From contig NZ_CP013909.1 in assembly GCF_001507645.1 (NCBI RefSeq), positions 682,001-746,000 on the forward strand: a stretch of DNA of 64,000 nucleotides, given 5' to 3'. This DNA comes from Hymenobacter sedentarius. GTDB lineage: Bacteria > Bacteroidota > Bacteroidia > Cytophagales > Hymenobacteraceae. Below the pieces are notes generated by a model. It was not told where the DNA came from, searched no databases, and saw nothing but the letters and a program-made list of their open reading frames with translations. Position 1 is the first letter of the stretch; every line of letters begins with the position of its first letter. Both the position numbers and the translations under genes were made by a program. Shown in pieces: positions 1 to 64,000 of the stretch.

Positions 1-1488
1 GGCGGGGCGCGCCAGGGAGTCGGCGTGGGGGTAGGCGCTGAGCACCCAGGGCTGCCAGTGCTGGCCGGTGGCCGGTGCCACCAGCTCCAGGTCCAGGTCG
101 TTGACGAGGGCGCGGGCCGCGTTGGCGGCCGCATCCGGGTCGGCCCACACGAGGGTGGCTTTCAGCTGCTGGCCGGCAGGCACGGTGAGGGTAAAGACCT
201 GCTCGGCGCCCTGCGCAACGGCTCCGTTAAAAAACTGGTTGCCGCGCATGGCCGCCAGGGCTCCCAGCGCATCGGCCTGCCCGAAGCCGCTCACAAAGTC
301 TACTTCGGGTCGGCCCAGGTCGTCGGCGCTGTTCAGCAGCACGGCTTTGACGAGGGTGGCGGGCGGGAGCGTGCCGCTGTGCTGGTCGCGGTAGGTTTGC
401 TGCAACAGCACCCCCATGCCCGACACCAGCGCCGCCGACTCGGAGGAGCCGCCTTCGCCGTAGGCCACCAGCTCGGGCTTGATGCGGCCGTCGTAGGCAG
501 GCCCGCGCGAGCTGAGCGCCGCCACCTGGCCCGAGGGGTCGGTGGCGCCCACGGTCAGGGTATTTTTCGACATCTTGAACTGCCCCGTGACGTTGGCTAC
601 GCCGGCAATGCCGGCGTATGTGCCGGTTGGGCTGGCCAGGGTGCCCACGTTGCCCGACGAAAACACGTGCAGCAGCGTGGGAAACTGCCGCACCTGGCGG
701 TCGTACTCCTGGGCTTCTACGCCGTAGTAGTTTTCGATGGCCACGCCGTAGGAGTGGTTTTGCACCGATATGCCCGCTTGGGTTAGCTGCGTGCCGTTGT
801 CGGGCAGCAGGCGGGCAAAATCGGAGGTAGCCAGCCGGACCTCGCGGGCCACGCCCCGGCCCAGCGGGTGCGAATTGCCGGCGCCCCCGATAAGGGTGGC
901 CATAGCGGTGGCGTGGCTGGAAGGCGGCCCGGGAAACGTGCCCGCGCTTATCACCCGGCCTTTTAAATCGATGTCGTTCGGGTCAAACGGCTGTTCTTTT
1001 ACCGACACCGCGATGCCCTGGCCGGCCAGCTGCGGAAAACGCGCCTGCACCGCCGCAATGGCGTTCACCGACAAGTCCGAATTATTGAGCTGTCGCTCCT
1101 CGTGCGCCTGGCGGTCGGGTACGTCCACAAATTGTACGAAGGGGCAGGCGGCTAGCTGCACCAGCGTCGCAGTGCTCAGCCCCGACACGGCCAGCGTGCG
1201 GGCCGAAGCACTGGGCTGCGACACCCGAACCGCGGGCAGCTGCTGCTGCACCCATTGCTGAAAAGCCGGCCGGTCGGCCACGCTCACCCGCACGGCCCGG
1301 GCCGCCCGCTGGGCCCCGGCAGCCTGCAGCCCGGGCGCCAGCTTGGCCTGGGGGCCAGCTGGGGGCGTCAGGGTTTGGGCCGGCAGCGAAACCGCGGGCA
1401 GCAACAACAGGGCCATGCACTGCCAGTGGCGCGCCAGCCGCTTCCACGGCCGGGCAAGGCCCGTGTGGCCAAGTCGTGTTAACCCCAT
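1..1488 (-). CDS. S8 (subtilisin-like) serine peptidase, secreted, 3' end cut by window edge
   Basis: Reading the minus strand from the ATG at 1488 gives 496 open codons that run off the window start, so the C-terminus is missing. An N-terminal hydrophobic stretch (MALLLLPAVSLPAQ, residues 25-38) looks like a signal peptide; Met25 is a possible alternative start. The S8 fold is recognised from the His segment SSHATAMATLIGG (His194), the oxyanion Asn in HVFSSGNVG (Asn282) and the serine segment GSSESAALVSG (probably Ser351). At the usual catalytic Asp position the protein reads IAVSVKEQPFD, so Glu167 appears to sit there; an Asp a few residues later could substitute. Related Bacteroidota proteins are exported and often carry a type IX sorting domain, which would lie outside this window. 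A tandem 23-bp repeat lies just upstream of the start. Confidence 0.8.
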   Translation of the reverse strand, partial: MGLTRLGHTGLARPWKRLARHWQCMALLLLPAVSLPAQTLTPPAGPQAKLAPGLQAAGAQRAARAVRVSVADRPAFQQWVQQQLPAVRVSQPSASARTLAVSGLSTATLVQLAACPFVQFVDVPDRQAHEERQLNNSDLSVNAIAAVQARFPQLAGQGIAVSVKEQPFDPNDIDLKGRVISAGTFPGPPSSHATAMATLIGGAGNSHPLGRGVAREVRLATSDFARLLPDNGTQLTQAGISVQNHSYGVAIENYYGVEAQEYDRQVRQFPTLLHVFSSGNVGTLASPTGTYAGIAGVANVTGQFKMSKNTLTVGATDPSGQVAALSSRGPAYDGRIKPELVAYGEGGSSESAALVSGMGVLLQQTYRDQHSGTLPPATLVKAVLLNSADDLGRPEVDFVSGFGQADALGALAAMRGNQFFNGAVAQGAEQVFTLTVPAGQQLKATLVWADPDAAANAARALVNDLDLELVAPATGQHWQPWVLSAYPHADSLARPA

Positions 1489-1503
1489 GTATGCAAGTAT
1501 TTT

Positions 1504-1549
1504 GGTAGAAAAATCAGCTCAATTCGGGTAGAAAAAGCAGCTCAATTCG
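1504..1549. repeat. Tandem 23-bp direct repeat upstream of the S8 peptidase
   Basis: Two adjacent 23-bp units, 1504-1526 and 1527-1549, differ at one base; each ends in AGCTCAATTCG. They sit 16 bp upstream of the S8 peptidase start and contain TTGAGCT on the minus strand, the core of a motif repeated elsewhere in the window. They could be a regulator site, but that is inference. Confidence 0.75.
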
Positions 1550-1610
1550 CCCGTTGCCAAAGATAACCAGAACCGTCTGCTAATTCTGGTTTACCGCCAT
1601 ACCTCAATAT

Positions 1611-1642
1611 AAAAAAAGAACCCGCACACGGCGGGTTCTTTA
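1611..1642 (-). terminator. Rho-independent terminator of the alcohol dehydrogenase gene
   Basis: The stem AAGAACCCGC / GCGGGTTCTT has a four-base loop and is followed on the minus strand by a T-run. It lies just past the stop of the dehydrogenase gene. Confidence 0.85.
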
Positions 1643-1664
1643 GCGTTTCTCAACCGTGATGCGC

Positions 1665-2831
1665 TTACGCGCCGGGCTTGAGCACCACCTTGGTGCAGTT
1701 GTCCTTTTTGTTGCGGAAGATGTCGTAGCCGTGAGCCGCCTGGCTCAACGGCAGGCGGTGCGAGATGATGTCGTCGAGGCGCACGTCGCCGTTGGCCACG
1801 TGCTGCAACAGGCGGTCGATGTGCTTGTGAGCGGGGGCCTGGCCGCCCTTCAACGTGATGCCTTTGTCGAAGAACTGGTGGATGGGGAAGTTGTCGAAGG
1901 GCGAAGAGTACACGCCCAGCACCGACACAAAGCCGCCCCGGCGCACGGCACTCATGCAGGCCAGCAGCACTTTATCGGAACCCTTTTCCAGGTTGATGAC
2001 GGCTTTGGCGCGGTCGCCCAGGCTGCGGTCGGGCTCGAAGCCCACGGCTTCCACGCACACGTCGGCCCCGTAGCCGCGGCTCATGCTGCGGATTTCGTCC
2101 ACCACCTGCTGGTGGCTTTCCCAGAGGATGGTTTCGGCGTTGGAGGTTTGGCGGGCTTTGTCGAGCCGGTACTGCTGGGTGTCGATGATGATGACGCGGC
2201 TGGCGCCCCGCAGCCAGGCCGATTTGGCGGCCATCAGGCCCACCGGGCCGGCGCCGAAAATGGCAATGACCTCGCCGCCCTTCACCCCGGCCCAATCGAT
2301 GCCGGTGTAGCCGGTGGGGAAGATATCGGTGAGGAAAAGCACCTGCTCGTCGGTGAGGTTGTCGGGCACTTTGCGGGGGCCGAAATCGGCGTAGGGCACG
2401 CGCACGTACTCGGCCTGGCCGCCGTCGTAGCCGCCATACAAATCAGTGTAGCCGAACAGGGCACCGCCTTTTTCGGTCATCAGGCCGCCTTCGGGGCCGT
2501 AGTGTTCGGGGTTGGAGTTCTCGCAGTGCCCCGGCAGGTCGTGGTTGCAAAACAGGCAATGCCCGCAGGCAATGGGAAAGGGCACCACCACGCGGTCGCC
2601 GCGCTTGAGGTTGCCCACGCCCTTGCCCACTTCCTCCACAATGCCCATGAATTCGTGGCCCAGGGTCATGGGCCGCGGCTGCGGGATGCTGCCGTTGTAG
2701 ATGTGCAGGTCGGACCCGCAAATGGCCGTGCTGGTGACGCGGATAATGGCGTCGCGGGCGTCCAGGATTTCCGGGTCGTCTACAGTGTCCACGCGGACAT
2801 CTTTCGCGCCGTGAATTCGGAGTGCTTTCAT
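1665..2831 (-). CDS. Zinc-dependent alcohol dehydrogenase (MDR family)
   Basis: This 388-aa protein is a medium-chain dehydrogenase/reductase of the zinc-dependent, formaldehyde-dehydrogenase-like branch that oxidises alcohols or aldehydes with NAD(P). Catalytic zinc ligands are visible as Cys38 in CGSDLH and His59-Glu60 in TLGHEF. The structural zinc loop is CGHCLFCNHDLPGHC. A Rossmann signature, IAIFGAGPVGLMAA, lies in the middle, followed by an acidic strand end (IIIDTQQYRLDKA) that favours NAD over NADP. Length is normal for the family. The gene stands alone, with its own terminator downstream and about 110 bp before the next gene. The substrate cannot be told from sequence. Confidence 0.9.
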   Translation of the reverse strand: MKALRIHGAKDVRVDTVDDPEILDARDAIIRVTSTAICGSDLHIYNGSIPQPRPMTLGHEFMGIVEEVGKGVGNLKRGDRVVVPFPIACGHCLFCNHDLPGHCENSNPEHYGPEGGLMTEKGGALFGYTDLYGGYDGGQAEYVRVPYADFGPRKVPDNLTDEQVLFLTDIFPTGYTGIDWAGVKGGEVIAIFGAGPVGLMAAKSAWLRGASRVIIIDTQQYRLDKARQTSNAETILWESHQQVVDEIRSMSRGYGADVCVEAVGFEPDRSLGDRAKAVINLEKGSDKVLLACMSAVRRGGFVSVLGVYSSPFDNFPIHQFFDKGITLKGGQAPAHKHIDRLLQHVANGDVRLDDIISHRLPLSQAAHGYDIFRNKKDNCTKVVLKPGA

Positions 2832-2941
2832 GGAAATGGGGTAAGAAATGAGGAGGAAGAACTCCTTAACCTAACGCTCCCCTTTTCCAGAGGTTACTTC
2901 GACTGGCTTTACCCGCGAATTAACCTGGGCCTTAGCCAAGG

Positions 2942-3979
2942 CTATTTCAATTGATACACTGCCACTCCCAGCGTTGTGAAAATATAGGCAAAGGACTCTC
3001 CCACCAATACTTGCCGCACGCCGCCCGGCTCCACGCCGGCCGGCAGGGCCACGCGGCGCTCGGTCAGGTTGTAGAGGTGAAAAAAGTGCACCGCCCCCGC
3101 GTTGAAATAATACAGCTCGTCGCCCCGAAAGCCCACCATATTCAGCCCAACGAAGGGGATTTTCTTCTTGTAGGTGCCCAGGTTATCGAACACGTAAATG
3201 CCGGTGTTGCGGTCTACCAGGTAGGTGTTGTTTTGGTACTGGCGCAGGAAGCGGAAATCGGGCCGGGAACGGCCAATGAGCAAGTCCAGCGGTGTATTCT
3301 GCACGAGGCGCTGGGTGTTGGGGTCGAATTCGCGCAGCACGAGGTTGCTTTCGTCGAGCAGCCAGATGCGGTTGTCGGGGGCCAGGGTGGCGGTGCGCAC
3401 GGTGCCATCGAGCACGTCGGCCAGCCGCACCTCGGTGATGGGCGCCAGGAACCGGTCGAGCAATATCAGCTGCTGCCGGTCGTCGTTGAATACGAGCGTA
3501 CTGGTTACGTTCCAGGCTTCAACCTGTGCCACGTGGCCGGGCTGCGTGGGGGCGTAAGTGTTCAGGGGCAGCCCTTCCGGGCCGTATTGGCGCAGGTTGT
3601 TGTCGGCATCGGCCACGTAAAGCGCGCCGCGCCGGTCCAGCGAGGCAGCCCCAGGGTTGGGCAGCTTGATGAGGCGCACGAACTTCCAAGTCGCAGCGGC
3701 GGGAGGCGGCGTCGCCTCAGCCGGCAGCGCGGCCGGGGCCTGCACCGGGGCCACTATCACTTTAGAAGGCGGCGCGACCGAACCCGCGGATGGCACCGTG
3801 ACCTGAGCGTGGGCCACGGTTACGCTCAGTACCAGCAGGGAAAAAAATTGAGCTAAACGCCCGTCCGCAAACCAGTTATGCTGAGCTTGTCGAAGCATCT
3901 CTACCGCGCTAGTAATCAAATTACTTACACGGGCGAGGTGCTTCGGCAAGCTCAGCATGACGTTCGTTTTGCTATTCAT
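2942..3979 (-). CDS. Secreted beta-propeller-like (NHL/6-bladed) protein
   Basis: The protein has repeated blade-like segments (SLDRRGALYVADADNNLRQY, ATLAPDNRIWLLDESN, TYLVDRNTGIYVFDNLG) typical of NHL/six-bladed propeller proteins; no enzymatic motif is seen. A signal peptide core, FFSLLVLSVTVAHAQ, precedes a Pro/Ala-rich linker. The frame opens at 3979, directly after the lpxH stop, but its first roughly 40 codons are the translation of a palindromic intergenic repeat (3877-3962). The first usable Met near the signal peptide (MLRQAQHNWF, ATG about 3893) also lies inside the repeat, so the native start has apparently been replaced by repeat sequence. It is the last gene of the minus-strand run. 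Function is unknown. Confidence 0.75.
   Translation of the reverse strand: MNSKTNVMLSLPKHLARVSNLITSAVEMLRQAQHNWFADGRLAQFFSLLVLSVTVAHAQVTVPSAGSVAPPSKVIVAPVQAPAALPAEATPPPAAATWKFVRLIKLPNPGAASLDRRGALYVADADNNLRQYGPEGLPLNTYAPTQPGHVAQVEAWNVTSTLVFNDDRQQLILLDRFLAPITEVRLADVLDGTVRTATLAPDNRIWLLDESNLVLREFDPNTQRLVQNTPLDLLIGRSRPDFRFLRQYQNNTYLVDRNTGIYVFDNLGTYKKKIPFVGLNMVGFRGDELYYFNAGAVHFFHLYNLTERRVALPAGVEPGGVRQVLVGESFAYIFTTLGVAVYQLK
3877..3962. repeat. Palindromic GTCATGCTGAGC repeat overlapping the propeller-gene start
   Basis: Imperfect inverted repeat. The left arm reads ATGCTGAGCTTGTCGAAGC and the right arm GCTTCGGCAAGCTCAGCAT, separated by an A+T-richer centre. It belongs to the same family as the repeats at 23.8, 25.7, 29.5, 38.3 and 42.3 kb. 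Confidence 0.85.
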
Positions 3980-4762
3980 TTACTTCTCAAAATGCCGCAG
4001 GGCCAGTTCATTGCCATCGTACACGCCATAGGAGCAATAATTGACCCATTCACCCAGGTTCACGTAGCGGCTGCCGGGGCCTACGGCAATGTCGAGGGGT
4101 AAGTGCCGGTGGCCGAACACGTAGTAATCGTGGTGCGTGAGGGTTTCGACTTCCCGGCAGTATTGCAGCAGCCACTCTTCTTCCCCAAAATATTTGGCGT
4201 CGGCCTCGCCGTTTTGCAGGCGGCTGTGGCGGCTCCACTTGTTGGCCATGCCGATGCCAAAGTTGGGATGCAGGCGCGCAAAGAGCCATTGCGCCGTGGA
4301 GGACGTAAACACCTGTTTCAGCGCCTTGTAGCTGTAGTCTTTGGGCCCAAGCCCGTCGCCATGGCCAATATGAAAGAGCTGGTTGCCGATGCGCTGCGAC
4401 ACTTCCTGGCGCAGCACCGGAATGCCCATTTCTTGGGTGAAGTAGCCAAACATCCACATGTCGTGGTTGCCGGTGAAGATGGTCACGGGCAAGCCGGCAT
4501 CCGTCAGCTCGGCCAGCTTGCCCTGCAGGCGAATGAAGCCGCGCGGAATGGCGTGCTTGTACTCAAACCAGAAGTCGAAAATGTCGCCCAGTAGGTAGAT
4601 GGCCGCGGCATCCTGGGCTGCCTCGTCCAGCCAGCGCACGATGCGCCGCTCCCGTTCCAGCGACGCCGCAGCATTGGGGGCACCCAGGTGAAAGTCGGAG
4701 GCGAAGTACACCCGGCGGCCGGGCGGTAGCGCCAGGTCGGGTAGCATGCGGGGTGGCTTCAT
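3980..4762 (-). CDS. lpxH: UDP-2,3-diacylglucosamine diphosphatase (LpxH-type)
   Basis: This 260-aa calcineurin-like metallophosphoesterase removes UMP from UDP-2,3-diacylglucosamine to give lipid X in lipid A synthesis, at the cytoplasmic face of the inner membrane. The metal-binding motif series is complete: SDFHLG, GDIFDFWFE, GNHDMWM, HGDG and GHRHLPL. I chose the ATG at 4762 (MKPPRMLPDL) because the longer reading frame from 4831 is the translation of an A+T-rich intergenic repeat. The gene lies between the LUD-domain gene and the propeller gene on the minus strand. LpxH and the related LpxG/YbbF-type enzymes cannot be fully separated by eye. Confidence 0.88.
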   Translation of the reverse strand: MKPPRMLPDLALPPGRRVYFASDFHLGAPNAAASLERERRIVRWLDEAAQDAAAIYLLGDIFDFWFEYKHAIPRGFIRLQGKLAELTDAGLPVTIFTGNHDMWMFGYFTQEMGIPVLRQEVSQRIGNQLFHIGHGDGLGPKDYSYKALKQVFTSSTAQWLFARLHPNFGIGMANKWSRHSRLQNGEADAKYFGEEEWLLQYCREVETLTHHDYYVFGHRHLPLDIAVGPGSRYVNLGEWVNYCSYGVYDGNELALRHFEK

Positions 4763-4776
4763 AGATTTTGAATGAA

Positions 4777-4843
4777 CAATGAGGAATGAAGAATGAAGAA
4801 TTGGTAGTTGGGCTAATTCCTCATTCTTCATTCCTCATTCTTA
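4777..4843. repeat. A+T-rich inverted repeat between lpxH and the LUD gene
   Basis: The arms AATGAGGAATGAAGAAT and ATTCTTCATTCCTCATT flank a short centre. The unit is made of GAATGA-like words and differs in composition from the flanking genes. It may act as a transcript-end or processing hairpin. Confidence 0.7.
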
Positions 4844-5500
4844 ATTAGGAATAAGCTCAGCGTCATCTTCCAGGAGAAAGAGCGCCAAGCGGCGCGGGCC
4901 GTGAGCCCCGAGCACTAAGGTTTTTTCAATATCGGCGGTGCGGCTGGGGCCGGAGGTGAGCGATACCATGGAAGGCATCTGCGCGCCAAACTTTGCCTGC
5001 ACCACGCGCAGGGCCTCCCCTATTTCGGCCACCACCTGGCTGGGCCGGGCCAGTACCAGGTGCTGGTCGGGGTAGATGCTGAGCCGGCGCCCGCTGGCCG
5101 TGGCGGCCGAAACCAGCACGCTGCCCGTGCGCGCCACCAAGGCCTCGCACGAGGTCAGCCCCAAATCAGCGTGCTCAACAAAGTCAGCTTCGTCGGCTTT
5201 GAACGCCACGCCGGCGGCCCGCAGCAAGGCCTGTATCTGGGGCTCCCACACGTAGGGCGCGCCCACCTGCTGCCGCTGCTGGAAACCAGCAATTTGCACG
5301 GCCAGATGCGCCAGCGACTCGCAGTAGTAGAACTCGCCACCCACGCGCTGAAAGCTCTCCGCAAAAGCTACTACTGCGTCGCTGTTGTTCAGCGGCGGGT
5401 GCACAGGGGAGGCAAAGTTGGGCCGGGGCGGTAGCGGAGCGGGCTGCGCCAGTCCCTGGCGGATGCGAGCCAGCACAACGTCGCGGGAAGATTCGGACAT
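4841..5500 (-). CDS. LUD-domain protein (LutC/YkgG family)
   Basis: This 219-aa protein is of the LutC/YkgG (LUD) family. In Bacillus, LutC works with LutA and LutB in lactate oxidation, but no lutA or lutB is in the window, so that role is not assured. Family features are the segment GLTSCEALVARTGSVLVSAA and the C-terminal TSGPSRTADIEKTLVLGAHGPR. The start chosen is the ATG at 5500 (MSESSRDVVL). The frame stays open upstream, but only through the ftsH terminator region. It lies downstream of rsfS-ftsH, a neighbourhood commonly seen in Bacteroidota, which suggests a housekeeping rather than inducible role there. Confidence 0.82.
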   Translation of the reverse strand: MSESSRDVVLARIRQGLAQPAPLPPRPNFASPVHPPLNNSDAVVAFAESFQRVGGEFYYCESLAHLAVQIAGFQQRQQVGAPYVWEPQIQALLRAAGVAFKADEADFVEHADLGLTSCEALVARTGSVLVSAATASGRRLSIYPDQHLVLARPSQVVAEIGEALRVVQAKFGAQMPSMVSLTSGPSRTADIEKTLVLGAHGPRRLALFLLEDDAELIPN

Positions 5501-5526
5501 GCCGCAAAAGTACCTGTACAGTTTTA

Positions 5527-5558
5527 CAAAAAAAGCCAGCCCTCGCGGGCTGGCTTTT
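5527..5558 (-). terminator. Terminator downstream of ftsH
   Basis: The stem AAAAGCCAGCCC / GGGCTGGCTTTT is followed by a long T-run on the minus strand. It lies between the ftsH stop and the start of the LUD gene, so the latter probably has its own promoter or depends on read-through. Confidence 0.85.
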
Positions 5559-5579
5559 GCATGCGGATGATTACCGGAA

Positions 5580-7709
5580 CTATGCGGGAGTTGTGGCGCT
5601 GCCCGCTTCCACATCCGAACCGGGGCGCGAGGTGCGGTCGTCGTCCATGCCGGGCAGGTGCAGGTCGGGCAGGTCGTTGCCGAGTTTGCCAGCCGCGGCT
5701 TGTTCGCCTTTCACTTCGCTCTCGGTTTCGCTGCGGTCGGTACCGGCCATGTGGGCCTGGTAGTTGGTCTGGCTGTCGAAGGGGCGCTTGCCCACGAGGC
5801 GGGTCAGGTCTTCCTGCTGGAGCACTTCTTTCTCCAGCAGTTCCTTGGCTACTACTTCCAGCTCATGGCGCCGCTCGGTGAGCAGCTCCTTGGTGCGGGT
5901 GTAGGCGTTTTCGATGATGGTACGAACTTCTTCGTCAATCATTTGCGACGTAGCTTCCGAATAAGGCTTCGAGAAGCCGTATTCGTTCTGCCCTTTCGAG
6001 TCGTAGAACGACACGTTGCCGAGCTTGGCGTTCATGCCGTACATGGTCACGATGGAATAAGCCATCTTGGTGATGCGCTCCAGGTCGCTCAGGGCGCCGG
6101 TGGAGATTTTGCCGAACACCAACTCTTCGGCGGCGCGGCCACCCAGGGCCATGCACATTTCGTCGGTCAGCTGCTCGGTGTTGTACAGAAACTGCTCTTT
6201 GGGCAGGTACTGCGCATAACCCAATGCTGCTACACCCCGGGGCACAATGCTCACTTTCACCAAGGGGTCGACGTGCTCCAGGAACCAGCCCGCGATGGCG
6301 TGCCCGGCTTCGTGGTAGGCCACGATGCGTTTCTCGCCGGGCGAGATGATTTTGTTTTTCTTCTCCAGGCCACCAATTACGCGGTCAATGGCGTCGGTAA
6401 AGTCTTGGTCAGTCACCATTTTCTTGTCGCGGCGGGCGGCAATCAGGGCCGCTTCGTTGCAGACGTTGGCAATCTCGGCGCCGGCAAAGCCGGGCGTCTG
6501 GGCCGACAGACGGCGGGCGTCTACGTCGGGGCCCAGGGTCAGGGGCTTGAGGTGCACCTGGAAAATCTCGGTGCGCCCGTTGATGTCCGGCTTGTCGATG
6601 CTGATTTGACGGTCGAACCGGCCGGGCCGCAGCAGGGCGGAGTCTAGGGTATCGGGGCGGTTAGTGGCAGCCAGAATGATGACGCCGGAATCGGTACCGA
6701 AGCCGTCCATCTCCACCAGCAGCGAGTTCAGGGTGTTTTCGCGCTCGTCGTTGCCGCCGGGCACGGAGCCCCGCGAGCGGCTACGGCCCACGGCGTCAAT
6801 CTCATCGATGAAGATGATGCAGGGCGCCTTGGCTTTGGCTTGCTTGAACAGGTCGCGCACCCGGGCCGCGCCCACGCCGACAAACATCTCGACGAAGTCG
6901 GAGCCCGAAAGCGAGAAGAACGGCACGTCGGCTTCGCCGGCTACGGCTTTGGCCAGCAGGGTCTTGCCGGTGCCGGGAGGGCCCACCAGCAAAGCACCTT
7001 TCGGAATCTTACCGCCGAGGATGGTGAACTTGCTGGGGTTCTTGAGGAACTCCACAATCTCCTGCACTTCCTCCTTGGCTTCTTCGAGGCCGGCAACGTC
7101 TTTAAAGGTGATTTTCACCTTATCGCCGCCTTCAAACAAGGCCGCGCGGCTCTTGCCAATGCTGAAAATCTGCCCACCGGGGCCCGCGGCGCTGCCCATG
7201 CGGCGCATCAGGAACCAGAAGCCGACAATCATCAGGATGATGAAGCCGTAGGTGCCCACGTAGTCCCCTGGGCTTTGCCGGGAGTCGATGTTGAGCGGCA
7301 GGCGCTGGGCTTCCGGCAGGGTTTTCTGGATGCGGTCCAGGTCCTCCTGAAAAAGCTTGGCGTCGACGACGGGGAAGTAGAACTGCGCCCCGGCCCCGGT
7401 GGTACCGAAGGGGGTGCGCCGCGTCAGCTCCTGCCGGTACTCTGGCTTGGCCAAGGCTTCGGTCTTGAGGCTCACCTCCACCAACTTTTCGTTGATGATG
7501 GTGATTTCCCGCACGTCGCCGGCCGCCAGCATCTGCTCGAAGCGCTGCTGGTTGATTTTGGCGGGCGAGTTCAGGTTATTGACCCACATGACCCCGAACA
7601 AGAAAACCAGCAAGCCGGCCAACACCCACAGCTGCACGCCCGGCCGCGGATTGGGGGCCGGCATCAGGGGCTTTTTCTTTTTATTGTTATTGGGATTTTT
7701 ATCCGACAT
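5580..7709 (-). CDS. ftsH: ATP-dependent zinc metalloprotease FtsH
   Basis: This 709-aa inner-membrane AAA+ protease degrades misfolded membrane proteins and short-lived cytoplasmic regulators. The order is a short Lys-rich cytoplasmic N-terminus, TM1 ([19 protein letters not shown]), a periplasmic domain, TM2 ([19 protein letters not shown]), then the AAA module with Walker A GPPGTGKT, Walker [12 protein letters not shown] and the second region of homology [21 protein letters not shown]. The M41 protease domain has the HEAGH zinc site and the later GGRAAEE segment. The C-terminus (about 50 residues) is acidic and low in complexity. It follows rsfS on the same strand with about 105 bp between, and is ended by a strong terminator. 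Confidence 0.97.
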
Positions 7710-7814
7710 GAAAATAGCTAGTTAAATCAAGTATAACTACGGGAGCAACACCGCGCCGAAAGCAAATGTTCGGTACGGATAAGACGTGCTACCTACGTAT
7801 TTATTTTACCAAGC

Positions 7815-8195
7815 TTAAGCTTCTTCGGCTTCGATATAGCTGATGTTGGCATCGCCCCACAGCTCCTCGAGGGCGTAGAACTTGCGCCGGTCGCGTAGGA
7901 AAACGTGCACCACCACGTCCACGTAGTCGAGCAGTACCCACTCGCGGTTGGTGCGGCCCTCGGTCTGCCAGGGGCTTTCGCCGGTTACTTTTTCGATTTC
8001 TTCTTCTACCGAGCGGGCGACGGCATCTAGCTGCGTGTCCGAATTGGCCGAGCAGATGATGAAATAGTCCGCCACGGCGTTTTTGAGCTCTTTCAGATTC
8101 AGCACCACGATGTCGGACGCTTTCTTGTCTTGCATGCCGCGGATAACCAAATCTGCCAATGTGTCTGAGTCCTGCCGGACCAACGTGCTTTTCAT
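7815..8195 (-). CDS. rsfS: Ribosome silencing factor RsfS (Iojap/YbeB)
   Basis: This 126-aa protein binds ribosomal protein uL14 and blocks subunit joining under nutrient limitation. The family core is clear: IRGMQDKKASDIVVLNL, YFIICSANSDTQLDAVARSV, then GRTNREWVLLDYVDVVVHVF. Length is normal. It is first in the minus-strand run with ftsH and is divergent from birA across a 67-bp gap that must hold both promoters. Confidence 0.95.
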   Translation of the reverse strand: MKSTLVRQDSDTLADLVIRGMQDKKASDIVVLNLKELKNAVADYFIICSANSDTQLDAVARSVEEEIEKVTGESPWQTEGRTNREWVLLDYVDVVVHVFLRDRRKFYALEELWGDANISYIEAEEA

Positions 8196-8262
8196 ATTGT
8201 GTTGTTAGGTTTGAGCTTTACAGCCAAAAGTCTACGAAGTTAACGAAACGCGAAAGAAGGCC

Positions 8263-9021
8263 GTGGTTCTCACCCCTCAAACCTTGTTCACGGGCCAGCA
8301 ATTGATATGGCTGCCGGCTTGTGCCTCCACCAATTCGGAGGCCCAGGCCCTGATTGTCCAAAACCGGGCCAGCGACGGCTGCACCATAATTACGGACTTT
8401 CAGACCGCTGGCCGGGGCCAGCGCGGCAACCAATGGGAGGCCGCCCCCGCCGAAAACCTGATGCTTTCGGTGGTCTGGCAGCCCACGTTTCTGGCCGCCG
8501 CCCAGCAATTCCAGTTGAGCCAGGCCGTGGCCCTGGGCGTGCACGATTGGGCCGCCGCGCTGCTGGGCCCCAGCCCCAAACTGAAGCTGAAATGGCCCAA
8601 CGACCTGTACTATGGTGACCAGAAATTTGGTGGCATTCTGATTGAAAACAGCCTGAGCGGCACAAAGATTCAACACAGCATCGTCGGCATTGGGCTGAAT
8701 GTGAACCAACAAACTTTTGCGGTGCCCACGGCCACGTCCATCGGCCAGCTCACGGGCCGTGCCTACGCCCGCGAGGCCCTGGCGGCGCGCCTGCTCGAGT
8801 GCCTGGAGCGGCGCTACCTGCAGCTGCGCGCCGGGCAGGTGGGCAAGCTGCGGCAGGCCTACCTGCAGGCCCTGTACCGCTACCAGGAGACGCATCCGTT
8901 CGAAGTAGCGGGCCAGACGGTGAGCGGCCAAATTGTCGGGGTGGAGAAAGATGGCCGGCTGGCCGTGGCCATCGGCCACGAGCTACGACGCTTCAGCTTG
9001 CAGGAAATCAGGCACCTATAG
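8263..9021 (+). CDS. birA: Biotin--[acetyl-CoA-carboxylase] ligase
   Basis: This 252-aa biotin protein ligase attaches biotin to the carboxyl carrier protein through biotinyl-AMP. The nucleotide/biotin loop GRGQRGNQW and the catalytic segment KWPNDLYYGDQKFGGILIE are present. There is no N-terminal DNA-binding domain, so it is a group I (non-repressor) enzyme. The start is a GTG at 8263, preceded by a purine-rich GAAAGAAGG; an upstream ATG is absent. It is divergent from rsfS. Confidence 0.93.
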   Translation: MVLTPQTLFTGQQLIWLPACASTNSEAQALIVQNRASDGCTIITDFQTAGRGQRGNQWEAAPAENLMLSVVWQPTFLAAAQQFQLSQAVALGVHDWAAALLGPSPKLKLKWPNDLYYGDQKFGGILIENSLSGTKIQHSIVGIGLNVNQQTFAVPTATSIGQLTGRAYAREALAARLLECLERRYLQLRAGQVGKLRQAYLQALYRYQETHPFEVAGQTVSGQIVGVEKDGRLAVAIGHELRRFSLQEIRHL

Positions 9022-9311
9022 CCCGTTTTCAACTCGAGGAACGGCTCCATTTCCTTGGAAATAATTTGCCGCTTGCTTCGTACATTAGACTTATTAAATA
9101 AAATTTAGGCCTTCGGGCAACCTGCAGCGGGTGGAAGCCGAGTGGTTTTTGAAGCGGGCAAGCAACGTTGGGCCGCTTCGGGCACTCTCTCTATTTGAAA
9201 TGCGGCGCCGCCTTCCGGGCGGAGTCAGCAGCGGGTTCAACCCGGCACGGTGCTTGTTTTTATCAACTCAATCAACGCACTTTATCTGCCAACACTTTTT
9301 CTGCTATTGTC
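9022..9311. other. Intergenic region before the cupredoxin gene
   Basis: This 290-bp stretch, A+T-richer than its neighbours in places (around 9061-9112 and 9257-9311), shows no convincing gene, RNA or terminator. Reading frames through it lack coding character. Confidence 0.6.
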
Positions 9312-9959
9312 ATGAAACTCTTTACTCGTTCGGTGGCGGCGCTGGCCCTCATGGCCCTGACGCTCGTGCCGTCATTGGCAGCCAACATCACCATTCAGGT
9401 GGGCGACAACTTCTACCGCGGGCCGGGCAATACGACTGGCTCCAGTGACATCCGCACCATCAACGTAGGCGACGTGGTGACCTGGACCTACGTGGGCCAG
9501 CTCAGCCACCCCACGGCGTCGGATAACGGCGCCTGGGCCACCTTCCCCATGGACGCCGCCAACAAAACGAAGTCCATCACCTTCACCACGGCCGGCGAAT
9601 TCCCCTACCACTGCACCGTGCACGGTGCGCCGCGGGTGGGCATGTTCGGCGTTCTCACGGTGGTGGCCGCGCCCACGGCCACGCTCAATGCGCACGCGGC
9701 GGGCATCACCGTCAACGTGTACCCCAACCCCAGCCACGGCCAGATAACCGTGCAGCTCAACCAGAAGCCCGGCGCCGACTACAAGCTGCGCCTGAGCAAC
9801 ATCATCGGCCAGGAAATCCGCACCATCGCCCTCAAGCCGGAGCTAACCGCCGCCGGCCTGCCCCTAGACCTGAGCGACCTGCACGCCGGCATGTACTTGT
9901 ACAGCCTGCTGGTAGACGGCAAGGTGGTGACCACCAGGCGCCTCGTCTTGCAGAATTGA
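9312..9959 (+). CDS. Secreted cupredoxin (plastocyanin-like) with type IX sorting domain
   Basis: This 215-aa protein has three parts. A signal peptide (MKLFTRSVAALALMALTLVPSLAA) comes first. A blue-copper domain of about 105 residues has a plausible type-1 copper set: His in GQLSHPTASD, then Cys, His and Met in YHCTVHGAPRVGMFG. A C-terminal Por-type sorting domain begins VNVYPNPSHG and ends RRLVLQN. The last part targets proteins for export and surface anchoring by the type IX system. The role is probably electron transfer at the cell surface or outside, though the partner is unknown. The frame is open further upstream, but the signal peptide fixes the start. The stop codon lies inside a TTGAGCTAAA motif. 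Confidence 0.9.
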   Translation: MKLFTRSVAALALMALTLVPSLAANITIQVGDNFYRGPGNTTGSSDIRTINVGDVVTWTYVGQLSHPTASDNGAWATFPMDAANKTKSITFTTAGEFPYHCTVHGAPRVGMFGVLTVVAAPTATLNAHAAGITVNVYPNPSHGQITVQLNQKPGADYKLRLSNIIGQEIRTIALKPELTAAGLPLDLSDLHAGMYLYSLLVDGKVVTTRRLVLQN

Positions 9960-9985
9960 GCTAAAATTCTTCTGATTGAATTACC

Positions 9986-10010
9986 GAAAAGCAGCCTCTG
10001 GCTGCTTTTC
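9986..10010 (+). terminator. Hairpin terminator after the cupredoxin gene
   Basis: The perfect stem GAAAAGCAGCC / GGCTGCTTTTC has a three-base loop and is followed by a T-containing tail. Confidence 0.75.
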
Positions 10011-10226
10011 GTGTTTGTAAGCCACAAGGCCGCGTTTCGCCCCCTGCTCGGGCCGCCCGCCGCACGCCCGGACCAGGCATTGATTTGCCGGCAAACATGA
10101 GCCCGAAGCTTTATGCAACTGCAACGTTGCAATGCCTACTTTTGACCTTTAGCTGCTTTCCTAACTTTCGTTTCCCGACCCTCGCCTGCTGCGTTGGCCA
10201 CTGGGGCCTGCGCTCTATACGATTCT

Positions 10227-13200
10227 ATGCGTTCCTTCAAAAGCCTGAATAACCTTGTCGGCTGGCTCGTCTTTGCCATTGCTGCCGTCACGTACCTGCT
10301 CACCCTGGAGCCCACCGCTTCGTTCTGGGACTGTGGCGAGTTCATTGCCTGCTCCTACAAGCTGCTGGTGCCCCACCCCCCCGGGGCACCCACCTTCCTG
10401 CTGCTGGGCCGCCTGATGTCGCTGTTCTCGTTTGGCGACGTGACCAAGGTCGCGGTGCTCATCAACGCCCTGTCGGGGCTGAGCAGCGCCTTCACGGTCC
10501 TGTTTCTCTTTTGGATAATCACCCGCATGGCCCGCAAGCTGGTGCTGCGCGAGGCCGTGGCCAACAGCGCCCTGGCGGCCGAGGCCATCGAGCCGTCGCG
10601 CTACCAGACCTTCCTCATCCTGAGCGCGGGCGTGGTGGGCGCCCTGGCCTTCACTTTCTCCGATTCGTTCTGGTTCAATGCCGTGGAAGGCGAGGTGTAC
10701 GCCATGTCGGCGCTGTGCACGGCGGCCGTGGTCTGGATAATGCTGAAGTGGGAAGCCCACGCCGACGAGCCCGACTCGGACAAGTGGCTCATCCTCATTG
10801 CCTACGTTATCGGCCTGAGCATCGGCGTGCACTTGCTCAACCTGCTAACCCTGCCCGCCTTGGGCTTTATCTACTACTACCGCCGCACCCAAAACCCGAC
10901 CGTAAAGGGCGGCATTATCGTGATGGTGGTGAGCATGATTATCGTGGGCTCCATTCTGGTGGGCATCATTCCCGGGCTGCCCACCCTGGCCGGCAACTTC
11001 GAGGTGTTTTTTGTCAACACCGTCGGCCTGCCGTTCAACGCCGGCCTGTTTATTTTTCTGCTGGTCTTCGCGGGGCTGATTTACTTCGGCTTCCGGCTGT
11101 CGTTTCAGCGCCGCAGCCAGCTGCTGAACACGGCCATGTTGTGCTTTGTGTTCATCTTGATTGGCTACTCGAGCTACCTCATCGTGCCGATTCGCAGCTC
11201 GTTTAAGCCCACCATCAACGAAAACGACCCCGAGGACGTGCTTTCCTTCGTGAGCTACCTCAAACGCGAGCAGTACGGCTCGCGGCCCCTGCTCTACGGT
11301 CCGCACCTCTTTGCCCAGCCCGACCACTACGAGGAAGGCGCGCCGCGCTACGCCCGCGACCCCAAAACCAGCACCTACAAGGAAATCCTGCCCCGCCAGC
11401 AGGAGCCCGGCTACCGCGACGAGGACAAGATGCTGCTGCCGCGCATTTACAGCTACGAGCCCGACCAGATTGCCAACTACAAGAAGTGGGTGGACCTGCA
11501 GGACGGCGTGAAGCCCACCATGGGCCAGAACCTAGCCTTCCTGTTTCGCTACCAGATGGGCCACATGTTCTGGCGCTACTTCATGTGGAATTACGTGGGC
11601 CGCGAGTCCGACGTGCAGCAGGCCGGCGTGGTCACGCCCTTTAGCCCCAGCGCCAAGAGCCTGCCGCCGCGCATCGGCGAGAGCCCGGCCCACAACAACT
11701 TCCTGGCCCTGCCCCTGATTCTGGGGCTGATTGGGCTGTTTTTCCAGAGCCGCCGCAACAGCAAAGACGCCTGGGTCACGGGCCTGCTGTTCCTGATGAC
11801 CGGCCTGGCCATCGTGTTCTACCTCAACCAGCCGCCGCGCGAGCCGCGCGAACGCGACTACACCTTCACCGGCGCCACGTTTGCCTTTGCCATCTGGATT
11901 GGGCTGGGCGTACTCGGCCTGGCCGACTTGTTTGGCAAAGTGGTGAAGGCCGACGGCCTGCGCGCCGGCCTGGCCCTGGCGGTGGGCCTGCTGGTGCCCG
12001 GCATCATGGCCGCCCAGGGCTGGGACGACCACGACCGCAGCGGCCGCTACAACTCGGTAGATTCGGCGAAGAACCTGCTCAACTCCTGCGCGCCGAATGC
12101 CATCCTGTTCACCAACGGCGACAACGACACCTTCCCGCTCTGGTACGCCCAGGAGGTGGAAGGCGTACGCACCGACGTGCGCGTGGCCGTGCTCAGCTAC
12201 CTGAACACCGACTGGTACATCGCCCAGATGAAGCGCCGATCCTACAAATCGGCACCGTTCCCCATCAGCATGGGCGAAAAGGCCTATGCGCAGGGCACCA
12301 ACGACATGCTGCCCTACGCCGCGAACCCCGCCGTGCAGAGCGTCAACCTGAAGGAGTTCATCCAACTAGTGGCCGACAACAACCCCCTGCTGCAGGTGCA
12401 GTACCAGGAAGGCGGCCTGGGCATGATGTCGTTCCCGACCCCGAACTTCTACCTGCCCGTGGATACGGCGGCCGTCAAGAAGCTCGGCATCATCCCCAAA
12501 GACCGGGAGAACCAGCTGGTGTCGCGCATGGACTGGAGCATGGGCAAGCGCGCCATCGAGAAGAAAAACCTGGTGATTCTTGACATGATTGCCACCAACA
12601 ACTGGCAGCGCCCCATCTACTTCAGCAGCACCGTGGCCCCGAGCGACTACATGAACCTGCAGCCCTACTTCCAGCTCGAAGGCATGGCCTACCGCCTGCT
12701 CCCGCTGAAAGACCCCAAGTACGACCCCCGCAGCGGCGAAGAAGGCTTCGTAGAAAAGGACATCACCTACCAGCACCTGCTAAAGGATTTCCAGTACCGC
12801 GGCCTGCAGAACCCGCACATTTTCTACGACGAGAACAACTTGCGCTTCCCGGCCAACTACCGCGACAAGTTTGCCCGCCTCTCAACGGCTTACCTCTCCG
12901 ATGGCAACGTGGCCAAAGCCAAGGAAGTAGCCGACAAGTGCCTGGAGCTGATGCCCGACAACGCCATCCCTTACGACTACTACTCGCCGCAGCTGGTACC
13001 CGCGCTCATCGCCGGCGGCGAGAAAAAGAAAGCCGACGAGCTGCTCGACACCATGACGCGCCGCTCGGAGCAAATGCTGGCCTACTACGCCACCAAGCCC
13101 GACGCCAGCCTCTTCGAGGACGACCAGCGCGGCTACCTGCTTAGTCTGCAAAGCGTGTATCGCGCCGCCGAGCTCAGCGGCGACAAAGCCCGCAGCGAAA

Positions 13201-13238
13201 AGGCCATTGGGCTGATGAACCAGTACTACCCGCGCTAG
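10227..13238 (+). CDS. DUF2723 / glycosyltransferase family 117 membrane protein
   Basis: This 1003-aa polytopic inner-membrane protein is of the Bacteroidota DUF2723 family, which resembles protein O-mannosyltransferases. The hallmark N-terminal loop WDCGEFIACSYKL and PHPPGAPTF follows TM1. About a dozen hydrophobic segments span residues 10-600. The C-terminal third is soluble, with TPR-like helices (KEVADKCLELMPDNAIPYDY). I chose the ATG at 10227 (MRSFKSLNNL) rather than the in-frame TTG at 10194. Presumed role: transfer of a sugar from a lipid carrier to secreted proteins on the periplasmic side. This is a family-level inference and no acceptor is indicated. A TAnnTTTG-like box (TACTTTTG, 10137-10144) lies upstream without a matching -33 element. 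Confidence 0.85.
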   Translation: MRSFKSLNNLVGWLVFAIAAVTYLLTLEPTASFWDCGEFIACSYKLLVPHPPGAPTFLLLGRLMSLFSFGDVTKVAVLINALSGLSSAFTVLFLFWIITRMARKLVLREAVANSALAAEAIEPSRYQTFLILSAGVVGALAFTFSDSFWFNAVEGEVYAMSALCTAAVVWIMLKWEAHADEPDSDKWLILIAYVIGLSIGVHLLNLLTLPALGFIYYYRRTQNPTVKGGIIVMVVSMIIVGSILVGIIPGLPTLAGNFEVFFVNTVGLPFNAGLFIFLLVFAGLIYFGFRLSFQRRSQLLNTAMLCFVFILIGYSSYLIVPIRSSFKPTINENDPEDVLSFVSYLKREQYGSRPLLYGPHLFAQPDHYEEGAPRYARDPKTSTYKEILPRQQEPGYRDEDKMLLPRIYSYEPDQIANYKKWVDLQDGVKPTMGQNLAFLFRYQMGHMFWRYFMWNYVGRESDVQQAGVVTPFSPSAKSLPPRIGESPAHNNFLALPLILGLIGLFFQSRRNSKDAWVTGLLFLMTGLAIVFYLNQPPREPRERDYTFTGATFAFAIWIGLGVLGLADLFGKVVKADGLRAGLALAVGLLVPGIMAAQGWDDHDRSGRYNSVDSAKNLLNSCAPNAILFTNGDNDTFPLWYAQEVEGVRTDVRVAVLSYLNTDWYIAQMKRRSYKSAPFPISMGEKAYAQGTNDMLPYAANPAVQSVNLKEFIQLVADNNPLLQVQYQEGGLGMMSFPTPNFYLPVDTAAVKKLGIIPKDRENQLVSRMDWSMGKRAIEKKNLVILDMIATNNWQRPIYFSSTVAPSDYMNLQPYFQLEGMAYRLLPLKDPKYDPRSGEEGFVEKDITYQHLLKDFQYRGLQNPHIFYDENNLRFPANYRDKFARLSTAYLSDGNVAKAKEVADKCLELMPDNAIPYDYYSPQLVPALIAGGEKKKADELLDTMTRRSEQMLAYYATKPDASLFEDDQRGYLLSLQSVYRAAELSGDKARSEKAIGLMNQYYPR

Positions 13239-13260
13239 TTCGGCAGCCCAACTGCACCGG

Positions 13261-13295
13261 AAAGGCCGGCCCGCACCCTGCGGGCCGGCCTTTTT
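13261..13295 (+). terminator. Strong terminator of the GT117 gene
   Basis: A perfect 15-bp G+C-rich stem beginning AAAGGCCGGCC has a three-base loop followed by TTTTT. Confidence 0.92.
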
Positions 13296-13307
13296 GCATA
13301 CTAATAC

Positions 13308-13525
13308 GCAAGCTGGCATACGCAAGCTGGCCGTGGTCTAAGCGCAGCGACGACTACGCGCCTCAGGTAACGGCGAGTTTGCAACTCGCCGTGCGAACTG
13401 GGGCAGGCCGTGCATGACTTTGTCTTGAATGGCTACTCATGGGCGAGTTACAAACTCGCCCCACGACCGGCATGCAGTCGTCGCTGCGCTTAGACTAAGG
13501 CCAGCCTATGACCAGCTTAGGGAAA
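13308..13525. repeat. Cloverleaf-like nested inverted repeat
   Basis: Outer arms 13329-13355 and 13476-13502 pair (TCTAAGCGCAGCGACGACT with AGTCGTCGCTGCGCTTAGA), and AAGCTGG-containing flanks extend the match. Inside lie two independent hairpins: GGCGAGTT TGC AACTCGCC (13372-13390) and GGGCGAGTT ACA AACTCGCCC (13441-13461). The whole could fold as a three-way structure. No gene lies in this 320-bp gap. Confidence 0.85.
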
Positions 13526-13614
13526 AGCACCGTTCGTGAGGACATTCTGCATTTTAACCAACATTTCCTGTTCCCTGAAAAGGACTTTGTATTTCCGTAT
13601 TCGTAGTCCTCATT

Positions 13615-14889
13615 ATGCTTGCTTATTCGCGCTACTGGCTCTGCCTAGCCTGGCTGCTACTGCTCCACTGTGCCTTCGCCCCCCTGGCCCAGCATCCCGA
13701 CTTCGCTGGCCTCTACCGCGACGGCCCCCACCTCGACGTGGACACCCGCCGGGAAGGCGACAGCCTGCGCTTCTACCTGAGCTTACCCACCCCCGCTCGC
13801 CTGGGCCCGGGCCATCCGCTGCGCCTGGCCGTGTGGCCCAGCTACGAAGCCCGGCAGCCGCTGTGGCAAGACAGCATTCCTCGCCGCCAGCAGCACCCGT
13901 GGCCCACGGCTGCTGGCACCCGGCTTACTTTCTGTGTGCCCGCAGGCCGCGTGCCCACCGGAACAATAGTGGAGCTGCGCACTACACCTGTTGATACCAA
14001 AGACGACTACCAGGACCCCACTACCACCGCTTGGCTCCACCTGAGCGAAGCCCAGCTTGCGCGCCCGTTTGTACTCACCGATTCGGTTGGGCTGCCCCTG
14101 CTGCGCCGCTACGTGCGGGCCGGCGAAGCCTTTGGCGTGGATAGCTACGGCCTATACCAGCCCGTGCGCTGGAAACGCTACGAGGTAATGCCGGTAGCCG
14201 CCCTGCCGCCCATGACCAACCCCGCCGCCATGCCGGCCGGCCCGCGCGTGCTGCCCGTGCTCGACTCCGCCGAAGCCCGTCCCGGCGAGTCATTGCGCTT
14301 TGCGACGCCGGGCCTCTACGCCCTGCACGTGGGGGCCACCGGCAGTGCTCCCGGCCGCACACTGGCCGTAATGGTGGCCGCCAACAACTACCCCGCCCTC
14401 ACTACAGCCGCCGAGCTAATTGAGCCACTGCGCTACCTCACCACCAGCCAGGAGCGCAAGCGCCTCACCGAGTCACCGGACCCCAAACGCGCCGTGGACA
14501 AGTTCTGGCTGGACATTGCCCAGGGCAACCAAACGCTGGGCAAAGACCTGATACGCCGCTACTACGGCCGCGTGACGGCTGCCAACCACCTCTTCGCCGC
14601 CCACAAAGCCGGCTGGCTCACCGACCGCGGCCTGCTTTACATCGTGCTGGGTCCGCCGCCCAGCGTGCGACGCCTCTTTAATGGCGAGGAACGGTGGTTT
14701 TATCCCGAGGGCAGCCTGGGCGGCGGACCGATAAGCTACACCTTCCGCCCCCGGCCTAGTACCTTTGCACCTGATTACTACGAATTGGTGCGCCGGCCCG
14801 AGTACGAATTGCTCTGGTATGCCGCCGTTGAAAAATGGAGAACCCCACCGACCGCCCTGACCGGCCCGAACGTCCCAACCGACCGGTAG
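13615..14889 (+). CDS. GWxTD domain-containing protein
   Basis: This 424-aa protein of a family common in Bacteroidota has the namesake motif in AHKAGWLTDRGLLYIVLG near residue 335, followed by the usual GPPPSVRRLFNGEERWFY segment. An N-terminal hydrophobic stretch (YWLCLAWLLLLHCAFAPLAQ) is a signal peptide, so the protein is exported. The biochemical role of the family is not established. The 3' end overlaps the start of rlmB by 55 bp in another frame, so the two are probably co-transcribed. Confidence 0.85.
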   Translation: MLAYSRYWLCLAWLLLLHCAFAPLAQHPDFAGLYRDGPHLDVDTRREGDSLRFYLSLPTPARLGPGHPLRLAVWPSYEARQPLWQDSIPRRQQHPWPTAAGTRLTFCVPAGRVPTGTIVELRTTPVDTKDDYQDPTTTAWLHLSEAQLARPFVLTDSVGLPLLRRYVRAGEAFGVDSYGLYQPVRWKRYEVMPVAALPPMTNPAAMPAGPRVLPVLDSAEARPGESLRFATPGLYALHVGATGSAPGRTLAVMVAANNYPALTTAAELIEPLRYLTTSQERKRLTESPDPKRAVDKFWLDIAQGNQTLGKDLIRRYYGRVTAANHLFAAHKAGWLTDRGLLYIVLGPPPSVRRLFNGEERWFYPEGSLGGGPISYTFRPRPSTFAPDYYELVRRPEYELLWYAAVEKWRTPPTALTGPNVPTDR

Positions 14890-15887
14890 CCGGCCGCCGC
14901 TTCTACGATGGTGCCAACCGGCCCGTCACCCCCAAGCAGTTCCGCCCCGACCGCGGCGGCAGCGAGTTTGACGACCGCCCCGCCCGCCCCCGTGGCCGTG
15001 GAGGCAGCGACAACCGCGACGAAGCCGCCGGCGACCGCACCGGCCGCTCCGACCGCGGCGAATCCCGCCCGCCCTTCCGCGAGCGCAACGGCGAAGGCTC
15101 GAATGACCGCCCCCGCTACGAAAACCGCCCTGCTGCCGACCGCAGCATCGACATGCTATTTGGCCTGCGCCCCATTCTGGAAGCGCTGAGTGCCGGCCGC
15201 ACCCTGGAGAAAATCTTCCTGCTGCGCGGCACCAAAAACAGCCTCGTAGCCGATATCTCGGCCGCGGCCCGAGCCGCCGGCATTCCGGTGCAGTTGGTGC
15301 CCAGCGAGAAGCTTGACGGCCTCACCCGCAAGAACCACCAGGGCGCAGTCGCCTTTGTGTCGCCGATTGACTACGCCCCGCTCGACAGCATTGTCTCCGG
15401 CTTGTTTGAGGAAGGCAAAGTTCCCTTCCTGCTGCTGCTCGACCGCATCACCGACGTGCGCAACTTCGGCGCCATTGCCCGCACGGCCGAGTGCCTGGGT
15501 GTGCAGGCCATTGTGGTGCCCGGCCGCGGCGCGGCCCAAATCAACGGCGACGCCCTGAAAACGTCCGCCGGCGCCTTGAACATCCTACCTGTCTGCCGTG
15601 AAAACAACCTGCAGGAAACCATCAAGTATCTCCAGCAATCGGGCGTGACGGTAGTGGCCTGTACCGAGAAAGCCGACGAAGCCGTAGGCAGCGCCGAGGT
15701 AGATTTCACCGGCCCCGTAGCCGTGCTCATGGGCTCGGAAGAAGACGGTATCTCGCCGGAACTGCTGCGCTTGGCCGATGTAAAGCTGAAAGTGCCCATG
15801 GCCGGCCAAATCCAGTCTCTGAACGTGAGCGTGGCCGCTGGCATCATGCTGTTTGAGGTGGCACGCCAGCGTGTGAACGCGGCGTAG
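14835..15887 (+). CDS. rlmB: 23S rRNA (guanosine-2'-O)-methyltransferase RlmB (SpoU family)
   Basis: This 350-aa SPOUT methyltransferase modifies G2251-equivalent of 23S rRNA in the peptidyl-transferase P loop. Residues 1-105 form an Arg/Asp/Pro-rich, probably disordered extension. The substrate-binding domain begins at DMLFGLRPILEALSAGRTL. The three SpoU motifs are present: DRITDVRNFGAIARTAE, GSEEDGIS and QSLNVSVAAGIMLFE. The ATG at 14835 lies within the upstream GWxTD gene; a shorter start at Met107 (15153) would give only the core enzyme. A TACCTTTG box at 14760-14767 resembles a Bacteroidota -7 element but has no clear -33 partner. Confidence 0.9.
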   Translation: MENPTDRPDRPERPNRPVAGRRFYDGANRPVTPKQFRPDRGGSEFDDRPARPRGRGGSDNRDEAAGDRTGRSDRGESRPPFRERNGEGSNDRPRYENRPAADRSIDMLFGLRPILEALSAGRTLEKIFLLRGTKNSLVADISAAARAAGIPVQLVPSEKLDGLTRKNHQGAVAFVSPIDYAPLDSIVSGLFEEGKVPFLLLLDRITDVRNFGAIARTAECLGVQAIVVPGRGAAQINGDALKTSAGALNILPVCRENNLQETIKYLQQSGVTVVACTEKADEAVGSAEVDFTGPVAVLMGSEEDGISPELLRLADVKLKVPMAGQIQSLNVSVAAGIMLFEVARQRVNAA

Positions 15888-15903
15888 CCGTGCTGACTCG
15901 CTA

Positions 15904-16096
15904 GTCATTGCGAGCGGAGCGAAGCAATCCATCTTGGTCTCATCGACCAGCGCTGATATGTGATAAGCCAGTTCTTTTCTGATTACGCGATTTCTCAAAA
16001 AAAGCCCCGACTCATTGTTGAGCCGGGGCTTTTCACATTATTAAGTTGGTCGCTGAGACCAGGACGGATTGCTTCGTCGTGCCTCCTCGCAATGAC
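15904..16096. repeat. GTCATTGCGAG inverted repeat enclosing a terminator
   Basis: The left arm 15904-15951 (GTCATTGCGAGCGGAGCGAA...) pairs with the right arm 16047-16096 (reverse complement begins GTCATTGCGAGGAGGCACGA). A bidirectional terminator sits in the centre. This is a second palindrome family, distinct in sequence from the GTCATGCnGAGC family. Confidence 0.85.
15997..16033. terminator. Bidirectional terminator between rlmB and the guanylyltransferase gene
   Basis: The stem AAAAGCCCCG / CGGGGCTTTT extends inward through CTCA / TGAG, with A- and T-runs on either side. It serves the convergent genes on both strands. Confidence 0.88.
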
Positions 16097-16102
16097 AGGC
16101 GG

Positions 16103-17185
16103 CTAGTTATACCCCGCGCCCTTCTTGGCTTTCACGTCCGCTACGAATTCCTTCACGCGCTGCTCTTCGCTGCGCTTGCAAATCAGCAGCACGTTGTCGT
16201 ACTCGGCCACGATGTAATCTTCCAGCCCCTGCACGACGACCAGGCGCTCCGGCGGGGTCTTGATGACGCAGCCGGTGGTATCGTAGAGCAGCACGTCGCC
16301 GTTAATCATATTACCGTGCTCGTCGTGGTGGCCGATGCGATGCAGCGAGTCCCAGGTGCCCACGTCGCTCCAGCCAAAATCCGCCGGCAAAACATACACG
16401 TTGTCGGCCTTTTCCATCACCCCGTAGTCGATGCTGATGTTGCGGCAGCGCGAATACGCCTGGCTGATAAAGTCTTCTTCCTGGGCCGTGCCCAATTTGT
16501 CAGCTCCTTCTTCAAATACCTCGGCAATGTCGCTCAGGTAGTGGTGGAAGGCCCCGATGATGACATCGGCGCGCCACACAAACAGCCCAGAATTCCAAAG
16601 GAAATCACCGCTCTCCACAAACATGCGGGCCAGCTCCAGGTTCGGCTTTTCGGTGAAGGTTTTGACCTTGTGCAGTTGGCCGCCGGGCAGCGACTGCTCG
16701 TCCATGTACTGGATGTAGCCGTAGCCCGTGTCGGGCCGCGAGGGCTGAATGCCGAGGGTGATGAGTACGTCGTTGGCGCGGGCTGCTTCCACGGCCAGGC
16801 GCATGAGCCGACGGAACTCGTCTTCGCGCAGCACGGCGTGGTCGGCCGGCGTCACGATGATGGTGGCCTGCGGGTCGCGCTTGGCAATGCGGTAGCTGGC
16901 GTAGGCAATGCAGGGGGCCGTGTTGCGGCCAATGGGCTCGCCCAGAATCTGGTCGGCAGGCAGCTCCGGCAGGTGCTCCTGCACCAGCTGCGTGTAGTCG
17001 CGGTTGGTCACAACGAACACGTTTTCGGGCGGGCAGATGCCGGCAAACCGGTCGACGGTAAGCTGGAGCATGGACCGCCCAACGCCTAAAACATCATGAA
17101 ATTGCTTGGGGTGGCTGGTGCGGCTAAAAGGCCAGAACCGGCTGCCAATGCCGCCGGCCATTACAACGAGATAAGTAGAATTCAT
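16103..17185 (-). CDS. manC: Mannose-1-phosphate guanylyltransferase
   Basis: This 360-aa nucleotidyltransferase makes GDP-mannose from mannose-1-phosphate and GTP for surface glycans. The N-terminal signature VMAGGIGSRFWPFSRTSHPKQF, the middle LGIQPSRPDTGYGYIQ and the conserved FTEKP with FLWNSGLFVW are all present. Length matches the single-domain form; there is no fused phosphomannose isomerase. It is upstream of nothing else on its strand, and kdsD lies about 100 bp further along in the same direction. Confidence 0.93.
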   Translation of the reverse strand: MNSTYLVVMAGGIGSRFWPFSRTSHPKQFHDVLGVGRSMLQLTVDRFAGICPPENVFVVTNRDYTQLVQEHLPELPADQILGEPIGRNTAPCIAYASYRIAKRDPQATIIVTPADHAVLREDEFRRLMRLAVEAARANDVLITLGIQPSRPDTGYGYIQYMDEQSLPGGQLHKVKTFTEKPNLELARMFVESGDFLWNSGLFVWRADVIIGAFHHYLSDIAEVFEEGADKLGTAQEEDFISQAYSRCRNISIDYGVMEKADNVYVLPADFGWSDVGTWDSLHRIGHHDEHGNMINGDVLLYDTTGCVIKTPPERLVVVQGLEDYIVAEYDNVLLICKRSEEQRVKEFVADVKAKKGAGYN

Positions 17186-17287
17186 TAAAACAAAGGTAAG
17201 GGGTAGTGGAATCCGCAGCCCGCTAGCGAGAGCGCGAAGCTTCAGCTCAACAATGTCGCCCAGCGGGGTGCCAGGCCCCAGCGCCTG

Positions 17288-18304
17288 TTACACCAGTCCT
17301 TCGCGCAGCAAATCGTGCAAGTGAATAAAGCCGGCAAACTGCCCCTCTTCCGTCACGACCAGCTGCGTGATGTTGCGCTGCTGCATGCGGGCCAGGGCTT
17401 CGGCCGCGAAGTCTTCGACGTCTATAGTGGCCGGGCTGGGGGTGAGGATGTCGCGGGCCTTCAGGCTTTCCAGGTCGGAGAAGCTGCCGAGCATGCGGCG
17501 CAAGTCGCCGTCGGTAATGATGCCGGCGAGCTGGCCGGCGGCAGTAAGTACAGCGGTGGCGCCGAGGCGCTTGCCGGAAATCTCCAGCAGCACGTCTTTT
17601 AGGGGCGCGTCGTCGACTACCTGGGGCCGCTGGTTTTGGCGGCTCAAGTCGCCTACTTTCAGGTAGAGGCGCTTGCCGAGGGTGCCGCCGGGGTGCAGGC
17701 GCGCAAAGTCGGCAGCGGTGAACTGGCGGCTTTCCAACAGGCACACGGCCAGCGCGTCGCCCAGGGCCAGGGCGGCGGTGGTGCTGGTGGTGGGGGCCAG
17801 GTTGTTGGGGCAGGCTTCTTTTAGCACGGGGGCGTGCAGGATAAAATTGGCCTGCTGGCCCAGGTAAGAGTCGGCGTTGCTCACCAGGGCCGCCAGCGGC
17901 ACGCCCTTGCGGCGCAACAGTGGCACCAGCACCTTGATTTCGGGCGTGTCGCCACTTTTGCTGATGGCCACCACAAAGTCTTCGGGTTGAATCATGCCCA
18001 GGTCGCCGTGAATGGCATCGGCGGCGTGCATGAACAGGGCGGGCGTGCCGGTGCTGTTGAGCGTAGCCACGATTTTGCCGGCGATGTGGGCGCTTTTACC
18101 AATACCCGTGACCACCACGCGGCCTTTCAGCTGCAGAATGGCCTGCACGCAGTTCACAAAATCGGGCGTGGCCGAGAGCGCTGCGGCGACGTCGTGGAGG
18201 GCTGCGGCCTCCTCATGGAGCACCTGGCGGGCAATGGCCAGCACGTCGGCAGCGAGGGGGGCAGCGCCAGTAGCGGTGAGGTTAGCGGGTTGGGAAGCGG
18301 ACAT
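17288..18304 (-). CDS. kdsD: Arabinose-5-phosphate isomerase (KpsF/GutQ/KdsD family)
   Basis: This 338-aa enzyme interconverts ribulose-5-P and arabinose-5-P, the first step towards KDO of the LPS core. The order is an N-terminal SIS domain (RVVVTGIGKSAHIAGKIVATL, AISKSGDTPEIKVLV, PTTSTTAALALGDALAV) then two CBS domains (MLGSFSDLESLKARDIL..., ARMQQRNITQLVV). I chose the ATG at 18304 (MSASQPANLT). The frame continues upstream to 18382, but that part looks non-coding. It is divergent from recQ and close to manC, both consistent with envelope polysaccharide work. Confidence 0.92.
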   Translation of the reverse strand: MSASQPANLTATGAAPLAADVLAIARQVLHEEAAALHDVAAALSATPDFVNCVQAILQLKGRVVVTGIGKSAHIAGKIVATLNSTGTPALFMHAADAIHGDLGMIQPEDFVVAISKSGDTPEIKVLVPLLRRKGVPLAALVSNADSYLGQQANFILHAPVLKEACPNNLAPTTSTTAALALGDALAVCLLESRQFTAADFARLHPGGTLGKRLYLKVGDLSRQNQRPQVVDDAPLKDVLLEISGKRLGATAVLTAAGQLAGIITDGDLRRMLGSFSDLESLKARDILTPSPATIDVEDFAAEALARMQQRNITQLVVTEEGQFAGFIHLHDLLREGLV

Positions 18305-18624
18305 GGCGAAGCAGAGAATGACGCTGCAAAATTCGACAAAAGAAGCTAAGCCGGTGCCGCAGCTAGTGGAGCAGCTTATCAAACAAAAGAATATACGATT
18401 GGGGCCCGAGGTACCTCAAAAAAGCCTATTCTCTGGCCGGAAGCTAGAACAAGCTGTTCATCTGGCATTTGCTTTCCACCGAACGAGATGGCGACAGTTG
18501 CGTGTTACGGTTTTGTTTTCCACAATTCACGAAAAACACCATTTTTCACGTTTAAAAACTAGCCTCGTGCTTATCTTCGTTAAGAACCGCGTCTCTACAC
18601 GCCTTCCACCTGAGTTTACGTCCT
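18305..18624. other. Divergent intergenic region kdsD / recQ
   Basis: This 320-bp stretch is A+T-rich around 18509-18600. It presumably holds promoters for both genes, but no TAnnTTTG box with correct spacing to a TTG was found. No gene or repeat is evident. Confidence 0.55.
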
Positions 18625-20829
<2,205 letters not shown>

Positions 20830-20843
20830 CCCACGAATTTTCT

Positions 20844-20886
20844 CAACAAAAAAGCCGCTCTTGAATCAGGAGCGGCTTTTTTGTTG
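20844..20886. terminator. Bidirectional terminator between recQ and the bacilliredoxin gene
   Basis: The perfect stem AAAAAAGCCGCTC / GAGCGGCTTTTTT, further extended by CAAC / GTTG, has a nine-base loop. Confidence 0.92.
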
Positions 20887-20901
20887 CTTGTGTTGTTGGG
20901 C

Positions 20902-21324
20902 TTAGCAATATTCTTCGAAAGCGCCTTGCAGGTTGTTCACGATGCGCATGGCGTCGGAACCTTCGATGTGGTAGCGCTCAATCATGTGCACCAGCTCGCC
21001 GTCTTTGAACAGGGCGATGCAGGGCGACGAGGGAGGATACGGGAGCAGGTGCTCGCGCATCTTGGCTACGGCTTCGGTTTCCATGCCGGCAAATACGGTC
21101 ACGAGTTTGCCGGGCTTTTTGTCGGCGCTGGCCAGGGCCATTTTCAGGGCCGGGCGGGCCTTGGCGGCGGCACAGCCGCACACCGAGTTTACGGCCACCA
21201 GCACGGTGCCTTCGTTCGAGGCCAGTGCGGAATCCACTTCTTCGGGGGTCATCAACTGCTCGAAACCAACTTCGGTAAGGTCTTGCCGGATGGGCGCCAC
21301 CATGTATTCGGGATAAACTGCCAT
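20902..21324 (-). CDS. BrxA/BrxB family bacilliredoxin
   Basis: This 140-aa thioredoxin-fold protein of the YphP/YqiW (DUF1094) family carries the CGC active site in NSVCGCAAAKARPAL. In Firmicutes these proteins remove bacillithiol from oxidised proteins; some Bacteroidota also make bacillithiol. The conserved PSSPCIALFKDGELVHMIERY block confirms the family. Length is normal. It is a monocistronic minus-strand gene convergent with recQ. Confidence 0.92.
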   Translation of the reverse strand: MAVYPEYMVAPIRQDLTEVGFEQLMTPEEVDSALASNEGTVLVAVNSVCGCAAAKARPALKMALASADKKPGKLVTVFAGMETEAVAKMREHLLPYPPSSPCIALFKDGELVHMIERYHIEGSDAMRIVNNLQGAFEEYC

Positions 21325-21442
21325 TTTATGTAAGAGTTAAGGGGGCGGCGGGGCCGCATGCAACTGCAAAAGTACGAATGGCTAAAGCATCTGTGGGTCC
21401 GGAAAGTTTCGGGCAGTAGCGTACAGAGCGTTAAACCACAAA

Positions 21443-21459
21443 ACGTCATGCTGAGCTTA
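21443..21459. repeat. Half-copy of the GTCATGCTGAGC repeat
   Basis: ACGTCATGCTGAGCTTA matches one arm of the palindromic family, with no partner arm nearby. It is probably a decayed or solo copy just past the GH43 stop. Confidence 0.6.
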
Positions 21460-21470
21460 TACTTTGCGGT

Positions 21471-22583
21471 TCACGGCGTAATGGTTTCGATGCTGCCATC
21501 GGCGCGGCGCTTCATTTCTGTGACTTTGATGTTGCGCAGCCAGGTTTTGCTCGAGAGTTGGGTGTCGTGGTAGAAGATGTACCACTTGTCTTTGATGGGG
21601 ATGATGGAGTGGTGCGTGGTCCAGCCCTGCACCGGTTTCATGATGACGCCCTGGTACGTGAACGGGCCCGTGGGCGAGTCGCCGGTGGCATACACCAGCA
21701 GGTGCGTGTCGCCGGTGGAGTAGGAGAAGTAGTACTTGCCCTTATATTTGTGCATCCAGCCGCCTTCGAAGAACCGGCGGTTGTTATCGCTGGCCAGCAG
21801 GGGCTTGCCATTCTCGTCCAGGATTTTGATTTCCTGCACGGGGCCATCGAAATGCTTCATGTCGGCGCTGAGCTTGGCTACGCGAGGGCCAATTGCGGGC
21901 TGGTTGCCGTTGGGCTCTTTTTCGGGCGCGTTGGGGTTGTATTTACCGCCTTGCCAGCGCTGGAGCTGCCCACCCCAGAGGCCACCGAAGTACATGTAGG
22001 CCTTGCCGTCGGTATCGGTAAACACGGCGGGGTCGATGCTGAAGCTGCCGGCAATGGGCGTGGGCTCGGCTTCGAACGGTCCAGTGGGCGACTTGCTGGT
22101 GGCCACCCCGATGCGGAACACGTCCTGCTTGTCCTTCACGGGGAAGTAGAGGTAGTAGGTGCCGTTTTTAAAGGCCGCGTCCGGGGCCCACAGCTGCCGG
22201 CCGGCCCAGGGAATGTCCTTGATATCGAGCCCTACGCCGTGGTCGGTGACCTTGCCATTGATGCTGTCCATGGACAGGATGTGGTAGTCGCGCATGGCGA
22301 AATGGTCGCCTTTGTCGTTCTCCGGAATGCCGGCTTCGATGTCGTGCGACGGGTAGATGTAAATCTTGCCTCCAAACACGTGCGCCGAGGGGTCGGCGGT
22401 GTAGATGTCGCGCACCAGCGGCTCCGACAGCGGCTTCTTCGCCTTGGCGGTGTCGGCAGGAGCCGAAGTGTCGGTACTCGTGGCGGTTTCCTGCTTAGTG
22501 GTGTTGCTCTGGCAAGCGCCCAGTAGGGCCAAAGCGGCCGCCAGCACCGGCGCAGTCGCTTTCGTTTTTAGGAGATTAAGCAT
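21471..22583 (-). CDS. Glycoside hydrolase family 43 lipoprotein
   Basis: This 370-aa five-bladed beta-propeller hydrolase is of the arabinan/xylan-active GH43 family. The lipobox ALLGAC near residue 24 predicts an outer- or inner-membrane lipoprotein. Candidate catalytic residues are the Asp in IYTADPSAHVFGGKIYIYPS, the Asp in LWAPDAAFKNGTYYLYF and a Glu in RRFFEGGWMHKYKGKYYF. The QGWTTHHSIIP segment carries the conserved His. The family releases arabinose or xylose from plant polysaccharides; no SusC/SusD pair is nearby, so the target is uncertain. Confidence 0.9.
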   Translation of the reverse strand: MLNLLKTKATAPVLAAALALLGACQSNTTKQETATSTDTSAPADTAKAKKPLSEPLVRDIYTADPSAHVFGGKIYIYPSHDIEAGIPENDKGDHFAMRDYHILSMDSINGKVTDHGVGLDIKDIPWAGRQLWAPDAAFKNGTYYLYFPVKDKQDVFRIGVATSKSPTGPFEAEPTPIAGSFSIDPAVFTDTDGKAYMYFGGLWGGQLQRWQGGKYNPNAPEKEPNGNQPAIGPRVAKLSADMKHFDGPVQEIKILDENGKPLLASDNNRRFFEGGWMHKYKGKYYFSYSTGDTHLLVYATGDSPTGPFTYQGVIMKPVQGWTTHHSIIPIKDKWYIFYHDTQLSSKTWLRNIKVTEMKRRADGSIETITP

Positions 22584-22883
22584 GAGGGAATTTCAGGAAA
22601 TGGAAGCAAATTTCAACACCCGCGAAAGGCAACCAGCAGCTAGTGGCTAGCTTATCGCCTATCGCGGCTTTGCGCAAATATAGAAGTCTTACCCTGCCAT
22701 GCAACGCTTTGATTGATAATGCGTTTTAGATACAAACTACCGGAACCGATTGTGATAGGTTGGCTAGCTAGCCTTGGCTAGGGGCGGCACATTTCGGGCA
22801 ACACGGATAACTATTTTGAGCTCCAACGCTTTTATCATGCGGCCGCCATTGGCAGGCCAGCTCCACTTTCTTCCCTTTGATTT
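22584..22883. other. Divergent intergenic region GH43 / pirin
   Basis: The 300-bp gap between divergent genes has no gene, terminator or repeat that I can support. It contains A+T-rich tracts around 22675-22760 where promoters could lie. Confidence 0.5.
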
Positions 22884-23774
22884 ATGGACACTACTCTAGC
22901 GACTACTTACCGCAGAATCTTTCAGGTGATTGACGGCAACAAAAAAGCCGTGGGCGATGGCTTCCAGGTGACCAGCCCCATGCCCGGGCCGCGCATCCGG
23001 CAGCTCAGCCCCTTCCTACTCATCGACCACATCGGCCCCATGACGGTAGCCCCGAGCGACAAGCCCCTGGGCTCGCCGCCCCACCCCCACCGCGGCTTCG
23101 AAACCGTGACCATCATGTACCAGGGCGTGCTCGCGCACCGCGACACGGCCGGCCACCAGGGCAACATCGGCCCCGGCGACGTGCAGTGGATGACCGCCGG
23201 CGCCGGCCTCATGCACGAGGAGCTGTACGAGAAGGAGTTCACCCGCCAGGGCGGCACGCTGGAAGTGGTGCAGCTGTGGGTGAACATGCCCAAAAAAGAC
23301 AAGATGGCGCCGCCCAACTACCAGGACATTCCCTCCGCGGCCATCAAAACCCTGCCCACGCCCGATGGCAAAGGCACCATCCGCGTGATTGCAGGCTCCT
23401 ACGAAGGCGTGCGTGGCCCGGCCACTACCTTTTCGCCCATAACCATGCTGGACCTGCACCTGGCCAAAGGCGGCGAACTCACCCTTAATCTGCCCGCCGA
23501 CTACAATGTGGGCCTGTACATCGTGAAGGGCGACGTGCTCATCAACGGCGACCGCCCCGCGACCACCAAGCAGTTCGTGGTATTGGGCTGGGATTCTTCG
23601 GCTACGAGCATTACGTGCCAGGAAGACAGCATCGTGCTGGTGCTCGCCGGCGAGCCCATCGAAGAACCGCTGGCGACGTATGGCCCTTTCGTGATGAACA
23701 CGAACAAGGAGCTGGTGCAAGCCATTGCGGACTTTGAAAGCGGCGCCATGGGCAAGTTTGAGGACCATGATTAA
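22884..23774 (+). CDS. Pirin family protein
   Basis: This 296-aa bicupin has the conserved pirin metal site in the first cupin: PHPHRGFETVTIMYQG, then GDVQWMTAGAGLMHEE, which supplies the His and Glu ligands for iron. Bacterial pirins include quercetin dioxygenases and redox-sensing regulators, so the precise role is open. The second cupin (SPITMLDLHLAKGGELTLNLPADYNVGLY) lacks the ligands, as usual. The gene stands alone and is followed by a palindromic repeat. Confidence 0.92.
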   Translation: MDTTLATTYRRIFQVIDGNKKAVGDGFQVTSPMPGPRIRQLSPFLLIDHIGPMTVAPSDKPLGSPPHPHRGFETVTIMYQGVLAHRDTAGHQGNIGPGDVQWMTAGAGLMHEELYEKEFTRQGGTLEVVQLWVNMPKKDKMAPPNYQDIPSAAIKTLPTPDGKGTIRVIAGSYEGVRGPATTFSPITMLDLHLAKGGELTLNLPADYNVGLYIVKGDVLINGDRPATTKQFVVLGWDSSATSITCQEDSIVLVLAGEPIEEPLATYGPFVMNTNKELVQAIADFESGAMGKFEDHD

Positions 23775-23822
23775 ACTGGTCCAATAGCTCCTCTAAGTTG
23801 AGCTAAATGGCATACAGCAGAA

Positions 23823-23913
23823 CGTCATGCTGAGCGAAGTCGAAGCATCTTTACCGAGAAAGTAATCTAATTACTCTCGTGGTAGAGATGCTTCGACTTC
23901 GCTCAGCATGACG
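23823..23913. repeat. Palindromic GTCATGCTGAGCGAAG repeat
   Basis: The arms GTCATGCTGAGCGAAGTCGA and TCGACTTCGCTCAGCATGAC are perfect complements. A shorter inner pair, AAGTAAT / ATTACT, lies in the centre. The repeat sits between the convergent pirin and M28 genes. Confidence 0.9.
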
Positions 23914-23939
23914 GTCTTTTTTCTTGCTTAATCCTTGAG

Positions 23940-25592
23940 TTACCGGCTGCCGTAGCGCTGGCCGAAAAAGTCGCCCTTGTTCCAGGTGGGCCGGACGGGA
24001 TTCTGAGCTACCTGGTAGCCAATCAGGAAGCAGAGCTGCACGTATTTCTTGCCGGCCTCGAAGTCGAACAGGCCGTTGATGTCGTCTTGTGGCTTGTGGT
24101 ACGTGACGGCGCGCCACTTCTGCACTTCTTCGCTGAGATTGTTGCGGCCGTCGGCGGTTTTGTTGCCGTATTTGATGTGGAGTGCGGGAATGCCGGCCGT
24201 CACGAAGTTGTACTGGTCGCTGCGGATGAAGCGGTTTTGCTCGGGCTCGGGGTCCTGTTCCAGCGCAATGCCCAGGTAGGCGGTGGCGCGTTTCACCGGC
24301 TCCAGCAGGGTGGAATGCTGGCCGCCCAGCGCCACCACCGACAGCAGCGGGGCAATGATGGTAGGCATGTCCATGTTCACATCGGCCACGATGCTGGCCT
24401 TGGGGACGGTGGGATTGGCCGTGAAGGCCGCCGAACCCAGCAGGCCCAACTCCTCGCCGGTCATGAACACGAACAGCATGCTGCGCTTGGGCTTCTCCTT
24501 GAGCTTGGAGTAGATTTTGGCGATTTCCAACACGCAGGCTACACCGGAGGCATTGTCGTGCGCGCCGTTGTTGATGGAGTCGCCCTTCACCGGCGCGGTG
24601 ATGCCGATGTGGTCGAGGTGGGCCGAATGCACCACGTATTCCTTGTTGAGTTTGGCATCGGAGCCCGTGAATTTGCCCACCACGTTGTAGCTCTCAATGT
24701 CCTGGTACGTGGACTGCGCGGCGGCGCTTACGGAGGTTTTCAATGCCGACGACGCTGGCTTGCCACTTTTGATGGAAGCGAAGACTTGGGTGGTATCCAA
24801 GGAGGCCGCTTGCATCAGGCGCTGGAGCGTCGCGGCGTTTACCGCGGCGTAAAGCTGCTGGCGGCTGCCTACGGCGAAGGTTCGCGACGCCGCTACCTTG
24901 CCATTGGGCCCCAGCACGCTGTAGGTTCCCCGCTTCAAATCAGGCAACGGCGCGGCGTGTGTCGAAGCCAAAATCAGCCCCACGGCACCGTGCTTGGCGG
25001 CTGCCTGCAAGATGCCCGACATATCCCGGCTAGCGGAGGCCACCGTGGAGGCAAACGTGCGGGGAGCGCCTGGCACAATCACCACCACTTTGCCTTTTAC
25101 GTCGAGACCCGCGTAGTCGTCGTAGCCCAACTCGGGCGCGCTGATGCCGAAGCCTGCGAAAGCCAGCGGCGCATTGGTTACGCTGGTGCTGGCCAGCTCC
25201 GGACTGGGGTAAATAACATAGTCTTGGCCAGCCGTGAGGGGCAGGGCCGTGCCTTGCGCGTCGCGGGCCACGAAAGTGGCGCCCGGCTTCAGAAACGCCT
25301 TGCGCAGGCGCACCTTCTGAATATAGGTACCGCCTTCGCCAGCGGGCTGCACACCCATGGTTTTTAGCTGCTTCACGACATAGTCAACGGCCATTTGGTA
25401 GCCGGGCGTGCCGGCCTGGCGGCCCTGCAGCCGGTCATCGGCCAGGTAGGCAATGTGGGCTTTGATGGCGTCGGGCCGGACTTGGTCCATGGCCTGCTTA
25501 ACGGATGCGGGCACCGTGAGTGGCGCTTGCGCTAGGGCGGCGCTGCTCAATAGCAGGCAAGTGAAGGCGGTAATTGGAAAGAAGGATTTCAT
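23940..25592 (-). CDS. Secreted M28 family metallopeptidase with PA domain
   Basis: This 550-aa zinc aminopeptidase has a signal peptide (MKSFFPITAFTCLLLSSAALAQ) which fixes the start at 25592. A protease-associated domain insert (YDDYAGLDVKGKVVVIVPG) follows. The M28 zinc ligands are seen as HSAHLDHIG, NNGAHDNASGVA, FMTGEELGLLGS and VNMDMP, with a late His in AVTYHKPQDDING. It probably trims peptides in the periplasm or outside. The frame extends upstream into repeat DNA and is not used. Confidence 0.9.
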   Translation of the reverse strand: MKSFFPITAFTCLLLSSAALAQAPLTVPASVKQAMDQVRPDAIKAHIAYLADDRLQGRQAGTPGYQMAVDYVVKQLKTMGVQPAGEGGTYIQKVRLRKAFLKPGATFVARDAQGTALPLTAGQDYVIYPSPELASTSVTNAPLAFAGFGISAPELGYDDYAGLDVKGKVVVIVPGAPRTFASTVASASRDMSGILQAAAKHGAVGLILASTHAAPLPDLKRGTYSVLGPNGKVAASRTFAVGSRQQLYAAVNAATLQRLMQAASLDTTQVFASIKSGKPASSALKTSVSAAAQSTYQDIESYNVVGKFTGSDAKLNKEYVVHSAHLDHIGITAPVKGDSINNGAHDNASGVACVLEIAKIYSKLKEKPKRSMLFVFMTGEELGLLGSAAFTANPTVPKASIVADVNMDMPTIIAPLLSVVALGGQHSTLLEPVKRATAYLGIALEQDPEPEQNRFIRSDQYNFVTAGIPALHIKYGNKTADGRNNLSEEVQKWRAVTYHKPQDDINGLFDFEAGKKYVQLCFLIGYQVAQNPVRPTWNKGDFFGQRYGSR

Positions 25593-25668
25593 AGGTAAGG
25601 AGGATAAGACAGTTGATAACAACATGCCAATAACAACATGCCAAGTGCCGCATGTCACACTAATCGTT

Positions 25669-25755
25669 TGTCATGCAGAGCGCAGCGAAGCATCTTATCA
25701 AGTCAGCACGACTCGTTCCGCGGGGATAAGATGCTTCGCTGCGCTCTGCATGACA
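25669..25755. repeat. Palindromic GTCATGCAGAGCGCAG repeat
   Basis: The arms TGTCATGCAGAGCGCAGCGA and TCGCTGCGCTCTGCATGACA are perfect complements. The inner bases (AAGCATCTTATC / GATAAGATGCTT) extend the stem. It lies between the M28 and DUF1028 genes. Confidence 0.9.
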
Positions 25756-25812
25756 AGAGGCACGAGTAAGATGCAAGATGCTTTAGTTGCGCTCAGCCTG
25801 CCCGACACTGGG

Positions 25813-26808
25813 CTACTTCAGGCTCAGAATCTGCTTGAGTTCCGCGTCGCTCACCGTGAGCAAACCCACTTTGGGCAGGCGTTCGGTGAGGGTGCGCCAG
25901 TTTGGCTCCTGCTTGAAAATGGGGCGGAGCAGGGCCAGGGCGGCGGGCACCTGCTGCTTGTTGGCCAGGGTGATGGCGTGCCAGTACTTCATTTCCAGGT
26001 TCTGGGGAAACATCTTTTCGGCGGCCTGATACTCCTGGATGGCTTTGGGCATGTCATTTTTCTCCACGGCCAGGTCGCCGGCGTTCATGTGCTCGTAGGC
26101 GCGGTGCAGGCTCAGCAGGCGGCGCAGCTCAACGAGTGGGGCGGCGTGGTCGTCCACGCGCAAGTCCACGAGGCGGTCGGCCCAGGGGCCTTCGGTGGCC
26201 TTGCCGCGCACTACCAGCAGCGCGGCCGACTGCCGGCCGCGGATGTCGCCGCCCGCGGCCTGGGCCGCATCGAGCGCGGCCAGCACCCGCTCGGCCAGGG
26301 GCAGCTTGGCGTTTTGCTCGTAGGCCTTGGCCATGGCGGGCCACACTTTATCCGACAGCATCATGTTGGCCTGCACCGAAAACTGGTTGCCTTGCTGATG
26401 CCCGGCCATGTCGACGCACTTCTTGCCGGTGTGAGTGGCCACGCGGCCCTGATTATCGAGAATGGCTACCTGGCGCACGTCGCGGCCTTCGTCGTTGGCC
26501 AGCAATTCGTCCAGCGCTTGTTGGGCTGATTTGCCGCTTTTCAGCAAGGCCAGCCCGCGCAGGCCAAAGGATTTATTGGTGAAGGACTGCGTGGCTACCA
26601 CGCCCACGCCGGCCTCGCCCCAGCTCACGGAAGTGCCCACCGAAAACCAGTGGCTTTGCACGGCCACGGCCATTTCGCCGGTGGCGGGGTCGCGCGCCAC
26701 TATGCTGAAGGTGTGGGCAAAGGGGTCGGTGGTGGAATACATTTGGGCAGCCAGAGGCAAGCGCAGCAACACCAGCAGCAGAAATGAGAGTAGTGATTTG
26801 GAGAGCAT
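25813..26808 (-). CDS. DUF1028 domain-containing secreted protein
   Basis: This 331-aa protein has a signal peptide (MLSKSLLSFLLLVLLRLPLAAQ). It then has a DUF1028 domain (THTFSIVARDPATGEMAVAV..., GVVATQSFTN, GRVATHTGKKC), an Ntn-hydrolase-like fold of unproven activity. The C-terminal 110 residues have TPR-like character (YQAAEKMFPQNLEMKYWHAI), as in the form with a putative peptidoglycan-binding tail. It is divergent from the ABC transporter genes. Confidence 0.82.
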   Translation of the reverse strand: MLSKSLLSFLLLVLLRLPLAAQMYSTTDPFAHTFSIVARDPATGEMAVAVQSHWFSVGTSVSWGEAGVGVVATQSFTNKSFGLRGLALLKSGKSAQQALDELLANDEGRDVRQVAILDNQGRVATHTGKKCVDMAGHQQGNQFSVQANMMLSDKVWPAMAKAYEQNAKLPLAERVLAALDAAQAAGGDIRGRQSAALLVVRGKATEGPWADRLVDLRVDDHAAPLVELRRLLSLHRAYEHMNAGDLAVEKNDMPKAIQEYQAAEKMFPQNLEMKYWHAITLANKQQVPAALALLRPIFKQEPNWRTLTERLPKVGLLTVSDAELKQILSLK

Positions 26809-26934
26809 GAGAGGAGGTTGAGAAGGCTTGATAAATCAGGTAGCCGAAGGTAAGCGGTGGTAAGGCTTCGGGTAAAACATAATCTGGCAAACCCGATTCC
26901 ACCCGTTGGGTTTACATTGCCTCGCTCCTACGCC

Positions 26935-27939
26935 ATGCCCGACCTTTCCCCGCCTGTTATCCGTGTTTCTTACCTCAGCAAGCGCTTTGGGGCACACGCC
27001 GTGGTGCAGGACGTGTCCTTTGAGCTCGCGGCCGGCGAAACGCTGGTGCTGCTCGGGCCCAGCGGCTGCGGCAAAACCACGCTGCTCAAGATGCTCAACC
27101 GCCTGATTGAGCCGGACAGTGGCACCGTAGAAATCAACGGGCAGAACGTGCTGAGCCAACGGCCCGAAACACTGCGGCGCGGCATCGGCTACGTCATTCA
27201 GCAGGTGGGGCTGCTGCCGCACTACACTGTGGCCGAAAACGTGGCCGTGGTGCCGCGCCTGCTCGGCCACGCGCCGGCCGCCATCGAGTACCGCACCACG
27301 GCGCTGCTCACCCGCCTGCATCTGCCACCCGCGCGCTACGCTGGCCAGTACCCGCACCAGCTCTCGGGCGGGCAGCAGCAGCGCGTGGGCCTGGCCCGCG
27401 CCCTGGCCGCCGACCCGCCCATTATCCTGCTCGACGAGCCCTTCGGCGCCCTCGACCCGCTGACCCGCGCCAGCATCCGCCGCGAGTTTCGGGAGCTGGA
27501 GGAGCTGCGCCGCAAAACGGTGGTCCTCGTCACCCACGACGTGACCGAAGCCTTCGAGCTGGCCGACCGCATTCTGCTGCTTGACGCGGGCAAGGTGCAG
27601 CAGTTGGGCACGCCGCGCGAGCTACTATTTCAGCCCAACAATTCCTTTGTGCGCAGCTTTTTTGCTGGCGAGCGTTTGGCCTTGCAGCTGCGCACGCTTA
27701 CGCTCGGCGACGTTTTTTCCGGCGATGAGCTGCGGCGCGTGGAAGCAAAAGAAACTGAGGAAGCTACAGTCGCTGATAGTAATGCACCGGCTCGCTTCAC
27801 TACATATATTACCGTCAACGAAGCCCTAGAAGCCTTGACCGGCAGCCAAGCCCCCACCGCAGCCACTTTCACCGTGGCCGAACTCATGGCGGCTTTTGGC
27901 CAGGCCTTGCAACGAGAGGAGGACGCATGGAAACGCTAA
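26935..27939 (+). CDS. ABC transporter ATP-binding protein, glycine betaine/choline (OpuCA) type
   Basis: This 334-aa ATPase powers uptake by the downstream permease/binding protein. Walker A GPSGCGKTT, Q-loop VIQQVGLLPHYTV, signature LSGGQQQRVGLARAL, Walker B IILLDEPFGALDP and the H-loop VTHDVTEAF are all present. The C-terminal roughly 100 residues are short and do not show the usual CBS pair of OpuCA clearly. I chose the ATG at 26935 (MPDLSPPVIR) over an in-frame upstream start at 26857. It overlaps the permease gene by 13 bp, so it is one operon. The substrate is probably a quaternary amine or similar compatible solute, by family. Confidence 0.9.
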   Translation: MPDLSPPVIRVSYLSKRFGAHAVVQDVSFELAAGETLVLLGPSGCGKTTLLKMLNRLIEPDSGTVEINGQNVLSQRPETLRRGIGYVIQQVGLLPHYTVAENVAVVPRLLGHAPAAIEYRTTALLTRLHLPPARYAGQYPHQLSGGQQQRVGLARALAADPPIILLDEPFGALDPLTRASIRREFRELEELRRKTVVLVTHDVTEAFELADRILLLDAGKVQQLGTPRELLFQPNNSFVRSFFAGERLALQLRTLTLGDVFSGDELRRVEAKETEEATVADSNAPARFTTYITVNEALEALTGSQAPTAATFTVAELMAAFGQALQREEDAWKR

Positions 27940-29498
27940 CGGCCCTGTTCACATTCTGGCACGAGCAGGCCGGCAAGCTCGGCGAGCAAACCCTGCAGCA
28001 CATCGGCCTCACAGCGGCCTCGCTACTGCTGGCGGTGCTTCTGGGCGTACCGCTGGGACTGTGGCTGTCGCGGCAGCCGCGCTGGGCGCCGGCGGTGCTG
28101 GGCCTGGCGGGCGTGCTGCAGACCGTGCCCAGCATTGCGCTGCTCGGCTTCCTGATTCCGCTGCTGGGCATTGGGCCGAATCCGGCCATTTTCGCGCTGT
28201 TCCTGTACTCGCTGCTGCCCATCATTCGCAACACGCTGGCTGGGATTCAGGGCGTGCCGCCGGCCGTGGTGGAAGCCGCCCGCGGCCTGGGCCTGACCGA
28301 TGGGCAATTGCTCCGGAAAGTTGAGCTGCCGCTGGCCCTGCCGGTGCTTATGGCCGGCATCCGCACCGCCACGGTCATAAATGTGGGCGTGGCTACCCTG
28401 GCGGCCTACGTGGCGGCGGGTGGCCTGGGCGAGTTCATTTTCGGCGGCATCGCCTTGAATAATCCGGTGATGATACTGGCGGGCGCACTATCGGCGGCCG
28501 GACTGGCGCTGGCGTTTGACGCGCTGCTGGGTGGGGTGCAAAAATTGAGTACCCGCCGCCTGAGCCAGGTGGGCACGGCCCTGCTGGTGGCGCTGCCGCT
28601 GCTGGGTGCACTCTACCTGCTGCCCCGGGCCACGGGCAAGCTGCTGGCCGGCTTCAGCCCAGAGTTTGTGGGCCGGGCCGATGGGCTGCCCAGCCTCACC
28701 AAAACGTACGGCCTCAAGCACTTGCCCAGCGTGGTGCTGGCTCCCGCGCTGGTGTACGAAGCCGCCCGCCACGCCGACGTCGACGTCATCGACGGCTACT
28801 CCACCGATGGCCGCATCCGTGCCTACCACCTGCGCGTGCTCCAAGACGACCGCCGCGTTTTCCCGCCCTACTACGCCGTACCAGTCGTGCGCCCCGCGCT
28901 GCTGCTCGAGCACCCCGAGCTGGCCGCCGTGCTGGCTCAACTCGACGGGCAGATTTCCGATTCGGTGATGACCGACCTGAACTACCGGGCCGACTACCTG
29001 CACCAGGACCCCAAAGCCATTGCCGAAGCGTTTCTCAAGCGGCGCGGGCTCTGGCGGGCTCCCCGGCCAGCCCAAGCGGGCGCGCCGGTGGTGCGCCTGG
29101 GCTCTAAGATTTTTGCTGAGCAGTACATTCTGGCCGAGATGTACGCCGCCCTCATCCGCGGCAACACCGACCTGGCCGTGCAAACCAAAACCGGCCTCGG
29201 CGGCACCACCATCTGCTTCGAAGCTCTGCGCACCGGCGCCATCGATATGTACCCAGAATACACCGGCACCGGCCTGCTCGTGCTGCTGCAGCCTACGCCC
29301 GCCGTGGTCGACTCGCTGGGCGGCCGCCCCGCAGCTGTGCTTAACTACGTGCGTCAGGAATTTCGTCGCCGCTACGAGCTGGAGTGGCTGGCGCCGCTGG
29401 GCTTCAACAACACCTACGCCTTGCTGATGCGGCAGCAACAGGCCCAGCAACTCGGCATTGCTTCTGTTTCGGAGTTAGGCCAGTATTTGAGGCGGTAG
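27927..29498 (+). CDS. ABC permease fused to a (circularly permuted) substrate-binding domain
   Basis: This 523-aa protein has residues 1-210 as an OpuCB/ProW-type permease with about six membrane segments and the coupling loop GVPPAVVEAARGLGLTDGQLL. After a further TM (ALLVALPLLGALYLLP), an OpuCC/OsmF-type binding domain follows, but in unusual order. The segment normally in the second half (FSPEFVGRADGLPSLTKTYG, DVDVIDGYSTDGRI, FPPYYAVPVVRP) lies at residues about 242-375. The segment that normally starts the domain (LGSKIFAEQYILAEM, TKTGLGGTTICFEAL, DMYPEYTGTGLL, GFNNTYALLM) comes last, at 391-523. Each half occurs once, so this reads as a circular permutation rather than a duplication. 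The binding domain would face the periplasm. Confidence 0.88.
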   Translation: METLTALFTFWHEQAGKLGEQTLQHIGLTAASLLLAVLLGVPLGLWLSRQPRWAPAVLGLAGVLQTVPSIALLGFLIPLLGIGPNPAIFALFLYSLLPIIRNTLAGIQGVPPAVVEAARGLGLTDGQLLRKVELPLALPVLMAGIRTATVINVGVATLAAYVAAGGLGEFIFGGIALNNPVMILAGALSAAGLALAFDALLGGVQKLSTRRLSQVGTALLVALPLLGALYLLPRATGKLLAGFSPEFVGRADGLPSLTKTYGLKHLPSVVLAPALVYEAARHADVDVIDGYSTDGRIRAYHLRVLQDDRRVFPPYYAVPVVRPALLLEHPELAAVLAQLDGQISDSVMTDLNYRADYLHQDPKAIAEAFLKRRGLWRAPRPAQAGAPVVRLGSKIFAEQYILAEMYAALIRGNTDLAVQTKTGLGGTTICFEALRTGAIDMYPEYTGTGLLVLLQPTPAVVDSLGGRPAAVLNYVRQEFRRRYELEWLAPLGFNNTYALLMRQQQAQQLGIASVSELGQYLRR

Positions 29499-29539
29499 CA
29501 GCAGTTGGGCCAACGAACGGGTACTGGTGCTAAAAATGA

Positions 29540-29638
29540 CCGTCATGCTGAGCGCAGCCGAAGCATCCCTACCGCGCAAGTAACCCAATTGACTCAACGA
29601 AGCGGTAGAGATGCTTCGGCTGCGCTCAGCATGACGGT
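29540..29638. repeat. Palindromic GTCATGCTGAGCGCAG repeat
   Basis: The arms CCGTCATGCTGAGCGCAGCC and GGCTGCGCTCAGCATGACGG are perfect complements. The centre contains ACCGC / GCGGT. It lies between the ABC operon and the GNAT gene. Confidence 0.9.
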
Positions 29639-29678
29639 ATTCTTATCATCGTCTCGCGAGCAGCCTTATTTTTGCCAC

Positions 29679-30200
29679 ATGACCCCATTTCGCTTAGCCA
29701 CGGCCACCCTAGCCGATACGCCCCGCCTCGTCCGCCTCGTAAACAGTGCCTACCGTGGCGACTCTTCCCGCCAGGGCTGGACCACCGAAGCCCATTTGCT
29801 CGACGGCCAGCGCATCGATGAAGAAGGAATCCGGGAGATGCTGGCCGTGCCGGCTGCGGCGATGCTGCTGTGCCTGGGCCCAAACGAGGAGCTGCTGGGT
29901 AGCTTTTACGCCCACCCAACCGGCTCTAAAGTGTACTTGGGCATGCTGGCGGTCGACCCCACTGGCCAGGCCCAGGGCGTGGGCAAGTTTCTCATCACAG
30001 CCGCCGAGGAATACGGCCGCCAGCACGGTTGCACGGTGAGCAAAATGACGGTCATCTCCGTACGCCCCGAGCTCATTGCCTTCTACGAGCGGCAGGGCTA
30101 CCACCAAACCGGCGAAACCGAGCCCTTCCCTACCGACCCGCGCTATGGCATTCCTAAGCAGCCCCTCACCCTGCTGGTACTTGAGAAGCCGCTGACGTGA
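29679..30200 (+). CDS. GNAT family N-acetyltransferase
   Basis: This 173-aa acetyl-CoA-dependent transferase has the acetyl-CoA pyrophosphate loop at LAVDPTGQAQGVGKFLI and the terminal strand pair RPELIAFYERQGYHQTGE. The start at 29679 is supported by a TATTTTTG box just upstream; the longer frame is repeat DNA. It is a single gene and its substrate is unknown. Confidence 0.9.
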   Translation: MTPFRLATATLADTPRLVRLVNSAYRGDSSRQGWTTEAHLLDGQRIDEEGIREMLAVPAAAMLLCLGPNEELLGSFYAHPTGSKVYLGMLAVDPTGQAQGVGKFLITAAEEYGRQHGCTVSKMTVISVRPELIAFYERQGYHQTGETEPFPTDPRYGIPKQPLTLLVLEKPLT

Positions 30201-30307
30201 GCGGCCGTGGCAGAGCAAGCCAGGCTGGCCAGCTTCTCAACTTGAGCTGGTTTTAAAGCCTACAACTTGAGCTAAATCGCTGCCCGGCCGCTCGCCATTA
30301 GGCAGGT

Positions 30308-31036
30308 TTACTTCGCCTCGTCGATGGCTTTCTGCAAGTAGGCCACCATATTGGGGTGGCTCTGAGCATGAAAAACCACCTTGCCCTGGCGGTCCACCAC
30401 CAAGTTGGTGGGGTAAGACCTTATGCCGTACTTCTCGGCCACGTACCGACCATCGGCCACCACGGCGTACTCGAGGGGAAACTGCTGGGTAAATTTCTCA
30501 ATGGCCCCGCGCTGGTCCAGGGCCACGGCCAGAAAGACCACGTCGTCGCGCTTGGCGTTCTGCTGCACCAGCTTGTTGAGCTCCGGAATCTCGGCCCGGC
30601 ACGGAGGGCAGCCGATGAACCAGAAGTTGAGCACGACAATCTTGCCCGCCAGGTCCTTGCTGTCATACTTGCGGCCGTTCACGTCGCGCAGCTTAAAGGG
30701 CGCCAGCGTTTGCCCGGTGGTGAAGAAGGGGCTTTCCTGGGGCGCCGGCAGCTGGGCCAGGTAGGCGGCCCGCTCCTCCGGGGTGCGCGCCACTACCTGA
30801 AATACCGGCGCCGCGGCCGAGGAGCCAGGGGCGACCCGCAGCTTAAACTCGCTGGTGGCCAGCATCTGGCGCCACACGGGAAAAGCCAGCGGGTTGCCGG
30901 CCGCATCGATTACGGAAGACATTTCGGTAACCTGAATGGTGGGCCGGGGTGCGGCAGTGGGAGCTGGCGAAGGTGCCTGGGCATGAGCCGTGGTAGCAAG
31001 CAGCAGCGAGAAGGCCAGGGCGGAGAGGTAGTTCAT
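30308..31036 (-). CDS. TlpA-like periplasmic thioredoxin-fold protein
   Basis: This 242-aa protein has a signal peptide (MNYLSALAFSLLLATTAHAQ) and an N-terminal linker domain of about 90 residues. The redoxin/TlpA domain carries the active site GCPPCRAEIPEL (CPPC) and the cis-proline segment RSYPTNLVVD. Members reduce disulfides or haem-binding proteins in the periplasm. It is monocistronic, and the partner is not evident. Confidence 0.88.
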   Translation of the reverse strand: MNYLSALAFSLLLATTAHAQAPSPAPTAAPRPTIQVTEMSSVIDAAGNPLAFPVWRQMLATSEFKLRVAPGSSAAAPVFQVVARTPEERAAYLAQLPAPQESPFFTTGQTLAPFKLRDVNGRKYDSKDLAGKIVVLNFWFIGCPPCRAEIPELNKLVQQNAKRDDVVFLAVALDQRGAIEKFTQQFPLEYAVVADGRYVAEKYGIRSYPTNLVVDRQGKVVFHAQSHPNMVAYLQKAIDEAK

Positions 31037-31386
31037 ACCGGAAAGTTAAGCGGAAAAGTGCATGGCAGAGCAGGAATAGTTTTATATAGCTGGCTCTTTT
31101 CCTTTGCCCTGGTAGCCCCCGTCTTGGAGAATTCGATAGGCCGGGGCGCAGCCAGCAGTGGTCCATAGAGCCAATAACTCACTTGTTTTCATTGGGTTTC
31201 AGCGACAATTGAGCTGAGCCCGTATACAGGCCTGCCGGTTCTGCATGGACAGCCGCCCGGCCCGCCCCCACGCCGCGGGGCCCTTTCGCCGCCAGTGCGC
31301 GGCCATCGGCAATTACCCGCCCGCAGTTGTAGCCGCTGCTTTCCCGGCCGAAGTTTCCTTGGCGCCCCGGCGCCGCCCGTGCCCTT
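31037..31386. other. Intergenic region before the histidine kinase
   Basis: This 350-bp gap between divergent genes has no convincing gene. It holds one near-copy of the AATTGAGCT motif (31207-31217). Promoters for both flanking genes are expected here but could not be pinned down. Confidence 0.5.
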
Positions 31387-33324
31387 ATGCCGCTTACTTC
31401 CGCCAGGGCTCCCCTGGCCCTGCCCAGCTCCGACGAGCTGCTGGCGCTGCTCGATGAATCCCAGACCGCCCTGGCCCTCATCTGCCCCCGATACGCTGCC
31501 GATAACCAGGCGCTTACCAACTTTTCTTTTGAGTACCTCAACCCCGCCGCGCAACGCTTGCTGGGTCTCTCTGACCACCCCGAAACCGCTTTCCTGGCTT
31601 GCTTCCCGCACGCCGCCGAGGCCCAGGTGTTGGCCTTTCTGGGCGGCGTACTGGAAACCGGCCAGCCCGGGTACTTCGAGTGCCCGGGCACACCGGAAAG
31701 CCTGGCCGCGCCCCTTTGCATCGAGGCCTCCCGCCAGGGCAAGCGCCTGGTGGTCAAGCTCTGCTGCACCGGCCAGCTCGGCCAGCTGCCCATGGAAGCG
31801 GCCCTGCGCGCGAGCCGCGCCCGCGAGCAATTGGCCCAGGCCGACGCCCAGCGCCAGCGCGCCAGCCTCGAGCGCTTCATGGGCCAGACGCAGGCCATCG
31901 TGTGCATTCTACGGGGTCCGGCGCACCGGCTCGAATACGGCAACCCCGCCTACCAGCGGCTGTTTTCCGGCCGGCACCTCACGCCGGGCTTTCCCGTGGC
32001 CGTGCTGCACCCCGAGGCCGTGGCCCAGGGCATTGTGGCCCGCCTCGACGACGTGTATGCCTCCGGCAAATCGTCGTTTGGCGTGGCGCAGCCCCTGACC
32101 CTAACGCCGCCCGACGGCCAGCCGCCCGTCACCCGCTACTTCACGTTTTCCTACGATGCGTACCTGGAAGATGGCCGCACGGCCGGCGTTTCCATCTTCG
32201 CCTACGACGTAACCGACCAGGTGCACGGGCGCCAGCAGGCGACCCGGGCCGCCGCCGAGCTGCAGCTGGTGATGGCCAACGTGCCGGTGTTCCTGTTCCG
32301 CACCGACCCCGCCGGCCGCATGACTTACGTCAACGAGGCATTGTTTGAGTGGAGCGGCCTGGCCCCGGGCCCCACCGACCTGGACCGCGTGTGGGATACC
32401 GTGCACCCGGACGACGCCCCGGCGCTCAGGGCGGCCTTCAAAGCCTCGCTGGCCACTGCCCAGGGGTGGGAAAGCCCGGTGTACCGCATCCGGCGGCGCG
32501 ACGGCGAGTACCGCTGGTCGCTCACCCGCACCCAGCCCAATTTCCGGGCCGATGGCCACCTGGTCGGCTACAGCGGGGTCAACGTCGAGATTCACAAGCA
32601 GATAGAAATGCAGCGCCAGCTCACCCGCGTGAATGCCGACCTGGACATGTTCATCTACACCGCCTCCCACGACCTAAAGGCGCCCATCAGCAACCTGGAG
32701 GGGTTGCTGCATGCCCTGCTCGAGGAGCTGCCCGCCGAGGTGCGGCAGGCGCCGCTCGTGCAGCCCATGCTCGAGCGCATGCAGCGCTCCGTCGACCGCT
32801 TCAAGCTCACCATTGCCCAGCTCACCGACGTGTCGCGGCTGCAGCAGGCCCAGACGCAGCCCGCCGAAACCATGGATTTGGCGGCCCTAGTCGAAGACAT
32901 CCGCCTCGACCTGGCCCCTGCTCTGGCCGACTCCGGCGCGAAACTCACTGTCGACGTCGAAGCCTGTCCCCACATGTCGTTTGCGCCCAAAAACCTGCGC
33001 TGCATTGTGTACAACCTGCTCAGCAACGCCGTGAAGTACCGCCACCCCGACCGCTCGCCGCTGGTGCTGCTGCGCTGCCACAGCAGCGCCCACACCATTG
33101 TGCTCGAGGTGCAGGACAACGGCTTGGGCCTAACCATCAGCCAGCAGGGCAAGCTTTTTGGCATGTTCCGCCGCCTGCACGACCACGTGGAAGGCTCCGG
33201 CATTGGCCTCTACATGGTGAAGCGCATTGTGGAAAACGCCGGGGGCACCATCGCGGTGCACAGCGCGCCCGGCGTCGGCTCCACGTTCACCGTCTCGCTG
33301 CCGGCCCCTGCCAGCGCAAGCTGA
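31387..33324 (+). CDS. PAS-domain sensor histidine kinase
   Basis: This 645-aa cytoplasmic kinase has no membrane segments. Three PAS-like sensor modules occupy roughly residues 15-125, 150-285 and 290-410; the last has a clear PAC motif (RIRRRDGEYRWSLTRTQPNF). The HisKA box is YTASHDLKAPISNLEGL with the phosphorylated His428. The HATPase domain has N-box NLLSNAVKYRHPDRS, DNGLGL, and GSGIGLYMVKRIVE. A single-domain response regulator follows 61 bp downstream and is the likely partner. The signal is unknown. Confidence 0.92.
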   Translation: MPLTSARAPLALPSSDELLALLDESQTALALICPRYAADNQALTNFSFEYLNPAAQRLLGLSDHPETAFLACFPHAAEAQVLAFLGGVLETGQPGYFECPGTPESLAAPLCIEASRQGKRLVVKLCCTGQLGQLPMEAALRASRAREQLAQADAQRQRASLERFMGQTQAIVCILRGPAHRLEYGNPAYQRLFSGRHLTPGFPVAVLHPEAVAQGIVARLDDVYASGKSSFGVAQPLTLTPPDGQPPVTRYFTFSYDAYLEDGRTAGVSIFAYDVTDQVHGRQQATRAAAELQLVMANVPVFLFRTDPAGRMTYVNEALFEWSGLAPGPTDLDRVWDTVHPDDAPALRAAFKASLATAQGWESPVYRIRRRDGEYRWSLTRTQPNFRADGHLVGYSGVNVEIHKQIEMQRQLTRVNADLDMFIYTASHDLKAPISNLEGLLHALLEELPAEVRQAPLVQPMLERMQRSVDRFKLTIAQLTDVSRLQQAQTQPAETMDLAALVEDIRLDLAPALADSGAKLTVDVEACPHMSFAPKNLRCIVYNLLSNAVKYRHPDRSPLVLLRCHSSAHTIVLEVQDNGLGLTISQQGKLFGMFRRLHDHVEGSGIGLYMVKRIVENAGGTIAVHSAPGVGSTFTVSLPAPASAS

Positions 33325-33385
33325 GCCACCCCCAAGCGAGTTGCTTAGTCCCCGATTTATTTCCTGTCTGCACAAATTCTCTGCG

Positions 33386-33829
33386 ATGAAAAAACTATCC
33401 ACCATCCTGCTGGTCGACGACGACGAAACGAGCAATTTCCTAAGCGAACGGCTCTTAACCAGCATGGGAGTGGCCGACCAAGTGCTGAGCGCCGCCAACG
33501 GCGAAGAAGCCCTCGAAGTACTGGCCCGGCACGGCACGGTATTCAGCCCCACCAACCCCGCCCTGGTCCTGCTCGACCTGAACATGCCCGTGATGGACGG
33601 AATTGAGTTTCTCGATGCCTACCACGCACTGCCCCTGGTGCAGCAGCAGTCGGCTGTTATCGTGGTGCTCAGCAGCTCCGTGCACCCCTACGACCTGGGC
33701 CGCGTGCAAACCACCCCCATCGCCGACGTGGTGAGCAAGCCCCTGACCAAAGAAAAAGTCAGGACCCTGCTGCAGCAGAACTTCCCGTGGGTCGGCCAGC
33801 TAGCCGTACAATCCAGCCCAAACTACTAA
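33386..33829 (+). CDS. Single-domain response regulator (CheY-like)
   Basis: This 147-aa receiver domain alone has acidic pocket VDDDE, phospho-acceptor Asp64 in LVLLDLNMPVMDG, the switch Ser in VVLSSSVHPYD and Lys in VSKPLTKEK. No output domain is present, so it acts through protein contact. The ATG at 33386 follows the kinase gene closely, so the two form an operon. Confidence 0.92.
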   Translation: MKKLSTILLVDDDETSNFLSERLLTSMGVADQVLSAANGEEALEVLARHGTVFSPTNPALVLLDLNMPVMDGIEFLDAYHALPLVQQQSAVIVVLSSSVHPYDLGRVQTTPIADVVSKPLTKEKVRTLLQQNFPWVGQLAVQSSPNY

Positions 33830-33852
33830 CCCACAGCCGGCTGCGTCTTGCC

Positions 33853-36519
33853 TCAAGGAGTCATTTCCACGGCGGCCGGCACCAGCCGCTCGGCCCGAAA
33901 GAGGTCGTCGGCCGCCTGCAGGAGCTTGGCGCGCAGCTTGGGGTTGTAGTCGGGGTGGGCTTGTAGAAAAGTCCGCACGGTGCTGGCAGCCGAGGCCGTT
34001 TGGTAGGAGCCCAGCGTGGCCTGCAACCACGAATACGGGAAGAAGATATCGCCGGTGAGCTGAATTTCTTCCAGCAGCTCCAGGCTGGCGGGCAGGTATT
34101 TCTGGGACGTGGCCTGGCGCAACGGGTGGTGCAGGTAGCCCAATGCGGCGGTGACCCAGGCTTCTTTGTCGCGGCCCTTCTCGTCTTTCAAGCTTTCAAA
34201 AAACGCGTCCCGCGTAGCCACGTCGGAAGCCAGCGCCGGCATCATAAACTCCAGGCGCTGGCGGCGGTCCACGTTTTTGATGCGGGCGAGCTGCGCGGGC
34301 AGGATGGGCTGCGGGGCGGCGTAGTCGCGCACGGCCAGCGCCAGGGCCAGGGCGGTGTAGTCGTCCTCGGTCAACTTCACGCCAGTGGGGGCTTGCTGCG
34401 CTTGCCAAATTTGGTAGAGGCGGTCCTCGGCCGGCTTGGTGAGGGCGATGGATTGATAGGTTTTGAAGAGCAGCTTCTTGGAGTTGGCGGCCGGGTTTTT
34501 CTGCAGGGCGGCCCACAGGTCTTTTTCCAGGGCCGGCACCACGGCCAAGCGCTGGGTTGGGCTGAGAAAGTGCCAGAAAATGTCGCTGACCTGGCCGGTG
34601 AGCAGCTTCAGGTTGAGTTCTTCGGGCTCGCGGGTGAGGGCCTGGCGGTACACCGCGAGCAGCTCCTGCGGCTTGATGACCTGGCCGTTGAGCATGTTCT
34701 CGTAGAGGTTGACGTAGGCCGTGGCGCGGGCCACCGGGTTCTTGAGCGCGGCCAGCTGGCCGGTGAGCTGCCGGGCCACCGGGAATACGCCGTAGCCCAG
34801 GCCGGTGGAGTTGAACAAGATGAAGCTGGGCACGGGCTGGCCCGCGGCTTGGGGCAAGGCCACGGTGCGCGCGGTCATGTTCACGGTCAGCTCTTTGGTG
34901 CGGCCGCCGGGGTACACCAGCAGCACCTCAAACAGCTGCGGCCAGAGGCGCTCGGAGTTGTCTTCGGCGCGCTGGGTCAGGCTGAGGCTGGTGATTTTGC
35001 CGGCGCTGGTTTTCAGGTCGTAGCTGAAGACGGAGCGGCCGGGCTGGTTTACCCACACCTGGTTCCAGGCCTGGAGGTCGGCGGGGGTGCGGGCGTCCAG
35101 GATGTCGATGAGGTCGGGCCAGGTGGCGTTGCCGTGGGCGTATTTCCGGAGGTATTCCTGCAGGCCCTGCTGGAAGGCAGTGGGGCCCATCAGGCGCTCG
35201 AGCTGGCGCATCATGATGGGCGCTTTGTGGTAGATGATGTTGCCGTAGAGCGAGCCCGCGTCCTGCAGGTTGGCCAGGGGCTGGCGGATGGGGTTAGCCC
35301 CAGCCGTGCGGTCGATACCGTAGGCGGCGGGGTAGTGGTCGATGACGAACTTGAGGTCGTAATTCGAATTTTTCACGGCCACCTGCGTCACTTTGTCGGC
35401 CATAAAATTGGCGAATACTTCCTTCATCCACACGTCGTTGAACCACTGCATGGTCACCAAATCGCCGAACCACATGTGGGCCGTTTCGTGCGACACCAGG
35501 TTGGAGCGGGCCAGGATTTGGTCCTGGGTCGCGCCTTCGTCCAGAAACAGCGTCGAGGCCTTATAATCAATGGCGCCCACGTGCTCCATGCCGCCGTACT
35601 GAAAGTCCGGAATCGACACAAAATCAAACTTCTGGAACGGGTACGGCAGGCCCGTGTACTGCTCCATGAACTGCAGCGCATCGGCGTGGAGCTGGAAAAT
35701 GGGGCCGAGGCTAAGGCGCAATTTGGCCGGGTCGGTTTCGCGGTGCAGCAAGCTCATGGCCCGGCCATTCAGCGTGCGGTTGACCCGCGTAAACTTGCCC
35801 GCCGCGAACGAAAACAGGTAGGTGCTGATGCTGTCGGACGCTGCAAAGGTGTATTGCTTGGTCGGACTGGAGCCAACATTGAGCACCGAATCCCGCACCG
35901 GCGCGTTGCCCATGGCCTGCCAGCCCGCGGGCACGGTGAGGGCCAGCGTGAACGTGGCCTTCAGGTTGGGCTGGTCGAAGACGGGGAAAACGGTGCGGGC
36001 GCGGTCGGGCACCAGCAGCGTGTAGAGGTAATCGGCGTTGCGGTTGAGCGACTGCTCGCCGGCCCGCAGGCGGATTTCGGCCACATTGCGGCCCGGCTTT
36101 AGGGAAGCGGTGGGCAGCACGAGGTGCTCGTTGCGGTGGTCGATGGCCACCGGCTGCCCGTTTACGGTGAGGCTGTGCAGGTACTCGGTGGGCGCTTTGA
36201 AATCGAGCTGCACCGGGTCGGAGTTGTCGCGCAGATTGAACGACACCGACTCCACGGCGGCAATGGGCTCGGTTTTCTGGGCCGGAATGGTCAGGTTGAG
36301 GTCGTACGCCACGCCGCTGATGTTCTTTTTGCGCGCCACAGCCAGCGCTTCGGAAACGCCTTTTTCGACGGGCGGCAGGGCGCGCTCCGTGGCCGGGGCT
36401 GGGGCTTGCGCAGCGGCAGATGCCGGGGTGCTGGGCATGGGTTGGCGGTGGCAGGCCGCGGTGAGCAGGGCGAGCAGAACCGGGCCGGTCCTGCCATATT
36501 TACGGAAGCTAAGATTCAT
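33853..36519 (-). CDS. M1 family metallopeptidase, lipoprotein
   Basis: This 888-aa zinc aminopeptidase has a lipobox (LLTAAC) near residue 23 that predicts lipid anchoring. The exopeptidase motif reads GGMEH in place of the common GAMEN, and the zinc site is HETAH with a downstream Glu in WMKEVFANFMADK. An ERAP1-like C-terminal helical region fills out the length. It probably cleaves N-terminal residues from peptides in the periplasm. It is divergent from pxpB across a very short gap. Confidence 0.93.
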   Translation of the reverse strand: MNLSFRKYGRTGPVLLALLTAACHRQPMPSTPASAAAQAPAPATERALPPVEKGVSEALAVARKKNISGVAYDLNLTIPAQKTEPIAAVESVSFNLRDNSDPVQLDFKAPTEYLHSLTVNGQPVAIDHRNEHLVLPTASLKPGRNVAEIRLRAGEQSLNRNADYLYTLLVPDRARTVFPVFDQPNLKATFTLALTVPAGWQAMGNAPVRDSVLNVGSSPTKQYTFAASDSISTYLFSFAAGKFTRVNRTLNGRAMSLLHRETDPAKLRLSLGPIFQLHADALQFMEQYTGLPYPFQKFDFVSIPDFQYGGMEHVGAIDYKASTLFLDEGATQDQILARSNLVSHETAHMWFGDLVTMQWFNDVWMKEVFANFMADKVTQVAVKNSNYDLKFVIDHYPAAYGIDRTAGANPIRQPLANLQDAGSLYGNIIYHKAPIMMRQLERLMGPTAFQQGLQEYLRKYAHGNATWPDLIDILDARTPADLQAWNQVWVNQPGRSVFSYDLKTSAGKITSLSLTQRAEDNSERLWPQLFEVLLVYPGGRTKELTVNMTARTVALPQAAGQPVPSFILFNSTGLGYGVFPVARQLTGQLAALKNPVARATAYVNLYENMLNGQVIKPQELLAVYRQALTREPEELNLKLLTGQVSDIFWHFLSPTQRLAVVPALEKDLWAALQKNPAANSKKLLFKTYQSIALTKPAEDRLYQIWQAQQAPTGVKLTEDDYTALALALAVRDYAAPQPILPAQLARIKNVDRRQRLEFMMPALASDVATRDAFFESLKDEKGRDKEAWVTAALGYLHHPLRQATSQKYLPASLELLEEIQLTGDIFFPYSWLQATLGSYQTASAASTVRTFLQAHPDYNPKLRAKLLQAADDLFRAERLVPAAVEMTP

Positions 36520-36563
36520 CGGGAGTGTCCAGTGCAGGGAGCTCCAAAAGTAACCGTCCGCGC

Positions 36564-37310
36564 GTGAGTAAAATCCCCGAGCCGTCTGCCGCGCCCGCCT
36601 TCGCCGTGCGGCTGTTCCCGCTGGGCGACGCGGCCGTGGTGCTGGAGTTCGGCGAGGGCATCAGCCCGGCCACCCACCGCGCCATTCAGGCATTCAGCGC
36701 TTATTTAGCTCAACATCCCTTCGTGGGGCTGATTGAATACGTGCCCGCCTTCACCACTCTCACCGTGTACTACGACCCGTGGCTGGTGAGCGACAACGGC
36801 CAACACCCGCCCTACGAGCGCGTGGCCGAAACCCTCCGGCAGATGCTGCCCGCGGCCCAGGCCACCGCGGTTGCGGTCCCGACCACCGTGGTGGAGATTC
36901 CCGTTTGCTACGGCGGCGCGCACGGGCCCGACTTAGCCTTTGTGGCGCAATACGCCGGGCTGCCGCCCGAGGAGGTTATCGCCCGGCATGCTGCCCCCGA
37001 ATACCTGGTGCACATGATAGGGTTTGCGCCCGGCTTCCCCTATCTCGGCGGGCTGGATGCGCGCCTGGCCACGCCCCGCAAATCCCAGCCGCGCGTGCTG
37101 GTGCCGGCCGGCACCGTGGGCATCGCTGGCCCGCAGACCGGCATTTATTCCATGCCCACACCGGGCGGCTGGCAACTCATTGGCCGCACGCCGCTGCGGC
37201 TATTCAATCCCGCCTGGGCCCAGCCCAGCCTGCTGCAGGCGGGCCAGCACTTGCGCTTCGTGCCCATCAGCGAGGCCGAATACCAGCACCGCCAGCAGCA
37301 TGAGTCTTAG
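36564..37310 (+). CDS. pxpB: 5-oxoprolinase subunit PxpB
   Basis: This 248-aa protein is of the allophanate hydrolase subunit 1 / KipI family. With PxpA and PxpC it cleaves 5-oxoproline (pyroglutamate) to glutamate using ATP. The family block EYLVHMIGFAPGFPYLGGL, then PRVLVPAGTVGIAGPQTGIY and PGGWQLIGRT, is intact. I chose the GTG at 36564 (VSKIPEPSAA); another GTG at 36525 is possible but almost touches the divergent M1 gene start. The 3' end overlaps pxpC by 11 bp. Confidence 0.9.
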   Translation: MSKIPEPSAAPAFAVRLFPLGDAAVVLEFGEGISPATHRAIQAFSAYLAQHPFVGLIEYVPAFTTLTVYYDPWLVSDNGQHPPYERVAETLRQMLPAAQATAVAVPTTVVEIPVCYGGAHGPDLAFVAQYAGLPPEEVIARHAAPEYLVHMIGFAPGFPYLGGLDARLATPRKSQPRVLVPAGTVGIAGPQTGIYSMPTPGGWQLIGRTPLRLFNPAWAQPSLLQAGQHLRFVPISEAEYQHRQQHES

Positions 37311-38316
37311 CATCCTCCGCCCCGGCCTGCTCACCACCGTGCAAGACCTCGGCCGGCACGGCTACCAGAAAGACGGTATCCTGGTGAGCGGCGCCATGGA
37401 CGCCACGGCCCTGCGCGTGGCCAACCTGCTGGTGGGCAACCCCGAAGCCACGGCCGGCCTTGAAATCACTCTGCTCGGCCCCCGCATTCGCTTCGAAGCC
37501 GACCACCTCCTGGCCATCACCGGCGCCCACCTCTCCCCCACCCTCAACGGCCAGCCAGTTGGAATGAACCGCACCGTTTGGGTCAGGGAAGGAACTGAGC
37601 TGGCATTCGGTGCGCCGGAGGCCGGCAGCCGGGCCTACCTCGCCGTTTCGGGTGGCTTTGACATTGCGCCGGTGCTTGGCAGCCAAGCCACGTACCTGCG
37701 CGCCGGCTTCGGTGGATTACACGGCCGGGCCCTGCAAACCGGTGACCTGATTCCCTGCCCCGGCCCTACCGCGGCAGGCCGAAAAGTCATGGCCGAATTG
37801 AGCACCAATGCCACTTCGGCCGCCTGGGCCCAAGCCCGCTGGACGCCCGGCCCGCAGCTTTGTCCCACGCCGCAGCCGAACTCGGTTATCCGCGCTATTC
37901 GCGGGCCGGAGTACGCGCAGTTTTCGCCGGAAAGTCAGCTCAATTTTTGGCAGCAGCCCTTCACCGTAACGACGGAGGCCGACCGCATGGGCTACCGCCT
38001 GCAAGGGCCGATACTAGAGCGCCACAGCAGCGGCGAGTTGCTGTCCAGCGCGGTTACGTTTGGCACCGTGCAGGTGCCGGCCGGCGGGCAAGCCATCGTG
38101 CTCATGGCCGACCACCAAACCACCGGCGGCTACCCGCGCATGGCCCAAGTTATCACCGCTGATTTTTCGGCCTTGGCGCAGCTGCGACCGGGGCAGAACA
38201 TTCGTTTTGCAGAGGTTTCTTTGGCCGAAGCGCAACTGCTGTACCTTGCGCAGGAACGGCGGTTGCGGGCGCTCCGGCGGGCAATGAAAACCAAGCTAAC
38301 CAACGATTTTACTTGA
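37300..38316 (+). CDS. pxpC: 5-oxoprolinase subunit PxpC
   Basis: This 338-aa protein is of the KipA / allophanate hydrolase subunit 2 family and partners PxpB. It shows the family start SILRPGLLTTVQDLGRHGYQKDGILVSGAMD, AVSGGFDIAPVLGSQATYLRAGFGG and the late MADHQTTGGYPRMAQVI. The start at 37300 lies inside the end of pxpB, indicating coupled translation. A palindromic repeat separates it from pxpA. Confidence 0.92.
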   Translation: MSLSILRPGLLTTVQDLGRHGYQKDGILVSGAMDATALRVANLLVGNPEATAGLEITLLGPRIRFEADHLLAITGAHLSPTLNGQPVGMNRTVWVREGTELAFGAPEAGSRAYLAVSGGFDIAPVLGSQATYLRAGFGGLHGRALQTGDLIPCPGPTAAGRKVMAELSTNATSAAWAQARWTPGPQLCPTPQPNSVIRAIRGPEYAQFSPESQLNFWQQPFTVTTEADRMGYRLQGPILERHSSGELLSSAVTFGTVQVPAGGQAIVLMADHQTTGGYPRMAQVITADFSALAQLRPGQNIRFAEVSLAEAQLLYLAQERRLRALRRAMKTKLTNDFT

Positions 38317-38318
38317 AC

Positions 38319-38414
38319 CGTCATGTCGAGCGCAGCCGAGACATCTCGCTTGTGGTAGTGACTCAATCGTGAGGACGAAGCGAGCGAGATGTCTCAACTG
38401 CGCTCGACATGACG
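38319..38414. repeat. Palindromic GTCATGTCGAGCGCAG repeat
   Basis: The arms CGTCATGTCGAGCGCAGCCGA and the complement of CAACTGCGCTCGACATGACG pair with one mismatch region, and AGACATCTCGCT / AGCGAGATGTCT extends the stem. It interrupts the pxpC-pxpA gap. Confidence 0.9.
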
Positions 38415-38439
38415 TTATTATTCTGAATTCACCTACTGC

Positions 38440-39222
38440 ATGACCCCAACCCTTACTGTTGACCTCAACTGCGACATGGGCGAAAGCTTCGGCGCCTGGA
38501 CGCTGGGCAACGACGCGGCCCTGATGCCCTTCATCACCTCGGCCAACATAGCCTGCGGCTTCCACGCCGGCGACCCGGCCGTGATGAAGCAGACGGTGCG
38601 CGCAGCCCTGCGCCACGGCGTGGCCCTCGGCGCCCATCCCGGCCTGCCCGATTTGGTCGGTTTTGGCCGGCGCAACCTGGATATTTCGGCTGAAGAAGCG
38701 TTTGACATGACGGTGTACCAGCTCGGCGCCCTCGCGGCCGTGGCCCGGGCCGAAGGTGGGCAGCTCCACCACCTCAAGCCCCACGGCGCGCTCTACAACA
38801 TGGCCGCCACCAACGCCGCGCTGGCCCAGGCCATTGCCGAAGCCGTGTACAAAGTGCAGCCCGAATTGGTGCTCTACGGCCTGGCCGGCAGCGAGCTAAC
38901 CAAAGCCGGCGAGAAGCTCGGCCTGAAAACCGCCCATGAAGTCTTTGCCGACCGCACCTACCAGGCGGGCGGCACCCTCACCCCACGCCGCCAGTCCGAC
39001 GCCCTCATTACCAGCGCCGACGCGGCCCTGGCCCAGGTGCTGCGCATGGTGCAGGAAGGCCAGGTGCGCACCCAGCAGGGCCAGGACGTAGCCATCCGGG
39101 CCGATACCGTGTGCCTGCACGGCGACGGCGCCCACGCCTTGGAATTTGCGCAGCGCCTAAACCAAGAGTTGCGCGCAGCCGGCGTGCAGCTGAAAGCGGC
39201 CACCCCGGCCACCGCCAAATGA
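38440..39222 (+). CDS. pxpA: 5-oxoprolinase subunit PxpA (LamB/YcsF family)
   Basis: This 260-aa protein completes the PxpABC enzyme. The signature [14 protein letters not shown], then [32 protein letters not shown] and the later [21 protein letters not shown], is complete. Its last codons overlap the next gene in an ATGA arrangement, which ties the transporter to this pathway. Confidence 0.95.
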
Positions 39223-40421
39223 GGCCGCTGCCCAAGGCCCGCTGGTGGGGCGGGGCCAGCCTGGGAGCGGCGTTCCTGATGGCGAATTCGTCCATCGGGC
39301 CGGGGTTCCTGACCCAAACCACGGTGTTTACCCAGCAGCTGCTCACCAGCTTCGGGTTTGTCATTCTGGTGTCGGTGGTGCTCGACATCGGCGCGCAGCT
39401 CAACACCTGGCGCATTCTCACGGTGAGCGAGTTGCGGGCCCAGGACCTGGCCAACCGGCTGCTGCCCGGCCTGGGCTACTTCCTGGCGGCCATGGTAATC
39501 CTGGGCGGCTTCGCGTTCAACATCGGCAATATTGCCGGGTGCGGGCTGGGGCTGAACGTGCTCACGGGCATGTCGTTCGAGCAGGGCGCGCTCATTAGCT
39601 GCGGGGTGGCGCTGGTGCTGTTTTGGGTGCGCGAAATCGGCAAGATGCTCGACGGCTTCACCAAGATTCTCGGCACGGTCAAGATTCTGCTCACGCTAGG
39701 CATAGCCTTCAGCGCGCACCCGCCCTTGCTGCAGGCGCTGCATCACACGCTGCTGCCGGTGAAGATTAGCGCGGCGGCTATTGTGACCATTGTGGGGGGT
39801 ACGGTGGGTGGCTACATCACGTTTTCGGGCGCGCACCGCCTGCTCGATGCGGGCATCAAGGGCCCCGGCCAACAGGCGGAAGTCACGCGCAGCGCCGTCA
39901 GCGGCATTGTCATTTCGACCATCATGCGGTTTGTGCTGTTTCTGGCCATCGTGGGGGTGCTCACCCACGGGGCAGTGCTGACGGCCGAAAACCCGGCGGC
40001 CGGCGTGTTCCGGGCTGCCGCGGGTGAGATTGGCTTCCGCATATTCGGGGTGATTCTCTGGAGTGCGGCCATCTCCTCGGTGGTGGGCGCGGCTTACACG
40101 TCGGTGTCGTTTTTCAAGACGTTTCACCCGATTTTTGAGCGCTACGAGCGGGTGTGCATCTCGGTGTTCATCATGCTCTCCACGGGAATCTTCGTGCTGG
40201 TGGGCAAGCCTACGCAGCTGCTGGTTTTTGCCGGCGCCATCAACGGGCTGATACTGCCAATAGCCCTGGCCATCGTGCTGGTAGCGGCCACCAACCGCCG
40301 GCTGATGGGCGCCTACCACCACCCGAAGTGGATGCTGGCCGCGGGCTGGGTCGTGGTCGTCATCATGGGCGGGCTGAGCGTGCCGGTGCTGGTGGAGCAG
40401 ATTGGTGGGTTTTTGCGGTGA
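39219..40421 (+). CDS. NRAMP-like transporter, YcsG type
   Basis: This 400-aa membrane protein has about 11 hydrophobic segments and is of the NRAMP superfamily. The metal-binding DPGN of true Nramp is absent; the equivalent region reads [15 protein letters not shown]. subtilis ycsG has the same neighbourhood (next to ycsF/pxpA), so a substrate linked to 5-oxoproline, rather than a metal ion, is a reasonable inference. It overlaps pxpA by 4 bp. Confidence 0.85.
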
Positions 40422-40476
40422 GGCACCTTACCCCCGGCCCCTCTCCGGCGGAGAAGGGAGCCACGGCGACACGAAC

Positions 40477-40549
40477 GTAGCGCGGACTTTTAGTCCGCGC
40501 CTGAAAGGGGTGGAATCCAGCAATTCGCGGACTAAAAGTCCGCGCTACA
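40477..40549. repeat. Nested palindrome GTAGCGCGGACTTTTAGTCC
   Basis: The two 23-bp arms (40477-40499 and 40527-40549) are perfect inverted repeats. Each arm is itself a hairpin (CGCGGACT TTT AGTCCGCG). CCCCTCTCCGG-type low-complexity sequence lies on either side. It is between the NRAMP-like and glpD genes. Confidence 0.92.
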
Positions 40550-40637
40550 CTCGTCCGGCGCCCCTCTCTTTTGGCTTCGCGCATCTAGCGAACCGGGGCC
40601 TAGGGTGGGGTGCCCGGGTATTGCGTATACCACCTTT

Positions 40638-42233
40638 ATGTCCACTGAAACCAACCCTTACCGCCGCGAAACCCTGGTGCAACAGCTCACCTCGGTGCCT
40701 ACCTGGGACCTCATCGTCATTGGCGGCGGGGCCACGGGGCTGGGGGTGGCGCTCGATGGCATCAGCCGAGGCTACCGAACACTGCTGCTGGAGCGGGCCG
40801 ATTTTGCCAAGGGCACGAGTAGCCGCAGCACCAAGCTGGTGCACGGCGGGGTGCGCTACCTAGCGCAGGGAGATATTGGGCTGGTGCGCGAAGCGCTGCA
40901 CGAACGTGGCCTGCTGCTGCAAAACGCGTCGCACCTGTGCCACAACCAAACCTTCATTATCCCAAATTATAATTGGTGGGGCGGCCCTTTCTACACGCTT
41001 GGGCTGAAACTGTACGACTTGCTGGCTGGTCGCCTCAGCCTCGGCGAATCGGTGCACCTCAGCAAAGCCGAAACCCTGCGCAGGCTGCCCAACCTGCACC
41101 CAGCCGGCCTGCGCGGCGGCGTGCTTTATCACGACGGCCAGTTCGACGATGCCCGCCTGGCTGTAAACCTGGCCCAAACCTGCATTGACCACGGCGGCAC
41201 GGCCCTCAACTACTGCGCGGTACAGGGCTTCCTTAAAGACGACCAAGGCCGTCTAACTGGCGTGCGCGCCACCGACCTCGAAAGCGGCACCACCCACGAG
41301 CTGCGCGCCAAAAGCGTGGTCAATGCCACTGGCATTTTCGTGGATGAAGTGCGGCGGCTGGACGAACCCCAAATAAGCCCGCTGGTGCAGCCCAGCCAGG
41401 GCGTGCACCTAGTATTGGACCGGTCGTTTTTGCCCGGCGACGCGGCCCTGATGATTCCCAGCACCGATGACGGCCGGGTGCTGTTTGCGGTGCCGTGGCT
41501 GGGCCACGTGGTGCTGGGCACCACCGACACGCCCGTGCCCGCCGCCAGCCTGGAGCCCCAAGCCCAGGAAGCTGAAATCAACTTCCTGCTGCGCACGGCC
41601 GCCCAGTACCTCATCCAGGCGCCCACCCGCGCCGATGTGCTAAGCGTCTTTGTAGGCCTGCGCCCGCTGGCGGCTTCAACTGCCGGAAGCACCAAAATCA
41701 AGGAAATTTCCCGGCGGCACAAAATCCTGGCCTCCGCCAGCGGCCTCATCACCATCACCGGCGGCAAATGGACCACCTACCGCCGCATGGGCCAGGACAC
41801 CCTCGACCAGGCCATTGCGTTGGGCCAGTTGCCCCCAGCACCGAGCCAGACCGAGCACCTACCCATCCACGGCGCCGAAGCCGCATCAGAAGCTACCGCA
41901 ACCGATAGCCTCGCTCATTACGGCAGCGACCGAGCCCAACTGCAACAGCTCATCGCCGACAACCCGGCGTTGAGCCAAAAGCTGGACGGGCAACTGGCAT
42001 TTCGGCAAGCCGAAGTAGTGTGGGCTGCACGCTACGAACTGGCCCGCACCGTGGAAGACGTGCTGGCTAGGCGGGTACGCCTGCTGTTTCTCGACGCCGC
42101 TGCCGCTGTGCGCGCGGCTCCCACCGTGGCCGCGCTGCTGGCGCAGGAATTGGGCCACGACGCGGCGTGGCAGACGCAGCAAGTAGCTCAGTTTGGCAAG
42201 CTAGCGCGAGGCTACTTGCTTCTAAAGCAGTAA
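40638..42233 (+). CDS. glpD: Aerobic glycerol-3-phosphate dehydrogenase
   Basis: This 531-aa FAD enzyme oxidises glycerol-3-phosphate to DHAP and feeds electrons to quinone. The dinucleotide-binding motif is LIVIGGGATGLGVALD, followed by FAKGTSSRSTKLVHGGVRYL and the later ITGGKWTTYRRMG. The C-terminal helical domain (HYGSDRAQLQQLI..., RYELARTVEDVLARRVR) is complete. I chose the ATG at 40638. No glpK or glpF is adjacent, so its link to the surrounding genes is unclear. Confidence 0.93.
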   Translation: MSTETNPYRRETLVQQLTSVPTWDLIVIGGGATGLGVALDGISRGYRTLLLERADFAKGTSSRSTKLVHGGVRYLAQGDIGLVREALHERGLLLQNASHLCHNQTFIIPNYNWWGGPFYTLGLKLYDLLAGRLSLGESVHLSKAETLRRLPNLHPAGLRGGVLYHDGQFDDARLAVNLAQTCIDHGGTALNYCAVQGFLKDDQGRLTGVRATDLESGTTHELRAKSVVNATGIFVDEVRRLDEPQISPLVQPSQGVHLVLDRSFLPGDAALMIPSTDDGRVLFAVPWLGHVVLGTTDTPVPAASLEPQAQEAEINFLLRTAAQYLIQAPTRADVLSVFVGLRPLAASTAGSTKIKEISRRHKILASASGLITITGGKWTTYRRMGQDTLDQAIALGQLPPAPSQTEHLPIHGAEAASEATATDSLAHYGSDRAQLQQLIADNPALSQKLDGQLAFRQAEVVWAARYELARTVEDVLARRVRLLFLDAAAAVRAAPTVAALLAQELGHDAAWQTQQVAQFGKLARGYLLLKQ

Positions 42234-42307
42234 GCCCAGTTAGTCATCTGTCCCGCAGAGCGGCGCGTACCGAAGGTCGGCGAATCCGAGCGGCTTTACC
42301 GCTCCAT

Positions 42308-42396
42308 CTGTCATACAGAGCGCAGCGAAGCATCCTCTCACGCTAGAACGCATTGTTCCGCGGTGATAAGATGCTTCGCTGCGCTCTGCATGACAG
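42308..42396. repeat. Palindromic GTCATACAGAGCGCAG repeat
   Basis: The arms CTGTCATACAGAGCGCAGCGA and TCGCTGCGCTCTGCATGACAG differ by one base (ATAC versus ATGC). A degenerate extra half, TGTCCCGCAGAGCG, lies at about 42249-42262. Confidence 0.88.
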
Positions 42397-42504
42397 GCGT
42401 TAACATGGCGGAAGGCAGCACGGGAGATGACCTGGAAAGCTCAACAAGAGGTTCTTATTGCAGAGACGCTTACATTAGCTGGGGTCTTTTTCACCGACAA
42501 CCGC

Positions 42505-44037
<1,533 letters not shown>

Positions 44038-44092
44038 GCGTACTCGCTTATCTCCATCATTCGGATGCGGACTTTTTCACCCAATAAATAGC

Positions 44093-44683
44093 TTACGCCA
44101 GCACCTCGTAGGCAATGGGTTTGAAGGCGTAGTTGTTCGACATTTCGGCCGAGCAGGCCGTCATGCCCACAATCAGGTCCATTTTGGCTTCGAGCACCAC
44201 ATAGTCGCCGGCGCGGCTTTTAGGAGGCAGCACGCCCACTTTGCCTGTGTCGCCGTCCACGGTTACGTGCATGAAAATGTTGAAGCAAATCGGAATCTGG
44301 TCGGGGCCAATGCTATACGGAGCCAGGGCCTCGCTGAGGTTGCCGAAGCAGCCGCGGTGCGGGTGCTCGTGGCCGTAGATGATGCGAAACGTATCAGCCG
44401 AGCACGGCGTGAGCAGAAAGTCGTGCCGTCCCACGGTGTCCTCCACCAGCTCAAACATTACGTTGCTCCGGTTGGAGTAAAACGGGTGCCCGGCGGTAAG
44501 AAAGATGGTTTCGGCGTAGTCGATGGTGCGGCCCGACGACAGGTACTCGGCCGGGTCGTGCTGGTTAAAGCACACAAAGTCCGACACTTGCTCGCCCTGC
44601 GGGTCGGTTACCTTGAGGCGCTGGCCCTGGCGGAGCAGAAAGGCGGTGCCGCTACGCGGCGGGATGAGTTGAGGGTCGGGCAT
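44093..44683 (-). CDS. DUF1989 (urea carboxylase-associated) family protein
   Basis: This 196-aa protein is of a family often found next to urea carboxylase or urea amidolyase genes. Conserved segments are QGEQVSDFVCFN, SSGRTIDY, the Cys/His-rich LLTPCSADTF, YGHEHPHRGCFGNL and ICFNIFMHV, suggesting a metal site. I chose the ATG at 44683 (MPDPQLIPPR), which still overlaps the upstream YqcI-type gene by 32 bp, so they are an operon. The catalytic role is unproven. Confidence 0.85.
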   Translation of the reverse strand: MPDPQLIPPRSGTAFLLRQGQRLKVTDPQGEQVSDFVCFNQHDPAEYLSSGRTIDYAETIFLTAGHPFYSNRSNVMFELVEDTVGRHDFLLTPCSADTFRIIYGHEHPHRGCFGNLSEALAPYSIGPDQIPICFNIFMHVTVDGDTGKVGVLPPKSRAGDYVVLEAKMDLIVGMTACSAEMSNNYAFKPIAYEVLA

Positions 44684-45344
44684 GGGGGCTGAGAAAGGGG
44701 CATTGCCAGGCATCGTCGTAGGCCTTGCCGGTGTATTGGTATACTTCGGAAGCGGCGCCGTAGTTCTGCAACATGGGGTTCACCGAGCCAGAGTAGGCCA
44801 CGTCGCGGGTCCGAATGGTGTCGCGCAGGTTGTCGTAGCGGCCGTTGTTCCGGATTTGCTCGAACTGCGCGTGCGGGTTGAACACCAGCGTGGGGTACTG
44901 GAACTGCCGGGCCGCGCGCCCGCTGCCCGGGTGCAGGCCCACTACGAAGAAGGCTTCCTCTTTCAGGCTGAAGCTGAACTCGGGCGAGGCGGGGTCGGCC
45001 ACCACGCGGGGGTCGTAGCCAAACTGCCGGGCGTCGAGGTTGGCCAGTGACTGCAGCCGCTGCCAGAACAGCTCCTCAAACAGGGCTTCGTTGGGCTGGG
45101 TGGGCCCGCGGAAGATGATGGCCGCGCTGTGGTACAGCTTCTCCGACTGCCGGTAGGTGTCGACAAAGCCGTAGAGAAATTCCAGGATGGCCGCGTCGTC
45201 TTTGGGGCACGCCAAGTGGTCCACCACCAAGCAGTTGAGCTGCTGCCAGGTCAGGGCCGTCTTGGCCGCTACGCAGGGAAAATCCTTCTTGCTTATGAAA
45301 TCAAAATACTCCCGCACCTCCTCATGCTCTTGAATATCAACCAT
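44652..45344 (-). CDS. YqcI/YcgG family protein (GntA-like haem enzyme family)
   Basis: This 230-aa protein shows the family landmarks DFPCVAAKTAL, IIFRGPTQPNEALFEELFWQRL, VGLHPGSGRAARQFQYPTLVFNPH and the tail GSVNPMLQNYGAASEVYQYTGK. The family includes GntA, a haem-dependent N-hydroxylase of guanitoxin biosynthesis; whether this member hydroxylates a guanidino compound is inference. I chose the ATG at 45344 because the size then fits. The frame remains open for 42 more codons upstream in conspicuously A+T-rich DNA. It is co-transcribed with the DUF1989 gene. Confidence 0.8.
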   Translation of the reverse strand: MVDIQEHEEVREYFDFISKKDFPCVAAKTALTWQQLNCLVVDHLACPKDDAAILEFLYGFVDTYRQSEKLYHSAAIIFRGPTQPNEALFEELFWQRLQSLANLDARQFGYDPRVVADPASPEFSFSLKEEAFFVVGLHPGSGRAARQFQYPTLVFNPHAQFEQIRNNGRYDNLRDTIRTRDVAYSGSVNPMLQNYGAASEVYQYTGKAYDDAWQCPFLSPHARPSTHPAA

Positions 45345-45606
45345 ATATATATCATCTAAGCCGCCCGCTAATTCGAGTAAAAAACTTATTGCTGTGCTTG
45401 GATTACGACCAGATGCAATTTTATGTTTAATTAATTCACATTGAATATTAAACAACAATAGCGCGTACAACGCTCAACTGCCTCCTGCCTAGGTACTAAA
45501 ATCCCATTAAAGCCCTGCTTTTATTTCTGCCTTGTGGGGCAGTTTCCGGCTTCCGTCGGAGGTGCCGGCTTTTAACCTCGGGGGTAAACTTCGCGTTAGT
45601 CGATTT

Positions 45607-48174
45607 ATGCGCACCCCTTCCTCCCCCTCTTCTTCCGACGACACCCGCGCCACTGGCTTTGTGCGCGTTCGCGGCGCCCGCGAGCACAACCTCAAAAATG
45701 TCGACGTCGACCTGCCGCGCGATGCGTTGGTGGTGTTCACGGGCGTGTCGGGCTCGGGCAAATCCAGCCTGGCCTTCGGCACGCTCTACGCCGAAGCCCA
45801 GCGCCGCTACCTCGAGTCGGTGTCGCCCTACGCCCGCCGGCTGTTTCACCAGATGGCCGTGCCCGAAGTCGATTCCATCGACGGCCTGCCGCCGGCCGTG
45901 GCCCTGCAGCAGCAGCGCGGCGCCCCGAGCACCCGTTCGTCGGTGGGCTCGGTCACCACGCTGTCCAACCTGCTGCGCATGCTCTACTCGCGGGCCGGTG
46001 ACTACCCCCAGGGCCAAGGCATTATCTACGCGGAGTCGTTTTCGCCCAACACGCCCGAGGGCGCCTGCCCCACCTGCCACGGCCTGGGCCGGGTGTACGA
46101 AGTTACGGAGGCCAGCATGGTGCCCGACCCCTCGCTCACCATCCGGGAGCGCGCCATTGCGGCCTGGCCCCAGGCCTGGGGCGGCCAAAACCAGCGCGAC
46201 ATCCTCGTGAGCATGGGCTACGACGTGGACACGCCCTGGCGCGACCTACCCCAGAAAGACCGGGACTGGATTCTCTTCACCGACGAGCAGCCCGTGGTGC
46301 CCGTGTTCGCCGGCTTCACCCCCGAGCAAACGCGCTACGCCGTGAAAAGGAAGATGGAGCCCAGCTACATGGGCACCTTCACCGGCGTGCGGCGGCATGT
46401 GCTGCACACCTTCGCCACCACCCACAGCCCGCTGATGAAGAAGCGCGTGGCGCAATATATGCTCAGCAGCGACTGCCCCACCTGCGAGGGCAAGCGGCTG
46501 CGCAAAGAGTCTTTGTCGGTGAAATTTGCCGGCCTCGACATCGCCGAGATGTCACGGCTGCCGCTCAAGCGCCTCGCCGGCCTGCTGCAGCCCTATGCCC
46601 AAGGCAAAGCCGGCAAGCAACAGCACGAGACCGAGCACCCCGAGCAAGCCATCGTGGCCCAACGCATTGCCGAAGACTTGGCCGCCCGCCTCGCCGTGCT
46701 GCTGGATTTGGGCCTGGGCTACCTCTCGCTGGAACGCGCCACGCCCACGCTCTCGCCGGGCGAGCTGCAGCGGCTCCGGCTTGCCACTCAGCTGTACTCC
46801 AACCTATTCGGGGTAGTGTATGTGCTCGACGAGCCTTCCGCCGGCCTCCACCCCGCCGATACCGAAGCGCTACTAGCCGCACTAGACGGTTTAAAGGGCG
46901 CGGGCAATTCCTTGTTCGTTGTCGAGCACGATTTGGACGTCATCCGCCAAGCCGACTGGCTGGTGGACGTCGGGCCGGCCGCCGGCGAAAAAGGCGGGCA
47001 CATTCTCTACAGCGGCCCGCCCGAGGGCCTGCGGCAAGTAGCCGAATCGCAGACGCGGCGCCACTTGTTCGGCAGCTCCGAACTTGAGCTACCCGGCCGC
47101 GAGCCGCGCACGCCCATGGGCTGGCTCAAGCTGGCCGGCGTTACGCGCAACAACCTCGATAATCTTGCGGCGGCTTTTCCACTGGGCGCATTCACTACCG
47201 TCACGGGCGTGTCGGGCTCCGGCAAGTCCAGCCTGGTGAGCCAGGTCTTGGTTGAGCTGGTAGCCGAGCATCTGGGCCAGGAAATTTCCCTGGAAGAAGA
47301 GGAAGCCGATGCCCTGGACCAGCCCGCACCCGTTACCCTCGGCGGCCAGATTACGGGCGGCATGGAAGGCATCAAACGCCTGGTGCGGGTCGACCAGAAG
47401 CCCATCGGCCGCACGCCGCGCTCCAACATGGCCACCTACACCGGCTTGTTCGACCACGTCCGCAAGCTATTTGCCGCCACGCCCGCGGCCAAAAAACGCC
47501 GCTACGATGCCGGCCGATTCTCTTTCAACGTAGCCAAAGGTCGCTGCGAAAACTGCCAGGGCGAAGGCTTCGTGATGGTGGAGTTGCTGTTTCTGCCCAG
47601 CGTGTACGCGCCCTGCCCCGTCTGCCACGGCGCCCGCTACAACGCCAAAACCCTGGAAGTAACCTACCGCGATAAGAACATCGCCGAAGTGCTTGGCCTG
47701 ACCGTGGATGACGCCTGGGAATTCTTCGCCGAAGAACCACCCGTGCACCGCGCCCTCACCGTGCTGCGCGAAGTGGGCCTGGGCTACCTGCGCCTCGGCC
47801 AGCCCGCCACCGAGCTCAGCGGCGGCGAAGCCCAGCGAATTAAGCTAGCCACCGAGCTGCAGCGCATCGGCCGCGGCAACACCCTCTACATCCTCGACGA
47901 GCCCACCACCGGCCTCCACCCTTCCGACGTTGAAAAACTCCTGCTGCAGCTCGACGGCTTGGTAGAAGCCGGCAACACCGTCATCGTCGTGGAGCACGAC
48001 ATGCGCGTCGTGGCCGGCTCCGATTGGGTGATTGATATCGGCCCCGGCGCGGGCGAAGAAGGCGGCCGCGTGGTAGCAGCCGGGCCGCCAGAAGCGGTAG
48101 CCAAAGTGAAGGCCAGCCGGACCGCCCCGTACCTGGTGCGCCACCTGCAACAGCCTAATAGCGTTAGGGTATAA
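45607..48174 (+). CDS. UvrA-family ATPase lacking the UvrB-binding region (UvrA2-like)
   Basis: This 855-aa protein has two ABC modules: Walker [14 protein letters not shown] and [13 protein letters not shown], signatures LSPGELQRL and [11 protein letters not shown], Walker [15 protein letters not shown] and [13 protein letters not shown]. Zinc sites are [28 protein letters not shown] and CPVCHG. The signature [13 protein letters not shown] is intact. Between LYSRAGDYP and [14 protein letters not shown] the roughly 120 residues that carry the UvrB-binding domain in canonical UvrA are missing. Such UvrA2 proteins are linked to DNA-damage or drug tolerance rather than core repair. I chose the ATG at 45607. 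The mobile element begins right after its terminator. Confidence 0.88.
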
Positions 48175-48180
48175 AAGAAA

Positions 48181-48213
48181 AAGGCCGTTTTCCAGTTGGA
48201 AAACGGCCTTTTA
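48181..48213. terminator. Terminator of the uvrA2-like gene / former tRNA-fMet terminator
   Basis: The perfect 13-bp stem AAGGCCGTTTTCC / GGAAAACGGCCTT has a four-base loop and T-runs in both directions. It is homologous to the terminator at 57766-57798, and its 3' half is within the att repeat. Confidence 0.88.
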
Positions 48214-48229
48214 GGTAGCGGGGACTGGA
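48201..48229. repeat. attL core repeat
   Basis: 29 bp identical to 57787-57815. It contains the tRNA 3'-end segment GGTAGCGGGGACTGGA (read on plus). Just inside lies an inverted pair TTTCTACTC (48242-48250) / GAGTAGAAA (48262-48270), a candidate recombinase or accessory-factor site. Confidence 0.88.
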
Positions 48230-48354
48230 ATACAACCTATATTTCTACTCCGATTGCAAACGAGTAGAAAAGCAACCTAATTATGCTGCAAACGGCTTTT
48301 CGATACTTTACTTGTCGGGCTGAATCGGTGTAAATACGGTTAGAATGTCGCAGT

Positions 48355-48388
48355 GTGTACCCTTGCGTGTACCCTTATCGGGGTACAC
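48355..48388. promoter_or_regulatory. Left-end GTGTACCC arm-type sites
   Basis: GTGTACCCTT occurs at 48355-48364 and 48367-48376 (12-bp period), followed by an inverted GGGTACAC at 48381-48388. The same paired 12-bp arrangement exists at the right end. They lie just upstream of the integrase gene, so they may bind the integrase and regulate its expression. Confidence 0.7.
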
Positions 48389-48424
48389 ACCCTATATTTA
48401 TAGCGGCAACAACAGACACTCGTT

Positions 48425-49702
48425 ATGGCAACCGTTTCCTTTCATTTGAAAGAGCCGGGGGTAGACCGCCCCACGGCCATTTACGCCCTGCTGACTATCG
48501 ACCGGCGGCACCGCATCAAAGTCTACACCGGGCGAAGCATCCACCCCGACAAGTGGGTGAAGGCCGAACAGCGGGCACAAGTGCGGGGCAAAGGCAACGA
48601 GCTAAACGGGCTGCTGAACGACGCGCTGAACGACATGGAAAAGCAGCTGCTTTTAACCCATGCCGAAAGCCTAGCCACCGGCACCTTGCCTACGGCTGCC
48701 GCCCTACGCGAAGCCGCCGCGCCCGAACGCCCCGACGAGCCCGCACCCGTTCCTATGGGCGGGCTGTTCTGGCAACGCTATGAGGAATGGGTAAGCTATA
48801 CCCGCGCCGCTGGCACAGTTCGCACTGCGCAAGCCCACGCTACGGCTGGGCGGCACCTTCGGGAGTTCAGCGAGGCGCAAGGGTATGCCATCGATTTTGA
48901 AACCCTCACGCCTACCGTGGGCGATAGGTGGGCTGCCTACCTGCTGAACGTGGCCGTGCTCACTGACAACACCATAAACAAGCATTTGGGCCGCCTCAAA
49001 TCGTTTATGAAGTGGGCAGCTAAACGAGGCTACACTAACAACGCCGCGCTTACTCAGGTAACGTGGGCGCGGCGTGAGCCGGACGTAATGGCCCTGAGCG
49101 CGGCCGAGCTGGCGGCCCTCGAAGTCTTACCGCTTGCCGTGGGTTCCCGCCTCGAAAAAGCCCGCGCTTGGTTTCTGCTGGCCTGCTACAGCGGCTTGCG
49201 GTACTCCGACCTCGTAAGTATCAAGCCCCAACACTTACGGCCCGCCACGGCCACGCTTCCGGCTCACTTGCGCCTGACCGCGAAGAAAACCCGCGCCGTG
49301 GTGAACGTACCGCTGAGCGCCCGCGCCCTCGAAATCGTAACCCGACTACTGGCCGGCGAGCTTGCCACGGTAAAGAATGGGCCAATCACCAATCCTGTGC
49401 TAAACCGCTTCCTGAAAGAGTTGGGCAAGTTGGCCGGGATTGATTCGCCCATTGAAGTAATCCGATACCGGGGCGGCATTGCCGACGTAACCACGGCCCC
49501 GAAGTACGAGCGCCTGACCGTTCATACCGCCCGCCGCACATTCGTGACTCTGAATTTAGGCAAGGGTATGAGCGCCGAGTTTGTAATGAAGCTGACAGGC
49601 CACACCTCCTACAAGTCCTTTCAGCGTTACGTGAACCTCACGCCCCAACGAGTGGCCGAAGAATTTGCCCGTTTCCACGAAATGCCTGAACGGGGCGAAT
49701 AG
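48425..49702 (+). CDS. Tyrosine recombinase / integrase
   Basis: This 425-aa site-specific recombinase has an N-terminal arm-binding region (VSFHLKEPGVDRPTAIYALL..., typical of Bacteroidota integrases), a SAM-like core-binding domain at about 105-200, and a catalytic domain. The catalytic residues are Arg in SGLRYSDL, His-x-x-Arg in HTARRTF, His in LTGHTSYKSFQ and the nucleophile Tyr in RYVN. It lies at the left end of the element facing inwards and would recombine the att repeats. Confidence 0.95.
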   Translation: MATVSFHLKEPGVDRPTAIYALLTIDRRHRIKVYTGRSIHPDKWVKAEQRAQVRGKGNELNGLLNDALNDMEKQLLLTHAESLATGTLPTAAALREAAAPERPDEPAPVPMGGLFWQRYEEWVSYTRAAGTVRTAQAHATAGRHLREFSEAQGYAIDFETLTPTVGDRWAAYLLNVAVLTDNTINKHLGRLKSFMKWAAKRGYTNNAALTQVTWARREPDVMALSAAELAALEVLPLAVGSRLEKARAWFLLACYSGLRYSDLVSIKPQHLRPATATLPAHLRLTAKKTRAVVNVPLSARALEIVTRLLAGELATVKNGPITNPVLNRFLKELGKLAGIDSPIEVIRYRGGIADVTTAPKYERLTVHTARRTFVTLNLGKGMSAEFVMKLTGHTSYKSFQRYVNLTPQRVAEEFARFHEMPERGE

Positions 49703-49735
49703 ATTGTTATATATAACCTAAAAGCGGACATATTA

Positions 49736-50788
49736 ATGAAAACCGAAGGAATATACTCAGGAGACTATTCAATGGTATCCGAGGCATACATGTATGAACT
49801 TGACCATCGCCTTGGCCGGGCGCTTACCCATTGGGAAGAAATGCAAGAGAAGTACAACGATATGCCTGAGGACGCAAACGCGGTTATTGGGTATGGGAAA
49901 TGGGTAAAACCAGTAAAACGCGGCAATGGGGCTACCCTATTCGATGCTTATGAGGCGCCACTACCTCATTACTATTTATACTATCCATACTTTCTGGAAT
50001 TGATAACCAAATTACCTGATTACAATATCATTCCATCTATTGAATCAACCTTTCATGGGGACGGTGTTGATTTAGATTACATAGAACACCTTATTGAGCG
50101 TTATATCGAAGCGGGCGTCTTGGAGAAAGGAGGACCCATTATTACAGATGATATCAATGCCACACTACGCTTCTACGAAGAGGGTTGTACAGTCGAGCAA
50201 ATAATTGAAAGCGGGATAGATGAAAAGCGCATAATTAACCCAGAATGTGACATAGCTAAGAGATTCGAGATTGTGCGAGGGTGGATTAATAAAATGCGTT
50301 ATAGTCCTACGTATCTACCTGTTATTGTAACCTATGACTCAGCGGTTGCAGGAAACGATAGCACAGAAAGCCTCCCCTCGTTAATATTAAAACAGGAGAA
50401 AAGAACAAAGGATACCACAGTAGCAGAGCTTTGCCGCCCGCCGTTTACAAAAGCCGACCTAAGCAATCTATTGCAACACCTTCGCCTTATCGATTCGTCG
50501 GGTATATGTCTAACAAACAGCCTTGAAGGCAAAGGAGCAGGACTAAGGAGCAAGTTTACGGCTGCTTACCGGGTGCTACACAGGGCACAGCTAATGGAGT
50601 CTACAGCCAACGATGCTGAATGGGCAAGTGCTTTTCGTACCGAATACCATGCAGAAATCGGTGAAACGGCCCAAAAACACGAATTGACCGCCCACGGCAA
50701 AGCTGTTGCCACTTCTTCACTACCTTTCCAAAAAGGAGTAGATGAAGTTAACGCTTGGGTGATTAATTGGCGTGAAAACCAGTCTTAG
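49736..50788 (+). CDS. Hypothetical protein, A+T-rich, element-borne
   Basis: This 350-aa protein is not recognised. It is acidic in its first 200 residues and rich in Tyr (YYLYYPYFLELITKLPDYN). A basic C-terminal half (LILKQEKRTKDTTVAEL, SNLLQHLRLID) could be helical DNA-binding, but that is weak. Codon use and base composition differ from the host genes around the element, so it is probably acquired. It lies 33 bp after the integrase stop in the same direction, so it may share its transcript. Confidence 0.75.
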   Translation: MKTEGIYSGDYSMVSEAYMYELDHRLGRALTHWEEMQEKYNDMPEDANAVIGYGKWVKPVKRGNGATLFDAYEAPLPHYYLYYPYFLELITKLPDYNIIPSIESTFHGDGVDLDYIEHLIERYIEAGVLEKGGPIITDDINATLRFYEEGCTVEQIIESGIDEKRIINPECDIAKRFEIVRGWINKMRYSPTYLPVIVTYDSAVAGNDSTESLPSLILKQEKRTKDTTVAELCRPPFTKADLSNLLQHLRLIDSSGICLTNSLEGKGAGLRSKFTAAYRVLHRAQLMESTANDAEWASAFRTEYHAEIGETAQKHELTAHGKAVATSSLPFQKGVDEVNAWVINWRENQS

Positions 50789-50818
50789 AACGGCTTGTCA
50801 CGCCCTCTATTCCCACTT

Positions 50819-50857
50819 ATTGCCTGCTAATACAAGGCTTTTTCAATAGCAGGCAAT
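50819..50857. repeat. Inverted repeat before the HTH gene
   Basis: The perfect 11-bp arms ATTGCCTGCTA and TAGCAGGCAAT are separated by 17 bases. There is no clear T-run after it. It may be a weak terminator, an operator for the HTH protein, or part of a replication origin for the Rep-like protein. Confidence 0.7.
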
Positions 50858-50912
50858 AGGGATATGTGCTTTGCATCACTCGACCGATACACACCCCGGC
50901 GGGCCATAAAAG

Positions 50913-51260
50913 ATGCAAGCAATCATCCCCATAGGCGTTGATTACGCCCAACTACTTGAAGACGTGCGAGCCATGTTCCGGCACGAATTCAACAACGCCG
51001 CCCCGGCTGCGTCCGCCCACAATACCCCACCCACCGACGAGCTGTTGAGCATCCGCGAGGCAGCCGAAATGCTAGGCGTAACCGTGCAAACTGTGCACGA
51101 ATGGAAGCGGCGCGGGCTGCTTAAGTATCACAAGCTGGGTAGCCGTAGCTACCTGAAACACAGCGACGTGTTGTGCGCTCTGCAAGGGCACCAACGCAGC
51201 GAGAAGCCGGGCAAGGGTGCCACGGCGCGGAAAGGTTCACCACGGCCCACACTAGCCTAA
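50913..51260 (+). CDS. Excisionase-like helix-turn-helix protein
   Basis: This 115-aa protein has a MerR/excisionase-type HTH in its middle: LLSIREAAEMLGVTVQTVHEW then KRRGLLKYHKLGSRSYLKHSDV. In Bacteroidota elements such proteins often act as excisionase or as mobilisation regulator. The Rep-like gene starts 12 bp after it, so the two are probably co-expressed. Confidence 0.85.
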   Translation: MQAIIPIGVDYAQLLEDVRAMFRHEFNNAAPAASAHNTPPTDELLSIREAAEMLGVTVQTVHEWKRRGLLKYHKLGSRSYLKHSDVLCALQGHQRSEKPGKGATARKGSPRPTLA

Positions 51261-51272
51261 TGCGCCCGGCTC

Positions 51273-52190
51273 GTGTACGATTTCATCGCCGCACACCTGA
51301 CCTTGCCCGGCAACGACCCCGGCGCGGAACAACGGCTTGCCCGTTCCCCTGCCTTTGCCGAATCCGACGGGCAACCCGACGAACGGGGCCGAATCAGGGC
51401 GACTCACCGAGGCTTGCGGTTGAAGTACGACCCAGCCGCCGGCTTTTTACAGATTCGCGGCTCCCTGCACACGTTTGCCCACGGCCATAACCTGGGCACC
51501 TTCACCGCAGCCGAAGCGCGGGCCGCTTGTGCCGAGTTGGCGGGCGTGCTCGATGTGCCGCCTGAACGGCCGACGGTGCACCGTTTGGAGGTCGGCCTGA
51601 ACATGCCTGTAGCATTTTCGCCGCGCCAATTCATCGAAAGCCTAGCCAGCCACAAAAACAGGCCGTTTGTGGCCCTGACTCCACCGCCAAAGGCCAGCCG
51701 CCCACTATTGTACGGGGCGCACCACTCAGACTACCGGGTGAAATTTTACGACAAAGGCGCATACAGCCGACTACAAGGTCGCCACCTGCCCGACACAGCC
51801 GCCCCGCACCTACTACGCTACGAGGTTGTTTTTGAGAGGCAGCGGCCCATGCTCACCGTAACCGGCCTGTCTACATTGACCCTTGCCGACCTACCCCGCC
51901 CGCCGGTAATCGCTGCCTTCGCCAACCACCTGCGCACCCATTGGAACCTAACCCAACGCCGACAACACATGAACTACGCCGACCTCTCCCTTTCCGATGC
52001 CGCCCTGCTGCACGCCGCTACAGACGTAGCCTTTTGGGAAATCATGCGAGCCACCCAGCCCCGTAGCACCTACGCCCGCAACAAGGCCAGAGCCACCGCC
52101 CTACTGCGCGAGCGCACCGAGCCGCACCCCTACGATGCCGTTTTTGCCCGCGAGCTGGCAAGCATTACCCAACTGGCCGCCGCTGCCTGA
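51273..52190 (+). CDS. Putative replication initiator (phage gpII/X or Rep_trans-like)
   Basis: This 305-aa protein starts at a GTG. Three segments resemble phage/plasmid rolling-circle initiators of the gpII/X and Rep_trans type: VHRLEVGLNMPV, YRVKFYDKGAYSRL and HLLRYEVVFERQ. The Tyr in the second (YDKG) is a candidate active or structural residue. No HUH motif is seen. If correct, the element can replicate as a circle after excision. The family call rests on motif resemblance only. Confidence 0.6.
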   Translation: MYDFIAAHLTLPGNDPGAEQRLARSPAFAESDGQPDERGRIRATHRGLRLKYDPAAGFLQIRGSLHTFAHGHNLGTFTAAEARAACAELAGVLDVPPERPTVHRLEVGLNMPVAFSPRQFIESLASHKNRPFVALTPPPKASRPLLYGAHHSDYRVKFYDKGAYSRLQGRHLPDTAAPHLLRYEVVFERQRPMLTVTGLSTLTLADLPRPPVIAAFANHLRTHWNLTQRRQHMNYADLSLSDAALLHAATDVAFWEIMRATQPRSTYARNKARATALLRERTEPHPYDAVFARELASITQLAAAA

Positions 52191-52364
52191 CCGCTGCCCA
52201 TATATGGGGGTGTTTTCCTCCCTTGTAATCAATAGGAAACCTGCCCTTACAGGCAGCACCCCGGCTAGGGCAATCCACCCAGCCACCACAACTCCAAACC
52301 ATCATTTCACCCCGCGCCGGCACCCTCAAAATGGGCACCCCGGCCACCTAATGCCCTTGCTAAA

Positions 52365-52859
52365 ATGAATATAATCGAGTTTGAAGGCCGCTATTTCCAC
52401 CAGATAGACGGAGCCAGCCGTTACTACATCAGCAAATGCGGAAAGGTATTCGCCTCCCACCTAAAACGCTTGTTGAAAGCTGCCCCGCAGTCGGAAGGTT
52501 ATCCGCAAGCTGGGTTTAAAATGGACAATGGCACCTATAAGCGCCTGCTCATACACCGCTTGGTAGCATTGCAATTTGTACCAAACCCCGAGCCGGAGAA
52601 AAAGAAGCAGGTTAACCACCGCGACCGCAACAGGAAGAATTGCCAAGTCTGCAATTTGGAGTGGGTTACGGCTTGGGAGAACGACCGCCACGCCAGGACA
52701 ACGGCGCGGCCCCTTACTACCGATGGGAGCCATATCCTGGCTAAACTTAGCGGCTTCTGCGCGCCTCTGCACGACTACCAAGCAAAACCGCGCTTTTACC
52801 GCTTCGAGCCGGTGCCTACTTCCTACCCAGAACCCGACACCGATGCTTCGCGGACCTAA
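52365..52859 (+). CDS. HNH endonuclease (homing type, NUMOD4-like N-terminus)
   Basis: This 164-aa protein has an N-terminal region YYISKCGKVFASHLKRLLK of NUMOD4 type, then an HNH core: IHRLVALQFVPNPEPE, VNHRDRNRKNCQVCNLEWVT. This fits small homing endonucleases of phages and mobile elements. The 3' end overlaps the next gene by 17 bp. A truncated paralogue of its C-terminal half lies at 55129-55368. Confidence 0.88.
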   Translation: MNIIEFEGRYFHQIDGASRYYISKCGKVFASHLKRLLKAAPQSEGYPQAGFKMDNGTYKRLLIHRLVALQFVPNPEPEKKKQVNHRDRNRKNCQVCNLEWVTAWENDRHARTTARPLTTDGSHILAKLSGFCAPLHDYQAKPRFYRFEPVPTSYPEPDTDASRT

Positions 52860-53220
52860 GCTGTATCCTGCTGGCTGGGCGCTCTTTATCGCTGTTTCCG
52901 AGCGTCAGGCCCGCCGCCGGGTCAGCAAGGCCAACGGGCTGCCAAGCGGGGCAGTAATTGTGCTGGTAACAGTGGCCGCGTTACACGAATTAGGCGGAAT
53001 CATCTATCCTGGTCAGCTTTACGCTGCCCGTTTGATGTCTCCCAGCCTGCTACGCAAGTATTTGGTTAGGCTTGTAGCGACAAAGCTGGTAGAACGGTAT
53101 GCCCACCGTGGCCATGCCCGCTTACGCCTTACTCTTGAGGGTTCAGTTGTCAGCTCCCAATACCGACGGTACTTGCTGAGTGGGGCAAGACAATACGACC
53201 GAGAACAGGCAATAGATTAA
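52843..53220 (+). CDS. Winged-helix-like element protein, copy 1
   Basis: This 125-aa protein of unknown function has helices and a basic recognition-like segment (SPSLLRKYLVRLVATKLVERY) then AHRGHARLRLTLEG, resembling MarR/winged-helix topology. It overlaps the HNH gene start-to-stop, suggesting coupled translation and a joint role. A paralogue, about 75-80% identical by eye, is at 55352-55729, and a 66-bp stretch at their starts is identical. Confidence 0.75.
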   Translation: MLRGPKLYPAGWALFIAVSERQARRRVSKANGLPSGAVIVLVTVAALHELGGIIYPGQLYAARLMSPSLLRKYLVRLVATKLVERYAHRGHARLRLTLEGSVVSSQYRRYLLSGARQYDREQAID

Positions 53221-53517
53221 AAAAAACGAGGTTGTGCGGTTGTTTGATTCGACCTACCCCTGTTGTTGGCCAGCCCGGCCCTGATGGGTAAAGCCAAACC
53301 TGTTAATCCGGCGCCCTAACCGCGCAGTACACCGCCCCAACGGTCATGTATCCTCAAATGCCGTGAACAAGACTGCTGGCCGTGGGTGGGTGCAAGCATT
53401 TAAGGACAAAGTGAGGCAAGCGACCACTCACTAGCTATACATGGGCTAAACTTTGTTCATTAACCCGTTGGCACCGAACGGCTGAGCCAACCTTGACCAA
53501 CCCGTAAGCGGCAGAGC
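53221..53517. other. Non-coding stretch in the element
   Basis: This 297-bp stretch after the first winged-helix gene shows no gene, terminator or repeat I can support. A small GAGCTT / AAGCTC hairpin lies at its right edge (53514-53532). Confidence 0.5.
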
Positions 53518-53784
53518 TTAATAAAAAAGCTCGCCATTATGGCCTTCCGACCAGCAGTATAGCTTGCTGAAGCTAGGTAAGGTGCTAGCGTGTGCGAAGC
53601 GGCTGGCCGTGGCATCCTTGGTCAGCTTAAGTACCATTACGTTGCCCGCGTCACCCGCTAGCAGGTTAATTTCCCTCACCACCTTCCATTGTTTACGGAA
53701 TGTCGCCGTGGAGACGCACTGTTCCGGTTTATCTAGGCCAGGATGGCGCAACGTAATAACATCGTCCTGCTCGTATATTTCCAA
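53518..53784 (-). CDS. Hypothetical 88-aa protein
   Basis: A minus-strand frame starts with ATG (MEIYEQDDVITLRHPG) and has reasonable amino-acid composition. There is no recognised domain and no membrane segment. It sits between the winged-helix gene and the acyltransferase cargo gene and may be real or chance. Confidence 0.35.
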   Translation of the reverse strand: MEIYEQDDVITLRHPGLDKPEQCVSTATFRKQWKVVREINLLAGDAGNVMVLKLTKDATASRFAHASTLPSFSKLYCWSEGHNGELFY

Positions 53785-53919
53785 GTCGTAGCTCCACCCC
53801 TGAAGAAACTTCCCGGTGTTGGAACCCCGATAGAGGGCATGAATCCCTTTAAAATCAATAGCTCAAAAGCTACGACGACTACCAGCTGCCCAAGCTGAGG
53901 AACAGAAACCATGGCCATC

Positions 53920-53958
53920 AAAAAAGGCCCGACCGTATTGTCCAACGCTCGGGCCTTG
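53920..53958 (-). terminator. Terminator of the acyltransferase cargo gene
   Basis: The stem AAGGCCCGA / TCGGGCCTT is followed by a T-run on the minus strand, directly after the gene stop. Confidence 0.85.
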
Positions 53959-53961
53959 TTG

Positions 53962-55116
53962 TTACACCGGCGTGTACACCGGCATCTGCACCCGCGCCCG
54001 CCGGGCTTTCAGGCGCAGGTGCAGCGGATGCTCAACGAACCTGTACAGCGCAATGGATGCTGCCGTAACCGCCAGCAGGCGCCCCCCCAGGGTGGTGACG
54101 CCGGCCAAGTCGAGGACGCTCATGAACACCCCCACATGCAGCAGGTAGAATACGTAGGAGGCACGCCCCAGCTCCTGCACCAAGTTCCAAGCCAACGCCC
54201 GCTGCAGCAGGGTGGCTTCGCTCAGCAGGCCGTAGAACAGCACGCACACCACCCCGGCAATGGCCAGCCCCAGCGCGAAGCGCGCCGCCGGCGACTCGCC
54301 CATTTGCGTCCCGGCTGCCAGCACCGCCACAAGGGCCAAGCTGCCCAGCAGTGTGAGCGGCAGGCGGGCCCGGGGTAGCTCAGGGCGGCGGGCCACCCAC
54401 ATTCCCAGTCCGACCCCGGCCATGAATTCGGCCGCGTGCCCAAAGTAGGTGTAATTGACCAGGAACGCCGGCGTTTCCATGAAGCCGTAGTATTTTAACG
54501 AGGCAGGCCAGAAAAGCACCAGCCCCAGCCCCAGCAGGGGCAGCACCGCGGCCCAAAGCAGCAGCGGCTGCCAGCGGCGGCGAACCGACCAGAGCACCAG
54601 CGGCGCGGTCAGGTAAAAGGTTTCTTCCACCGTCAGCGACCAGGCCGTGAGCACCCCGGTGAACATGACGTGCTCAAAATAGGCGCGGGTCAGCGTCAGG
54701 TTCATCCCCATCACCACCAGCTTGTCCAAGGCGGTAAGTGGGTACCACCAGTCCGCCACCACGAACGGCTCGCCCACGAAGTGCCAGAGGGCGAATGTTG
54801 CCACGGTGAGCAGCAGGTAGACCGGGTAGATGCGGGCCAACCGGTTTTGAAGATAGCGGCGCAGCCACGGACCACTCAGCTCCAGGCTATCGCGGTAGCG
54901 GTGGGTGATAAGAAAGCCGCTGAGCACGAAAAATAGCGTCACCCCGGCGTTCCACTGCGTGAGGAACAGGTACAGGTAGTGGCGTAGGCCTTCGCCAGTG
55001 GCCGCATCCCGCAATGGGTTGTAGTGAAAAAAAAAGACCATGGCCGCAGCTACGGCACGGATGCCGGTCAGCGCGGGGTAGGTTGCGGAACGCTGGGAAG
55101 TGGTAGAAGGATGCAC
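53962..55116 (-). CDS. Acyltransferase family 3 membrane protein (OafA-like), element cargo
   Basis: This roughly 384-aa protein has 10 or so membrane segments of the acyltransferase-3 family, which O-acylate surface sugars. The family start YPALTGIRAVAAAMVFFFHY contains the conserved Arg and His, and FFVLSGFLITHRYRD follows. I chose the GTG at 55116 (VHPSTTSQRS). The frame runs on to 55290 but only through antisense of the HNH remnant. A TATCTTTG box lies just before this start. Base composition is host-like, unlike its A+T-richer element neighbours, and it opposes them in direction, so it looks like captured cargo that could alter O-antigen. Confidence 0.85.
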   Translation of the reverse strand: MHPSTTSQRSATYPALTGIRAVAAAMVFFFHYNPLRDAATGEGLRHYLYLFLTQWNAGVTLFFVLSGFLITHRYRDSLELSGPWLRRYLQNRLARIYPVYLLLTVATFALWHFVGEPFVVADWWYPLTALDKLVVMGMNLTLTRAYFEHVMFTGVLTAWSLTVEETFYLTAPLVLWSVRRRWQPLLLWAAVLPLLGLGLVLFWPASLKYYGFMETPAFLVNYTYFGHAAEFMAGVGLGMWVARRPELPRARLPLTLLGSLALVAVLAAGTQMGESPAARFALGLAIAGVVCVLFYGLLSEATLLQRALAWNLVQELGRASYVFYLLHVGVFMSVLDLAGVTTLGGRLLAVTAASIALYRFVEHPLHLRLKARRARVQMPVYTPV

Positions 55117-55128
55117 GCTCAAAGATAA

Positions 55129-55368
55129 TTGACGACAATAGAGAAGAATTGTCACGTCTGTAATTTGGAATGGGTAACGGCGAAGGAGAACGACACCCAC
55201 GCGAGGGAAACAGGCCTGCCCCCCGGCACTCCGAACGCTGCGAAACTGCCAATTATTCGCGGGCCCTGTGCGCTTATAAAGGACTACCAAGCAAAACCGC
55301 GCTTTTACCGCTTCGACTCGGCGCCTATTAACTACTCAAAATCTGACACCGATGCTTCGCGGACCTAA
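55129..55368 (+). pseudogene. Truncated HNH endonuclease fragment
   Basis: About 78 codons match the C-terminal half of the HNH protein at 52365-52859 (KNCHVCNLEWVTA, DYQAKPRFYRF, SDTDASRT), but the N-terminal half with the first HNH residues is missing. The only start is a TTG. The acyltransferase gene begins 13 bp away on the other strand, so the cargo insertion or a deletion probably removed the front. Confidence 0.85.
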
Positions 55369-55729
55369 GCTGTATCCTGCTGGCTGGGCGCTCTTTATCG
55401 CTGTTTCCGAACGCCAGACCCGCCGACGTATAAGTGAGGCTTACAAGCTACCGAGTGGGGCCGTAATTGTGTTGGTTACGGTGGCCGCGTTGCATGAATT
55501 GGGCGGAATTATCTACCCGCGCCAGCTTTACGCAGCCCGCTTGATGTCACCAAGCCTACTACGCAAGTATTTGGCAGAGCTGGTAAAGGCACGATTGGTG
55601 GAGCGTTACGCTCACCGGGGCCACGCCCGCTTACGCCTGACCTTATCTGGGGTAGGTGCCGTTGCACAATATCAGCGGCAGCTGTTGGGTGGGGCCAGAC
55701 AGTACGAGCGCAAACAGTTAATTGAGTAG
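55352..55729 (+). CDS. Winged-helix-like element protein, copy 2
   Basis: This 125-aa paralogue of the protein at 52843-53220 has the same start MLRGPKLYPAGWALFIAVSE and the conserved MSPSLLRKYLAELVKARLVE. It is intact although the HNH gene in front of it is truncated, so it may be selected independently. It overlaps the HNH fragment by 17 bp, as in copy 1. Function is unknown; DNA binding is likely from topology. Confidence 0.75.
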   Translation: MLRGPKLYPAGWALFIAVSERQTRRRISEAYKLPSGAVIVLVTVAALHELGGIIYPRQLYAARLMSPSLLRKYLAELVKARLVERYAHRGHARLRLTLSGVGAVAQYQRQLLGGARQYERKQLIE

Positions 55730-55983
55730 GCCGACGCAATGGGGTATGGGTTTACTCCCTTGCTATCTCTTATCCGAGCGCATTGGACGGTATGGACGAG
55801 AAGGCAATTGTTTACGTCTACTCTGTAAATTTATTTTTACCAGTAAAACAACACAATGCAACATACATATAACGAACACGCACGCGCACGCTTCTATATG
55901 TACTATCAATACAGTGAAACTTGCATTATAGGCATGTAGGTTTGTAGGACTTTAATACAAGCATTGAACAAGGGGTACGGCTA

Positions 55984-56015
55984 TTGCGTTTCTAGGCTGA
56001 AATAGCCTAGATTTG
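55984..56015 (+). promoter_or_regulatory. Promoter and palindromic operator of the HicBA-like pair
   Basis: A perfect palindrome TCTAGGCT-GAAAT-AGCCTAGA (55991-56011) overlaps a Bacteroidota -7 box TAGATTTG (56008-56015). A TTG at 55984-55986 gives a 21-bp spacer. The layout suggests self-repression by the HicB-like protein encoded 25 bp downstream. Confidence 0.75.
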
Positions 56016-56040
56016 TTTCGTCCCTAACCCTCAAATTCCC

Positions 56041-56316
56041 ATGTCAGCCCAAGTCCTCAAGCTAACCGGTGTAGTTGAGCCAACAGATATGCCTAATGTA
56101 TTTATTGGATACATTAAGGAAATCAGTGGCATTATCACGCAAGGCGGCTCTAGAGAAGAAGTATATGCAGACCTAGAAGAAATTACGGGATATATGCTAG
56201 AATACAAGCGTGAGGAAGCGTTAGCTTTATTAGCAGAGCAAACTCACAAGCCCGCACCTTCTGTTAAGCGTATGGCCGAAGTGCCTTACGAAATTGCCCA
56301 TGCTGCTCTAGCCTAA
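56041..56316 (+). CDS. HicB-family antitoxin-like protein
   Basis: This 91-aa protein has the HicB partial-RNase-H-like start (LTGVVEPTDMPNVFIGYIKEI, then GIITQGGSREEVYADLEEIT). It is acidic, as antitoxins usually are. No C-terminal DNA-binding domain is evident, so operator binding would rely on another element or multimerisation. It is followed by the HicA-like gene after 3 bp, the reverse of the common hicA-hicB order. Confidence 0.7.
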   Translation: MSAQVLKLTGVVEPTDMPNVFIGYIKEISGIITQGGSREEVYADLEEITGYMLEYKREEALALLAEQTHKPAPSVKRMAEVPYEIAHAALA

Positions 56317-56319
56317 CTA

Positions 56320-56562
56320 ATGAAGCTAGATAGATTTTTGGCATACCTGGATTATCGCGACTGTTTTCCGGAGCAAACTCATCAGACTTTTTCGATATTT
56401 AGAAGTCGAGAAACCGGCCAGACTGTTTCTGTTATAACTAAATCACCGGAGATTCACGCTAATAATGTTGTGCAAGCTTGTAGAGCGTTAGGCATTCCCT
56501 CACCCGATGTTGATAATATAAAAGAGGTAGAGCGCAGACTTGCCATAATCTGGCCCCAATAG
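56320..56562 (+). CDS. Divergent HicA-like toxin candidate
   Basis: This 80-aa protein shares topology with HicA mRNA interferases: an N-terminal helix (KLDRFLAYLDYRDC), a His at EQTHQTFSIFR where HicA has its catalytic GSHH, a strand ETGQTVSVITKSPEIHA, then a helix NNVVQACRALGIPSP. Sequence identity to canonical HicA is low, so the call is inferred mainly from the linked HicB-like gene and size. A terminator follows. Confidence 0.55.
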   Translation: MKLDRFLAYLDYRDCFPEQTHQTFSIFRSRETGQTVSVITKSPEIHANNVVQACRALGIPSPDVDNIKEVERRLAIIWPQ

Positions 56563-56567
56563 TTAGG

Positions 56568-56594
56568 AACCCCGTTAATAGCGGGTTTTTTATT
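56568..56594 (+). terminator. Terminator of the HicBA-like operon
   Basis: The short stem CCCG / CGGG extended by AA/TT is followed by TTTTTT, immediately after the toxin-like gene stop. Confidence 0.75.
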
Positions 56595-56625
56595 ATATAT
56601 ACCCAAGCGAGGAAAATTGCACTGA

Positions 56626-56838
56626 GGGTACGCAGATTGCCCTACCATCACTGCTGAGAGAGGCCACGCCAAGTGGGAAAGTGAATCTCTTAAAGTGGGT
56701 ACCCATCCTGCGAAGGCCACAGCCACTACTAGTCAATTTGTACATTACATGATACCCCAATACAATGCTGCTGGGGAATCAGAAGCTGCCTGCAACCCGG
56801 CCGTAGCCGTTGCCCACTTCATAAAGGCCGCCTGGTAA
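56626..56838 (+). pseudogene. Orphan frame without a start, followed by a terminator
   Basis: Seventy codons open after a TGA, with coding-like composition (AERGHAKWESESL..., NAAGESEAACNPAVAVAHF), end at TAA 56836-56838 and are followed by a strong terminator. The only ATG is late (56752) and a GTG is at 56695. It could be a gene fragment whose 5' part is lost, or a small gene with an unusual start. Confidence 0.4.
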
Positions 56839-56856
56839 ATTACTTCACTGCGAATC

Positions 56857-56884
56857 GCCCCGGCTCACCAGCCGGGGTTTTTCT
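56857..56884 (+). terminator. Terminator after the orphan frame
   Basis: The stem CCCCGGCT / AGCCGGGG has a four-base loop and is followed by TTTTT. Confidence 0.85.
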
Positions 56885-56954
56885 ATGCACTTATCCGTAA
56901 TGTATTAATATACTTATATATTAGTAACGAGGTTATATCCGCCTTACCAAACTC

Positions 56955-57422
56955 ATGAATAGAATAATAGGAAACAGTCTGAAAGCGTTAGGGCTATGTA
57001 TTGGCTTAGCGTCTTGTGGACACAGCACTGCCTCAACGCCAGTTGGAAAGAAGCTCAAAGACCCTAACGCTGGCAAACACCGGTTAGCCCAACATGACCC
57101 AAGAGGTTGGCAGACGTACCCGATAATTGTCCTAATTGCTACCAAGCATGGCATTGGGATTGACACGGCTGGGCAGTTAGTCCGAAACTTTGAAGGGCGT
57201 TTTACTGGCTACGGCCATAACACATTTCAATCAGGAGTGGAGGCTATGCTACCCACGCCCTACAATGGTTATGAGGAAAACACCTCATCTATGAATGATG
57301 ACTCAGCTTTTTTTAAAACGCAAGGCAAGCAGTTCGGTTTGTCTCCTGCTTTGGTTGCTAGCATCATAGCTGACTTCTATCTGATAGGAGGAAGCAATCG
57401 CACCTACCCTGAACCTTCGTAA
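56955..57422 (+). CDS. Hypothetical lipoprotein
   Basis: This 155-aa protein has the lipobox LGLASC (Cys21). The rest is soluble with no recognised domain. The upstream DNA is very A+T-rich (TTATATATTAG), a likely promoter. It is followed after 2 bp by a small membrane-protein gene, so they form a unit at the right end of the element. No function can be assigned; such pairs sometimes encode accessory or exclusion functions. Confidence 0.7.
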   Translation: MNRIIGNSLKALGLCIGLASCGHSTASTPVGKKLKDPNAGKHRLAQHDPRGWQTYPIIVLIATKHGIGIDTAGQLVRNFEGRFTGYGHNTFQSGVEAMLPTPYNGYEENTSSMNDDSAFFKTQGKQFGLSPALVASIIADFYLIGGSNRTYPEPS

Positions 57423-57424
57423 TA

Positions 57425-57649
57425 ATGAGTAATTTGTTGAAGCGCGCCTTAATTGCGTTGGGCATTTTGTGGAGTTGTACCCTATTATTTATGATGCGTC
57501 AGCTTAGCCAAAATGGCCGCTATCAAACCGCTTACGGGGGGATAATATTGGATACAAGAACGGGAGCAACCTACAGGATTAACGGGGGTGTAAATTCACC
57601 TATGCCGTCAGATGAGTTAAGCGCACCTATACCCTCAGGAGATGAATAA
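57425..57649 (+). CDS. Hypothetical small membrane protein
   Basis: This 74-aa protein has one N-terminal membrane segment (LIALGILWSCTLLFMM) followed by a short polar tail. It is tightly linked to the lipoprotein gene before it. No family is recognised. Confidence 0.6.
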   Translation: MSNLLKRALIALGILWSCTLLFMMRQLSQNGRYQTAYGGIILDTRTGATYRINGGVNSPMPSDELSAPIPSGDE

Positions 57650-57735
57650 AACCCCGATGCGCCATACAACAGGGCTTTACGCATATGATTGAGACGCTTG
57701 GAAAAGCCGGCTATCTCAATTTAAAAGATTAGGCC

Positions 57736-57757
57736 GTGTACCCCTACGTGTACCCTT
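57736..57757. promoter_or_regulatory. Right-end GTGTACCC arm-type sites
   Basis: GTGTACCCCT (57736-57745) and GTGTACCCTT (57748-57757) lie 12 bp apart in the same orientation as the pair at the left end and 30 bp inside attR. Confidence 0.7.
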
Positions 57758-57765
57758 GATAAAAG

Positions 57766-57798
57766 AAAAGGCCGTTCCCATATTGGAAACGGCCTTTT
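57766..57798 (-). terminator. Terminator of tRNA-fMet carried by the element
   Basis: The stem AAGGCCGTT / AACGGCCTT is followed on the minus strand by TTTTCTTTTA. It is homologous but not identical to the hairpin at 48181-48213, with changes that preserve pairing. Confidence 0.8.
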
Positions 57799-57799
57799 A

Positions 57800-57874
<75 letters not shown>

Positions 57875-58052
57875 CTGTTTGTGATACAAAGGTAAGCAAA
57901 CTTTCGGGTTAAGCCACAAAAAATGTCTTTTTAGCGGCGTAGCAGGGGTTAAGGGGTGGTTGTCAGGCAGAAAAAACGCGTCGCCACTAAGCAGCAAGCT
58001 GGGATAGGACGTATAGACTTGGGCTTATACACCACTTTTCCGCGCCGCTGCT

Positions 58053-58703
58053 ATGATACCACTCCCCTTAACTACGCCGCGCACGGCCCGCTATTTGAGC
58101 TTGGGCGAGTCCGGGCCTGCCATTGAGCACGTGTGGGTATGCCTGCACGGCCACGACCAGCCCGTGGGCGATTTGGCCGACCAGCTCCGCAACCTCGACA
58201 CGCCGGAGCGCCTGTTGGTGCTACCTGAAGCGTTGAGCCGTTTTGAATTGCCCGCAGCCGAGGGAGAAGAACCGCGCACCGGCGCTGCCTGGTTTGCCCC
58301 TGACTCGCTGCTTCCGGACTTCGACGACCTGAGCGCTTACCTCGATGCCCTCACCAATGAGGTGCTAGCGGCCTGCCCGCCGGATACGCCGCTCACGGTG
58401 CTCGGCTACGGCCACGGGGCAGCCGCGGCCTGCCGCTGGCTAGCGGGCAATGGCGTCGAATACATCCGGTTGATTCTGTCTGCGCCCGTGTTTCCGGCGG
58501 GGATTGACCGGCGGGCCACCCTGGTGGCCCTGCCCGAGCGGCCGGTGCTGGTGGTGAGCACCACTACCGATACGTACACGCCGGAAGCGGCCGGCGAAGG
58601 CCTGATGCAGGATTTGCTGGATGTGGGCCTGAGCGCCCAGCAACGCCTCGTCGATGCCGGGCCGCTGCCGCTGGCTGCCTTGGGCGCTAGCGGCGAAGCC
58701 TAG
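58053..58703 (+). CDS. Alpha/beta-hydrolase-fold protein without Ser nucleophile
   Basis: This 216-aa protein resembles carboxylesterase/phospholipase hydrolases (VWVCLHGHDQPV oxyanion strand, TVLGYGHGAAAACRW nucleophile elbow, VVSTTTDTYTP acid loop). The elbow reads G-Y-G-H-G, so the expected Ser is Gly, and the C-terminus shows no clear catalytic His. It is probably a non-catalytic member or has changed chemistry. It is a single gene beside the tRNA. Confidence 0.75.
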   Translation: MIPLPLTTPRTARYLSLGESGPAIEHVWVCLHGHDQPVGDLADQLRNLDTPERLLVLPEALSRFELPAAEGEEPRTGAAWFAPDSLLPDFDDLSAYLDALTNEVLAACPPDTPLTVLGYGHGAAAACRWLAGNGVEYIRLILSAPVFPAGIDRRATLVALPERPVLVVSTTTDTYTPEAAGEGLMQDLLDVGLSAQQRLVDAGPLPLAALGASGEA

Positions 58704-58794
58704 CCGGCTGGCCGTAGCGCAGGCAACCAGCTCAATTTCATAGGGAGGCAAACCGTAAATTATGCGGGGCAGTTTTTTGCGTACCGTTGCCCTC

Positions 58795-59892
58795 CTAAAC
58801 GTGCTTCGCCAGGGGCCGCGGAGCCGAAACGTACCGGAATCGGTTTTTGAAGCGGTCGATGGGAGCTTCTACGAAATGCCAGGATGCCGCGCTGAGCAGG
58901 AGCACCGCTGGCCCGAGTACGCACAGGAGGAGCCAGGGCGCCATGAGCGTGGCCCGCCCCGCGGCGTCGGGCACGAAGTGGTATACCAGCCGCTGCCAAA
59001 ACACCAGCAGCGGCAAGTGGCAGAGGTAAATGCCGTAGCTGCGCTGGCCCACCCACTGCGTAGCCGCATGGCCCAAGCCCAGGCGACGGCCGGCCGCGGG
59101 CACGCACAGCAGCCAGCCAATCGTGAGAAAGTCGGCAATCGCCAACCAGGTGCCTTGGCCCAAGGCCCAGAACTGAGCTCCGGGCCCCGAGGGGTGCCAC
59201 CGGTTCAAAGCAGCCCAACCCAGCCACGCCAGCAGCACATACCGCCCCCGGGCCAGCCGCGCTAGCCAGGGCTGGTACTGCGCCAGTTGGAGCACGGCGC
59301 CCAGCCCAAACAAATCCAGATTGGCGGGCAGCAGCATGTGCACCATGTTTGGGCTCACCCACAACGACCACAGCACCCGGAACCCCCAGCCCACGGCAAC
59401 CATCGCCAGCAGCAGCTTTAGCCGACGGCCCAAGACGCCCAGCAGCCAGGGCCACAGCAGGTAAAACTGGATTTCGACGGCAATGGTCCAGAAGTGGCCC
59501 ACGCCGTCGCCCCAGCCCCCAAAGCGGTACACCAAAAAATTGGCCCCCGGCAGCACGTACCAGCTAGGGTACTCGCGCACCATGGCCAGCGGCAGCACCG
59601 CACAGCCGGCCAACACCAGGTAGTAAGACGGCAGGATGCGCAGTGCCCGCCGCAGGTAGAAGGTGCCCACCCGGTGCCACCAGGGCCCGGGCGCTCCCGC
59701 GTAGGCTTTGTATTTCCAGATAATGCCCGACACCAGGTAGCCGCTGAGCACAAAGAACAAGCTCGGGCCCAGCTCGCCCAGCGGAAACGGCGGCTCTAGC
59801 CAATGCTGCACCAGCACAATGCCCACGGCCACGGCCCGCAGGCCGTTGAGTTCGGGGTGGTACGGGAGGGCGGTAGGTGGCGGAGCAGGCAT
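58795..59892 (-). CDS. Acyltransferase family 3 membrane protein
   Basis: This 365-aa protein has about 10 membrane segments of the OafA/YrhL type. The conserved start is YHPELNGLRAVAVGIVLVQHW, followed by LFFVLSGYLVSGIIW and the C-terminal SYGIYLCHLPLLVF. It probably O-acylates a surface polysaccharide. It is unrelated in detail to the element-borne acyltransferase at 54-55 kb but is of the same family, and is the chromosomal counterpart just outside the element. Confidence 0.9.
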   Translation of the reverse strand: MPAPPPTALPYHPELNGLRAVAVGIVLVQHWLEPPFPLGELGPSLFFVLSGYLVSGIIWKYKAYAGAPGPWWHRVGTFYLRRALRILPSYYLVLAGCAVLPLAMVREYPSWYVLPGANFLVYRFGGWGDGVGHFWTIAVEIQFYLLWPWLLGVLGRRLKLLLAMVAVGWGFRVLWSLWVSPNMVHMLLPANLDLFGLGAVLQLAQYQPWLARLARGRYVLLAWLGWAALNRWHPSGPGAQFWALGQGTWLAIADFLTIGWLLCVPAAGRRLGLGHAATQWVGQRSYGIYLCHLPLLVFWQRLVYHFVPDAAGRATLMAPWLLLCVLGPAVLLLSAASWHFVEAPIDRFKNRFRYVSAPRPLAKHV

Positions 59893-60057
59893 GAAAGAGG
59901 CAGAACCCTGGAGCGGGGCCGCAAAATACGCGGGGCGCCTGCTGCGCCACCCGCGCCCGCCGCCGCGGATATAATGTGGGGCTGGACTCGTCCTTTTTTC
60001 TACTGACCTTTGACCGGCTGCTGGTGACGGCGGCGCCTTTGTATTTGCCTTCTTGCC

Positions 60058-61314
60058 ATGTCCGAAAAACGTCCTCCCGCTCTTGGTTTCATCTTCGTCA
60101 CGATTCTGATTGACGTCATTGGGCTGGGCATCATCATTCCGGTGGTACCCAAGCTCATTCAGCAGCTCACGGGCGAGGGGTTGAGCCGGGCCTCGGAGTA
60201 TTCGGGCTGGCTCACGTTTGCCTACGCCAGCGCGCAGTTTTGCTTTGCGCCGGTGATTGGCGGGCTCAGCGACAAGCTGGGGCGGCGGCCGGTGCTGCTG
60301 GCGGCGCTCTTGGGCCTGGGGCTCGACTACATCTTTCTAAGCTTTGCCCCTACCCTGGCGTGGCTGTTTGTGGGCCGCGTGATTGCGGGCATCACGGGGG
60401 CGAGCTTCACCACGGCCACAGCCTACATTGCCGACATCAGCACGCCCGAGAAGCGGGCCCAGAACTTTGGGCTGGTGGGCGCCGCGTTCGGCATTGGCTT
60501 CATTATTGGGCCGGCGGTGGGCGGGCTGCTGGCCGACTTTGGCTCGCGGGTGCCGTTTATGGTGGCGGCCGGGCTGAGTTTGTGCAATTTTTTTTACGGC
60601 TATTTTGTGCTGCCTGAGTCGCTGGCGCCCGACAAGCGGCGGCCGTTTGAGTGGCGGCGGGCCAATCCGGTGGCCTCGCTGCTGCGGCTGGGGCACTACC
60701 CGGCGGTGTTGGGCCTGGTGGCCGCGCTGGTGCTGATTTACCTGGCCGGCTCGGCCACGCAGTCGGTCTGGACGTTTTATACCATGCTCAAGTTTGGCTG
60801 GACCGAGAAGCTGGTGGGCATCTCGCTGGCGGTAATTGGGCTGTTTTCTGGCCTGGTGCAGGGCGGGCTGGTGCGCGTGGCCATCCCGCGGCTGGGTGCG
60901 GCCCGGGCCATTGTGGTGGGGCTGCTGTGCTATGCGCTGGGCTTTGTGCTGTTTGCGTTTGCCTCAAAGGGGTGGCTTATGCTGGTTTTCCTGGCCCCCT
61001 ACTGTCTGGGAGGCATTTCAGGGCCAGCCTTGCAAGGCACCATCTCGGGCCAGGTGCCGGCCAACGAGCAGGGCGAATTGCAGGGCTCGCTCACCAGCCT
61101 CATCAGCGCCACAGGCGTGGTGGGGCCGCTGCTGATGACGTATTTGTTTGCGTTTTTCACGCGGCCCACGGCGCCGGTGCAGTTTCCGGGCGCGCCGTTT
61201 TTGCTGGGTGCGGTGCTGGCACTGGCCAGCGTGGGGCTGGCCGTGCGCTCGCTCCGCAAGCACCCGCCCGTAGCAGCCAGTGCGCCCCCTGCCGAAGCTA
61301 TTCCGGCGCACTAG
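60058..61314 (+). CDS. TCR/Tet family MFS transporter
   Basis: This 418-aa major-facilitator protein has 12 membrane segments of the tetracycline-exporter-like branch. The start LGFIFVTILIDVIGLGIIIPVVPKL, motif A GGLSDKLGRRPVLL and the GRVIAGITGASFTTATAYIADI block match TetA-type pumps. Chromosomal homologues are common in Bacteroidota and are not proof of tetracycline resistance. Confidence 0.9.
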   Translation: MSEKRPPALGFIFVTILIDVIGLGIIIPVVPKLIQQLTGEGLSRASEYSGWLTFAYASAQFCFAPVIGGLSDKLGRRPVLLAALLGLGLDYIFLSFAPTLAWLFVGRVIAGITGASFTTATAYIADISTPEKRAQNFGLVGAAFGIGFIIGPAVGGLLADFGSRVPFMVAAGLSLCNFFYGYFVLPESLAPDKRRPFEWRRANPVASLLRLGHYPAVLGLVAALVLIYLAGSATQSVWTFYTMLKFGWTEKLVGISLAVIGLFSGLVQGGLVRVAIPRLGAARAIVVGLLCYALGFVLFAFASKGWLMLVFLAPYCLGGISGPALQGTISGQVPANEQGELQGSLTSLISATGVVGPLLMTYLFAFFTRPTAPVQFPGAPFLLGAVLALASVGLAVRSLRKHPPVAASAPPAEAIPAH

Positions 61315-61394
61315 TCGCCCAAATTGAGCCGGCGTAGTACTTTGGCAGCGGTTGCGGCCCGAGCCGCTTCGTTTGCCATCCCCCGCCCTTCCGC

Positions 61395-61823
61395 ATGATT
61401 CCTACCCCGCCCTTGCCGCTGCTACAGCTTACGCCCCGCCCCGATTTGGGCATTTTAATGGGGCGCTGGGGGTTCCAGCCCGGCCCGGCCCAATTGCCGG
61501 CCGCTTACGAAGAGCTAGCCCGGGTGGGGCTGCGTGAAAAGTGCTGCTTTTGGCTGCAGGACATCCGCCGCCGCACCCTAAACGACCCGCAGACTACGCA
61601 GTGGCTGCTCACCGATTTCTTCCCCGACATGGCCGCCCAGCTGGGGGCGCGGCTCTGCGTGGCCTACCTGGTGGGCCCCGACCTGCACCAGCAAATTGTG
61701 ACCGGCCCGGCCTTCGCGCCTATCGATTCATATACAGGCCAGCCCTTCGTGGTCGGGTTCTTCGGCGACGAAGGCGAAGCCATCAGCTGGCTGACAGCTC
61801 AGCAAGAAGCCGCACATCCATAA
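61395..61823 (+). CDS. Hypothetical protein, possibly STAS-like
   Basis: This 142-aa soluble protein has the pattern MGRWGFQPGPAQLPAAYEEL, CFWLQDIRRR, then WLLTDFFPDMAAQLGARLCVAYL. It resembles small STAS/SpoIIAA-like proteins found in Hymenobacter relatives, but I cannot confirm the family. It is monocistronic with a terminator after it. Confidence 0.65.
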   Translation: MIPTPPLPLLQLTPRPDLGILMGRWGFQPGPAQLPAAYEELARVGLREKCCFWLQDIRRRTLNDPQTTQWLLTDFFPDMAAQLGARLCVAYLVGPDLHQQIVTGPAFAPIDSYTGQPFVVGFFGDEGEAISWLTAQQEAAHP

Positions 61824-61858
61824 CCGGCCGCCGTTAGGCAACCAAAAATATTTTCTAC

Positions 61859-61892
61859 AAAAAGGCCTTTCCAGCAACGGACAGGCCTTTTT
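61859..61892. terminator. Terminator after the hypothetical gene
   Basis: The stem AAAAAGGCCT / AGGCCTTTTT has a 14-base loop partly self-complementary and is followed by further T residues. Confidence 0.85.
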
Positions 61893-61933
61893 ATTTCAGC
61901 CAGTAAAAAATTATAGGGAAATGGCTTTCATAA

Positions 61934-61969
61934 TTACGAAATAATCGTAGATTTACGAAATAATCGTAA
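61934..61969 (+). promoter_or_regulatory. Tandem BlaI-type operators
   Basis: Two perfect palindromes TACGA-AATAA-TCGTA lie at 61935-61949 and 61954-61968, 19 bp centre to centre, 20 bp upstream of the BlaI-family gene. They are the likely autoregulatory sites of the repressor. Confidence 0.85.
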
Positions 61970-61988
61970 AAGCAAGACCCTTCCGCTT

Positions 61989-62354
61989 ATGGAACGCCTC
62001 ACCCAATCCGAAGAAGACGCCATGTATGTGCTCTGGCAAAGCAACGGCGGCTTTATCAAAGAAGTGCTGGAACGCCTGCCCGAGCCGCGCCCGCCCTACA
62101 CCACGCTGGCCTCCACGGTGCGCAACCTGGAACGCAAGGGTTACGTGCGGGCCGAAAAGCTGGGCAACTCCTTCCGCTTCGTGCCGGTGGTATCGGCCGA
62201 TGATTACCAGCGAAGCTCGCTGGGCACGCTGGTGCAGCAGCATTTCCGAAACTCCTACAAAGACCTGGTGTCGTTTTTCGCGCAGGACAACAAAGTCAGC
62301 GCGGCTGATTTGCAGGAGATTATCAAGCTCATCGAAAGCAAAAAAGCCGAGTAG
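61989..62354 (+). CDS. BlaI/MecI/CopY family transcriptional repressor
   Basis: This 121-aa winged-helix repressor has MERLTQSEEDAMYVLWQSNGGFIKEVLERLP, then the recognition helix TTLASTVRNLERKGYV and a C-terminal dimerisation helix pair. In BlaI systems it is cleaved when the partner peptidase is activated. It has paired operators upstream and overlaps functionally with the M56 gene that begins 2 bp after it. Confidence 0.93.
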   Translation: MERLTQSEEDAMYVLWQSNGGFIKEVLERLPEPRPPYTTLASTVRNLERKGYVRAEKLGNSFRFVPVVSADDYQRSSLGTLVQQHFRNSYKDLVSFFAQDNKVSAADLQEIIKLIESKKAE

Positions 62355-62356
62355 CC

Positions 62357-63715
62357 ATGTCCTCTACCGTGCTCTACCTACTGAAGGCCAATGTGGCGCT
62401 GCTGGTGTTTGCGCCGGCGTATTTTGGGCTGCTGCGCCGGCTCACTTTTTTCTCGCTGAACCGCTTTTATCTGCTGTTCACCCTGCTTTTTTCCGCGGCG
62501 TATCCGTTGCTGCCCCTGCCAGCGCTATTTCCCGCCGGAGCGGCTTTGCCAGCAGCTTTTGTGCTGGTAGAAACATCTGCCGCTCACAGCGCCATGGTCG
62601 CGGGCCCAGTGGCGCCCGCTGTCGACTGGGGAGCGGTGGGGCTGTTGCTCTACGCCGGCGGCGCGGCGGTGCTGCTGGGCCGGCTGCTGGTGCAGCTGCT
62701 GTCGCTGTGGCAGTTGCGGCGCACTTCACACCCTTCGGTAGTGCTGGGCCAGCCCATCCGGGCGCTGGCGGGCGTGGTCAGCCCGTTTTCCTTCTGGCGC
62801 ACCATTTACCTCAACCCGCGGCAGCACCCCGGCGCCGAGCTGGCGGCCGTGCTGCGCCACGAGCAGGTGCACGCGCGCCAGTGGCACACGCTCGACGTGC
62901 TGCTGGCCCAGGTAGCCCAGGCCCTGGCCTGGTGCAACCCCGCGGCCTGGCTGCTGCGCCGGGCCCTGCTCGACAACCTCGAATACCTCGCCGACCACGC
63001 CGCCCTGCAAACCGGCCTCGACCGCCAGGCCTACCAATACAGCCTGCTATGCCTCAGCCAAGGCGTGGCCGGGCCTTCCCTCGTCTCCCATTTCACATTT
63101 CCAACCCTCAAAAACCGTGTTATCATGATGAATTCTCCTGCTTCCGCATTGGGCCAGACCGGGCGCTACCTGCTGGCTTTGCCGCTGGCGGTGGGCCTGG
63201 CCGTGGGTGTGGGCGCGGCGCTGTCACCCGCTGCGGCCGCGCCTGCCACCCAAACCGCCGCGCCCGGCCCAGCCGTGTACTACCTCGATGGCAAGCTGAG
63301 CGACAAGGCGGCAGTGTACGCCCTCGACCAGAAAAGTATTGCCTACATCCATATGCTGGACGAAAAGCAGGCCCGCCAGGCGTTTGGCGCAGCCAGTGGG
63401 GCGGTGGCCATTGTAGTAACCACGGCCAACCAGAATTCGGCCGCCGTGCTGGCGCTCAACGAGAAAGTGGATAAAGTCGCCCCTTTCATGCCGGCTACGC
63501 CTGAGCAAAAAGCTGCTATCGCCGCCGCTCAGGCCTACCTGCTCAAGAATTACCCCAATGCCAAGCTGCAGTTCATTGGCCCCGACTCCAAAGCCGATGC
63601 GGCCGCACCCCGCTACCGCGCCCAGTTTCAAGATGGCGGCCAAACCAAGCAGCAGTATTTCGATGCACAAGGCCAGCCCGTAGGAACTGCCAGTACGTCT
63701 CCGAATCGCAGATAA
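62357..63715 (+). CDS. M56 family (BlaR1-like) membrane metallopeptidase
   Basis: This 452-aa protein has four hydrophobic segments in the N-terminal half and the zinc site LRHEQVHARQWHTLD (HEQVH) with downstream DNLEYLADHAAL. A further TM lies near residue 270. The C-terminal roughly 170 residues form a periplasmic domain of unknown type, Ala/Gln-rich; there is no penicillin-binding domain, so the ligand is not a beta-lactam by this evidence. It is an operon with the BlaI gene, whose repressor it probably inactivates on signal. Confidence 0.9.
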   Translation: MSSTVLYLLKANVALLVFAPAYFGLLRRLTFFSLNRFYLLFTLLFSAAYPLLPLPALFPAGAALPAAFVLVETSAAHSAMVAGPVAPAVDWGAVGLLLYAGGAAVLLGRLLVQLLSLWQLRRTSHPSVVLGQPIRALAGVVSPFSFWRTIYLNPRQHPGAELAAVLRHEQVHARQWHTLDVLLAQVAQALAWCNPAAWLLRRALLDNLEYLADHAALQTGLDRQAYQYSLLCLSQGVAGPSLVSHFTFPTLKNRVIMMNSPASALGQTGRYLLALPLAVGLAVGVGAALSPAAAAPATQTAAPGPAVYYLDGKLSDKAAVYALDQKSIAYIHMLDEKQARQAFGAASGAVAIVVTTANQNSAAVLALNEKVDKVAPFMPATPEQKAAIAAAQAYLLKNYPNAKLQFIGPDSKADAAAPRYRAQFQDGGQTKQQYFDAQGQPVGTASTSPNRR

Positions 63716-63827
63716 CTCACTAGGTCCGGCCGCTCCTCATTAATGTTGTAGTGGGGCCGAGCGGGGCGTGCAAACCAACCTGCGCGGCTAGCAATACCTG
63801 GCGCCAAGCCAGCAATTGAGCTAAACT

Positions 63828-63862
63828 AAAAAGGGGCCGTGCGCTATGCACGGCCCCTTAAT
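63828..63862. terminator. Bidirectional terminator at the right end of the window
   Basis: The perfect stem AAGGGGCCGTGC / GCACGGCCCCTT has a five-base loop, with a T-run on the minus strand and an AATTTT tail on plus. Confidence 0.88.
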
Positions 63863-63942
63863 TTTGTACTCTTGGTATTAAATCCGCACAAAACCCGAAA
63901 AGCGGTTGCATTCTGGCTCCGCACGAACTTTATACTCGCTGT

Positions 63943-64000
63943 TTAGCGCGAGGTCGATTCTCTCTGGCGCTGGCTGCCGCCTTGGTTGCCGCCTTTCTGC
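63943..64000 (-). CDS. Possible C-terminus of a minus-strand gene, cut by the window edge
   Basis: On the minus strand the last frame reads QKGGNQGGSQRQRESTSR then stop at 63943. The Gly/Gln/Arg-rich tail resembles those of RNA-binding proteins, and a minus-strand terminator lies downstream. Another frame stays open to about 63890, so the choice is uncertain. Confidence 0.35.
   Translation of the reverse strand, partial: QKGGNQGGSQRQRESTSR

Follow-up and report, generated by a model that had tools for sequence, protein, structure and literature searches.

A tRNA-integrated element of Hymenobacter sedentarius with a predicted rolling-circle initiator and a conserved hairpin

Introduction

What kind of element occupies the 3′ end of the initiator tRNA-Met gene of Hymenobacter sedentarius, and how might such a compact block move and copy itself? 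The block covers about 9.6 kb (positions 48201-57815 of the window, i.e., of the whole 64,000-nucleotide stretch of contig NZ_CP013909.1 analysed here). In the open-licence PMC literature, integrating rolling-circle elements of the kind proposed below were not found described in Hymenobacter, Cytophagales, or Bacteroidota. The features of the locus are collected in Table 1.

Table 1. Features of the element and its borders (window positions).
Feature	Position	Strand	Evidence or remark
Chromosomal terminator with distal att, next to uvrA	48182-48210
Distal att copy, 29-bp core	48201..48229	none	exact repeat; continuity in empty sites
INT, tyrosine integrase, 425 aa	48425..49702	+	PF00589 E 1.3e-13; PF13102; phrog_1
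ORF2, 350 aa, slot between INT and XIS	49736..50788	+	no family match; C-terminal part shared
XIS, excisionase-family HTH, 115 aa	50913..51260	+	TIGR01764; phrog_66 E 2.3e-9
REP, 305 aa, GTG start, predicted Rep_trans-fold rolling-circle initiator	51273..52190	+	structure model, motif spacing
Conserved hairpin, candidate origin nick site	52207..52247	+	covariation; model matches
Hairpin arms; loop TTGTAATCA	52214-52219 / 52234-52239; 52223-52231	+
HNH endonuclease, homing type, 164 aa	52365..52859	+	PF13392 E 4.2e-10; phrog_59; PADLOC HEase
WH1, winged-helix, 124 aa	52846..53220	+	PF12802 E 9.5e-4, under curated cut-off
Acyltransferase cargo, Acyltransferase_3, uncertain start codon	53962..55116	-	PF01757 E 6.5e-28 (slightly longer reading)
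Truncated HNH remnant	55129..55368	+	61% match to HNH residues 91-164
WH2	55352..55729	+	81% identity to WH1
Two small genes, 91 and 80 aa (earlier "HicBA-like")	56041..56562	+	no HicA/HicB match
Two small genes, 155 and 74 aa, signal-like N-termini (by eye)	56955..57649	+	kept in sister element
Element's own terminator, with proximal att	57766-57798
Proximal att copy, 29-bp core	57787..57815	none	exact repeat; empty-site comparison
tRNA-Met (initiator), intact target gene	57800..57874	-	ARAGORN, Rfam

The Element and Its Target Site

The 9.6-kb block is a real integrated element. The longest exact repeat common to both of its ends is 29 bp, and ARAGORN and Rfam agree on a single intact tRNA-Met gene on the minus strand. 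Inspection by eye showed three G:C pairs in the tRNA's anticodon stem and no pairing between positions 1 and 72. Both are marks of an initiator tRNA, and it was therefore assigned as such. In a relative lacking the element (G089, locus L055), uvrA directly adjoins the tRNA gene, with 98% protein identity for both UvrA and the neighbouring hydrolase; uvrA also directly adjoins the tRNA in a second genome with an empty site (G115, L064), whose UvrA protein is 89% identical, and H. siberiensis (G071) carries a sister element (L031) at the same tRNA site. The original prediction of an insertion into tRNA-fMet bounded by a 29-bp att repeat is thus borne out by the exact repeat, the intact tRNA, and the empty sites, and the refutation proposed along with it, the lack of an empty site in all close relatives, is countered by G089 and G115. 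Near-identical DNA was absent from the plasmid and phage records searched.

Integration Module and Cargo

The tyrosine integrase adjoins the distal repeat and points inward, as had been claimed. XIS scores 32.3 bits against the excisionase model TIGR01764, whose curated cut-off is 28.8 bits, so that its earlier description as an excisionase-like HTH stands; it also gives weak HTH-level matches to terminase small subunits (phrog_57 E 2e-4, PF06056 E 0.012, NF040601 E 0.04), which lie well below its excisionase matches. With INT, XIS, the att repeats, and the empty sites, the element has its own integration and excision module, as an IME should. The slot between INT and XIS is occupied by a gene in sister elements too. 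The gene found there in the window, ORF2, belongs to no family in Pfam, PHROGs, or NCBIfam, and its AF2 model, built from a six-sequence alignment, has a pLDDT of 42 and was set aside. A likeness of ORF2 to the RteC regulator was considered and dropped.

Duplicated HNH-winged-helix pairs had been proposed, and the duplication holds for WH1 and WH2, whereas the second HNH gene (79 aa) is just a 5′-truncated remnant. The acyltransferase gene is missing from the sister element, and the 155- and 74-aa genes have counterparts there (L031) with 63% and 72% identity. The supposed HicBA toxin-antitoxin pair found no support: no HicA or HicB was matched in Pfam (E<=1), NCBIfam (E<=5), or PDB sequences (E<=10). 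A role in defence was rejected: when ten window proteins (excluding INT, XIS, and WH2) were scanned with PADLOC, the matches were to homing endonucleases, plus a single weak one to JAB (E 0.047).

Transfer and Phage Gene Families

Family scans of the window proteins agree with the earlier statement that no recognised conjugation, capsid, or portal gene is present. No T4SS family, by which an ICE would be known, was found among the window proteins scanned, and relaxase, T4SS, and capsid families were recognised neither in the window nor in 14 sister elements. Capsid, portal, Zot, and coat genes, as expected of a prophage or an inovirus, were not found among window ORFs of at least 60 aa; of the packaging or capsid-interference genes typical of a PICI, the sole trace in the window is the weak terminase small-subunit similarity of XIS. 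Pfam and PHROGs recognise no canonical relaxase family among the window proteins; REP could serve as the element's own relaxase in the sense of an IME.

REP as a Predicted Rolling-Circle Initiator

At the sequence level, REP has no match in Pfam (E<=1), PHROGs, or PDB sequences, and the Rep_trans model PF02486 in particular does not recognise it at E<=1. Searches against solved structures by sequence gave nothing with the single sequence and chance-level hits with a profile, and NCBIfam applied to 13 REP relatives gave a single chance match (E 0.086). The AlphaFold model of REP (pLDDT 90) finds its best structural matches among Rep_trans rolling-circle initiators and displays their TBP-like catalytic fold; TBP-fold proteins as such rank below the Rep_trans chains and are uninformative on function. 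Alignment, order, and spacing further point to a catalytic set of D3, E106, Y159-x-K161, and R182-x-E184, i.e., to the three acidic metal ligands, the tyrosine in YxK, and the RxE expected of Rep_trans, while motif II was not identified. From its modelled fold and active site, REP is therefore predicted to be a Rep_trans-type rolling-circle initiator, with Tyr159 as the predicted nucleophile.

REP genes are present in 30 of 120 Hymenobacter genomes and in 36 of 291 genomes sampled from the order Cytophagales (16 of the 115 genera sampled), and the few named records are labelled just "hypothetical" or "uncharacterized". They lie beside different integrases and tRNA targets, with an integrase upstream in 17 of the 20 loci examined outside Hymenobacter, and also on pHsw3, a natural 6,969-bp plasmid of Hymenobacter swuensis DY53 typed as non-mobilizable. 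Viral contigs yielded one distant locus (L132) with A4 and none with A3.

A Covarying Hairpin 3′ of REP

Covariation supports the stem of a hairpin placed 3′ of REP, and this hairpin is new in the present analysis. Across the 120 Hymenobacter genomes, its model at E<=0.01 gave 25 matches (23 of them training sequences of the model), every one 3′ of REP and on the REP strand, and zero matches in the 90 genomes without REP. No R1 match was found 3′ of the gene in eight of the 33 REP loci of the genus, including pHsw3, where a match lies within the gene. In the 20 loci from other genera, the hairpin models R1 and R2 matched weakly (E 0.038 and 0.042 for their top matches); at E<=1, neither had a match located 3′ of REP. 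A strict hairpin pattern had no match in viral contigs. The hairpin likely marks where a rolling-circle origin is nicked, and this function is directly testable.

Proposed Life Cycle and Alternatives

With a hairpin that is likely the origin of copying, an initiator fold in REP, and an integrase, the block would therefore be expected to excise and to replicate as a circle. Our reading, which we consider probable, is that of an integrated element that likely excises as a circle and would be copied by the rolling-circle mode from the hairpin after REP. INT and XIS would release the circle, and Tyr159 of REP would nick the hairpin loop to prime synthesis of the leading strand. Cargo or accessory roles would fall to the HNH, winged-helix, acyltransferase, and small genes, placed in the slot where sister elements carry restriction-modification genes and others. 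For passage from cell to cell, the element would most likely depend on a helper conjugative element, with REP serving also as relaxase. Against this reading count the missing PF02486 match of REP, the weak fold of the window's hairpin, the REP loci without a hairpin match 3′ of the gene, the predominance of training sequences among the model's matches, and the absence of PF02534 and CTnDOT TraJ from the element's own genome. The locus had originally been put down as a satellite or an autonomously replicating integrative element. The replicating half gains support from the predicted REP fold and motif set, the conserved hairpin, and the plasmid homologue; the satellite half gains none: apart from the weak HTH-level matches of XIS, no capsid, portal, or terminase family was recognised among the window proteins scanned, and phage records gave no match.

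A possible, though clearly less probable, reading is that of a strict IME: REP would act chiefly as a relaxase, with the hairpin as its oriT, and the strand would be exported by a resident conjugative element. Mobilization via a Rep-Trans relaxase has reportedly been described (PMC7563843), and streptococcal IMEs whose putative relaxases are RCR initiators have this same layout (PMC5357655, PMC5704250). However, the PF02534 coupling protein and the CTnDOT TraJ are both absent from the element's own genome, TraJ is not enriched with REP (found in 2 of the 30 genomes with REP and in 12 of the 90 without), and a REP homologue on a plasmid typed as non-mobilizable needs no transfer role. This reading overlaps with the preferred one, the difference being the purpose of REP. 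It is rather unlikely that the hairpin instead serves as a terminator, as an mRNA element, or as the site bound by XIS or another protein, with REP acting elsewhere or as a regulator. The copy in the window folds weakly, being no stabler than shuffled sequences (z -1.0; 30 of 200 shuffles reach its stability), the same model gives weak scores to tRNA terminators, and the hairpin is missing from some REP loci; yet its loop is conserved more than its stem, no T-run follows it, and its place relative to REP is constant whatever integrase is present.

A phage origin appears less plausible still. A PICI-like satellite packaged by a helper phage would fit the size, the tRNA site, and the int-xis-rep order, and six REP-less elements with related integrases at the same tRNA gave one Terminase_4 and one baseplate-hub protein match; this reading is nevertheless improbable, as the 76 ORFs of 14 REP elements and pHsw3 contain no terminase, capsid, or portal family, phage records gave no match, and viral contigs supplied that single distant locus. 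Hardly any weight goes to a filamentous (inovirus) prophage remnant that has kept a G2P-type replication gene: among viral structures, REP indeed matches an Inoviridae G2P best (E 1.8e-8), but the match to plasmid RepDE is equally clear, the elements scanned contain no inovirus structural family, and an integrase usually precedes REP elsewhere in the order.

If the preferred reading of an excising rolling-circle element is true, Bacteroidota possess a replicon that integrates and copies by the rolling-circle mode, with its initiator and origin defined and of use for vectors; small tRNA islands that lack conjugation and phage genes then obtain a concrete route to mobility. On a broader scale, it seems an even call whether the Cytophagales harbour a class of tRNA-integrating rolling-circle elements not described before, with the order int, variable slot gene, xis, Rep_trans-fold initiator, TTGTAATCA-loop origin hairpin, and cargo. 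The initiator of this class, unseen by sequence models, would be both replicase and relaxase, and the module would be swapped among integrases and free plasmids, ferrying restriction-modification and other cargo.

Comparison with Known Systems

The claim that the element does not fit standard descriptions was too strong, because streptococcal IMEs likewise combine an integrase, an excisionase, and an RCR-type initiator (PMC5357655, PMC5704250). Like those IMEs, whose initiators are Rep_trans/MobT or other RCR-type proteins, the element has a compact integrase/excisionase/initiator set, one specific site, and no T4SS genes; unlike them, it resides in a Bacteroidota host, has an initiator outside PF02486 and a dedicated hairpin 3′ of REP, and no coupling-protein gene was found. 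With the pT181-family Rep_trans replicons (RepDE; PMC4797284), it shares the predicted fold, the order and spacing of the catalytic residues, and a hairpin as the presumed nick site, whereas identity in the structural alignment is 12-13%, the element is tRNA-integrated, and its hairpin lies 3′ of the gene. The archaeal provirus SNJ2 (Rep-Arvir) is likewise an integrating replicon with a Rep_trans-like fold and a hairpin downstream of rep, which is essential there (PMC13107129); SNJ2 differs in being an archaeal virus, in the wHTH domain fused to its Rep, and in its sequences. Bacteroides NBU1, NBU2, and Tn4555 are also small Bacteroidota integrative elements with a tyrosine integrase, but they use MobP relaxases and MPF-B helpers, neither recognised in the present element (PMC5704250). 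Finally, pHsw3 differs as a free circle with no annotated integrase, with its hairpin inside the REP gene and with Dam methylase and HNH cargo, and resembles the element in its REP homologue (35% identity over 68% of REP) and its stem-matching hairpin.

Insertion at the Initiator tRNA Gene

The host genome is a single contig of 4.87 Mb from the genus Hymenobacter. End-to-end comparison of the element gave one exact 29-bp repeat common to both ends, whose proximal copy extends into an intact minus-strand tRNA-Met gene at its 3′ end; this gene has initiator features. Insertion is settled by aligning both ends with two other genomes, in which uvrA, a single terminator and the tRNA are contiguous: G089 (UvrA and hydrolase 98% identical at the protein level) and G115 (UvrA 89% identical). 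The window has one terminator at each element end, whereas G089 and G115 have only one, which suggests that a tRNA 3′ end and a terminator came in with the element. Immediately outside the element is a chromosomal acyltransferase-like gene, and the element's own acyltransferase gene, also on the minus strand, is only distantly similar to it.

Coordinates of features in the window and in related loci
Feature	Source	Position	Strand
Element	Window	48201–57815	
29-bp repeat copies	Window	48201 and 57787	
Gene in the INT–XIS slot	Window	49736–50788	
Hairpin after REP	Window	52207–52247	
"HicBA" gene pair	Window	56041–56562	
ORF155 and ORF74	Window	56955–57649	
Chromosomal acyltransferase-like gene	Window	58795–59892	−
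ORF with REP-type and integrase domains	L167	7045–9564	−
XIS-like HTH, then distant REP relative	L132	3447–4635	
MPR(P/Y/R)..TTD family	L034	12779	
MPR(P/Y/R)..TTD family	L041	14654	
MPR(P/Y/R)..TTD family	L111	2680	
MPR(P/Y/R)..TTD family	L114	4889	
MPR(P/Y/R)..TTD family	L116	15191	
MPR(P/Y/R)..TTD family	L122	7465	

A Sister Element and an Apparent Mosaic Structure

The same tRNA hosts an element of 7.0 kb in H. siberiensis (locus L031), where uvrA and an acyltransferase gene flank it. INT, XIS, REP and the post-REP spacer of the two elements share 90, 81, 87 and 85% DNA identity, with dS of 0.43 (INT), 0.55 (XIS) and 0.33 (REP). HNH, WH1, WH2, ORF155 and ORF74 are distant from their H. siberiensis copies (dS 1.0–2.6), and the acyltransferase and "HicBA" stretches have no DNA match in that element; dN/dS is 0.05–0.25 across the eight genes compared. 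In the window element, an intact HNH–WH1 pair is followed by the acyltransferase region and then by a truncated HNH with WH2, so that the element looks like a mosaic. Because WH1, WH2 and the L031 copy are equally alike (80–82% for each pair), their similarity appears to fit recombination between related elements better than fresh duplication. In the INT–XIS slot, which is occupied in sister elements too, the gene has a conserved C-terminal segment of ~115 aa and an N-terminal segment that is swapped among relatives.

Distribution of REP and Integrase Modules

REP is present in 30 of 120 Hymenobacter genomes and, by profile search, in 36 of 291 genomes sampled across the order, representing 16 of 115 genera. 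Among the 33 of 35 genus REP genes inspected (32 fetched, plus the window), 15 loci, the window included, have a direct repeat connecting their far end with a tRNA gene; these are thereby delimited, with spans of 6.2–13.1 kb and repeats of only 15–16 bp in four of them, and the other 18 are not. Their targets are fMet, a second tRNA-Met(CAT), Gly-CCC, Arg-CCG, Arg-TCT or Val. Elsewhere in the order, an integrase lies upstream on the REP strand at 17 of 20 loci (that of L166 being recognised only via a sister integrase), and XIS is recognisable at eight of the 20. Six REP-less elements by the fMet tRNA (L119–L124) carry integrases 77–86% identical to INT. REP thus occurs with varied tRNA targets and integrases, and related integrases occur without REP; therefore, integrase and replicon modules swap. 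A REP homologue also resides on pHsw3, a natural circular plasmid of H. swuensis (6,969 bp).

L119–L124 have primase-helicase-type modules in place of REP; their 48 scanned ORFs match DUF3987 (4), BT4734-like_N (4), DUF6371 (2), the Mob_Pre relaxase (1) and a terminase small subunit, Terminase_4 (1), and a baseplate-hub match is also found among their proteins. From this gene content, elements of seemingly different lifestyles share the fMet integration site.

A possible initiator–recombinase fusion occurs in L167, from genome G238 in a different family of the order: a single 839-aa ORF combines a REP-type domain, which has a YDK motif, with a complete tyrosine integrase (PF00589 and PF13102). 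L132, a 4,972-bp viral contig from IMG/VR, has a XIS-like HTH with a distant REP relative (25% identity) after it.

A Hairpin Linked to REP

The post-REP spacer contains the pattern TTTCC(T/A)..TTGTAATCA..(A/T)GGAAA. In an alignment of 15 hairpin instances chosen by loop motif, both sides change in six of nine stem pairs, and the covariation score (0.187) is above that of every one of the 500 shuffles and of the slid versions (at most 0.132); with 23 instances, in an alignment fitted to the structure, both sides change in five of seven pairs. The hairpin model R1, searched against 40 sources (742,756 bases), matches 25 of 33 genus REP loci at E ≤ 0.05, always 3′ of REP on the same strand; of these, the training set accounts for 15, L039 is an exact copy of a training sequence, and the nine new ones are L032, L034, L040, L042, L044, L045, L047, L049 and L112. 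The remaining matches at this threshold are att-site terminator hairpins (window, L031 and L043) and one in pHsw3, within the C-terminal extension of its REP gene, where the stem is kept and the loop differs. The six REP-less fMet elements reach at most 15.7 bits (E 0.47); in the window's own genome, the hairpin scores 46.6 bits and the runner-up, the tRNA terminator, 18.4 bits.

The second model, R2, gives 25 matches at E ≤ 0.01 in 23 of 120 genus genomes, each lying 20–1,448 nt 3′ of a REP match and on the same strand; 23 of them are within 149 nt. The 90 genus genomes lacking REP have no match at this threshold. The association has a Fisher p of 8e-19, but 23 of the 25 matches were used in training and genomes that are related do not count as independent; what it speaks for is specificity, not sensitivity.

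On the other side, the window hairpin is no more stable than its shuffles (z −1.0); three other hairpins folded exceed theirs (z −2.5, −5.5 and −4.0). R1 has no match 3′ of REP in seven genus loci (L043, L113, L117, L125, L126, L127 and L128), and neither model finds a convincing match in 20 REP loci from other genera. This may reflect divergence of the origins at such loci or a hairpin confined to one clade.

Cargo

The window element carries an acyltransferase and small genes without assigned function. Of the 86 ORFs of 100 aa or longer listed for 14 sister elements and pHsw3, 76 were compared with Pfam, and 25 families matched at E ≤ 1e-4. Restriction-modification types include MmeI-type IIG methylase (2 proteins), N6_N4 methylase (2), ResIII (2) and D12 methylase (1), and PADLOC, judging by the 25 of 65 families listed, likewise points to restriction systems of type IIG and type III; HNH_3 (7), Fic (1), Rep3_C (1) and a DDE transposase (1) also occur. 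None of the 76 ORFs matched a Pfam family of relaxases, T4SS proteins, terminases or capsids at that threshold. A gene family with products starting like MPR(P/Y/R)..TTD turns up at six loci, five of them REP elements or plasmids and the sixth a REP-less element.

Proposed Mechanism and Relation to Known Systems

The observed insertion at the tRNA, module order and REP–hairpin linkage, together with the predicted fold and active site of REP, are consistent with a cycle in which INT and XIS would generate a circle, Tyr159 of REP would nick the hairpin loop, rolling-circle copying would maintain the circle, and the circle would reinsert at the fMet tRNA. As for transfer, neither PF02534 nor CTnDOT TraJ was found in the window's own genome, and TraJ is not enriched with REP (2 of 30 REP genomes vs. 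12 of 90 others, p 0.51).

REP is Rep_trans-like by predicted fold; its assignment to PF02486 was rejected because it fails the sequence model of that family. Searches of open-licence PMC literature turned up no account of such elements for Hymenobacter, Cytophagales or Bacteroidota. SNJ2, an integrating replicon, offers a precedent: its distant Rep_trans-fold initiator depends on a hairpin immediately downstream of the initiator gene (PMC13107129). By layout, the streptococcal IMEs with RCR-type initiators are nearest to the window element.
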